A stretch of DNA of 38,946 nt from Thermoplasmata archaeon. Lineage in GTDB: Archaea; Thermoplasmatota; Thermoplasmata; Lutacidiplasmatales; UBA184. The stretch lies in the NCBI GenBank assembly GCA_022750205.1, contig JAKIWD010000006.1:1-38946 (forward strand), in the 5' to 3' direction. The notes under the pieces were generated by a model, which was given only the letters and a program-made list of their open reading frames with translations, did no database searches and was not told where the DNA came from. How positions within the stretch are numbered: the stretch's first letter is position 1; every line of letters starts with the position of its first letter. Below, one piece after another: positions 1 through 38,946 of the stretch. The translations under genes were made by a program, and so were the position numbers.

Positions 1-205
1 CCTCATGAAAATGGATTCCGTAGTAATCGCGGGTCAACATCCCGCGGTGAATGTGCCCCTGCTCTTTGCACACACCGCCCGTCAAGTCATCCGAGTTGGG
101 TCGGAGTGAGGGTGACTCATTTGGGTCGCTCGAACTTCGGTTCAGCAAGGGGGACTAAGTCGTAACAAGGTATCTGTAGGGGAACCTGCAGATGGATCAC
201 CTCCT
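1..205 (+). rRNA. 16S rRNA, 3' end (partial)
   Basis: The segment contains the highly conserved 3' part of archaeal 16S rRNA: the universal stretch around 'cacacaccgcccgtc' (about 69-83), helix 44, the conserved 'aagtcgtaacaaggta' (about 157-172) and the terminal anti-Shine-Dalgarno 'ggatcacctcct' ending near 205. The 5' part lies outside the window. No tRNA-Ala and no 23S gene follow; the next gene is ribB, so the rRNA genes look unlinked, as in Thermoplasma. The exact 3' end is placed by homology and could differ by one or two bases. Confidence 0.97.
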
Positions 206-206
206 A

Positions 207-1968
<1,762 letters not shown>

Positions 1969-2002
1969 CCTCGCAAACTATCACACTCCCAGGAGATCAA
2001 CG

Positions 2003-2446
2003 ATGCCGAAGAGCGGAAAGGAAGGGCAGGGGTTGCGCGTGGCGCTGGTGGCGAGCGAGTTCAACTTTGACGTCACGATGATGATGCTCGAGCGCGCGAA
2101 GGAGGAGGTCGAGTTCCTCGGCGCGAAGCTCGGCCCGGTCGTCAAGACCCCCGGCGTCTACGATATGCCGCTGGCGGTCAAACTCCTGCTGCAGCGGAGC
2201 GACGTCGACGCGGTGGTCACCCTGGGTGCGGTCATTGAGGGGGAGACGAACCACGACGAGGTCGTCATGAACCAGGCCGCGCGCAAGCTCCTGGATCTTT
2301 CCGTGGAGTTCGCCAAACCTCTCGGCCTCGGCATCTCGGGCCCCGGCGAGACGCGGTTGCAGGCTCAGGATCGCATCGAGAACGCCGCGGCGGCCGTCCG
2401 CGCCGTGGTCAAGATGGCCCAGCGAGCCCGGGAGATATCCCGGTAA
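2003..2446 (+). CDS. ribH: 6,7-dimethyl-8-ribityllumazine synthase
   Basis: Condenses the RibB product with 5-amino-6-ribitylamino-uracil to give the lumazine substrate of RibC. The 147-residue protein shows the family landmarks: ASEFNFDVT near the N-terminus (substrate loop), PGVYDMPLAVK (about 50-60), the VTLGAVIEGETNHDEVV segment (about 74-90, phosphate and catalytic region) and a C-terminal helix. The usual catalytic His position is occupied by the NHDEV motif. The ATG at 2003 is preceded by AGGAG at 1991-1995 with a 7-base spacer, a clear Shine-Dalgarno for this downstream gene. It is last in the rib operon. No GTP cyclohydrolase gene is present nearby, so the first pathway steps must be encoded elsewhere. 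Confidence 0.94.
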   Translation: MPKSGKEGQGLRVALVASEFNFDVTMMMLERAKEEVEFLGAKLGPVVKTPGVYDMPLAVKLLLQRSDVDAVVTLGAVIEGETNHDEVVMNQAARKLLDLSVEFAKPLGLGISGPGETRLQAQDRIENAAAAVRAVVKMAQRAREISR

Positions 2447-2579
2447 GGGAGCCACTCCAGTTCCGGCCCCCCGGGTCGGGGCGGGAACGTCGTCGGTCGA
2501 GCGCGCCCGACGCGTCCTGGCCGGCACATCGCACGGGCTTCCGCGAACGTTATGGCGGACCCGGATTACTCGCGCGACG

Positions 2580-5138
2580 ATGAACCCGAGGCGACAGCCC
2601 TCGGCCGCACAGGGTCTCCGAGCACGGCTGCGTCGGGCGCTGACTCTGCTCAGCGCGCTGGCGCTGATCGTGCTCCTGACCCTCCCGTACTCTCCGGCGA
2701 ATGGGGCGACCGGCTTTGGCGCGCGCCCGGCGCCGGTTCGGGGTGAGAGTCCGGGAGCGGCCGCGCTTTCCTTGGAGCGGGCGTCGAGGTTGGCCCTCCC
2801 CTGTACCTCCTCCCTGTCGTGCGAGCGGGGGCGCGGCCCCCTGAGCTACCCCGGCGCCAGCTCGTGGTGGGCCAACCTCAGTGGCACGCTCAACGCTTCT
2901 CCGGGGTGTCGCAGCAGTTTCGGGATGACTTGGGACGACGCCCTGAACGAGAGCGTGCTGTTCGGCGGGCTGGGCTCGTGTTCCGCATCCAGCTCGTACG
3001 CGCTCGGCGACACGTGGACCTTCGGCGCCGGTAGCTGGACCAATCGGACGGGCGGGACCACCCCCGCCGCCCGATTCTTCGGTACGATGGGCTACGATGC
3101 GTTGGACCGGGACGTGGTGCTTGTCGACGGGACGAACCTTACGGACACCCCCTTCAACGAGACGTGGACCTTCGGCTCGAGCGGATGGGCGCTGGCGCAC
3201 CTCGCGCTCCTACCGGAAGCCCGACTGCAAGCGGGAATGGCCTACGACTCGACCGACGGATACCTCGTACTGTTCGGAGGGAGCACGATCCCCGGCGGCG
3301 GTACTTTCTACCCGAACACTTGGCTCTACGCGCATGGGAATTGGACCGAGGCGACCGGGGGGGTTCAACCGTCGCCCCGACGCGACCCGATACTCATCGA
3401 CGACCCTGCCCGGAACGGGCTCATCCTATTCGGCGGTGTTTCGTCTTCGGGGGTCCCCCTCAATGACACGTGGCTATTCAAGGCGGGGACCTGGAGCCTG
3501 CTCTCCGCCGCCGCTGGGCCATCCCCTCGCTGGGACGGCTCCGGGGCGTACGACCAGAGCATCGGAGCGCCCCTGTTGTTCGGTGGCTGCCTCGCGCTGG
3601 GTTGCAACCCGGCCGCCGACGATGTTTGGAGCTTTACTACCCAGGGTTGGACCAATCTCACTGCAAGTGCCGGCAGCGGTCCGTCGGGCCGCGGCTCGGC
3701 GGGCTTCGCGTACGAGACCGGGACCGGTGGAGAACTGATGTTCGGAGGCGCCGGGGCCCAAGGCCGGGTGGGGGATACATGGAGGTTCCTCATCGCCCTC
3801 AGCGGCGCGGCGTCGATGGGGACCGGGCCGATCGATCTCGGGATGTCGCTCGCCGGGAACGTCAGCGTGAGTGGGGCCGCAACCCCCGTTGACGTGGAGA
3901 TCACTGGCGTCCCCGGTTGCGGGCCCGTCGGAGTGGGAAGTTTCGCGTGTACCCCGAATGCGACCGGGGAGTTCCCCGCCTCCCTGCTCGTGCACGACGG
4001 GGCGGGAAGACAGCTCAACCTCTCCCTGGGCACGGTCGTGGTCAACGCCCGCCCCAACGCGTCAGCGACCGCAACGCCGTCGTCGGGTACGGTTCCTTTC
4101 TCGGTCCGACTTACGGGCCGGAGCCTTGGCGGCACGAACCTGGGCAACGATCAGTGGCACATCTCCGGAGTGGCGGAGATCTTGCTCGGCCCGAACGTCA
4201 CGTACAACCTCACCACCGCTGGCAACTACACCTTTGCCTTCTCGGTCTCCGATCAGTTCTCGGAGACCGCTAGCGCCAGCGTGACGGTCAACGCTTTTGC
4301 GCCGTTCCTGGCGGCCGTCGACTGGTCTCTGATCAGCGAGGCATGCGTGGGTTCCTCCCCCACGTCGACGTATTCGCTCACTGGCTCGACCAGTGGCGGG
4401 CTCGGGCCGTACACGGTATCCTGGTCCGTGGGCGGTTCCTCGCTCCACGTCGTGTGGAACACGACGGCCGGCACCTCCCCCACCGTGACGATGAACGCCT
4501 CGGACTCCCGGGGGACCCACACCTCGGCGAGCGCGACGTTGACGTCCCCGCCCCTGACGTGCGGCACCACTCCCATTCCTCCACCGGCCGGGCGAAACGC
4601 AACGGCCTCGGGGCCTCAATGGGAAACGTTTGCCCTGGTCGGGACGGTGGCCGCGGCGGTCGCACTCCTAGTGGGACTCGTGCTGTGGCGCCGCCGGCCC
4701 CCGCCGACCACGGACGCACCCCCGGCGCCCTCCCCCGTCACGCCGGCCGACCGCTCCCCGCCACCATCGAATGCCTCGCCCGCGTCCGCGATGCCCGCCG
4801 TCGAGGGAGCCGCGGGAGCGGATCCTGCTGCTCGCAACGGCCCGGAGGCCTCGCTCTCCCAGCAAATCCTCACGCACCTGTATCGCCAGGGAAGGCTCGG
4901 CCCGGGGGAGGTCGCCCCGGTGTCCTTCACGCAGGAGGGGATCGGCAGGGCCCTTGGTCGAGATCAGAGCGCGTTCGCCAAGACATTGGTCCGCCTGGAG
5001 GCATCCGGACTGCTGGTCACCGAGGTCCAACACGTGACGGGTGGCACCCGCCGTCGGAAAGTGTACCGTCTCACCGATCGCGGCGAAACCCTCGCCCGAT
5101 CGCTGCGGACCCCCTCCCCCAGCAGAACGTCCGGCTAG
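2580..5138 (+). CDS. Kelch/PKD membrane receptor with cytoplasmic winged helix
   Basis: An 852-residue single-span protein. In order: a basic N-terminus and signal peptide (residues 1-43); a six-bladed Kelch-type propeller (about 105-405) with recurring FGG, NDTW and NGTW-like motifs; a cysteine-containing beta domain; PKD/Ig-like domains (about 490-690); one membrane span (682-702, followed by WRRR); a Pro/Ala-rich linker; and a winged-helix DNA-binding domain (about 758-840). The winged helix has a recognition-helix region FTQEGIGRALGRDQSAFAKT and a wing ending in RRRKVYRLTDRG. Sequons outside and basic residues after the span predict outside-in topology. The likely role is a one-component surface sensor or adhesin acting on transcription; the ligand is unknown. 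The neighbour at 5251 shares the propeller and may be its target or partner. The start at 2580 gives the best signal peptide; no strong box A is seen. Confidence 0.8.
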   Translation: MNPRRQPSAAQGLRARLRRALTLLSALALIVLLTLPYSPANGATGFGARPAPVRGESPGAAALSLERASRLALPCTSSLSCERGRGPLSYPGASSWWANLSGTLNASPGCRSSFGMTWDDALNESVLFGGLGSCSASSSYALGDTWTFGAGSWTNRTGGTTPAARFFGTMGYDALDRDVVLVDGTNLTDTPFNETWTFGSSGWALAHLALLPEARLQAGMAYDSTDGYLVLFGGSTIPGGGTFYPNTWLYAHGNWTEATGGVQPSPRRDPILIDDPARNGLILFGGVSSSGVPLNDTWLFKAGTWSLLSAAAGPSPRWDGSGAYDQSIGAPLLFGGCLALGCNPAADDVWSFTTQGWTNLTASAGSGPSGRGSAGFAYETGTGGELMFGGAGAQGRVGDTWRFLIALSGAASMGTGPIDLGMSLAGNVSVSGAATPVDVEITGVPGCGPVGVGSFACTPNATGEFPASLLVHDGAGRQLNLSLGTVVVNARPNASATATPSSGTVPFSVRLTGRSLGGTNLGNDQWHISGVAEILLGPNVTYNLTTAGNYTFAFSVSDQFSETASASVTVNAFAPFLAAVDWSLISEACVGSSPTSTYSLTGSTSGGLGPYTVSWSVGGSSLHVVWNTTAGTSPTVTMNASDSRGTHTSASATLTSPPLTCGTTPIPPPAGRNATASGPQWETFALVGTVAAAVALLVGLVLWRRRPPPTTDAPPAPSPVTPADRSPPPSNASPASAMPAVEGAAGADPAARNGPEASLSQQILTHLYRQGRLGPGEVAPVSFTQEGIGRALGRDQSAFAKTLVRLEASGLLVTEVQHVTGGTRRRKVYRLTDRGETLARSLRTPSPSRTSG

Positions 5139-5217
5139 CGGCCTCACCGTCCACCGGACCTTACGAAAGTGCCGTACGGCGTCGAGATGCCGTCTTGCGG
5201 CCATACATGCGCTGGCG

Positions 5218-5225
5218 GTTTATCT
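5218..5225 (+). promoter_or_regulatory. Box A before the 12-blade Kelch gene
   Basis: The element gtttatct is centred about 29 bp before the ATG at 5251, predicting a leaderless or nearly leaderless transcript. A perfect 10-bp palindrome (gccgtacggc, 5171-5180) lies about 40 bp upstream and is a possible operator, perhaps for the winged-helix protein encoded just before. The operator idea is speculative. Confidence 0.5.
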
Positions 5226-5250
5226 CCTCCGGGCACGCAATGGACCCTTG

Positions 5251-8034
5251 ATGCAGTCCGCGCGCCGCCTGCCCGGGTCTTCCCCGAACCTACCCCGCAC
5301 CCGCGGTCCGAGTTGCGCCGATGCGCTCGCTTCCGTCTCTCGGTGGGCCTCCGCGGTGCGTCGGTCTCGCGCAAGCTCGATCGTCGCGCTCTCCGGGCTT
5401 GCCGCCCTGCTCATCCTACCCGGTGGGGGGGTTCTGGCCGGGGGGGCCGGAGGGACCTCCGCCCCCGCCGGACTTCCGGGCCACGCCGTCAGTGTCATCG
5501 GGACGGATGTCAGCGGTGCACTGACCGCCGCGGCGCGGTCCCTGTCCGCGGGCCAGGGTCCGGCGGCGGGACACGCGATCAGGTGTGCCTTCGCAGCAGG
5601 GGCTGCGGCTTGTGGTCCGTCATTGGTCCCGTCGTCCGTAAGCGGTCCCGGCTGGAGCAACATCACCGCCTCGCTCGCGGCGTCTCCGGCGTGCCGGAGC
5701 AGCATTGGGATGACCTACGATGCGGCCGATGGCTACGTCCTCCTGCTCGACGGGCTCTCGGGCTGCCCGGCCGGTGTCTCCGGCGCGCACAACGACACCT
5801 GGGAGTACGCCAATGGCACCTGGTCGAACGTCACGGCCGGGCTCGCCACCTCCCCCTCGCCCCGGTTCATGGAGGGGCTCACCTACGACGCGGCGGACCA
5901 TTACGTGCTGATGTTCGGCGGGGAATCCCTCAACGGAAGCGGTCTCAACGATACCTGGACCTGGTCGAACGGGACCTGGACCCAGCTGACCCTGACCGTC
6001 GCTCCGTCGGCCCGGTTCCAGGCGGGGATCACGTACGACGCCGCCGACGGATATGTCCTGCTCTTCGGGGGGGCCCCGTTTTCGGGCGCGTCCTCGTACT
6101 ACGGTGACACCTGGTCGTACAAGGCCGGGGCGTGGAGCTCGATATCCCCGCCGTCGGGGATCGCCCCGTCGGCGCGCCGGGACATGGGTATGGCGTACGA
6201 TCCCGCGAACGGGCGCGTCGTGCTGTTCGGGGGCGTGGATGCGAGCTTCACCGGACTCTCCGACACGTGGACCTACCTCAATGGGACTTGGACCGCCGCG
6301 ACGCTGACGACCGCGCCTCCCGCGCGGTGGGACCCGGGTCTGACGTACGATCCGGGCGTGAACGGCCTCCTCCTGTTCGGTGGGTGCACCTCCCAAGGGT
6401 GTTACACCATGCTCCGCGATACCTGGGTGTTCGCGAACGGTACCTGGTCGGACCTCACCGCTGGGTTGTCGGCCGCTCCCTCGGCCCGCGGGGCGGAAGG
6501 GATGACGTACGACGCGGCCGACGGATACGTTGTCCTCTTCGCAGGGGCGCAGTACAACGGTCGATTGGCCGATACCTGGGTCTTCTCCGGGAGTGTCAAC
6601 GGGAGCAGTTCGGGTAACGGGATCGGCGGCGGGAACGGCGGATCGGGCGGCCGCGTGACGATCACCAATGCAACGGGGTGGACCAACGTCACCGCCGGTC
6701 TGGCGACCTCCCCGGCGTGCCGCAGCAGCATGGGGATGACCGACGATCTCGCGGACGGCTACGTCCTGCTCTTCGACGGCCTGTCGGGTTGCGCGCCGAT
6801 GGTGTCGGGTGCGCACAATGACACCTGGGAGTTCGCGAACGGGACGTGGTCGAATGTCACGGCGGGCCTCACGACCTCGCCCTCGCCCCGATTCATGGAA
6901 GCCCTCACCTACGACGCCGCCGACCGCTACGTCCTGATGTTCGGTGGGGAGGCGATCAACGGGAGCGGCCTCAATGACACGTGGAGCTGGTCGAACGGGA
7001 GCTGGACCCAGCAGAGCCCGACCACCTCCCCGGCGGCGCGCTTCCAAGCCGGGATGGCCTACGACGCCCTCGACGGCTACGTAGTGCTGTTCGGCGGAGC
7101 TCCATATTCGGGGGCCACCACCTACTTCGGCGACACCTGGTCGTACAAGGCGGGAGCGTGGACGACGATCTCCCCGACCGGCGGCACGGCGCCATCGGCG
7201 CGCCGGGATATGGGCATGGCGTACGATACTGCGATCGGGAGCATCGTCCTCTTCGGAGGTGTCGACGCCAGCTTCAACGGCCTCTCCGACACGTGGACGT
7301 ACGTCAATGGTACGTGGGCCACCTTGTCGCCGACCGTATCTCCGGCCGCCCGCTGGGACCCGGGACTTACGTATGATCCGGGCCTGAACGGCCTGCTGAT
7401 GTTCGGCGGATGCACCTCTCAGGGCTGCTACAGCGTGCTCAACGACACGTGGGCGTTCACGAATGGCTCCTGGACCGATCTGTCCAGCGGGCTCGCCACG
7501 GCACCCTCGGCCCGTGGTGCCGAGGGGATGACGTTCGACGGGTCGGACGGCTACGTTCTGCTGTTTGCTGGCGCTCAGTTCGGCGGTCGTCTCAGCGACA
7601 CCTGGATCTTCAACGGGACGATCGCTTCCACCGGGAACGGTTCGAGCGGCGGTTCCGGCTCCGGCGGCAGCAGTGGTTCGGGAGGGAACGAGAGCGGCAA
7701 TTCCTCCGGTAGTGGGGCTGGTTCCGGCAGCAACCAGGGCGGGAATTCTTCCGGGTACGGCGTCGGAACCGGAGGAGCGAGCGGCTGCGACAACGGGACG
7801 GGCAACTGTTCGGGGGCTGCTTCCACCGGGGGACCCCAAGACCAGGGGGGCACGCCCCTCGGCGGTTCGGGGAGCCCCGGCGCACAGTCCAGCTTCGGGG
7901 GCCTGTTTACGTCGTCCCGCATGGGCTCACCATGGTCCTTGCTCGTGCTGATCTTCTTCCTCGTTACGGGGGCCCTCGGTGTCGCGGTGGCATCAGGCCG
8001 TCGGGTCCGACGCCGACGAACCGGTGAGCGCTGA
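5251..8034 (+). CDS. Twelve-bladed Kelch-like surface protein, C-terminally anchored
   Basis: A 927-residue secreted and membrane-anchored protein of unknown ligand. It has a long basic N-terminus and a hydrophobic signal segment (about 45-70), two consecutive six-blade Kelch propellers (about 130-450 and 472-790), and a Gly/Ser/Asn-rich linker. One C-terminal membrane span (about 890-915) ends in a short Arg-rich tail. Each blade has a GMTYD or GLTYD start, an LFGG turn and a D-T-W...NGTW end; many NxS/T sequons suggest N-glycosylation. The first propeller opening (W-N-x3-L-x-ASP-x-CRSS) matches that of the neighbouring Kelch/winged-helix protein, so the two ectodomains are paralogous. This protein lacks the winged helix. 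The open frame extends upstream to 5041, but ATG 5251 is chosen because it follows a box A and gives a signal peptide. Confidence 0.82.
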   Translation: MQSARRLPGSSPNLPRTRGPSCADALASVSRWASAVRRSRASSIVALSGLAALLILPGGGVLAGGAGGTSAPAGLPGHAVSVIGTDVSGALTAAARSLSAGQGPAAGHAIRCAFAAGAAACGPSLVPSSVSGPGWSNITASLAASPACRSSIGMTYDAADGYVLLLDGLSGCPAGVSGAHNDTWEYANGTWSNVTAGLATSPSPRFMEGLTYDAADHYVLMFGGESLNGSGLNDTWTWSNGTWTQLTLTVAPSARFQAGITYDAADGYVLLFGGAPFSGASSYYGDTWSYKAGAWSSISPPSGIAPSARRDMGMAYDPANGRVVLFGGVDASFTGLSDTWTYLNGTWTAATLTTAPPARWDPGLTYDPGVNGLLLFGGCTSQGCYTMLRDTWVFANGTWSDLTAGLSAAPSARGAEGMTYDAADGYVVLFAGAQYNGRLADTWVFSGSVNGSSSGNGIGGGNGGSGGRVTITNATGWTNVTAGLATSPACRSSMGMTDDLADGYVLLFDGLSGCAPMVSGAHNDTWEFANGTWSNVTAGLTTSPSPRFMEALTYDAADRYVLMFGGEAINGSGLNDTWSWSNGSWTQQSPTTSPAARFQAGMAYDALDGYVVLFGGAPYSGATTYFGDTWSYKAGAWTTISPTGGTAPSARRDMGMAYDTAIGSIVLFGGVDASFNGLSDTWTYVNGTWATLSPTVSPAARWDPGLTYDPGLNGLLMFGGCTSQGCYSVLNDTWAFTNGSWTDLSSGLATAPSARGAEGMTFDGSDGYVLLFAGAQFGGRLSDTWIFNGTIASTGNGSSGGSGSGGSSGSGGNESGNSSGSGAGSGSNQGGNSSGYGVGTGGASGCDNGTGNCSGAASTGGPQDQGGTPLGGSGSPGAQSSFGGLFTSSRMGSPWSLLVLIFFLVTGALGVAVASGRRVRRRRTGER
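5641..7620 (+). repeat. Tandem duplication of a six-blade propeller
   Basis: Two in-frame copies of about 1 kb encode nearly identical six-blade units. Matching points (for example the tgc codon of the CRSS motif at 5692 and 6718) are 1026 bp apart, exactly 342 codons. Similarity is strong in protein and clear but diverged in DNA, so the duplication is not very recent. Confidence 0.85.
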
Positions 8035-8228
8035 GCCGTAGCGGCCGCCCGACGCCCGAGGTGGGCTGCCTCGCAGTCTGCGCGAATCTAATGCGGGGCC
8101 GCGGCGTGCGAATCGTTTATCTGTCCATCCTCGTACTCGGGGCGAATTCGGGTAGCGGCGGTCCCTGACCGAGCGCGGCAAATCGCTTTATTCGAGAGCA
8201 TCGACGAACCGACGGGGGCGTACCAACG
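8035..8228. promoter_or_regulatory. Intergenic spacer with two box A-like elements
   Basis: No gene is seen here. Two AT-rich elements stand out: gtttatct at about 8115-8122 and gctttattc at 8185-8193. The second is about 40 bp before the ATG at 8229 and probably drives the methyltransferase gene with a leader of roughly 10-15 bases. Confidence 0.5.
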
Positions 8229-9041
8229 ATGTCCGGTCTTGGAGTCGCCCGTCGCCTTTCACCTGCCCCGATGTACCAGTTGCGACACCATCCCGGAGAG
8301 TTCGCGCGGGAGATGTGGGGCGCCTACCGTTCCCCCGCTGCCCTCGGGCGATTCTTCCAGCGGACCGGTTCCGAGGTCACACAGTGCTGGCGCGACCTTT
8401 TGGAGAAGGACCGGTTCTACGAGCGGATCCAACAGAAGGAGGCGGAGCTGCAACGGAGCGGCGCCCTGGGATCGAGCCCGGGAGGACGCGCCGATTCCTA
8501 TAGCGAGATCCTCTACCTGATCCTCCGCCTTGCGCGGCCGACGGTCGTGGTTGAAACCGGCGTCGCGATGGGATATTCGAGCGCGTACCTGCTGCAGGCA
8601 CTTCACGACAACGCGGATGGGACCCTCTATTCGATTGACCTTCCTACGACCGACCCCGAAGGACGAATCGACGGGGACGGCGTGCGAGACCGGACACACG
8701 TTCGCGCCCCCCAGGAGACCGGTGCGGTCGTCCCCGACGACCTGCGCGACCGATGGAAGCTCAGCCTCGGTCCCTCCAACCCGCTGCTACCGGAGCTGCT
8801 GGAGAAGCTCGGGAGCGTTGACGTCTTCTTTCATGATTCGGACCACTCGTACCAGAACATGATCTGGGAGTACCGCGTCGCCTGGCCGAAGATCCGGCCG
8901 GGCGGCTACCTCCTGACCGACGACATCACCCGCAATCAGGCGTTCGAAGAGTTCGTCGCGTCCGTGGGGGGCCGTCCGTACCGCTGGTTCGGTCGGAACG
9001 GTCGCCGCGGGGCCCTGCTCCGACCGCCGACGGCCGGCTAG
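8229..9041 (+). CDS. Class I SAM-dependent methyltransferase
   Basis: The 270-residue protein has a Rossmann-type SAM-binding core: VVVETGVAMGYSSAYLL (about 100-116, motif I), an acidic turn ending YSIDLPT (about 128-136, motif II) and VDVFFHDSDHSYQNM (about 197-211). The last is the pattern of the O-methyltransferase / 'class I methyltransferase 24' group that modifies sugars or small molecules. An N-terminal helical region (1-90) precedes the core. Substrate is unknown; glycan or lipid modification of the cell surface would fit the neighbouring glycosylated surface proteins, but this is only context. Its end overlaps the convergent minus-strand gene by 4 bp. An internal ATG at 8271 is an alternative start. 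Confidence 0.8.
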   Translation: MSGLGVARRLSPAPMYQLRHHPGEFAREMWGAYRSPAALGRFFQRTGSEVTQCWRDLLEKDRFYERIQQKEAELQRSGALGSSPGGRADSYSEILYLILRLARPTVVVETGVAMGYSSAYLLQALHDNADGTLYSIDLPTTDPEGRIDGDGVRDRTHVRAPQETGAVVPDDLRDRWKLSLGPSNPLLPELLEKLGSVDVFFHDSDHSYQNMIWEYRVAWPKIRPGGYLLTDDITRNQAFEEFVASVGGRPYRWFGRNGRRGALLRPPTAG

Positions 9042-9394
9042 AGCCCGAGCCGACGTCGGGCGAAATCGAACGCGGTCTGGCCCTTCGGTGTGTGGGCCTT
9101 CACATCCACCGGTCCGGGAGGTAGGCCGCCCGCGCGGCGGTGCGTCAGTGCCGCCGCCAACTTGGCGTGGCCGATACGGACCGTGACGTCGGGTTGGGGT
9201 TGTGCCCCCGCGAGGACCGTTACCGCTCCGTGGGCATCGACGTTGAGCGTCGCGGCGCCCTCTTCCGTCTGGAACACCCAGCGTTGTGGCAGGTACGAAC
9301 GGATCACGGCGCCGAAGAAGCCCGTCAGCTGCGGCTTGATCTGGGCTTCGACACCCTGCCCGGCGTCCGTCAGCAAAGGCACAAGGCAACTCAT
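9038..9394 (-). CDS. Small SCP2-like domain protein
   Basis: A 118-residue protein without signal peptide or membrane span. The middle (WVFQTEEGAATLNVDAHG followed by VTVLAG and PDVTVRIGHAKLAAAL) resembles the SCP2 / sterol-carrier-type lipid-binding fold found in many small archaeal proteins. It may bind a lipid or hydrophobic ligand, but no partner is evident. The ATG at 9394 was chosen over an upstream frame extension because an AT-rich ggttaac element lies about 32 bp before it. Its 3' end overlaps the convergent methyltransferase gene by 4 bp. It diverges from the biotin ligase gene. Confidence 0.55.
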   Translation of the reverse strand: MSCLVPLLTDAGQGVEAQIKPQLTGFFGAVIRSYLPQRWVFQTEEGAATLNVDAHGAVTVLAGAQPQPDVTVRIGHAKLAAALTHRRAGGLPPGPVDVKAHTPKGQTAFDFARRRLGL

Positions 9395-9513
9395 CGCTCG
9401 ACCCCGAGCCGAGTCGGCCCCCGGGTTAACCTTTGGGGTGAGGAGGCTTAACGGGCGGACGCCGGGCAAGCTGTTATGGGGGCCGACACCTCAGCCGCGA
9501 GCGGGGTGCGCTC

Positions 9514-10242
9514 CTGACCCTCCGTCACTCTTTCTCGGCGGTCGACTCGACCCAGGAGATCGCCGTGCGATGGGCCCGGGACGGGGCCCCCGAGGGAACG
9601 CTGATCGTGGCCGAGACGCAGCGATCCGGTCGTGGACGGCTCGATCATCGGTGGACTTCTCCGCCCGGTGGACTCTATCTCTCGATCGTTCTTTCCGAGC
9701 CGGCGCGCTCCCTCTCACTGGCCCCGATGGCGTTCGGTCTCGCGATCTCCGAGACGGTCGGGGGGTACGGGGCCCCGACCTGCCTGAAGTGGCCCAATGA
9801 CGTGTTCACGGTCGAAACCTGCGCCCGGAAGCTCGCGGGCGTGCTCGTCGATCGGATCGCTTCGCCGTCGCTCGGTCATGCGCTGGTGGCCGGAGTTGGC
9901 GTCAACGTCGCAGCGCCGATCGAGTCGTTCGCGCCAGCTCTCCGATCGGACATCGCCCAGCTGAACGAGCTCGTGGATGTCCGCCGAACGCCCGCGCAGG
10001 TCGAAGCGGACCTCGTCCCGCGGATCCGGGCCGCCCACGAGGCGCTCCGGACCCGTGGCGGACAGTTGAACACCGTCGCCCGATGCCGAGCGAGGCTGTA
10101 CGGCCGGGGGCGGTCTGCGCGCCTCGACGGTCGCCCGGTCGGCACCATCCGGGAGCTCGACGAGGACGGTTCGCTGTGGGTCGAGCACGCGGGACACCGG
10201 GAGAATCTGCACGCGGGCGACCTCGTGGTGGAGACCCCGTGA
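9514..10242 (+). CDS. birA: Biotin--protein ligase (non-AUG start likely)
   Basis: Activates biotin with ATP and attaches it to the lysine of a biotin carrier. Catalytic-domain landmarks are the N-terminal VDSTQ, GRGRLDHRW (biotinyl-AMP loop), CLKWPNDV, KLAGVLVD and GVGVNV, followed by the small C-terminal beta domain. There is no N-terminal DNA-binding domain, so it is not the repressor type. The first conventional start in frame is GTG 9565, but that would remove the conserved STQ segment. The only plausible upstream start is CTG 9514, giving a normal N-terminus. An ATG at 9476 is in another frame and its TGA at 9515 overlaps this CTG. The stop overlaps the GTG of the next gene (GTGA). Its substrate is almost certainly the carrier protein encoded at 13309. 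Confidence 0.88.
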   Translation: MTLRHSFSAVDSTQEIAVRWARDGAPEGTLIVAETQRSGRGRLDHRWTSPPGGLYLSIVLSEPARSLSLAPMAFGLAISETVGGYGAPTCLKWPNDVFTVETCARKLAGVLVDRIASPSLGHALVAGVGVNVAAPIESFAPALRSDIAQLNELVDVRRTPAQVEADLVPRIRAAHEALRTRGGQLNTVARCRARLYGRGRSARLDGRPVGTIRELDEDGSLWVEHAGHRENLHAGDLVVETP

Positions 10243-11789
10243 CCGGCGCGTTCGAGCGCTGGGAGAAGCGCCGGCGGTCCGCCCGCGAAGCGGGCGGCGC
10301 CGAACGGGTCCAGAAGCACCGGTCCGCGGGCAAGAAGTCGGCGCGCGAACGGCTCGAGGCGTTCTTCGATCCCGGTAGCTTTGTGGAGCTCGACCCGTTC
10401 GTGACCCACCGGGTCACTACGTTCGGGCTCGCCGACCGGCGGATCGCGGGGGACGGTGTCGTCACCGGGTTCGGCGAGGTCGGGGGCCGACCTACGGTGG
10501 CGTTCGCGCAGGACGCGACCGTCTTCGGCGGGGCGCTGGGCGAGGCGCATGCGGGAAAGATCGTCAAGGTCATGGAGCTCGCCAAGAAGTCCGGCGTGCC
10601 GATCGTCGGGTTCAACGACTCCGGCGGCGCGCGCATCCAAGAGGGCGTCATGAGCCTGGGGGGATACGGGGAAGTGTTCCGGCGGAACGTGACGCTGTCG
10701 GGCGTGGTCCCGCAGCTCTCGCTGATACTCGGGCCGTGCGCGGGAGGGGCGGTGTACTCCCCCGCGATCACGGACTTCATCATCATGGCCCGGGGCCAGG
10801 CCCAGATGTTCATCACCGGACCCGACGTCGTGCGGGCCGTCACCCACGAGGAGGTGACGCTCGAGGCGCTCGGAGGCGCCGACACGCACGCGACGCTGAG
10901 CGGGGTGTCGCACTTCACGGCCAACGACGAGGCCGACGCGATCTCGCTCGCCCGCCGGTTGCTGGCCTACCTTCCGCTGAACAACCTGGAGGAGCCCCCG
11001 CTCTCCGCGGCGCACGCGCCCACCCCCGACGCCGCCAAGGAACTCGTTGGGGTCGTCCCGGAGGACTCGAACGCCGCGTACGACGTCCACGCCGTGATCG
11101 ATCGCGTGCTGGATCCCGGGACGCTCCTGGAGGTCCAGGCGGCGTACGCTCCGAACATCGTCGTGGGATTCGCCCGCCTGGACGGGCGACCGGTCGGCGT
11201 GGTCGCCAACCAGCCGGCGGCGCTCGCGGGCACTCTGGATATCGCCGCATCGACGAAGGCCGCACGATTCGTGCGGTTCTGCGACGCCTTCAACTTCCCC
11301 CTCGTCACGTTCGTCGATGTCCCCGGATTCCTACCGGGCACGCAACAGGAGCACGGCGGGATCATCCGCCACGGCGCCAAGCTGCTGTACGCGTACGCCG
11401 AGGCGACGGTGCCCAAGCTGACGGTGATCCTCCGCAAGGCGTACGGCGGCGCCTACGACGTGATGTGCTCCAAGCACCTCGGGGGCGACCTCAACCTCGC
11501 GTGGCCGACCGCCGAGATCGCCGTGATGGGCGCGGAGGGGGCCGTCAACATCCTGTTCCGCCGGGAGCTCGACGCGGCAACCCCCGCCGAAAAGCCCGCG
11601 TTGCGGGCTCGGCTCGTGGGAGACTACCAGGTCGAGTTCCTCAACCCGTACCTGGCCGCCGAGCGGGGGTACATCGACGACGTCATCGACCCGGCGGATA
11701 CCCGCGCGCGTCTCGTTGCCGGGTTGAAGCTGCTCGCCTCCAAGCGCGAGGAACGCCCGGCGCGCAAGCACGGCAACCTCCCGCTGTAG
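10239..11789 (+). CDS. Acyl-CoA carboxyltransferase (PccB / MmdA / 12S type)
   Basis: A 516-residue carboxyltransferase of the crotonase fold. It moves carboxyl between carboxybiotin and an acyl-CoA, usually propionyl-CoA or methylmalonyl-CoA. Both halves are present: the N-half has GGARIQEGVMSLGGYGEVF and the oxyanion region GPCAGGAVYSPA, and the C-half has FVDVPGFLPGTQQEHGGIIR and the KAYGGAYDVM segment. The GTG start at 10239 overlaps the biotin ligase stop. The next genes are a PycB/5S-like subunit and a biotin carrier, with no biotin carboxylase nearby. That set of parts equals methylmalonyl-CoA:pyruvate transcarboxylase (12S + 5S + 1.3S). A propionyl-CoA carboxylase beta subunit working with a carboxylase encoded elsewhere is the main alternative. 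Confidence 0.9.
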   Translation: MTGAFERWEKRRRSAREAGGAERVQKHRSAGKKSARERLEAFFDPGSFVELDPFVTHRVTTFGLADRRIAGDGVVTGFGEVGGRPTVAFAQDATVFGGALGEAHAGKIVKVMELAKKSGVPIVGFNDSGGARIQEGVMSLGGYGEVFRRNVTLSGVVPQLSLILGPCAGGAVYSPAITDFIIMARGQAQMFITGPDVVRAVTHEEVTLEALGGADTHATLSGVSHFTANDEADAISLARRLLAYLPLNNLEEPPLSAAHAPTPDAAKELVGVVPEDSNAAYDVHAVIDRVLDPGTLLEVQAAYAPNIVVGFARLDGRPVGVVANQPAALAGTLDIAASTKAARFVRFCDAFNFPLVTFVDVPGFLPGTQQEHGGIIRHGAKLLYAYAEATVPKLTVILRKAYGGAYDVMCSKHLGGDLNLAWPTAEIAVMGAEGAVNILFRRELDAATPAEKPALRARLVGDYQVEFLNPYLAAERGYIDDVIDPADTRARLVAGLKLLASKREERPARKHGNLPL

Positions 11790-11801
11790 GTCCGAGGGAT
11801 C

Positions 11802-13331
11802 GTGGTCGGCTTCACCGAGACGGTCCTGCGGGACGGTCACCAGTCGCTGCTCGCGACGCGGATGCGCACGCGCCACATGCTGCCGGCGGCCGAGCGCCTG
11901 GATGCGATCGGGTACCGTTCCCTGGAGGTCTGGGGAGGTGCGACGTTCGATGTGTGCCTGCGTTTCCTGCGGGAGGACCCGTGGGAGCGTCTGCGGGAGC
12001 TCAAGCGTCGGATCCGGCGCACGCCGCTCCAGATGCTCCTCCGGGGCCAGAACCTCGTCGGGTACCGGCACTACGCGGACGACGTGGTCCGCAAGTTCGT
12101 CGCCGAATCGGCGCGCCAGGGGATCGACATCTTCCGCGTCTTCGACGCGCTGAACGATCCCGGCAACATGGCCGTCGCGCTCGACGCGGTCCACCGGGTC
12201 GGCGGGACCGCGCAAGCGACGATCTGCTACACCGAGTCCCCGGTCCACACGCTCGACTCGTTCGTCCGGCTCGGGACCACCCTCGCCGGGATGGGGGCGG
12301 ACGAGCTGTGCGTCAAGGACATGGGCGGGTTCATGCCGCCCGCCGCCGGCGGAGCGCTCGTACGGGCGCTGGTCAAGGAGGTCGGACTGCCGGTCGTGGT
12401 CCACACTCACTCGGCGAGCGGCATGTCGACGCTGACGTGCCTCGCCGCCATCGAGGCGGGGGCGACGGCGATCGATACGGCGCTCAGCCCGTTCGCCGGC
12501 GGGGCGAGCCAGCCGCCCACGGAGGCCCTCGTCGGGGCCTTGCGAGGGGGACCGTACGACCCCCATCTCGACCTGCCGGCGCTGGCCGAGCTCGCGGAGT
12601 ACTTCCAGGGGGTCCTCGAACATTATCGGGCACTGCTGAACCTGCGCTCGTTGCAGACCGACCCGGCCGTCCTGCTCCACCAGGTACCCGGAGGGATGCT
12701 CTCCAACCTGCTCTCGCAGCTCAAGGATCAGGAAGCGCTCGGTCGGTTGAGCGAGGTGCTTGCCGAGATCCCGCGCGTGCGCGCGGACCTCGGGTACCCG
12801 CCGCTGGTGACGCCGACGAGCCAGATCGTCGGGATCCAGGCGGTGTTCAACGTCCTCGTCGGCAAGCGCTACGGGCAGATCACCCGCGAGGTCCGTGACT
12901 ACGTACGCGGGCTGTACGGCCAGCCGCCCGGGCCCATCGACCCGGAGCTGGCACGTCAGGTCCTCGCCAGCGAGCCGGCGATCCACGGACGCCCAGCCGA
13001 CCAGCTGGGTCCGGAGTTCGACAAGGCTCTGCTCGAAGTGCGGGCCCTCGTGCCGGCGGCCGACGCGACCGAGGCGCTCAGCTACGCGCTGTTCCCTCTG
13101 GTCTTCAAGCAGTACCTCGCGGCGGCGAACTCCGGGCTGACACCGGACGTGCTCAACGCCCTCGCCGTCGGAGTGGTCGGCGCGTTGCGGGCACCGGTCC
13201 CCCTCTCGCTCCGGCGCGACGACGACCGTGCGGCCGCGGCGGCATCACCGGTGAACCCGTGGGCCCACGAAGGGCGTGCCACCCTCATGGCCGGTGGGAG
13301 GTGGGTCGATGCGCATCGTCGTCACGCTTGA
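11802..13331 (+). CDS. Pyruvate/oxaloacetate carboxyltransferase (PycB / OadA / 5S type)
   Basis: A 509-residue TIM-barrel carboxyltransferase acting between carboxybiotin and pyruvate/oxaloacetate. Visible are the metal-site ETVLRDGHQSL (about 6-16), GATFDVCLRFL, RGQNLVGYRHY, the catalytic-lysine segment CVKDMGG, the metal ligands in VVVHTHSASG, and the PycB-type C-terminal domain starting near residue 300. Unlike most OadA or PycB proteins it has no fused biotin domain; the carrier is a separate gene overlapping its 3' end by 23 bp. Length is close to that of the Propionibacterium 5S subunit. The GTG start at 11802 is 12 bp after the previous stop. No membrane decarboxylase (OadB/MmdB) gene is nearby, which argues against a sodium-pumping decarboxylase. 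Confidence 0.9.
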   Translation: MVGFTETVLRDGHQSLLATRMRTRHMLPAAERLDAIGYRSLEVWGGATFDVCLRFLREDPWERLRELKRRIRRTPLQMLLRGQNLVGYRHYADDVVRKFVAESARQGIDIFRVFDALNDPGNMAVALDAVHRVGGTAQATICYTESPVHTLDSFVRLGTTLAGMGADELCVKDMGGFMPPAAGGALVRALVKEVGLPVVVHTHSASGMSTLTCLAAIEAGATAIDTALSPFAGGASQPPTEALVGALRGGPYDPHLDLPALAELAEYFQGVLEHYRALLNLRSLQTDPAVLLHQVPGGMLSNLLSQLKDQEALGRLSEVLAEIPRVRADLGYPPLVTPTSQIVGIQAVFNVLVGKRYGQITREVRDYVRGLYGQPPGPIDPELARQVLASEPAIHGRPADQLGPEFDKALLEVRALVPAADATEALSYALFPLVFKQYLAAANSGLTPDVLNALAVGVVGALRAPVPLSLRRDDDRAAAAASPVNPWAHEGRATLMAGGRWVDAHRRHA

Positions 13332-13866
13332 CACGGAGCGGCGAGAGATCGACGTCGGCCCGGACGGGACGGAGGTCCGTTGGGGCGACCGTTCCGCCGT
13401 CGTCAAGGTCATCCCCGGCAGCGGGCGCTCGATCGAGCTCGAGATCGGAGGGGAGCGAGCGGTCGTCGAGGGGTGGCCCGAGCATCTTTCGGACCCCCCG
13501 AGGGAGATCGTGATCAATGGAGAGACGTTCGCCCTCTCCCTCGAGCGCGTCGCCCTGCCCCACGGCGAGGCCGGTCGGATCGCTCTCGAAGTACCGGTCC
13601 TCGGGCCGATCGCCGCCCCAACTCCCCCCGCGGCTGCGGCCGGGGGCGGCATCGCCGTCGCCCCTCCCATGCCCGGCCGGGTCGTTGAGCTTCGGGTCAA
13701 GGACGGTGATCGGGTCACCGCCGGCCAGGTCCTGCTCGTTCTGGAGGCGATGAAGATGCGCAACGAGGTGACCAGCCCGACCTCCGGTGTTGTCCGAGGA
13801 GTGGCCGTTTCGGCCGGTTCCAACGTGCGCGCCCGGGAAACGATGCTGCGCGTGTTGCCGGAGTAA
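13309..13866 (+). CDS. Biotin carboxyl carrier protein
   Basis: A 185-residue carrier. The C-terminal 75 residues form a biotinyl domain (MPGRVVELRVKDGDRVTAGQ...), with the biotin-accepting lysine K149 in EAMKM. A Pro/Ala/Gly-rich hinge lies at about 105-120. The N-terminal 100 residues form an extra beta-rich region, longer than in the compact 1.3S carrier, which may dock onto the carboxyltransferase subunits. The ATG at 13309 has a strong Shine-Dalgarno, gggaggtg, at 13296-13303 with a 5-base spacer, unlike the leaderless genes around it. The gene overlaps the 5S-like gene by 23 bp, so expression is coupled. It is the presumed substrate of the ligase at the head of the operon. Confidence 0.93.
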   Translation: MRIVVTLDTERREIDVGPDGTEVRWGDRSAVVKVIPGSGRSIELEIGGERAVVEGWPEHLSDPPREIVINGETFALSLERVALPHGEAGRIALEVPVLGPIAAPTPPAAAAGGGIAVAPPMPGRVVELRVKDGDRVTAGQVLLVLEAMKMRNEVTSPTSGVVRGVAVSAGSNVRARETMLRVLPE

Positions 13867-13896
13867 GCGGGGGGATCCGACTCCTACGGCGGAGCT

Positions 13897-14304
13897 TCAC
13901 CGGTGCGGGGGGGGGGTTTTCGAGGCGGCGGAACGTGGTTCCGGCGGTTCCTCATCGGCGACCCCGCCCCGGTCGATGCGGTCGGCCAGCTCCACCGGAT
14001 CGTCGAATGGTTCGTCGCCGGAAGGCATCGGTTCTTCCGGGGGTGCCGGTCCGGAGGGGACGGGCTCCGCCGTCCCAGCCGCGGGCCCCCCCGGGGCGGG
14101 CGGCGATGGTCGCGGGGAGAGATCGATCGGCGGGTGGTCGCGGTTCTCGTAGACGTACACGATGGCTGCGATGACCGGCACCAGGATGAACGCGAGCGCG
14201 TAGATGCCGGCGCCGGCCAGACGCAGGCCGATGACCCCGGCGAGGGTGACCGCGGCGAGGACCACGAGCACGACGTTGAACGACAGGCGACCCCACGCGG
14301 ACAT
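13897..14304 (-). CDS. Small two-span membrane protein
   Basis: A 135-residue protein of unknown function. Two adjacent hydrophobic stretches (about 8-28 and 33-51) form a membrane hairpin. They are followed by a long hydrophilic, Pro/Glu/Asp-rich tail that is probably cytoplasmic and disordered. There is no recognisable domain. It lies 10 bp after the zinc-ribbon membrane gene on the same strand, so the two are likely co-transcribed and may interact. Its end faces the biotin carrier gene (convergent, 30 bp gap). Coding is supported by the clear membrane pattern and the tight operon arrangement. Confidence 0.6.
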   Translation of the reverse strand: MSAWGRLSFNVVLVVLAAVTLAGVIGLRLAGAGIYALAFILVPVIAAIVYVYENRDHPPIDLSPRPSPPAPGGPAAGTAEPVPSGPAPPEEPMPSGDEPFDDPVELADRIDRGGVADEEPPEPRSAASKTPPPHR

Positions 14305-14314
14305 CGGTGCGCTC

Positions 14315-14626
14315 CTACGTCAGCGGGAGCGAGCGACCACACGATGGGCAGGTGGTCGTGCCCGGCTCCAACGGTGCGGCGCAGTAGATGCAGAACCCGA
14401 TGTCCGGGCTCAACCCGGTCAGGTTCGGAGGGCCGCGTGACGACGTCCCCATGCCGGCCGGTGACGGACGGCGGCGGGCGGCGGGGCTGAGGAAGTACGT
14501 GAAGCTGATGATCACCCAGGCGAGGAGCACGAAGAAGATGATCGTCGAGTACTGGGGGAACAGGAACTCCAGGACGACGGCTGCGAGCAGCACGCCGAGA
14601 CTGACGAAGGGAACGACGCTCCGCAC
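14315..14626 (-). CDS. Membrane protein with C-terminal zinc ribbon
   Basis: A 103-residue protein with two membrane spans (about 5-22 and 28-46) and a cytoplasmic C-terminal zinc-ribbon motif, CIYCAAPL...TTCPSCGRSL (two CxxC pairs). Small membrane zinc-ribbon proteins are common in archaea, and their roles are mostly unknown. The GTG at 14626 is the first usable start; the frame stays open upstream without a standard start, so the N-terminus could be longer by use of a non-standard codon. It precedes the two-span gene at 14304 by 10 bp and diverges from rtcB, apparently sharing the AT-rich promoter near 14712-14720. Confidence 0.62.
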   Translation of the reverse strand: MRSVVPFVSLGVLLAAVVLEFLFPQYSTIIFFVLLAWVIISFTYFLSPAARRRPSPAGMGTSSRGPPNLTGLSPDIGFCIYCAAPLEPGTTTCPSCGRSLPLT

Positions 14627-14711
14627 GAACTTCCGATCCTCGGGCCTGCTCCACGCGCCGGCGCGTACTTGGGGTTTGTCGCCGGCGGCCGGCCGCGTCG
14701 TTCCACCCCAC

Positions 14712-14720
14712 CTCTAATAG
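14712..14720. promoter_or_regulatory. Box A between rtcB and the zinc-ribbon gene
   Basis: The element ctctaatag is the only AT-rich stretch in the gap. Its centre is 25 bp before the rtcB GTG at 14741, predicting a leaderless rtcB mRNA. Read on the other strand (ctattagag) it could also serve the divergent membrane genes. Confidence 0.5.
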
Positions 14721-14740
14721 GGGGCCCGGCTGAGCGGGGC

Positions 14741-16192
14741 GTGTCCAAGGCCCCGACGCTCGTCGCCCTCGATGAGTTCCGCTACGAGATCGCGACCTCG
14801 GAATCCCCGGGTATGCGCGTCCCGGGGATCCTCTTCTCGAACGCCCAGCTCTTGGGGGCCGTGGAGTCCGACCCGTCGCTCCAGCAGCTGGCGAACGTCG
14901 CCACCCTCCCCGGGATCCAGCTCCATGCGCTGGCCATGCCCGATATCCACTTCGGATACGGATTCCCCGTCGGCGGGGTCGCGGCGTTCGACGTCAAGGA
15001 AGGGGTCGTATCCCCCGGCGGGATCGGGTACGACATCAACTGCGGCGTACGGTTGGTCCGCACCGGGCTCACGCGCGATGAGGTCCGGCCGCACCTCGCA
15101 AATCTGATCGACGCGCTGTACAAGGCCGTACCGAGCGGGGTCGGCTCCAAGGGCCCCGTCACGCTCTCGGAGGGCGAGCTCGATGAGGTCCTCGCCGACG
15201 GCGCAGCGTGGGCGGTGCGGCGCGGGTTCGGCCGCGAGTCCGATCTCGCGGTGCAGGTGGAGAACGGGCGCATGCCCGGCGCCGATCCCGCGGCGGTCAG
15301 CCCGGCCGCTCGCAAGCGCGGCCACCGCCAGCTGGGCACCCTCGGTTCCGGCAATCACTTCCTGGAGGTCCAGGCGGTCGACGAGATCTTCTTTCCCGAG
15401 TTCGCGGAGCGGCTCGGGCTCGTCACCGGCGAGGTCGTCGTCATGCTTCACACCGGCTCGCGGGGGCTGGGACACCAGGTCGCGACCGACTACATCGCGA
15501 CGATGGACCAGCGGCTCGCGCGCGAAGGCGTCACCCTCGTCGACCGCCAACTGTCGTGCGCGCCGGTGGCCAGCGACGACGGTCAGCGGTACCTCCGCGC
15601 GATGGCGGCCGGAGCCAACTATGCCTGGGCGAACCGCCAGCTGATCACCGACGGGGTGCGCCGGGCGTTCGGCCAGGTCTTCGGCCGATCCGAGTCGGAA
15701 CAGGGGCTCGACGTGGTCTACGACATCGCGCACAACATGGCCAAGCTCGAGCACCACGCCGTGGACGGCGGGCGCCGCGAGGTGCTCGTGCACCGCAAGG
15801 GCGCCACGCGGGCTTTCCCCGCCGGCCGCGACGAAGTGCCGGTGGCGTACCGGGAGTTTGGCCAGCCCGTGCTGATCCCAGGCGACATGGGTACCGCGAG
15901 CTACGTGCTCGCCGGATTGCCGACGAGCATGGAGCGGTCGTTCGGTTCGTCGTGCCACGGTGCCGGGCGACTGTTGTCGCGGCACGCCGCCGTCCGTCGC
16001 TTCCGCTACGAGGAGGTCACTCGCTCGCTCGGGGCGAAGGGGATCATCGTCCGCGCCGCGTCCCGGGAAGGGGTCACGGAAGAGGCCCCGGGGGCCTACA
16101 AGGACGTTGAGCAGGTCGTGCGCGTCGCCGAGGGGGCGGGGCTCACGCGACGGGTCGCGCGCCTCGTGCCGCTTGGCGTCGTCAAGGGCTAG
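14741..16192 (+). CDS. rtcB: RNA-splicing ligase RtcB
   Basis: GTP- and Mn-dependent ligase joining 2',3'-cyclic phosphate (or 3'-phosphate) and 5'-OH RNA ends; in archaea it seals tRNA exons after intron removal. The 483-residue protein has the metal-binding GIGYDINCGVR (C101), the GTLGSGNHFLEV segment, HTGSRGLGHQ, IAHNMAKLEHH, and the GMP-accepting histidine H406 in SSCHGAGR. All key motifs are intact. The GTG at 14741 is chosen because it lies 25 bp after a box A; the open frame extends back to 14669 but that part looks non-coding. An intron-containing tRNA-Leu in this same window (33495-33609) is a natural substrate. The 3' end overlaps the convergent sedolisin gene by 11 bp. Confidence 0.96.
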   Translation: MSKAPTLVALDEFRYEIATSESPGMRVPGILFSNAQLLGAVESDPSLQQLANVATLPGIQLHALAMPDIHFGYGFPVGGVAAFDVKEGVVSPGGIGYDINCGVRLVRTGLTRDEVRPHLANLIDALYKAVPSGVGSKGPVTLSEGELDEVLADGAAWAVRRGFGRESDLAVQVENGRMPGADPAAVSPAARKRGHRQLGTLGSGNHFLEVQAVDEIFFPEFAERLGLVTGEVVVMLHTGSRGLGHQVATDYIATMDQRLAREGVTLVDRQLSCAPVASDDGQRYLRAMAAGANYAWANRQLITDGVRRAFGQVFGRSESEQGLDVVYDIAHNMAKLEHHAVDGGRREVLVHRKGATRAFPAGRDEVPVAYREFGQPVLIPGDMGTASYVLAGLPTSMERSFGSSCHGAGRLLSRHAAVRRFRYEEVTRSLGAKGIIVRAASREGVTEEAPGAYKDVEQVVRVAEGAGLTRRVARLVPLGVVKG

Positions 16193-19100
16193 ACTCTTCC
16201 CGTTCTCGGCGACCGGCGAGGGCGCCGAGTAGGACCGCGAGACCCACCCCGCCGCCTGCTAGCAGGATCCACGCAGGATCGAGCGCGTAGGGGATCACCA
16301 CCGACGCGACGGCGGCTTGGACGACAAGGGGAACTTCGACGTGGCCGGTGTAATTGTCCCCCACGACGGAAGCGTTCAGCTCGTAGCTTCCGGCCGCAGA
16401 CGGTGCGATGAGGTCGACGAAGATCCCTCCCGTCGGGCCCGGGCTGGCCGAACCCGCGGGGACGAGGGGCCCACCGGCGCGCGATTGGAACCCGAACGCG
16501 ACGTGGAATCCGGAGATCGAGCACGAGGGTGCGCTCAGGTTCGTGCACACCGGGTCCGCCGAGACCGTGGCCCCGACGAGGGCTCCCGGCGCGACGGACG
16601 ATTCGGCCAACGACGCGGTCAGCGTGACGGTGGTGCGGTTGTAGGCGGTGATGGTAAAGACCGACTCGTTGGTGTCCAACAGCGAATCGCTCACCGTGAC
16701 GACCGGCGCGTAGTGGCCCGGCACGACGAACTCGTGTTGCGTCGAGCTACCGGTCCCGACGCTCCCGTCGCCGAAGTTCCATGCGAACGTGTACGGCGCC
16801 CCGCCGCCCGCGACCCCGGACACGGAGAAGTTCACGAACAACGGTGCCAGGCCGGCCGTGACGTTCGGTCCGCCGGTCAGCGCCGGCGCGGAGCGAGCGG
16901 GGCCGGTGATCGTCAGCGCCTGGCTGCGGACGAGCCGGTCGCCCCACGGATCGGTCGCGGTGTCGCGGACCGTGTAGTTCCCGGCGTTCAGGTACGTGTG
17001 CGTGACCGACGTCCCGAGCGCGGTCCCCCCATCCCCGAACGACCAGGCGACCGAGAGGCCCGAGATCCCCGTGGCTTCGGCGGTCGCGTTGAGATGCAGG
17101 GGCGTCGCGCCGTTGACGGGCCTGACGCTATCGGTCAAGGTCGCCGCCGCGCTGCGACCGGCGACCGCGTCGGTGAGGAGGACCGCGGCCGACGTGGTGT
17201 TCCCGTTGCGGTCCGTGGCACTGACGCCCACGACGAGCGGGCATGCCCCGTTGCGGATGCACGGGAGCGCCCCGAACGTCTGGGTGACCGTGGCGCCGAA
17301 GGAGGAATCATCGTCGCCGAGGTCCCAGCGGTAGGTGTACGGTCCGCTGCCGCCGGTCACATTGGCGGTGAGCGTGACGAGCGTTCCGGCCGGGACCTCG
17401 ACCGCCGGCGTGACGGAGACGGTGAGGGCCGGCCCGGCGGAGTCGGACGGGGAGAGCGCGTCGACGACGAACGCCGCGCTCGTCACACCCCCGCCCGCGT
17501 CGCCGAGCTGACCGATCACGACGTAGAGCCCGGGCGAAGTGTACTCGTGGGCGACCGCCGCACCGGTGCCGGACGTTCCATCGCCGAACGTCCAGGTGGT
17601 CGCGTTGGGTTGAGGGGCGTCACCCCCGCTCGCCGCGGCCGTGAAGGTCACGGAGAACGGGGCCACTCCCGAGAGGGCCGAATGGTTGAACGTGCCGAGC
17701 AGCGCGGGATACAGCGTGACGTTCAGCTGGGCCGTCGTTTGCTCGTCGACGCTGTCATTGACGTAGGCCGTGAGGGTGTGGTTCCCCGCGACGCGGAAAA
17801 TGCCGCAGTCGCAGGCGTTCACGTACGGGTCGTCGGTGACCCATTGCACGGTGTAGGGGGGCGAGCCGCCGACCGGTGTGACGGACAGGTTCAGGTCTCC
17901 CGGTAGGTCGGCGGAGGTGCGCGGGGCCGAGACCTGCGCCGTCAAGTTGGGAGGATTGGCGCAGTTCGGCGGGCTCGCGCCGCCGACCCCGATCGCCAGG
18001 CGGCTGGAGGTCCCCCCGTCGACCGGGTCGGCGGAGTCCCGGACGATCACCGCGGCGCAGAATCGCCCGGCCGCACCGTAGACGTGCGAAACCGTTCCGG
18101 CGGTGGTGTTCGCCAGATACGAGCCATCGCCGAACACGTAGTAGTACTGCCACGGGGACGGTCCCCCGCGCACGGTAGCGGTCAGGTTGATCGCCTGACC
18201 GACGGAGGGGGTGGCGTTCGTGGCGGTGAGCGTGACGTTGAGGGCGTGGCCCCCGCCGACGACGATCGCCACCGGAGCCGAGGTCGAGGAGTTCCCGGCC
18301 GAATCGAAGACGGTCGCCGTCGCGACGTAGACGCCCGCGTCGGGGAACTGGTGCGTGACCGTTCCGGACCCGGCGAGGGACGCGTTGCCGTCGCCAAAGC
18401 TGACGTCGATGAGGGGATACGGGGGTCTCCCGCCGGCGGCGCTCAGGTCGAACGTAGCGACTAACGGCGCCTTCCCAAAACGCGGTCCGGCGCCCAGGGT
18501 CAGCGCGAGAGTTCCGGGCGACGCCCGCTCGGCGGCGAGCTGTGGGAACAGTCGACCGATGTTGGGGCTCCCGAGCCCCGTCACGGCGTCCCAGCCGACT
18601 CCGGCGCTGTAGCCATTCCAACCGGAGGTGACATCGTGGTACGTCCCGTTGGACGACGTGTTCCGGGCGATCCCATACAGACCGGGGTTGAGGAACCCGA
18701 GCCCGCCCCGTGCGAAGCTGTCCGCGTCGGTCGCCAGCCCCGCCCAGAGCACGGTCGACGCGCTCGTTCCGCCGACTCCCACGAAAAAGCCACTCTCGAC
18801 GATCTCTACGCTCGTGCCCCCGTCGATCGCGACATCCGGCACACCTCGTACGTCCGGGGATGCGGGCAACCCCTTGGCCAACTGCCACCACGGACGCGCG
18901 AACGGCGCAAAGCCCCCGCCGGATCCGCCCTGGTTGGCGCACCCCGGCGAGGAGGCCCCGGTGGAGTTGCCAGACCAGGCCACCTCGGAGGAATAGGCTC
19001 CCCCGGAGGTCTTGAGGTCGGTCCCGCCGACTCCGGTCACGAATGGGTCCGAGGCCGGGTAGCTCGTCGAATCCCCGTTCGTCCCCTCGGCCGCGCCGCA

Positions 19101-20357
19101 GTCGCCGCTCGCGGAAAAGACCCCGATGCCCTCGGCCGCCGCGTCGGCGAGAACCGGGTGGAGGATCGCGTAGGAACCGTCACTGGTGGCGTTGCACGCG
19201 GACGAACACGGCGTCGCGAACGAGTTGTAGACCCCGACGTCCGGCTCGCCCCAGCTCAGCGAGATGACGTTCGCGGCCTGGTGGGCGACGAGCCAATCCA
19301 CTGAGCCGTACAGTCCGGCGCCCGGGTCCGGGGCGAATGTCATCTCGATCGTAGCGCCGGGAGCCATGGCGCGGGTCCATTCCAGGTCCAGCGCCTCCTC
19401 GGTCGCCCACCCGGTGCTCGTCTTGTTCAGGTTGCGGGTGGTCGGGACCGGGTAGAGGTACTGGACCGACCCGAGGGAGATCCCGTAGTTCGAGGTGAAA
19501 TCCCCCAAGTCGCCTTCGAGGACGGTCTGGTTCTCGAACCCGTCGTAGGTGTCCACGACCGCGAGCCGGAAGCCACTACCGTTGTCCCCGGCTTTCAGGT
19601 CGGTCGTGGCGTTGTACGCCGATTGGATCTCGCACGGTGCATACGGCGCACTCGAGGGGCACGAGGCTGCGGGCGTCGGCACTGGCGGCGCACTCACGCC
19701 GGCCGGGCCCCGAACATCCGGCCGGGCGACCGAGTCGTTCCCTAGTCCGTAGGCGCCGAGCCACGGCACCGAGTCGGGGAGCGTGGCCGCGCTCGGGTGG
19801 TTGAAGAACACCCCTTGCGGCGCGTGATAGGCGTCGAACGTCGTGTGGAACGCTGCCCCGACATCCACGGGCGATCCTCCGACGAGCAGAAGCGTGTGGT
19901 CCGGACTGGCGGTTACCTTGAGTCCGAACTCTTCAAAGTAGGCGACCGCGGCCGCGTACTCGTCGCCCGAAGGGCCGAACTGGGCGGCGATCTGGGAGGG
20001 GCTGAGGAAGGTGTGGTACTGAGGAGCGTCCGGAGTGTACTCGAGCGTCGTCGTCGCCGCCAGTCCCGCCGGGTCCCGCGGGGCGAGCGCCACCGCGACG
20101 TCGAGGGCCGCGGTGCTCGAGAGGGGGCCGAGGTCGGTCACGCCGGGGCCCGGGACGTACGCCGGGGCCACCACTACCGGACCCGTCGGGAGTGAACGCG
20201 CCGCGGAGCCGGTCCTCACCGCCGGGGTCGCGAGCCCGGGGAAGAGCGGAAGGCACGAGACGACGACGAGGAGGGTGACCGCGATCACCCGGGGACCGAG
20301 AGATTGCGGACGGGCGCCGGGAGGCGTTCGACCCGTCCGGCGAACGGCGGCCCGCAA
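16182..20357 (-). CDS. Membrane-anchored sedolisin (S53) protease with PKD repeats
   Basis: About 1391 residues. In order: a basic N-terminus and hydrophobic signal segment (about 24-45); an S53 activation prodomain (about 65-200); the S53 catalytic domain (about 220-620); seven PKD-like repeats (several with FGDG cores); a last beta domain; and one membrane span followed by a short charged tail. Catalytic residues are intact: E320 and D324 (E-x3-D), oxyanion-hole D419 in SASGD, and nucleophile S532 in GGTSAS. The WDAVTGLGSPN segment forms the usual calcium site. S53 enzymes are typically acid-active extracellular endopeptidases, so this one is probably displayed on the cell surface for protein breakdown. 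The TTG at 20357 follows a box A by about 31 bp; GTG 20288 is the alternative. The frame stays open further upstream, but that part overlaps the divergent protease gene. Confidence 0.88.
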   Translation of the reverse strand: MRAAVRRTGRTPPGARPQSLGPRVIAVTLLVVVSCLPLFPGLATPAVRTGSAARSLPTGPVVVAPAYVPGPGVTDLGPLSSTAALDVAVALAPRDPAGLAATTTLEYTPDAPQYHTFLSPSQIAAQFGPSGDEYAAAVAYFEEFGLKVTASPDHTLLLVGGSPVDVGAAFHTTFDAYHAPQGVFFNHPSAATLPDSVPWLGAYGLGNDSVARPDVRGPAGVSAPPVPTPAASCPSSAPYAPCEIQSAYNATTDLKAGDNGSGFRLAVVDTYDGFENQTVLEGDLGDFTSNYGISLGSVQYLYPVPTTRNLNKTSTGWATEEALDLEWTRAMAPGATIEMTFAPDPGAGLYGSVDWLVAHQAANVISLSWGEPDVGVYNSFATPCSSACNATSDGSYAILHPVLADAAAEGIGVFSASGDCGAAEGTNGDSTSYPASDPFVTGVGGTDLKTSGGAYSSEVAWSGNSTGASSPGCANQGGSGGGFAPFARPWWQLAKGLPASPDVRGVPDVAIDGGTSVEIVESGFFVGVGGTSASTVLWAGLATDADSFARGGLGFLNPGLYGIARNTSSNGTYHDVTSGWNGYSAGVGWDAVTGLGSPNIGRLFPQLAAERASPGTLALTLGAGPRFGKAPLVATFDLSAAGGRPPYPLIDVSFGDGNASLAGSGTVTHQFPDAGVYVATATVFDSAGNSSTSAPVAIVVGGGHALNVTLTATNATPSVGQAINLTATVRGGPSPWQYYYVFGDGSYLANTTAGTVSHVYGAAGRFCAAVIVRDSADPVDGGTSSRLAIGVGGASPPNCANPPNLTAQVSAPRTSADLPGDLNLSVTPVGGSPPYTVQWVTDDPYVNACDCGIFRVAGNHTLTAYVNDSVDEQTTAQLNVTLYPALLGTFNHSALSGVAPFSVTFTAAASGGDAPQPNATTWTFGDGTSGTGAAVAHEYTSPGLYVVIGQLGDAGGGVTSAAFVVDALSPSDSAGPALTVSVTPAVEVPAGTLVTLTANVTGGSGPYTYRWDLGDDDSSFGATVTQTFGALPCIRNGACPLVVGVSATDRNGNTTSAAVLLTDAVAGRSAAATLTDSVRPVNGATPLHLNATAEATGISGLSVAWSFGDGGTALGTSVTHTYLNAGNYTVRDTATDPWGDRLVRSQALTITGPARSAPALTGGPNVTAGLAPLFVNFSVSGVAGGGAPYTFAWNFGDGSVGTGSSTQHEFVVPGHYAPVVTVSDSLLDTNESVFTITAYNRTTVTLTASLAESSVAPGALVGATVSADPVCTNLSAPSCSISGFHVAFGFQSRAGGPLVPAGSASPGPTGGIFVDLIAPSAAGSYELNASVVGDNYTGHVEVPLVVQAAVASVVIPYALDPAWILLAGGGVGLAVLLGALAGRREREESSP

Positions 20358-20383
20358 CGGTACCTGTCGATGCGACGCCCGCC

Positions 20384-20392
20384 CTATTAAGG
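20384..20392 (-). promoter_or_regulatory. Box A of the S53 protease gene
   Basis: Read on the minus strand the element is ccttaatag, centred about 31 bp before the TTG at 20357. It supports the TTG start and a very short leader. Confidence 0.5.
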
Positions 20393-20469
20393 GGCGTCCA
20401 GTCGCCCGCAACACCCGGGAGCGTCCCGCGAGGCGCCTCATCTCCGGCGAACGCGCGCGGAGGGCAGAG

Positions 20470-20478
20470 GCTTTTACG
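20470..20478 (+). promoter_or_regulatory. Box A of the site-2 protease gene
   Basis: The element gcttttacg is centred about 37 bp before the TTG at 20511, predicting a leader of about ten bases. It lies back to back with the S53 promoter. Confidence 0.45.
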
Positions 20479-20510
20479 GGAACCGGGCTCCCACCGACAT
20501 CACCGCGGCG

Positions 20511-21866
20511 TTGACGCCTCTCCAAGGCTGGCTGCTCTTCGTCGCCCTCCTTGTCCTCTACGGATTGGCGGTCTACGGACTGTACCGGGCCGGTCGCATC
20601 GGGCCGGATCGGTCGCTCTCGCTCCTCGGCCCGGCGCTCATGATGAAGACCCGGCGCGGGCGGGGACTCCTCGAACGCTTGGGCCGATTCCGGCGATTCT
20701 GGTCGGTGCTCGGGAGCATCGGCGTGGGGCTCGCGGGGATCGCGATGGTCCTCATTGTCGGACTCCTCGCCCTGGATGCGTACGCCGTCACGCAGATCTC
20801 GCCGAGCGCGGCCCCCTCTCCCCAGGAGGCGCTCGGGATACCGGGCATCAATCCGATCATCCCGATCGGATACGGATTGGTCGCCCTGGCCATCGGGATC
20901 GTGCTCCACGAGTTGGCGCACGGCGTGATGGCGCGCTCCCAGGGGATCGGGGTCAAGACCCTCGGCATCCTCTGGTTCATCGTCCCGATCGGGGCGTTCG
21001 TCGAGCAGGACGACGAGCAGATGAACGCAGCCCCGCGACGGCAACGTCGGCGGGTGGCCGCCGCGGGCGTTCTCGCCAATTTCATCCTGACCGTCGTGTT
21101 CTTCCTAGTGCTGGCCGCGACGCTTTCCGGGTCGATCGCCCCCAACGCGAACGGGGTGGGCGTCGCCTACGTGGTCACCGGTAGCCCAGCGGCCAACGCG
21201 AGCCTGGTGCCGGGCGACATCATCACCGCGATCAACGCCACCCCCACGCCGACGAACGCGGCGCTGCTGGACGCGCTCGCCGCGGACAAACCGGGGGCGG
21301 TCGTCGCCGTGACGTTCTACAATGCGAGTTCGGGGGCTCTCGAAACGAGATCGATCACGCTCGCCGCGCGCGGCGAGTACGTGACCGATGACCCCACCCA
21401 CGCCGACGAGGGGTTCCTCGGGGTTTCCCCGTTATTCCTCACGCCGGCGGGCCTGAAGTCGGACCTCGTGTTTCCGCCCACGAGTCCCTCCGGTACGATC
21501 ATCGGCGGCATCGATTGGCTCGTCCTCCCCCTCGCCGGCATCGAGCCGATCGCGGGGCCCACGGCGGGTTTCTTCCACGTCACCGGACCGTTGGCGGGGC
21601 TCGGGGCGGGCAACTTCTGGATCCTCGCCAACCTGCTCTACTGGCTGGCGTGGATGAACCTCCTGCTCGGTCTCTCCAACACCCTCCCGCTCATCCCGCT
21701 CGACGGCGGGCTGCTGTTCCGCGACTTCATCGCCGGCATCGCGGCCCGGGTGCGCCCACGATGGGACGCAGCGCGCTTGGACGGGTTCAGCGGATCCGCT
21801 ACGATCGCCTCGTCGGTCATCGTCGTCTTCCTCCTGGTATGGCAGTTCGTCGGTCCGCACCTGTAG
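20511..21866 (+). CDS. Site-2-type M50 intramembrane metalloprotease with PDZ domain
   Basis: A 451-residue multi-span membrane protease that cuts substrates within or near the bilayer. The zinc site is HELAH (H133, E134, H137) within a membrane helix. The second conserved motif, NTLPLIPLDGG (N390 to D398), supplies the third ligand. Between them lies a PDZ-like domain (about 215-290, with GSPAANASLVPGDII), as in RseP-like enzymes. Several further hydrophobic helices flank the core. The TTG start follows a box A; its 3' end overlaps the primase gene by 28 bp. Substrates are unknown. Two single-span surface proteins with cytoplasmic zinc fingers and one with a winged helix are encoded in this window, but such enzymes usually cut proteins of the opposite topology, so a link is uncertain. 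Confidence 0.9.
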   Translation: MTPLQGWLLFVALLVLYGLAVYGLYRAGRIGPDRSLSLLGPALMMKTRRGRGLLERLGRFRRFWSVLGSIGVGLAGIAMVLIVGLLALDAYAVTQISPSAAPSPQEALGIPGINPIIPIGYGLVALAIGIVLHELAHGVMARSQGIGVKTLGILWFIVPIGAFVEQDDEQMNAAPRRQRRRVAAAGVLANFILTVVFFLVLAATLSGSIAPNANGVGVAYVVTGSPAANASLVPGDIITAINATPTPTNAALLDALAADKPGAVVAVTFYNASSGALETRSITLAARGEYVTDDPTHADEGFLGVSPLFLTPAGLKSDLVFPPTSPSGTIIGGIDWLVLPLAGIEPIAGPTAGFFHVTGPLAGLGAGNFWILANLLYWLAWMNLLLGLSNTLPLIPLDGGLLFRDFIAGIAARVRPRWDAARLDGFSGSATIASSVIVVFLLVWQFVGPHL

Positions 21867-22990
21867 CGGAAGCGGAGCTCCTCGCGGAGTACCCCTTCCT
21901 CCCGGGCGCCGAGTCGTTGCTGGCGGGGCTCACGCCCTCCCTGCGCGACCTCCTGACCGACCCGACCTATGAACGGGCCCGCCTGCTCGGTCGGGCGCGG
22001 GTACGGGCCGCCGCCGACGATCCCACCGGGGGGACCGTGGTCGAGGAGCTCGCCCGGGCCGTTCCTGCGGAACGGTTCTTGTCGTTCTACTACGCCCGAC
22101 TGCTCCTTTCCGCCGCTCCCTCCCCCGCCGCGCTGCGCCGATGGGCCGTGGCGGAGGCCAAACAGAGCTACGGCCGCTGGCGGACCGAGCCGCTGCCCAC
22201 GCTCATCGACATCTCGGACCGGCTCCACTATCCCCTCACCGAGGCGGAGGGTGCCTCGGTGGCGCTGACCGTTCCGGACTACCTGCGATTGGCCACCGCG
22301 ATCCGGGAGGCCGATTTCCGCCTCGCCCGACAGGACGTCGCCGACGGGAAGGTCTCGATCGCCCGGGATCGCGCCGCCCGCCTCCTCCAGGAGGCCGTCC
22401 GCCTGGCACTCACGGCGCCCGTCCCGTTGACGGACGACGTCGTCGGCCTGTTGCGCGAACGGGAGGCGGAGTTCCTCGCGGACCTCGCGCAGCGAGTGCC
22501 GCTCCCGACGCGGCCGGCGCCCGGCGGACCGGCTTCGTACCGACCCGAGTTGTTCCCCCCGTGCATCCGCAAGATGGTCCGGATGCTCCAGGCCGGGGAG
22601 AACCTCTCCCACGCCGGTCGGTTCGCCCTCGCGGCGTTCCTCCATCGCACCGGCGCGACGTTCGAGACGATCGTCGACGCCTATCGAGGGGCTCCCGACT
22701 TCGACGAGTCGATCACGCGCTATCAGGTCGAACACATCACCCAGCGCGGAGGCGGAGAGGGGTACACGCCACCGGAGTGCGACACGCTCCGCACCCACGG
22801 ACTCTGCTTCCGGGACGGGGATCCCACCGCGCCGAACGCGCTCGACCGGTCCCGCGACGACCGATGCTTCGAGCCGACGCTCCGCCACCCGTTGACGTAC
22901 TACCGGCGGCGGGGGGGCAAGGTCAGGGCGGTGCCGGAGGAGTCGGTGTCAGCTGCCCATGCACCGTCCAGGCCCGGGCCGCCGCCGTGA
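21839..22990 (+). CDS. priL: DNA primase large subunit
   Basis: Non-catalytic subunit of the archaeal/eukaryotic-type primase, which regulates primer initiation and length together with PriS. The 383-residue protein has an alpha-helical N-domain and the C-terminal iron-sulfur domain with four cysteines, C242 (FPPCIRKM), C314 (PPECDTL), C323 (HGLCF) and C343 (RCFEPTLRHPLTYY), spaced as in PriL. The start ATG 21839 lies inside the end of the preceding protease gene (28-bp overlap), so the two are co-transcribed. The C-terminal 25 residues overlap the convergent phosphatidyltransferase gene by 68 bp. The small catalytic subunit is not in the window. Confidence 0.94.
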   Translation: MAVRRSAPVAEAELLAEYPFLPGAESLLAGLTPSLRDLLTDPTYERARLLGRARVRAAADDPTGGTVVEELARAVPAERFLSFYYARLLLSAAPSPAALRRWAVAEAKQSYGRWRTEPLPTLIDISDRLHYPLTEAEGASVALTVPDYLRLATAIREADFRLARQDVADGKVSIARDRAARLLQEAVRLALTAPVPLTDDVVGLLREREAEFLADLAQRVPLPTRPAPGGPASYRPELFPPCIRKMVRMLQAGENLSHAGRFALAAFLHRTGATFETIVDAYRGAPDFDESITRYQVEHITQRGGGEGYTPPECDTLRTHGLCFRDGDPTAPNALDRSRDDRCFEPTLRHPLTYYRRRGGKVRAVPEESVSAAHAPSRPGPPP

Positions 22991-23597
22991 ACTGGCCGGC
23001 GACGACGAAGTACAGCATCGCGACATCGATCACGGTGAACGTCCAACCCAGTGCGTGGAACCGCAACCACGGGGCGGTCGGGGCCCACGGCCACGGGAGC
23101 GAGAGGTCGAATTCCAGGAACGTGGCGAGCGTCAGGATCAGCAGACGGTCGGCCCGCGACAGGAGCCCCCGGTACATCCGGCCGGCGCCGACGGCCTGTG
23201 CCTGGGTCCCCATGTAGCTCACCAGCAACAGACTGACGAGCGCGAGCAGCGCGAGGAGCGGGTCGGCGAATCCCGAAACAGCGATCCCGAGGAGGATCGC
23301 GATGTCGGCGTACCGGTCGAAGACGTGGTCGAGGAAGTCTCCGGCCGCGGAGACCCGCTGGGTTCGCCGGGCGACCTCGCCGTCGATGACATCGAACATC
23401 CCGCTGGCGAACACCAGGAGCGCGACGCCCAGGAACGGGTACGGTCCGAGCCATCGGGTCGACGCCGCCAACCCGCCGGCCGCGACGGCCAATACCAGTG
23501 CGGCGCCGGAGATCTGGGACGGAGACCAAGTCAGGAAGGGTCGCGCGAGGCGCTCGATCTGGGGCGCGAAGCGGGACCGATACCCTTCGGCCACCAT
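22923..23597 (-). CDS. CDP-alcohol phosphatidyltransferase
   Basis: An integral membrane enzyme that transfers a phospho-lipid moiety from a CDP-activated lipid to an alcohol head group in polar lipid synthesis. The 224-residue protein has the family signature DG-x2-AR-x8-G-x3-D-x3-D, seen as DGEVARRTQRVSAAGDFLD and continuing HVFD (about residues 69-91). About six hydrophobic helices surround it. The N-terminal amphipathic segment resembles archaeal archaetidylinositol-phosphate synthases, so that is the most likely reaction, but the head group cannot be read from sequence. It starts 9 bp after the AK6-like kinase gene, on the same strand. Its 3' end overlaps priL by 68 bp in convergent orientation. 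Confidence 0.88.
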   Translation of the reverse strand: MVAEGYRSRFAPQIERLARPFLTWSPSQISGAALVLAVAAGGLAASTRWLGPYPFLGVALLVFASGMFDVIDGEVARRTQRVSAAGDFLDHVFDRYADIAILLGIAVSGFADPLLALLALVSLLLVSYMGTQAQAVGAGRMYRGLLSRADRLLILTLATFLEFDLSLPWPWAPTAPWLRFHALGWTFTVIDVAMLYFVVAGQFTAAARAWTVHGQLTPTPPAPP

Positions 23598-23606
23598 CCC
23601 GCGCGG

Positions 23607-24176
23607 TTACCGGTTCGGGCGCAAAAGATAGTCGGTCACGCGTGCATCGGCGAGCCAATCGATCCGGCCGAACCGGGGTGGGGGCCGTTGGTCGAGCAGC
23701 GTGCGCACTTCGCGGGCCACGGCGTCGAGGGAACGGTCGGTCGTATCGACCTCCCAAACCCGGCGTCGCAGGGAGAGCGCCTCGAGCAGGATCACGTCGG
23801 TCGCCTCTGCGGCGACGTTCTCGCGCCGGTCGGCCCGGCTTCCCCGGAGGCCCTTGTCGAGGCGATCCGCGAGCTCGAGCGGGTGGCACCGAAGGAGCAC
23901 CACGTCTCGGCACGGGAGGAAGTGCGCGAGATGTCCCACGTACACGTCGGCCCGGAGCGCCGACGGTTTCCGGGACTCCGCCGCGCGCAATCGGGCCAGG
24001 TCGACGTCCACGACCGGCCGCCCCGGGCGCGCACTCGACGGGCCCCCCGCCAGTGCGGCAACCTCCACCACCCGCCGCGTCGGTCCGAGCCTCGCCGCGA
24101 CGCTGGATTTGCCCGTCCCGGGAGTTCCGGAAAGGGCCGTCGAACGGACGCGGTGCCGGGCCGTGAACTCCCCCAT
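23607..24176 (-). CDS. AK6/Fap7-like adenylate kinase
   Basis: A P-loop NMP kinase of the AK6 (Fap7/hCINAP) family. In archaea and eukaryotes it also works as an ATPase in 30S/40S ribosome maturation. Motifs are the Walker A SGTPGTGKSS near the N-terminus, YVGHLAHFLP (NMP-binding part) and the ENVAAEATDVILLEAL lid/helix typical of the family. It is followed by a 35-residue C-terminal extension ending in a short positively charged segment. Length (189 residues) is normal. The ATG at 24176 has no Shine-Dalgarno. A GTG at 24206 lies 30 bp after a box A and is an equally good leaderless start, adding ten residues. It is the first gene of a two-gene unit with the CDP-alcohol phosphatidyltransferase. 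Confidence 0.87.
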   Translation of the reverse strand: MGEFTARHRVRSTALSGTPGTGKSSVAARLGPTRRVVEVAALAGGPSSARPGRPVVDVDLARLRAAESRKPSALRADVYVGHLAHFLPCRDVVLLRCHPLELADRLDKGLRGSRADRRENVAAEATDVILLEALSLRRRVWEVDTTDRSLDAVAREVRTLLDQRPPPRFGRIDWLADARVTDYLLRPNR

Positions 24177-24231
24177 TTTTGAGTCGCGCCCGGGACCCCT
24201 TCCCACCGGCGGTGCAAGAAGGGGGCGAAGG

Positions 24232-24239
24232 TCTTTAAG
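24232..24239. promoter_or_regulatory. Box A between AK6 and the giant protease gene
   Basis: The stretch tctttaag reads as cttaaaga on the other strand. It sits 30 bp before the possible GTG start (24206) of the kinase. On the plus strand it is about 67 bp before ATG 24303, which would give a leader of roughly 40 bases carrying ggag at 24291-24294 as a Shine-Dalgarno. Confidence 0.45.
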
Positions 24240-24302
24240 CAGTGTCTAGTATGGCACGCCGTTACCGCCCTTCCGGCGGAGCGCCCGCGTGGAGCATCTA
24301 GC

Positions 24303-27300
24303 ATGAATCAAGCAGCCCCAGCCAGCCGACCCCACTTGCCGAACCGGCGCGTCCTCTTCGCGCTCGCGGTCACCTGCGTCATGGTGCTCAGTTCGGCGCT
24401 CATCGCGGCCCCGGGCAACGCCCGCGCGGAGACCCCCACGGCCACAGCGTTCATGGCGGGCAGTTCGATGCATAGCGGGGTCCTGACGGGGGCTGAGCTT
24501 CAGCATTCGACGTACGCGACCTCGCCGGGCAGTGGCATGACGGCGATCACGAACGGGACCATCCTGGGCAATGTCGCCGGCTCGAGTCCCGTCGCCTTCA
24601 CGATCGGCTTCGCGCTGCAGAACGAATCAGAGCTCACCCAGATCCTCGCGGCCCAGGCGTCCGAAGGCTCCCCGATGTTCCAGCACTGGCTCACGCTCCA
24701 GCAGGAGAACCAGATGTTCGGGCCGAACCCCGTCGAGGTCCAGAACACGATCAACTACTTCACCTCCCTCGGGTTTCGCGTCGCGACCGAGGGCCCGATC
24801 TCCATCTCTTTCATCGGTCCGGCCGCGTCCACCAACGCGGCGTTCAAGACCACGCTCGTCAACGTCAAGGAGAACGGGGCGACCGCGATCACCAACGCGG
24901 CCCCGCTCTCGCTTCCCGGCCAGATCGCCAACGGCATCTCGACGGTCAACGGGTTGAACCAGCTCAACGTCGCCCACGTCACCAGCTTCGTCGACCCGGC
25001 GCTGACGGGAGACATGGCCGCGTCGCTGGCGATGACCCCGAGCGATCTCTCGACCTCGCTCTCCACCCCCACGACCTACCTGAACACCTCGCAGGCGTAC
25101 AACTTCACGAACGCGGCGTTCCTCTGGTTCCGCTACTTCTCGATGCACCACAAGGCGTTCGAGACCTGGCAGACGATCACGCCCGGCTCGCTGGACAAGA
25201 TCTACGGCGCCTACCCGCTGCTGAATGCCGGGATCAATGGCAACTCGACGGGCAGCCCGATCACCGTCGCGTTGGTCATGGCCGGCGGGATCAACCCGAG
25301 CGACATCCAGGAGTACGGCCAGCTGGTGTTCAATAACCCCAAGGCGATCTTCGATCGCCTCGTGCCGGTCCCCGTCGACGGCTCCTTCACGGACAACGGC
25401 ACGCTGACCTACACCGACGGCGACTCCAACGAGATGGCCCTCGACATCGACTACTCGGCGACCATGGCACTGGGCGCGAAGATCATGCCGGTCTACGGGC
25501 CTTGCCTGTGCACCAACGTGCTCGACGACGACTACGCGACGATCGACGCGATGCTCAAAGTGCCCAACGTGGTCTCGAACTCCTGGGGCGGGGAGGAGGA
25601 CACCTTCGGTAACCTCTACGGGCCGAACTGGCAGAACACGCTCACGATGCACCACTACTTCATGCTCCTCGATGCCCGCGGCGTGACGATCCTCGCTTCG
25701 AGCGCGGACGGCGGCGGCTTCGACACGGGGACGGGCATGCTCTCCGGCGCCTTCCCGGCGACCGACCCCTACGTGCTCTCGGTGGACGGGACCCGAGCGG
25801 CGGAGACGGACGGTTCGGGCGTGGCGTTCCCGTACACGGACTCCCTGGGCCTCGCCAATCTGACGATCGACACGCTGATCAACTGGCCGGTCCACGTCGA
25901 GCAGGCGACCCAGCTACAGTACCAGTCGTTCTGGTACCAACCGATCGCCAACACCACCCTCTACAACGCACCCCCCGAGGCCTCGGGCGGGTTCGGGACG
26001 AGCTACTGGTTCAACCAGAGCTGGTACCAGAACGGCATCGGCGTCCCCAACCTCGGACGTGCGCTCGGCTCGGGCGTCGGTGCGGAGGCCGACTTCAACG
26101 AGACGATCTACTTCGACGGCGGGATCGAGTACTTCTACGGGGGCACGAGCTTTGCCTGCCCCACCACCGCCGGCATGTTCGGCCTCATCGACGACTACCT
26201 GCTCGACCACGGCCACAGCGCCTACCTCGGCGACGGCAACGTCCCCGTGTTCACGGTCGGCAACGCGTGGCTCAACGGCAACCTGAGCCTCGTCCCCTAC
26301 TACGACGTCGTCAACAACGGCACCAGCTACTGGGGCAACTACGGCGTGGAGAAGGGATACTCCTGGCCTCCGGGACAGAAGTTCCCGATGTCACCCCAGG
26401 GATACACGACCTACGGGAACACGACGAAGGGCTGGGACTTCCCGACGGGCTGGGGCTCGATCAACGTGGCCAACTTCGCCACGGACCTCGCCGCGCTGGA
26501 ATCACTGCCCGGGACCTTCCAGATCATCAACACGACGACGAACAGCTTCAACGTGGGTGCCTGGGACTACATGGTCCTGAACCAGAGCTACACCGTCCAC
26601 CTCAACGCGTCGGCGTCCTTTGGGGCATCCAATCCAACGGTAACGGTGGAGTTCTTTGCCCAAAATGGACAAAAGTCGACGATGCAGTTCCCGCTTACTG
26701 CAGTATTCACGCCGACTCTCGGGTTCAACTTCGTGCTCGACACGAGCATCTCGCCGTTCAATGGCCCAGGTCTGATCATCTTCGAGTCCGGGAACGACAG
26801 CACGCACACTGCAGGTTTCGCCTACACCTGGATCTCTTGGCCAGCTCCGCCCGGAACGTTGACCGTAACGGTCGTAGACCCCCAGCAGTCGAGCGAGGTC
26901 GGCGGGTACGCCCAGTTCAACCCCTGGCCGTTCGGCTACGACGCCCCGGTCTCCGTCTCGCCCAGCTGCTGCACGGCGTATCCGAACTCGTTCACCGTCC
27001 AGGTGACGTTCAACGGCCATGCCGTCTACAACGCCCAGGTCGATGCGACGGTCCCGAGCGCCAGCGTCCTCGCCTGGCAGGGCTCCCCGATCCAAGGGGT
27101 GACCCAGGGCGACGGACGTCCGTCCCACGAGCTCACGAGCGCCATCCTCTCGCAGACGTTCACCAACACGTCCGGGTACGCCCTCGTCTACACGTGGAAC
27201 GTCATCGCGCCGACGTCCTACTTCGTCAACGCCACGTACGGTTCCGCCATCGGCGGCACGACCTACACGATGACGCCCGGCCCGAACGTGGGAACAACCG

Positions 27301-29201
27301 ATGACTACGGCGGGAACTACTCCGAGCTCAACACGGTCGCCTTCGTGCTCAAGCAGATCCGCCAGACGGTCAACCCGACCACAGAGAACTACTGGGCCCC
27401 CAACTCAGTCTACCAGTCGGCGTACTACGACATGCTCTACACCTGGCAAGGCGAGGAGCTCCCGGTCCACACCAGCGACTACCAGGGCAATGCGCTGGGG
27501 GGTCTGAAGGTCTGGTTCGGCAACTACGACGTCGGCGGGGAGAACAAGTTCTACAAGTACATCCCCTCGGGCGGCTCCGTCGGCGTGACGAACACTTCCG
27601 GCACGAGCGCGATCACGGGGGGGGACGGCAACGCGACGGTCTACATCCCGCAGAACCAGTCGTTGGACTTCTTCGTCTACACCAACGGCACACCGGCGTT
27701 CGGATTCGGCTTCGTGTCCGCCTCGATCCCGGGCGTCCAGAACCGCACGTTCAGCTACACCGAGCCGTGCGCGCCGACGCTCGTGAACCCGAAGACGACG
27801 ATCACCTGCCAGTACAATGACTCGTTCCAGCGCAACTACACCTCGGTCCCCGCCGTGGTCTTCCCGGACCCGGTCAAGGCGTGGACGGACACGACCTCCA
27901 AGGTCCAGCGCGACTTCTTCGGTGAAGGGGCCAGCGTCGCGGCCGCGGTGTCGATCCACCTGCCGACGGGTGACCCGTTCATCACCGGTATCGGCTACAA
28001 CTGGCCGTCCGGACTGGAGCACGTCGTCAGCGCGAACGCCTATGTCGATGGCGTCTACGCGGGCACGATGAGCCCGAACACGCCGCCGGACTGGCAGACC
28101 TACAACTCGACGGTCAACCTGACGGGAACCTACGGCGCGGGCAACCACACGCTCGAGGTCATCGTCGACGACAGCCTGGGCCACGTGTTCACGTCCCGCC
28201 ACACGTTCATCGTGGGTGGGGTGACCGTGCCGACGCTCCGGCAGTACACGGTGCTCCCGTACAACCTGACCTGGACCCTGGACATTCCCTACGTGGAGAT
28301 GAACAACCACACGTTCAACCAGACCCTCGACATCCGCTACGTCACCAACGGCTGCGGCGGCTCCCTGAGCCCCTGCCCGACCGTCGTGAACTACACGGAG
28401 CGGATCCGGGACGGCGTGGTCAACTACTACCAGCTGCTCAACCTGACACTGCTGAACCTGAACCACTTCTACGGCGGTTCCTCGACACTCCCCGCGGGTC
28501 AGTACCAGTTGATCATCTGGCTGAACGCCAACCATAGCGGCAGCATCGCGACGGAGCTGAGCACCTATCTCGTGTTCAATCCGGTCGTCGCGCACCTCAA
28601 CGGTCCGACGGCGAACGAGACCGTGCCGATCGGCAACGTGACGCTCTCGTACTCGTACTCCGGTCAGTACATCCAGGCGGCCAACCTGAGCGTCTACTCG
28701 GCGGCCGACCTGCAGGTGCCGGTCTTCAACGTGATCGCCTACGTGCCCGGCGACGGGCTGCGGGGTGGCGCGGCGAACTGGATCGCGGTCGACCAGGGGC
28801 CCTACCGGGTCACCTTGGCGCTGGGGACGCCGTACGGCTGGGACAACATCACCGAGAACATCACCGTGCTCGAGACGACAGGGCTCGTATGGCTGAACCA
28901 ATCGTCCGCGGCTCACCCACTGGGCGGGATGGGCGCGGCCGAAACGGGAACGATCCTGGCGCTCGTCGCGGGGATCCTCGGGCTCCTGATCGGTCTATGG
29001 ATCGCCCCGTCGTTCCGCCGCATGCCCACGGGCCCCAGCGGCAAGGGTAGCACCAAGCCGTGGGAGGAGGGACCCGCCGGGGCCACGAGCGCCGCGGGTC
29101 GTCAGGCCGGTCGGATCACGTGCCCCGTCTGCAAGGACGAGTTCTCGACGGAGTTTGCGCTCCACGAGCACCAGAAGATCGTCCACGGCATCGAAGAGTA
29201 G
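24303..29201 (+). CDS. Giant sedolisin (S53) protease with stalk, membrane span and C2H2 zinc finger
   Basis: A 1632-residue surface protease. In order: signal peptide (about 1-42); S53 prodomain (about 90-230); catalytic domain (about 295-730) with E377 and D381 (E-x3-D), oxyanion D469 in SSADGGG and nucleophile S616 in GGTSFAC; about 800 residues of beta-rich, sequon-rich domains; one membrane span (about 1548-1568); a basic linker with a KPW motif; and a classical zinc finger, C1607-x2-C1610-x12-H1623-x4-H1628, with the conserved Phe and Leu core. All catalytic and zinc-binding residues are intact. The finger lies on the predicted cytoplasmic side. The membrane-proximal 300 residues, span, linker and finger are homologous to the next gene. 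Function is extracellular protein breakdown plus an unknown cytoplasmic role (DNA binding, protein docking or sorting). A patch at 26613-26880 has different codon use. Confidence 0.86.
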   Translation: MNQAAPASRPHLPNRRVLFALAVTCVMVLSSALIAAPGNARAETPTATAFMAGSSMHSGVLTGAELQHSTYATSPGSGMTAITNGTILGNVAGSSPVAFTIGFALQNESELTQILAAQASEGSPMFQHWLTLQQENQMFGPNPVEVQNTINYFTSLGFRVATEGPISISFIGPAASTNAAFKTTLVNVKENGATAITNAAPLSLPGQIANGISTVNGLNQLNVAHVTSFVDPALTGDMAASLAMTPSDLSTSLSTPTTYLNTSQAYNFTNAAFLWFRYFSMHHKAFETWQTITPGSLDKIYGAYPLLNAGINGNSTGSPITVALVMAGGINPSDIQEYGQLVFNNPKAIFDRLVPVPVDGSFTDNGTLTYTDGDSNEMALDIDYSATMALGAKIMPVYGPCLCTNVLDDDYATIDAMLKVPNVVSNSWGGEEDTFGNLYGPNWQNTLTMHHYFMLLDARGVTILASSADGGGFDTGTGMLSGAFPATDPYVLSVDGTRAAETDGSGVAFPYTDSLGLANLTIDTLINWPVHVEQATQLQYQSFWYQPIANTTLYNAPPEASGGFGTSYWFNQSWYQNGIGVPNLGRALGSGVGAEADFNETIYFDGGIEYFYGGTSFACPTTAGMFGLIDDYLLDHGHSAYLGDGNVPVFTVGNAWLNGNLSLVPYYDVVNNGTSYWGNYGVEKGYSWPPGQKFPMSPQGYTTYGNTTKGWDFPTGWGSINVANFATDLAALESLPGTFQIINTTTNSFNVGAWDYMVLNQSYTVHLNASASFGASNPTVTVEFFAQNGQKSTMQFPLTAVFTPTLGFNFVLDTSISPFNGPGLIIFESGNDSTHTAGFAYTWISWPAPPGTLTVTVVDPQQSSEVGGYAQFNPWPFGYDAPVSVSPSCCTAYPNSFTVQVTFNGHAVYNAQVDATVPSASVLAWQGSPIQGVTQGDGRPSHELTSAILSQTFTNTSGYALVYTWNVIAPTSYFVNATYGSAIGGTTYTMTPGPNVGTTDDYGGNYSELNTVAFVLKQIRQTVNPTTENYWAPNSVYQSAYYDMLYTWQGEELPVHTSDYQGNALGGLKVWFGNYDVGGENKFYKYIPSGGSVGVTNTSGTSAITGGDGNATVYIPQNQSLDFFVYTNGTPAFGFGFVSASIPGVQNRTFSYTEPCAPTLVNPKTTITCQYNDSFQRNYTSVPAVVFPDPVKAWTDTTSKVQRDFFGEGASVAAAVSIHLPTGDPFITGIGYNWPSGLEHVVSANAYVDGVYAGTMSPNTPPDWQTYNSTVNLTGTYGAGNHTLEVIVDDSLGHVFTSRHTFIVGGVTVPTLRQYTVLPYNLTWTLDIPYVEMNNHTFNQTLDIRYVTNGCGGSLSPCPTVVNYTERIRDGVVNYYQLLNLTLLNLNHFYGGSSTLPAGQYQLIIWLNANHSGSIATELSTYLVFNPVVAHLNGPTANETVPIGNVTLSYSYSGQYIQAANLSVYSAADLQVPVFNVIAYVPGDGLRGGAANWIAVDQGPYRVTLALGTPYGWDNITENITVLETTGLVWLNQSSAAHPLGGMGAAETGTILALVAGILGLLIGLWIAPSFRRMPTGPSGKGSTKPWEEGPAGATSAAGRQAGRITCPVCKDEFSTEFALHEHQKIVHGIEE

Positions 29202-29225
29202 TGAGCTCCCCGCTCCACTTCCCAA

Positions 29226-29247
29226 CCCTTTCTTTCTTCGTTCTTCG
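29226..29247 (+). terminator. T-rich terminator after the giant protease
   Basis: A pyrimidine tract with several T clusters (acccttt, ctttcttc, gttcttcg) lies 25-45 bp after the stop. T-rich tracts without hairpins are the usual archaeal termination signals. Confidence 0.5.
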
Positions 29248-29288
29248 TCGCGCCGGTTGACGGCCGCACCGGGCCGCCACGGGCCAGA

Positions 29289-29316
29289 GTTAAACGGCTG
29301 TTCTACGAGACATTTA
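29289..29316 (+). promoter_or_regulatory. Twin box A elements before the zinc-finger stalk gene
   Basis: Two elements, gttaaacg (about 29289-29296) and acatttaag (about 29308-29316), lie 28 bp before ATG 29321 and 30 bp before the in-frame ATG 29342 respectively. Each ATG thus has its own correctly spaced box A, so the start may be either, or both may be used. Confidence 0.5.
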
Positions 29317-29320
29317 AGCC

Positions 29321-30970
29321 ATGTATGTTGTCAGGGCGCCTATGCTCCGCGCGGAGACCAAGGCGCTCGGGACCTGGACGATCGCGGCCCTCCTCATCAT
29401 GGCCATCGTCGCATTGGCCCTCCCTGGGGGCCTTGTGGCGTTCGGGCACGCGAACCAGTCGCATCCCCTGGCCGGGTCGGCCTCGCATGTCGCCGCTCCG
29501 ACACCCCTCGCGAGCGTTGTCGCCCCGGCAGTGCACGTCGCGGCAGGCAACAACTCGAGTGGGAACATCAGCGCCTCCGTCGTCATTACCACGACGCTGA
29601 CCGGCCCGCAGGACATCCCGGTCGCGCTCAACTGGACGATCAACGTCACCAACACCACGCTGGACGCGAAGAACGTCTCCCAGACCCTGCTCGTCATGAA
29701 CGGGGCGAACGTCATCACCAACCTTTCGCAACCGGTTGCGGCGGGGACGACGAACTACACGACCAACATCGATTACGGATTGCTCACCTCGGCGAACTAC
29801 AATGGCGGCACCCTGCCGACCACCCCGTACACGTTCGTGGTCTGGCTGACCGCGCTCAATGCGACGAACGGGTCCGTTTCCTGGGTCAACGCGAGCTCCA
29901 ACGCGTTGACGGCCACGCTGCTGATCTCCAACGTGGAGGTGCTCTACACGAGCAGCCTGCCGTTGTACAGCTCGCTGCCGTTCACCATCGACTTTACCAC
30001 GACGTTCACCGGCAACACCCCGACCGTGATCAATCGCCTCAACGTGACGATCAACCTCGAGCTGAGGTTCATCGAATCGGGCTGCGGCAGCTTGTTCGGC
30101 CTGGGAGCGCCGTGCGAGACCGTCGCGAACGAGACCCTCGACACCGCCGCGTCCGGCCTGTTCAACGCCACCGGCGTCTACAGCTACACGGTCAGCGGCG
30201 GGGACTTCGCCGCGCAGAACTTCGCCAACGGGCAGTTCCCCTACGGCGAGTACCAGGTGATCGTCTGGACGACCCTCGCCAACGTCAACGACCCGGCTCA
30301 GGACGTCCGCACCAGCGCGGCCGCGGAGTACACGTACCCCGTGTTCGACCAGAACGCCGCCACGTTCCTGTCGCCCTCCGCGACGAGCCCGGCGACCGCG
30401 GGCAACGTGACCATCTCCGTCTCCTACATCGCCGACTACCTCGCGGCGGCGAACGTGACGGTCTACGAGGGCGCGACGGGCACCACCGTCGTCTTCTCGG
30501 CGGGCGTCGTGCAGGCCGGCGAGTACGCCCACGCCTCGAGCGCGACCTGGTCGGGCGCGGCCGCGGGCGAGTACCGGTTGGTCCTGGCGATCGCCACGGC
30601 GGCGGGCGCCGCGGCGGGAACGGCTACGTTCAGTGAGTTGTTCAACGTCACCTCGGCCGCGTCGGCGGGCGGTGGGGTCGTCTACTACAACGAGACGATC
30701 TACACCAACACCACGACGACCAAGGCGTCGGGCAGCAGCTTCGGCGGCCTGAGCGCGGGCGCAGGAGCGGCCACGCTGCTGGTCGTCGGGTTGATCATCG
30801 GCGCGATCGTCGCGTTCATGCTCGGGCGGATGATGTGGACCGGCCAGAAGCCCGGTTCACCCCAGCCCTGGTCGGCCAAGGGCGCGAACGAGTGCAGCAT
30901 CTGCCACCAGACGTTCCCGACGGAAGCCGAGCTCAAGGAACACTCCAAGCAGGCGCACGGCAAGGAGTAG
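29321..30970 (+). CDS. Ig-like stalk protein with membrane span and C2H2 zinc finger
   Basis: A 549-residue protein (542 if ATG 29342 is used). It has a signal peptide (about 18-40), an extracellular part of two to three related Ig-like repeats rich in NxS/T sequons, one membrane span (about 488-510), and a short linker with a QPW motif. The C-terminal finger is C525-x2-C528-x12-H541-x4-H546, with the Phe and Leu core positions of classical C2H2 fingers. The repeats share a pattern with the neighbour at 24303 (LxLR[FY], CG...PC pair, GxYQVIVW, then GNVTxSxSY...AANVTVY), so both carry the same stalk-span-finger module. This one lacks a protease domain. It may be a partner, decoy or structural companion of the protease. 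Function is unknown; the architecture is clear. Confidence 0.82.
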   Translation: MYVVRAPMLRAETKALGTWTIAALLIMAIVALALPGGLVAFGHANQSHPLAGSASHVAAPTPLASVVAPAVHVAAGNNSSGNISASVVITTTLTGPQDIPVALNWTINVTNTTLDAKNVSQTLLVMNGANVITNLSQPVAAGTTNYTTNIDYGLLTSANYNGGTLPTTPYTFVVWLTALNATNGSVSWVNASSNALTATLLISNVEVLYTSSLPLYSSLPFTIDFTTTFTGNTPTVINRLNVTINLELRFIESGCGSLFGLGAPCETVANETLDTAASGLFNATGVYSYTVSGGDFAAQNFANGQFPYGEYQVIVWTTLANVNDPAQDVRTSAAAEYTYPVFDQNAATFLSPSATSPATAGNVTISVSYIADYLAAANVTVYEGATGTTVVFSAGVVQAGEYAHASSATWSGAAAGEYRLVLAIATAAGAAAGTATFSELFNVTSAASAGGGVVYYNETIYTNTTTTKASGSSFGGLSAGAGAATLLVVGLIIGAIVAFMLGRMMWTGQKPGSPQPWSAKGANECSICHQTFPTEAELKEHSKQAHGKE

Positions 30971-30996
30971 GACCTCAGTCCGTCCCTTGGGCCAAC

Positions 30997-31018
30997 TCCT
31001 TCCTTCTTCCCTTTTTTA
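30997..31018 (+). terminator. Pyrimidine-rich terminator after the stalk gene
   Basis: A C/T tract ending in a run of six T (tccttccttcttccctttttt) lies about 30-45 bp after the stop at 30970, a good archaeal terminator candidate. The convergent glyA gene ends just beyond it. Confidence 0.6.
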
Positions 31019-31056
31019 CTCGGCGAGCCGGGGCGCTCGCGGCGCCGGGAAGCGCG

Positions 31057-32286
31057 CTACTGGAAACGGAGCCCGTGGAACTCGCGTCGCCAAGCGAGGA
31101 CCTCGGCCCCGACCCGTTCGTGACGGGGCCCGGCACGGATGAGGAGCTCCGCCAGTCTCGGCATGTCCGACGGGATCAGTCCCAAGCGGGCGACCTCCGC
31201 GGTCCCCAACCGGCCGACGAGATCGGTGATCAACCGTTGTCGCTCCCACCGGCGAGCGAGGGCTCCGGGCGCGATCGCGTGACGCTCCTTGAGGGCCTTC
31301 CGATCCAGGTGGATCTGGTGGGACTCGGTGAAGCCATCGTCGGCGGCGAGGATGGATAGCCCGGCTCCGTGGAGGGCGCGCCCGAGCGCCTGGGCGTTCT
31401 CGACGGTCGTCGTCGCATACTCCTTGCCCACCCGCTCGAGCTCCAGCAGCGTCTGGCCGAGGGCGGCGATGCGGTGCCAGTGGGCGTTGTCGAAGATCCG
31501 CCAGACCAGCGCCGGGTCGATCTGCTGGAAAAGGTCCTCCCGATCGGTGACGAGCAATCCTCCTTGGGGCCCCGGGAACGATTTGTGGGTGCTCCCGAAC
31601 AGCACATCGGCCCCCTCGCGCAGCGGGTCCTGGAATCTCCCGCCCGCGATCAGACCCAGCACGTGGGAGCCGTCGTAGAACACGAGCGCGTCCTGGGCGT
31701 GGGCGGCCTCGGCGATCTCTCGCAGCGGGTACGGGAAGAGAAAGAAGCTCTGACCCAGGACGACCGCCGCCGGTCGTTCCCGCTGGATCTCCTCGATCGC
31801 CCGATCGGCGTCGAGCCGCGCCGAGGCGCTCGCGAGGGGGAGAGGTCGGACCTGATATCCGAGCAGGGCGGGGATGAAGCCCGAGGCATAGCCGTCGTAG
31901 CCGCCGGCCGATGGCTCGATCGCCAGAAGCTTGGAGCCGCGGGGGAGCAGGGGGGCCAATGCGGAGAGCGCCGCGATGTGGCCGGAGAGCGGTCGGGTCG
32001 TCGCGAACCTTCCGTGGAACAGTCGGGCGGCCGCGGCGTTGGCCAAGCGCTCGATCTCGTCGGTGTAGCGGGTGCCCGCGTAGCTGTTGTCGATCCGCTC
32101 CCCTTCGAATTCCGCAGAGAGAGGCAGCGTGTAGCGGCCGGCAAGGTCGCTGCCGAGATAGCGACGGGCCCGGGGCGAGATGGCGTTCTCGCTCGCGAGG
32201 AGGTTGAAGACGCCGTGGCCGCGCCAGCGCTCGTGCGCCGCGACCAGGCGCGCGAGACGCGCTTCCTCAGTCGGGGCCGCGGCCAT
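31057..32286 (-). CDS. glyA: Serine hydroxymethyltransferase (archaeal type)
   Basis: A PLP enzyme interconverting serine and glycine with a folate or pterin one-carbon carrier. The 409-residue protein begins with the family's LLASENAISP segment, has SNSYAGTRY-like residues (DNSYAGTRYTDEIE), SGHIAALSAL, YDGSHVLGL, and the PLP-lysine motif STHKSFPGPQGG (K235). The FPGPQGG form is typical of archaeal enzymes rather than the bacterial LRGPRGG form. The ATG at 32286 overlaps the end of csl4 by 20 bp; a TTG at 32310 would extend it by eight residues. It is the last gene of the METTL5-Csl4-GlyA run and converges on the zinc-finger stalk gene. Confidence 0.94.
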   Translation of the reverse strand: MAAAPTEEARLARLVAAHERWRGHGVFNLLASENAISPRARRYLGSDLAGRYTLPLSAEFEGERIDNSYAGTRYTDEIERLANAAAARLFHGRFATTRPLSGHIAALSALAPLLPRGSKLLAIEPSAGGYDGYASGFIPALLGYQVRPLPLASASARLDADRAIEEIQRERPAAVVLGQSFFLFPYPLREIAEAAHAQDALVFYDGSHVLGLIAGGRFQDPLREGADVLFGSTHKSFPGPQGGLLVTDREDLFQQIDPALVWRIFDNAHWHRIAALGQTLLELERVGKEYATTTVENAQALGRALHGAGLSILAADDGFTESHQIHLDRKALKERHAIAPGALARRWERQRLITDLVGRLGTAEVARLGLIPSDMPRLAELLIRAGPRHERVGAEVLAWRREFHGLRFQ

Positions 32287-32857
32287 CGGTGCCGCCGGCG
32301 GCCTCGCCAAGTCGCGCGGCCTTTCGGTGCTCGCGGTGCCCGCAGCGGGGACAGACCAGCTCGCGGCCGCCCATCGTCAGGAGACCGTGACAGGACTGGC
32401 ATCGGGCAGAGACCACCCCGAGGTTGGACGGGCCGGTCGTGAGCTTGATCGTCGGCTGGCTCTGGATCACCTTGGCGATCACGACGTCGCCGGGCGAGAA
32501 CTCGCTCGAGAGGCTCTCGGTGTACTCGTCCTTGGCCTTGGAGATATGGATCGTCCCTTCCGGCGCACCGGGCACGGCGCGCCGGCCGTTCGAGAGCGTG
32601 AGCACCGTGACCACGACCATCGCGCTCTTGACCTCGTCCACGCGCGCGTAGACGTCGTCGCCGTCCTCGATGTGCGGGATGGCGTGGAGCGCCTCGACGC
32701 GGATCGCGCGGTCGTGGCTGTCGACGCTCGTGCGACCCAGGAGGGCGGCGTAGATCTTGCCGTTGTCCTCGTAGGTGCCACGGCCGGGGACGAACTCTTC
32801 CGCGGTGCCGAGCAGGTCACCGGGCAGGACCAACTTGGGATTCTCTGGATCGCTCAT
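32267..32857 (-). CDS. csl4: Exosome RNA-binding subunit Csl4
   Basis: Cap subunit of the archaeal RNA exosome, which binds RNA and guides it to the Rrp41-Rrp42 core. The 196-residue protein has the N-terminal domain with PGDLLGTAEEFVPGRGTYED, a central S1 RNA-binding domain (about 55-135, including GDDVYARVDEVKSAMVVVTV and IHISKAKDEY), and a C-terminal zinc ribbon (CQSCHGLL...CPRCGHRE). Its ATG shares bases with the stop of the METTL5-like gene (ATGA overlap), so the two are translated in a coupled way. A methylase and an exosome cap next to each other suggest an RNA-metabolism unit. Confidence 0.94.
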   Translation of the reverse strand: MSDPENPKLVLPGDLLGTAEEFVPGRGTYEDNGKIYAALLGRTSVDSHDRAIRVEALHAIPHIEDGDDVYARVDEVKSAMVVVTVLTLSNGRRAVPGAPEGTIHISKAKDEYTESLSSEFSPGDVVIAKVIQSQPTIKLTTGPSNLGVVSARCQSCHGLLTMGGRELVCPRCGHREHRKAARLGEAAGGTDGRGPD

Positions 32858-33465
32858 GGGGGGTCGGACACCGAGAGCACCCACAGGTCCACGGCGAGCT
32901 CCGTCCGCGGCTTCCGATGGTGCGGAAACGTGCGGGGAAAAGGCCAGACCACGCTGCGAGTTTCGTCGATGTGCCAATCGCGCTCGACCGCCTGAGCCGC
33001 TATAAAGGTTCGGGAGTCGGGCGACGCGAACGCGTAGATACGTTTCCGCGCCGCGGTGAACGCCGCCTCCCAGAACGGCCGGTCCGCGTGCCGTCGTTGC
33101 GCTCCGAACGGGGGATTCATCACGACGGTGTGCGCGCGCTCCCGGAACGTCGAGACGTCGCCGACGATCCATTCGACCGTCGCGCCGAGGCGGTCGGCCG
33201 CCGATCGGGCGAGCTCGACGGCCGCGGGGTCCGACTCGACGCCCCGAACGCGGTCCGCCCCATACAGGGCAGCACCGATGGCCAACACGCCCGTGCCGCT
33301 GCCGAGGTCGACGACCGACCGGCCGTGGAGGTCGCTGCGGAGACTGGCCGAGTCGAGGAGGTCGCACGCGCGTTCCGGTGGCGTGCGGACCTGCTCGGTG
33401 TCCGCGCGGGCCGACGGAAACTCCGGCACCGTCGACAAGGCTCGAATGACCTCGGATCGCCTCAC
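32854..33465 (-). CDS. METTL5-like RNA N6-adenine methyltransferase
   Basis: A 203-residue SAM methyltransferase. Motif I is VVDLGSGTGVLAIGAAL (about 50-66), followed by the acidic VESDPAAVELA, and the catalytic NPPFGAQRRHADRPFW (about 117-132). The NPPFG-x3-xxADxPF pattern is the signature of the METTL5 group, which in eukaryotes makes m6A in small-subunit rRNA; an rRNA target is likely here too, but inferred. The start is a GTG at 33465 with no box A and no Shine-Dalgarno in the 29 bp separating it from the upstream tRNA gene. The message may therefore be released by tRNA 3'-end processing. Its stop overlaps the csl4 start by 4 bp. Confidence 0.88.
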   Translation of the reverse strand: MRRSEVIRALSTVPEFPSARADTEQVRTPPERACDLLDSASLRSDLHGRSVVDLGSGTGVLAIGAALYGADRVRGVESDPAAVELARSAADRLGATVEWIVGDVSTFRERAHTVVMNPPFGAQRRHADRPFWEAAFTAARKRIYAFASPDSRTFIAAQAVERDWHIDETRSVVWPFPRTFPHHRKPRTELAVDLWVLSVSDPP

Positions 33466-33494
33466 GAATTGACCCGCGTGCCGCGGCGGGGCGA

Positions 33495-33609
33495 TGCGGG
33501 GAGCCGGATTTGAACCGGCGAACGCCTACGCGGCAGGATATCGCCGGAGAGGGGAGGTTTCCCCCCGCCGTTTAAGTCCTGCGCCGTTTCCGGGCTTGGC
33601 TATCCCCGC
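33495..33609 (-). tRNA. tRNA-Leu(UAA) with a 31-nt intron
   Basis: Seven perfect acceptor pairs (33603-33609 with 33496-33502), discriminator A at 33495, no encoded CCA. The T-arm is a five-pair stem closing TTCAAAT; the D-arm is GCC/GGC with a long GG-containing loop. The anticodon stem CAGGA/TCCTG and a long Leu-type variable arm (CGCGTAGGCG) are present. The anticodon TAA is at 33572-33574. An insertion at 33540-33570, after position 37, is interpreted as an intron; removing it leaves an 84-nt tRNA with a normal 7-base loop. The intron folds into a nine-pair GC-rich hairpin, but the expected four-pair central helix of the splice motif is poor. The gene begins 4 bp after the PRC-barrel stop codon. 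Confidence 0.85.
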
Positions 33610-33613
33610 GCCG

Positions 33614-33922
33614 TCAGCGGGCGGGGGCGGCTTCGGCGCGCGGTGCCTCGGAAGTCGGGGCCGCACGCGCTGGAACGCGCTTGAGCGACACCCGCTTTGG
33701 GAAGTACTTCAGGAGCACGACGTCGTTGACCGCCGAGACCCACCGGTACGGCACGTTGACGGGTCGCGATTCGTCGACTAACAACGGGCTCGACTCCTGC
33801 ACGAACAGGCCGTCGAGCTTGGACGTCTCCACGTCCACGACGAGGTTGTCGACCTCCCCGAGCAGGCGTCCGTCGGGAGTGTAGATCTGGCGTCCGAGGA
33901 GTTCGGTCATTTCGACGAGCAT
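33614..33922 (-). CDS. PRC-barrel domain protein
   Basis: A 102-residue protein. The first 80 residues form a PRC-barrel: MTELLGRQIYTPDGRLLGEV, then DNLVVDVETSKLDGLFV and a short strand series ending VVLLKYFPKRV. In archaea small PRC-barrel proteins are widespread and have been linked to RNA metabolism and cell division, but this one cannot be assigned a specific task. The C-terminal 20 residues are Ala/Pro-rich and probably disordered. The ATG at 33922 lies about 37 bp after a box A (33955-33963). The stop codon is only 4 bp from the 5' end of the tRNA-Leu gene on the same strand, implying a joint transcript. An internal ATG four codons on (VEMTEL) is an alternative start. Confidence 0.8.
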   Translation of the reverse strand: MLVEMTELLGRQIYTPDGRLLGEVDNLVVDVETSKLDGLFVQESSPLLVDESRPVNVPYRWVSAVNDVVLLKYFPKRVSLKRVPARAAPTSEAPRAEAAPAR

Positions 33923-33954
33923 GGAACGTCCTAGGGCCTGCGACGGCGGGCCCC

Positions 33955-33963
33955 CTTTTTAGC
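33955..33963 (-). promoter_or_regulatory. Box A of the PRC-barrel / tRNA unit
   Basis: On the minus strand the element reads ctaaaaagg, centred about 37 bp before ATG 33922. No further box A is seen before the tRNA or the METTL5-like gene, so it may drive the whole run down to glyA. Confidence 0.55.
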
Positions 33964-34003
33964 CCTTTGCACGGAGAAGCACGAGTTTTCCTGGTGCGGG
34001 CGC

Positions 34004-35791
34004 TCACGAAGCGCTGTCGTCGCTCGGTTCCTCCGCGTGCTTGACCTGGGACCGGTACATCGTCAGCAGCTCGGCGGAGGTCGTGGCGTTCGTCGCGGCT
34101 TTGTCATCGCGCCAGACCCCGGTGAAACGTGGAAACCGGAGGGCGAGCCCGGCACCGGGTCGGATCGCTTCGAACCCGGCGCGGTGGATCGGGCTGAGGG
34201 TGAGCTCTGCCCCCCGGACCTCGATCACGAGCCGTGGCTGGATCCACCGGTCCGGCTCGAGCCCGCTCTCGACCCCCTTGGGTCGTTCGGACAGCTCCAG
34301 TGATGCGAGCCGCTTGGGGATCTCCTCGAGCGTCGCGTCGTCGAACCCGCTGCCTACCTTAGTGAACGACTCGAACCGGTCGTTCTGGGCGTCGTAGACG
34401 GCCAGGAGCAGCGCGCCGTACCGACCGCCTCGGCGCCCCCTCCCGTGGAACGCGCCGACGATGACGCCATCGATCGAGTCGCCGAGTCGCTGGGTGTAAT
34501 CCCGCTTGTACTTGATCCACCAGAAGCCGCGCGCCCCGGCGCGGTACGCGCTCCCCGTGGCGACGGACTTCGCCATGACACCTTCCCCCCCCTCAGCGAT
34601 GGCGGCGTCCAGGAACAACTGGGCCGCGTCAACGTCTTTGACGATCGACTGGGTGGCCACCCGCACCCGTTCGCCTCCCCGAACGAGCGAGACTAGGCGG
34701 CGTCGGCGGTCGGGGAACGGCTCGTCCACCGTTGCCACGTCGTCGTCGAGCAGGACGTCGAACAGGTACAGGCAGACCGGGATCTCTTCCTGCATCCGCT
34801 CGAGGTCGTACTTGCGTCCCCGCCGGCGCGAAATGTCCTGGAACGGTCGGATCTGATCGGTGTCGGCATCGATCGCCACACATTCGCCCTCCACGATCGC
34901 CGGTTTGCGGGAGATCGCTTCCGGGAGTGCGGCCACGAGCTCCGGAAACTGCGCGCTCAGGTCCTCGAGCCGTCGGGAGAACAGCTTGACCGGCCCGTCG
35001 ACCGGTACGTGGGCCTGCACCCGCAGCCCGTCATACTTGTACTCTAGCGCTGCCTCGCCCTCCATCCGCTCGAGTATGTCGGCCAGGGAGGTCGCCCGCT
35101 CGGCCAGCATCGGCCGGATCGGGCGTCCGACCTGGAGCTGGATCCGGGTCAGGCCCTCCAATCCATCCTTCGCGAGGGTCTCGGCGACGAGCCCGAGGTC
35201 GCTCGAAAGGTTGAACGCCGCTTCGATCCGAAGCCGCGCCTCCTTCGTGCCGCCCCCATACTTTTGGGTCAGCGCGTCGAGGATCGTGAGCTCACGGACA
35301 CCGAGGCGGAGCGTGCCGATCGCGAATCGAACGGCGAACTTGGCCTCCGCCGGCGTGCACCGCCGCAAGAGGTCGGCGAAGAGGCCGACCTTGACCTCTT
35401 GCGAACCTTCGCCGGACGCATGAGCGATCTCGGTCAAGGTGGCGTACACATCGCGGGCCAGAAGCGCTCCTCGCTCGGGGGCGGCCGGGAGGGCCGTGAT
35501 CAGCTCGGCGGCGGTGAGCCCGAGATCCCCCGACCGCTGCCGTCGGTCGACCACGGCCGGTTCCTCGGCATTCGTCGCCGCCGCGACCGCCTTCGTGGCG
35601 AGGGACTCGGCCATGCCCAGCTCGACGCCCTCGTACTCCGGTCGCAACAAGCCCTGCGAGAGGTAGAGCACTTCGGCGAGTTCCTCCCGTCCGACGGCAT
35701 CGATCAGCTCGACGAGGATCTTGCGCATCTCGAGGCGCTTGGTCGTGGCCTCCAGGCGCTCGTAGAACGCCGCGAGCTCAACGAACCGCAT
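34004..35791 (-). CDS. lig: ATP-dependent DNA ligase
   Basis: Seals nicks in DNA replication and repair through an enzyme-AMP intermediate. The 595-residue protein has the three-domain archaeal/eukaryotic ligase I layout. An N-terminal helical DNA-binding domain (about 1-220) comes first. The adenylation domain follows, with the AMP-accepting lysine K252 in LEYKYDGLR, IVEGECVAID (motif III), and motifs IV-V around EGVMAKS and WWIKYKRDY. Last is the OB domain, with TKVGSGFDDATL and RFPRFTGVWRDDKA at the C-terminus. All motifs look intact. The ATG at 35791 lies inside the end of the epimerase gene (14-bp overlap), so the two are co-transcribed. Upstream frame extension overlaps rpe and is rejected. 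Confidence 0.97.
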   Translation of the reverse strand: MRFVELAAFYERLEATTKRLEMRKILVELIDAVGREELAEVLYLSQGLLRPEYEGVELGMAESLATKAVAAATNAEEPAVVDRRQRSGDLGLTAAELITALPAAPERGALLARDVYATLTEIAHASGEGSQEVKVGLFADLLRRCTPAEAKFAVRFAIGTLRLGVRELTILDALTQKYGGGTKEARLRIEAAFNLSSDLGLVAETLAKDGLEGLTRIQLQVGRPIRPMLAERATSLADILERMEGEAALEYKYDGLRVQAHVPVDGPVKLFSRRLEDLSAQFPELVAALPEAISRKPAIVEGECVAIDADTDQIRPFQDISRRRGRKYDLERMQEEIPVCLYLFDVLLDDDVATVDEPFPDRRRRLVSLVRGGERVRVATQSIVKDVDAAQLFLDAAIAEGGEGVMAKSVATGSAYRAGARGFWWIKYKRDYTQRLGDSIDGVIVGAFHGRGRRGGRYGALLLAVYDAQNDRFESFTKVGSGFDDATLEEIPKRLASLELSERPKGVESGLEPDRWIQPRLVIEVRGAELTLSPIHRAGFEAIRPGAGLALRFPRFTGVWRDDKAATNATTSAELLTMYRSQVKHAEEPSDDSAS

Positions 35792-36473
35792 CCGCTGCCC
35801 CCTGGTCGATGGCCCGTCGGACCTCGACGAGGTTCTCGGCGACGCGCCCGCCGGCAAACACCGCATTCCCGCAGACGAAGAAGGTGGCCCCCGCCCGCGC
35901 GGCCGGAATGGCCGTCACCGCCGTTACCCCGCCGTCGATCGACAGATCCGCGTGGGAGCCGATCGAGCGGAGCGCCGCCCGGGCCGCCTCCAACTTCGGG
36001 ATCGCCTCGGGCAGGAAGGATTGACCCGAAAAGCCGGGGTGGACGCTCATGACCATGATCTGGTCCAGCCGGTCGGCGAATCCCTCGACCGCGGAGAAAG
36101 GGGTCTCCGGTTTGAGGGCGATGCCGACGGCGACCCCGAGACCCCGGATCCGCCGAATGACCTCGGACGGGTCGTCCTTCGATTCCTGGTGGAAGACGAG
36201 GGTATCTCCTCCCGCACGTGCGAACGCCTCGGCATAACGGTCGGGCCTCTCGATCATCAAGTGGACGTCCAGCGGCAATTTCGTCCGCGTCCGAACCGCC
36301 TGCACCAGGGCCGGTCCGAACGAAATGTTGGGGACAAAATGACCGTCCATCACGTCGAGATGGAACGCGTCGGCGCCGCCCGCTTCCGCCGCCGCCACGG
36401 CGTCGCCGAGGGCGGCAAAATCCGCGCTCAGCAAGGACGGGGCGATGCGAAGCCTCCGGCTCGCCGTAGGCAC
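35778..36473 (-). CDS. rpe: Ribulose-phosphate 3-epimerase
   Basis: Interconverts ribulose 5-phosphate and xylulose 5-phosphate. The 231-residue TIM barrel shows IAPSLLSADF at the N-terminus, the metal-site HLDVMDGHFVPN, LDVHLMIERP, ALKPETP, MSVHPGFSGQ and DGGVT, all hallmarks of Rpe with active-site residues intact. Full Rpe enzymes are less common in archaea than in bacteria, but Thermoplasmata-like lineages may use them in pentose supply. Ribulose 5-phosphate is also the RibB substrate encoded at 339. The ATG at 36473 lies about 25 bp after the palindromic TATA element at 36494, so the mRNA is probably leaderless. It precedes and overlaps the ligase gene. Confidence 0.95.
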   Translation of the reverse strand: MPTASRRLRIAPSLLSADFAALGDAVAAAEAGGADAFHLDVMDGHFVPNISFGPALVQAVRTRTKLPLDVHLMIERPDRYAEAFARAGGDTLVFHQESKDDPSEVIRRIRGLGVAVGIALKPETPFSAVEGFADRLDQIMVMSVHPGFSGQSFLPEAIPKLEAARAALRSIGSHADLSIDGGVTAVTAIPAARAGATFFVCGNAVFAGGRVAENLVEVRRAIDQGAADAVR

Positions 36474-36493
36474 GCGCCGCCCAACCGGTATGG

Positions 36494-36503
36494 GTATATA
36501 TAC
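36494..36503. promoter_or_regulatory. Palindromic TATA element, divergent promoter
   Basis: The perfect palindrome gtatatatac is the strongest TATA-like element in the window. Its centre is about 25 bp before the rpe ATG on the minus strand and about 62 bp before ATG 36561 on the plus strand. On the plus side a leader of about 36 bases with ggtga at 36550-36554 as Shine-Dalgarno would result. It can plausibly serve both genes. Confidence 0.6.
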
Positions 36504-36560
36504 AACTAAGGGGGTCGGAGGCTCAAGTTTCGGGGAAACCCGAAGACTCGGTGAAACACA

Positions 36561-38946
36561 ATGGCGGAAGAGGGTATGCCGCAGCTGAACAAGCGACGCT
36601 GGTCAACGCACCGCGGGATGTCGACCCCGACAGCCGCGGTCGTTCTGATCATCGTCATCGTCCTGGTCGGAGCGGGCGGGTTCTTCGCCTTCAACTCCGC
36701 CAGTTCGAATCCGACGAGCAACACGACCTCCACACCGATCATCAACTGTTCGCCCCCCACGAGTAGGATCTGTCAGCAAGTGACCGTCGCCCACGACGTG
36801 TCCTTGCTCGTACCGTTCGCCTCGGCCCAAGCGGGTTCGACAGTGCCCGTGACCGCCTCTGTTCCTTCTTCGGATGGAACGGTTTCCAGTTACCTGTTCA
36901 CCTTCGGGGATGGAACCACCTCCAACCAGACCGGCTCCACCGCCGACCACATCTACGGCGCCCCTGGTAACTATCTGATCTCGGCCATCGCGACGATCAA
37001 CAACCAAAAGCACGACAGCTACCAGAACCTCGGCGCCATCGCCATCACCTCGTCCTTCACATCGGCCAACGCGGCGAACCTCCCCGGTGTCTCCGGGTCG
37101 ATCGTCGCCAACAGCACCTCGACTAGCGCCCCCTCGGCGATTCTGCAGCCGGGCGGCTGGATCGACGTGAGCGGCGCCTACACCGGCGCCCCGACCAACC
37201 CCGACTACCTGACGAACTCCCCGACGATCATCGCGGCGACGGGTGCGACGGTCAAGAACCTGACCAACACCAGCAGCCAGGCGAGCGCCCAGGTCCAGTT
37301 CTCGTCCTCCGGGACGTACTGGGTCAGCTTCGAAGGGTTCGCCAAGAGCGTCACCAGCGGGGCGACCGTCAGCCAGAACTACACTTTCTCGGTGTTCGTC
37401 TCCCCCAACGGCATCCACGCGGGGAGCGCCTCGGCCTCGGCCGCCAAGAGCCCCCACAAGGGCCTGGTCGTCTACGAGGATATCCCGGGCGGCTCAACCT
37501 CCGAGGATCCGGCCGTCGACTATGAGACCGCGGGCTACGAGCCGATCCTGAACGTCTACGAGACGTTGGTCGGCTACAACGGCAGCGACACCGGCCCCAC
37601 GGCCGCGTCGTTCGTCCCGATCCTCGCGGCGTGCGTCCCCGGCAGCGTCTCGGGCGCGAACAACTGCAACCAGCTGTTCCCGACCGAAGCCTCCGGCGAG
37701 ACGGGCCTGGTCAACGGCGACAACTACACCTTCGTCATCAACGCGGGCGCGAACTTCTACGACCCGGCGACCGGCAACCACTGGGGTGTCTGGCCGACGG
37801 ATGTCGTTTTCTCGCTCGCGCGGACGATGTCGTTCGCGGTGCTGCCCTCGTTCGGTAACAACAACGGCTGGATCGTCACCCAGGCGCTCCTTCCGGCCGG
37901 CAACCCACTGTGGGACGGCAACTACCACGGCGCGCGCAACAACACGCCGCAGAACGTGATGGCCTCGATGGTCATCAACGGCACCGACTGCCCCAGCGCG
38001 GCGCAGACCGGCAACTACCACGGCTGCGTCACGTTCAACGCGAACGGCGCCGGCCACAGCTGGCCGTACTTCCTGGAGCTGATCGGGGACGGCCTCGGCT
38101 CCTCGATCGTTCCGTGCGGCTGGTTCAGCGCCTCCACCCAGGGCGCGGGCATCCCCTACTGGACGTCGGGCAACTCGAGCGGCAACGGGGACCACCCGTG
38201 CGGCGCGATGGGCTCCTCCGGCTGGGGCGTTTCGCCCAGCACCATCTCTCCCAAGGCCTGGGACCAGTACCAGAAGGACGGCTCCTCGCCGCCCTTCGTC
38301 GGCAGCACCCAGTGGAAGATGGTCGGCAGCGGACCGTATTACATGAACTCGCTGAGCATCGGCTCGGCGTACGACCTGCAGGCGAACCCCAACTACGCGG
38401 CGAACCCGAGCTGCACCTGGCAGGGCTGCTGGCCGGCGTCCGGTGCCTACGCGAGCTCGGTTTCCGTGACCTGGGAGCTCAACCAGCTCCCCGGTGAGGA
38501 GGCCTACCAGGCCGGGGTCGCGGACTTCGCGACGATCCCGTCGACGGACACGGGGCTACTGCTCCAGCTCGTCGCCCAGGGGAAGATCAAGACCGTCGGG
38601 TTCCCGTCGCTCTCGATCGACTTCTATCCGTTCAACCTGGCGTTCAACGTCCCAGGGGCGGAGAAGTACACCACGAACCCGATCTCGGTCGCCTCGGACG
38701 TGTTCAGCTATGTCGGGCTGCGCCAGTTCGTCGCGCACTCGTACCCGTACTCGTCGATCGATCAGACGATCAACACGCTGGACGGGATCAAGTACGCGTT
38801 CAACTACGGCGGCGCGATCCCGCAGTTCATGGCGAACTACTACCCGACGAACGTCAGCTTCCCGGGTGGGACCCCCGACACGAACCCCTCGGACGTCGGC
38901 GGTGCGGCCTGGTGGTGGCAGCAGGTGGCCCACAACACCTCCAGCC
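36561..38946 (+). CDS. PKD-containing family 5 solute-binding protein (partial)
   Basis: At least 795 residues, running off the window. A short basic N-terminus is followed by one hydrophobic signal/anchor segment (about 24-46), a Ser/Thr-rich spacer with two cysteines, and a PKD domain (about 90-160, with YLFTFGDGTTSNQTG). A second beta domain follows. From about residue 295 comes a family 5 (oligopeptide/dipeptide type) binding-protein domain, recognisable by EPILNVYETLVGYNG, the WPTDVVFSLARTM segment, WKMVGSGPYYMNS and the C-lobe around LAFNVPGAEKY. It would capture peptides or similar solutes outside the cell for an ABC transporter whose permease genes may follow. A PKD domain between anchor and binding domain is unusual. 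The start is supported by ggtga six bases before the ATG. The 3' end is missing, so later domains are unknown. Confidence 0.88.
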   Translation, partial: MAEEGMPQLNKRRWSTHRGMSTPTAAVVLIIVIVLVGAGGFFAFNSASSNPTSNTTSTPIINCSPPTSRICQQVTVAHDVSLLVPFASAQAGSTVPVTASVPSSDGTVSSYLFTFGDGTTSNQTGSTADHIYGAPGNYLISAIATINNQKHDSYQNLGAIAITSSFTSANAANLPGVSGSIVANSTSTSAPSAILQPGGWIDVSGAYTGAPTNPDYLTNSPTIIAATGATVKNLTNTSSQASAQVQFSSSGTYWVSFEGFAKSVTSGATVSQNYTFSVFVSPNGIHAGSASASAAKSPHKGLVVYEDIPGGSTSEDPAVDYETAGYEPILNVYETLVGYNGSDTGPTAASFVPILAACVPGSVSGANNCNQLFPTEASGETGLVNGDNYTFVINAGANFYDPATGNHWGVWPTDVVFSLARTMSFAVLPSFGNNNGWIVTQALLPAGNPLWDGNYHGARNNTPQNVMASMVINGTDCPSAAQTGNYHGCVTFNANGAGHSWPYFLELIGDGLGSSIVPCGWFSASTQGAGIPYWTSGNSSGNGDHPCGAMGSSGWGVSPSTISPKAWDQYQKDGSSPPFVGSTQWKMVGSGPYYMNSLSIGSAYDLQANPNYAANPSCTWQGCWPASGAYASSVSVTWELNQLPGEEAYQAGVADFATIPSTDTGLLLQLVAQGKIKTVGFPSLSIDFYPFNLAFNVPGAEKYTTNPISVASDVFSYVGLRQFVAHSYPYSSIDQTINTLDGIKYAFNYGGAIPQFMANYYPTNVSFPGGTPDTNPSDVGGAAWWWQQVAHNTSS

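Follow-up and report, generated by a model that had tools for sequence, protein, structure and literature searches.

A Kelch-propeller surface protein joined to a C-terminal winged helix: a proposed transmembrane transcription regulator in Thermoplasmata

The window, i.e. the whole stretch of 38,946 nucleotides that was analysed, comes from a Thermoplasmata genome assembled to 2.24 Mb in 205 contigs. Two neighbouring genes on its forward strand, P0001 and P0002, are the subject of this report, and the coordinates of their features are given in Table 1. P0001 combines a large ectodomain with a membrane span and a winged helix; P0002 is a paralogous surface protein. Elsewhere in the window, 16182-21044 (-) and 24303-29201 (+) encode very large proteins (about 1620-1632 residues) with a pro-kumamolisin activation domain, the former with five PKD stretches; judged by their sequences, they are likely to be secreted or surface acid proteases.

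Table 1. Features of the P0001-P0002 locus (window coordinates; residues refer to P0001)
Feature	Position	Strand	Basis
P0001, Kelch-Ig/PKD-TM-winged-helix protein, 852 residues, proposed transmembrane transcription regulator	2580..5138	+	ORF, Pfam, hydropathy, AlphaFold, orthologues
Signal peptide, residues 1-43, ANGA cleavage-like	2580..2708	+	Hydropathy peak, AlphaFold helix; cleavage site inferred by eye
Six-bladed Kelch beta-propeller, residues 95-404	2862..3791	+	Pfam, blade motifs, AlphaFold model, Foldseek
Ig-like domain 1, residues 408-489	3801..4046	+	AlphaFold model
Ig/PKD-like domain 2, residues 493-573	4056..4298	+	AlphaFold model; PKD Pfam matches of orthologues fall here
Ig/PKD-like domain 3, residues 577-653	4308..4538	+	AlphaFold model
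Transmembrane helix, residues 682-703, then arginines	4623..4688	+	Hydropathy, AlphaFold
Pro-rich disordered cytoplasmic linker, residues 704-753	4689..4838	+	29% Pro; pLDDT <50 almost throughout
Winged-helix domain, residues 759-843	4854..5108	+	Homologue alignment, AlphaFold, Foldseek
Recognition helix, residues 797-808	4968-5003	+	
Wing, residues 812-831, conserved Arg pair	5013-5072	+	
GCCGTACGGC, perfect intergenic palindrome, candidate operator, suggestive only	5171..5180		
GGCCATACATGCGC, imperfect copy of CGCAT-NN-ATGCG palindrome, suggestive only	5199..5212		
TATA-like element about 30 nt before the P0002 ATG	5219..5224	+	Sequence; inference
P0002, paralogue, 927 residues: two tandem Kelch propellers, TM, short basic tail; proposed partner and/or target	5251..8034	+	Pfam, hydropathy, adjacency

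Hydropathy of P0001 is maximal at residues 20 and 684, corresponding to a signal peptide and one more membrane span, and the AlphaFold model of the full protein, built from a 28-sequence alignment, has helices at residues 11-33 (signal) and 682-703 (transmembrane). Kelch repeats were matched in Pfam by PF24681 (E = 1.3e-14) and Kelch_3 (E = 2.2e-7). Six [DEN][TV]W signatures in residues 144-399 indicate six blades, and the repeats form a propeller modelled over residues 97-403 with a pLDDT of about 95, the closest Foldseek matches of which are eukaryotic Kelch domains (LZTR1, KLHDC2 and others; E of 1e-16 to 1e-12). The model continues with three Ig-like sandwiches. The Pfam PKD profile remains below its cut-off in P0001 (best E of 0.42) and is above it in the orthologues L062, L064, L110 and L111. 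No Pfam match to a histidine kinase or a receiver domain was found in P0001. The signal peptide, single membrane span, six Kelch blades and Pro-rich linker of the initial annotation are all supported by these data, as are its PKD-like domains, which correspond to the three modelled sandwiches and pass the Pfam cut-off only in the four orthologues.

The ectodomain contains 19 glycosylation sequons, compared with 5.4 expected by shuffling (maximum of 14 in 2000 shuffles), and the 149 cytoplasmic residues after the transmembrane helix contain one. An arginine run directly follows this helix, and the predicted pI is 11 for the winged-helix domain versus 4.7 for the ectodomain. From the sequon distribution and these arginines, the receptor part is most likely outside and the winged helix inside the cell; the possibility that the topology is reversed was examined computationally and did not hold.

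The last 100 residues of P0001 were modelled separately with 45 homologues. The model is a canonical winged helix (mean pLDDT of 89; order H1-H2-H3-beta hairpin-H4), as had been proposed from the sequence, and the recognition helix and the wing arginine pair are conserved across the homologues. The nearest solved folds in Foldseek are MepR, other MarR proteins (MexR, ZitR and others) and PadR, with E of about 1e-3, a probability of 1.00 and a TM-score of about 0.6 by query length. The term MarR-like is correct for the fold core, which has the MarR winged-helix arrangement, but not for membership of the MarR family: the Pfam MarR/MarR_2 profiles score 13.1 bits for whole P0001 and 17.2 bits for its C-terminal part (cut-off 27), and the N- and C-terminal dimerisation helices of MarR are absent, the domain extending from helix 759-770, after the disordered linker, to a short helix at 833-843. 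PadR (PF03551) scores 23.8 bits for the whole protein and 27.9 bits for the 144-residue C-terminal part (cut-off 27), the latter a weak match limited to profile positions 37-71 of 75 (P0001 residues 802-837). P0001 thus shares the winged-helix core of MarR and PadR regulators, whereas it lacks their long dimerisation helices and as a whole protein falls below the Pfam cut-offs. Lacking these helices, it would need the membrane or the ectodomain to dimerise. On the basis of the model, the winged helix is a predicted DNA-binding domain.

In class relatives (L101-L106), the same winged helix precedes STAND/AAA-type ATPase domains at the N-terminus, and four of these six proteins also have TPR repeats. 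This layout resembles that of the MalT regulator and supports a role of the winged helix in transcription control. It also bears on the proposal that P0001 is an adhesin or surface-layer component, with its cytoplasmic winged helix serving as a protein-protein or anchoring module that does not bind DNA. Winged helices can act as protein-binding modules, and Kelch and PKD surface proteins are abundant in the genus; the positive charge, the conserved wing arginine pair and recognition helix, the MalT-like relatives and the many surface paralogues without a winged helix make this proposal very doubtful.

Fused Kelch-Ig/PKD-TM-winged-helix proteins occur in five more genomes, namely G007 (L062), G036 (L063), G112 (L109), G107 (L110) and G113 (L111), with a full-length P0001 orthologue in G007:C94, and G005 (L064) has a contig-end fragment with the PKD, transmembrane and winged-helix part. 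An assembly error was rejected as the source of the fusion, the fusion being carried independently by other genomes. Among the fused orthologues, identity to P0001 is 53-65% in the winged helix, 33-46% in the Kelch domain and 28-35% in the Ig region, so that the winged helix is the best conserved part of the protein. P0001-like surface proteins abound in the 60 nearest genomes, and the TM-winged-helix region, used as a query, matched 50 of the 78 genomes of the genus; the weakest of these matches may be of the distant N-terminal type. Scanning the genome contigs with P0001 also gave two distant Thermoplasmata MAG loci. Several family members show an in-frame stop in the matched sequence (L036/L075, L047/L092 and L048/L093; G025:C47, G018:C3 and G028:C27), which may reflect a split gene, a pseudogene or an error of assembly.

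The two propellers of P0002 have six blades each and are 76% identical to one another and 41% identical to the propeller of P0001; the internal duplication spans 5659-7650. The transmembrane helix of P0002 is C-terminal and there is no winged helix, so the neighbour with a paralogous ectodomain described in the initial annotation is confirmed. A same-strand Kelch-type surface ORF lies directly downstream of the fused gene at all seven fused loci (the window, L062, L063, L064, L109, L110 and L111), which are mutually related and do not represent seven independent events; at L109 and L111 the contig ends within the downstream ORF, which in L111 is a 142-residue fragment 260 bases away. The context comparison rests on ribH, which lies upstream of P0001 in the window, and on queries downstream of P0002. 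Since ribH was not found at the other fused loci, the pair of fused gene and Kelch gene is conserved although the upstream context, at least, differs. A methyltransferase gene downstream in the window is shared with L062 and, at a different position, with L111. This conserved adjacency supports a functional link between P0001 and P0002. Of the earlier suggestion that P0002 is a target or co-receptor, it is this link that stands; the data are compatible with target, co-receptor or both.

Elsewhere in the genus, the winged helix occurs in short proteins (about 200-330 residues as read, mostly 210-280) that consist of one transmembrane helix, a linker and the winged helix. By manual tally, 18 of 19 loci of these small members lie directly downstream of a large surface-protein gene on the same strand; 13 of these upstream genes were recognized by homology to P0001/P0002 and five by inspection of the upstream ORF, the latter with ectodomains of other kinds, for instance the NHL/YncE-type propeller of L079. 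After their transmembrane helix, surface partners carry a short C-terminal cytoplasmic motif, RxEGxxxVxEL; a strict pattern detects it in 20 of 27 partners and in one of 29 other surface ORFs. The count excludes the upstream ORF of L090, whose C-terminus was read out of frame. Among the other surface ORFs, the sole carrier, L098, is itself beside a winged-helix ORF. The difference corresponds to a Fisher P of 2e-8 (2e-9 with L098 counted as a partner), values that are optimistic because the pattern was written after viewing the partners, although the contrast is nonetheless large. The tail is missing from the partners of fused genes. Two-gene modules, in which a protein with a signal peptide, an ectodomain, a transmembrane helix and the RxEGxxxVxEL tail is followed by a TM-winged-helix gene, are seen genus-wide (L071 3051-5973, L079, L083, L086, L100, L116, L122, L125 and others), with ectodomains that differ between Kelch, PKD and NHL/YncE propeller. 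A third group, with two PKD domains, a transmembrane helix and the winged helix in one protein, is also represented in a second family of the same order (L094); in a phylum-wide sample, matches spanning PKD and winged helix were confined to the window's own family among the matches listed.

The occurrence of one module in fused and split versions is strong evidence that the surface protein signals to the winged helix, and the existence of the split version suggests that the two share one signalling path. The small members, with one N-terminal transmembrane helix, would also fit a scheme in which proteolysis after sensing frees the winged helix to act as a soluble factor, and the long disordered linker of P0001 (residues 704-753) could accommodate cleavage. 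An unsystematic search found no protease gene or cleavage motif linked to the loci, however, and ToxR and CadC work from the membrane (PMC10269533 and, in part, general knowledge); we regard release by proteolysis as improbable. P0001 is instead proposed, on the basis of its modelled architecture, to regulate transcription from the membrane.

The 112 bp gap between P0001 and P0002 (5139-5250) was inspected for candidate operators. From its sequence, P0002 may possibly have its own promoter and a leaderless start. A 13-mer, GCCGTACGGCGTC, at the GCCGTACGGC site is common to the orthologous junction in L062, and related repeats are present in L109. With 16 occurrences in the window's genome versus 13 for the control, GCCGTACGGC is near background; it was rejected as an established operator and kept as a candidate. 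The second palindrome, CGCAT-NN-ATGCG, is present as exact CGCAT-CT-ATGCG in the partner promoters of L063 and L064, and the partner promoters of L110 and L075 have CGCATATGCG and GCGCATATGCC, respectively. The window copy carries two mismatches, and at up to three mismatches 23 matches were found in the window versus 25.7 expected, which is the chance level. In look-elsewhere tests, 72 of 400 shuffles reached the observed count for 4-base half-sites (not significant) and one of 100 for 5-base half-sites (borderline). Because the tests corrected for motif choice are weak, the window matches are at chance and GCCGTACGGC is near background, autoregulation of the P0001-P0002 pair is put forward only as a prediction from sequence.

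CGCAT-NN-ATGCG is about 3.5-fold over its reversed control in ten genomes, with sites at L063 3656, L064 1346, L071 3136, L147 2888, L131 1506, L148 1931, L156 3063 and L153 3199 that precede Kelch genes, genes with type-IV-pilin-like N-termini and other signal-peptide genes. It may be a surface-gene operator of some regulator. As an established operator it was rejected: it is striking before the surface genes of L063, L064 and L071, but is at chance level in the window and its counts ignore the presence of the family. These sites are nevertheless relevant to the view that P0001 is the same transmembrane regulator but acts on genes located elsewhere, such as those for pilins or further surface proteins, P0002 being just a co-receptor or a surface protein expressed together with it. 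In ten genus genomes there are 32 CGCATNNATGCG sites versus nine for the reversed control, several of them before Kelch, pilin-like or other signal-peptide genes where the stretch examined contains no winged-helix gene, and in Sulfolobus several promoters for surface appendages are bound by ArnR (PMC6396743). Against this, the manually tallied counts hardly differ between genomes with and without the family (about 1.8 versus about 1.6 per genome), many CGCATCGATGCG matches have no promoter-like sequence alongside, and the partner gene immediately next to P0001 offers the simplest target. Targets lying elsewhere are considered somewhat unlikely. The P0002 promoter remains the likeliest nearby target in our preferred reading, in which P0001 is a one-component transmembrane transcription regulator that senses outside and binds DNA inside; this reading we hold to be likely.

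The ectodomains of Bacteroides hybrid two-component systems consist of beta-propellers and an Ig-like domain. Like P0001, these systems join an extracytoplasmic ectodomain and DNA binding in one protein, and Foldseek lists the BT4673 ectodomain (PDB 3va6) among its weaker matches to the full P0001 model; unlike them, P0001 has no histidine kinase or receiver, and its propeller is of a different type. The archaeal surface-layer protein of PDB 1l0q, another weak Foldseek match, likewise combines a propeller (YVTN) with PKD, but has no winged helix and is not known as a regulator. Transmembrane transcription regulators (TTRs) are widespread, and ToxR/ToxS and TcpP/TcpH each comprise a regulator and an associated protein (Demey et al. 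2023, PMC10269533). P0001 has the defining combination of a predicted DNA-binding domain and at least one transmembrane region in the same protein, and resembles TTRs in the absence of a kinase and in having an adjacent gene for a possible membrane partner (here P0002), as is often the case (ToxS, TcpH). It differs from TTRs such as ToxR, with their N-terminal OmpR/PhoB-type winged helix, in its C-terminal MarR/PadR-like winged helix, its type I topology, its Kelch propeller and Ig/PKD-like ectodomain and the nature of the partner, a large paralogous surface protein. The studied archaeal membrane-bound one-component regulator is ArnR/ArnR1 of Sulfolobus acidocaldarius (PMC6396743), which also has an HTH domain and acts on surface-structure genes. 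Its layout is the opposite of that of P0001: the HTH lies at the N-terminus and two transmembrane spans at the C-terminus, and it has a putative HAMP and sensor domain but no large ectodomain (PMC6396743). Full-text searches of an open-access library turned up nothing relevant on Kelch/PKD ectodomains in archaeal one-component regulators; TTRs are already known, and the form with a Kelch-Ig/PKD ectodomain and a C-terminal winged helix appears to be new within the scope of that library.

The kinase-free transmembrane regulator envisaged in the initial annotation is supported by structure prediction, sequons, orthologues and the split and fused relatives; we infer DNA binding, the ligand, the target and the switching step. 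In the proposed mechanism, the Kelch propeller and Ig/PKD-like stalk would point outward as a receptor, and the single span and flexible linker of about 50 residues would hold the winged helix inside, where it would bind promoter DNA from the membrane. A ligand, or contact with the co-encoded P0002, would alter how the winged helix oligomerises or where it lies, and hence its grip on DNA. By analogy, the sensing of polymers is plausible. P0001 and P0002 would then form a self-adjusting surface-sensing module in the manner of ToxR/ToxS, with the P0002 promoter regulated in turn, and in the fused version the covalent linker would stand in for the contact between tail and regulator.

The fused and split relatives together point to a lineage-specific direct wiring of surface receptors to gene control. 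A broader reading, which we offer tentatively as possible but short of probable, is a receptor-transcription class of the lineage's own, in which propeller/PKD surface proteins would signal straight to a dedicated winged helix, either as two genes (through the RxEGxxxVxEL docking tail) or fused, each module controlling its own or its partner surface protein. Environmental sensing in archaea that make little use of two-component systems is largely open, and the system offers testable parts, all of them predicted: a propeller that would bind the ligand, a docking motif and a separately expressible DNA-binding domain. If this is true, many Kelch and PKD surface genes of these Thermoplasmata that now lack annotation would gain a likely function.
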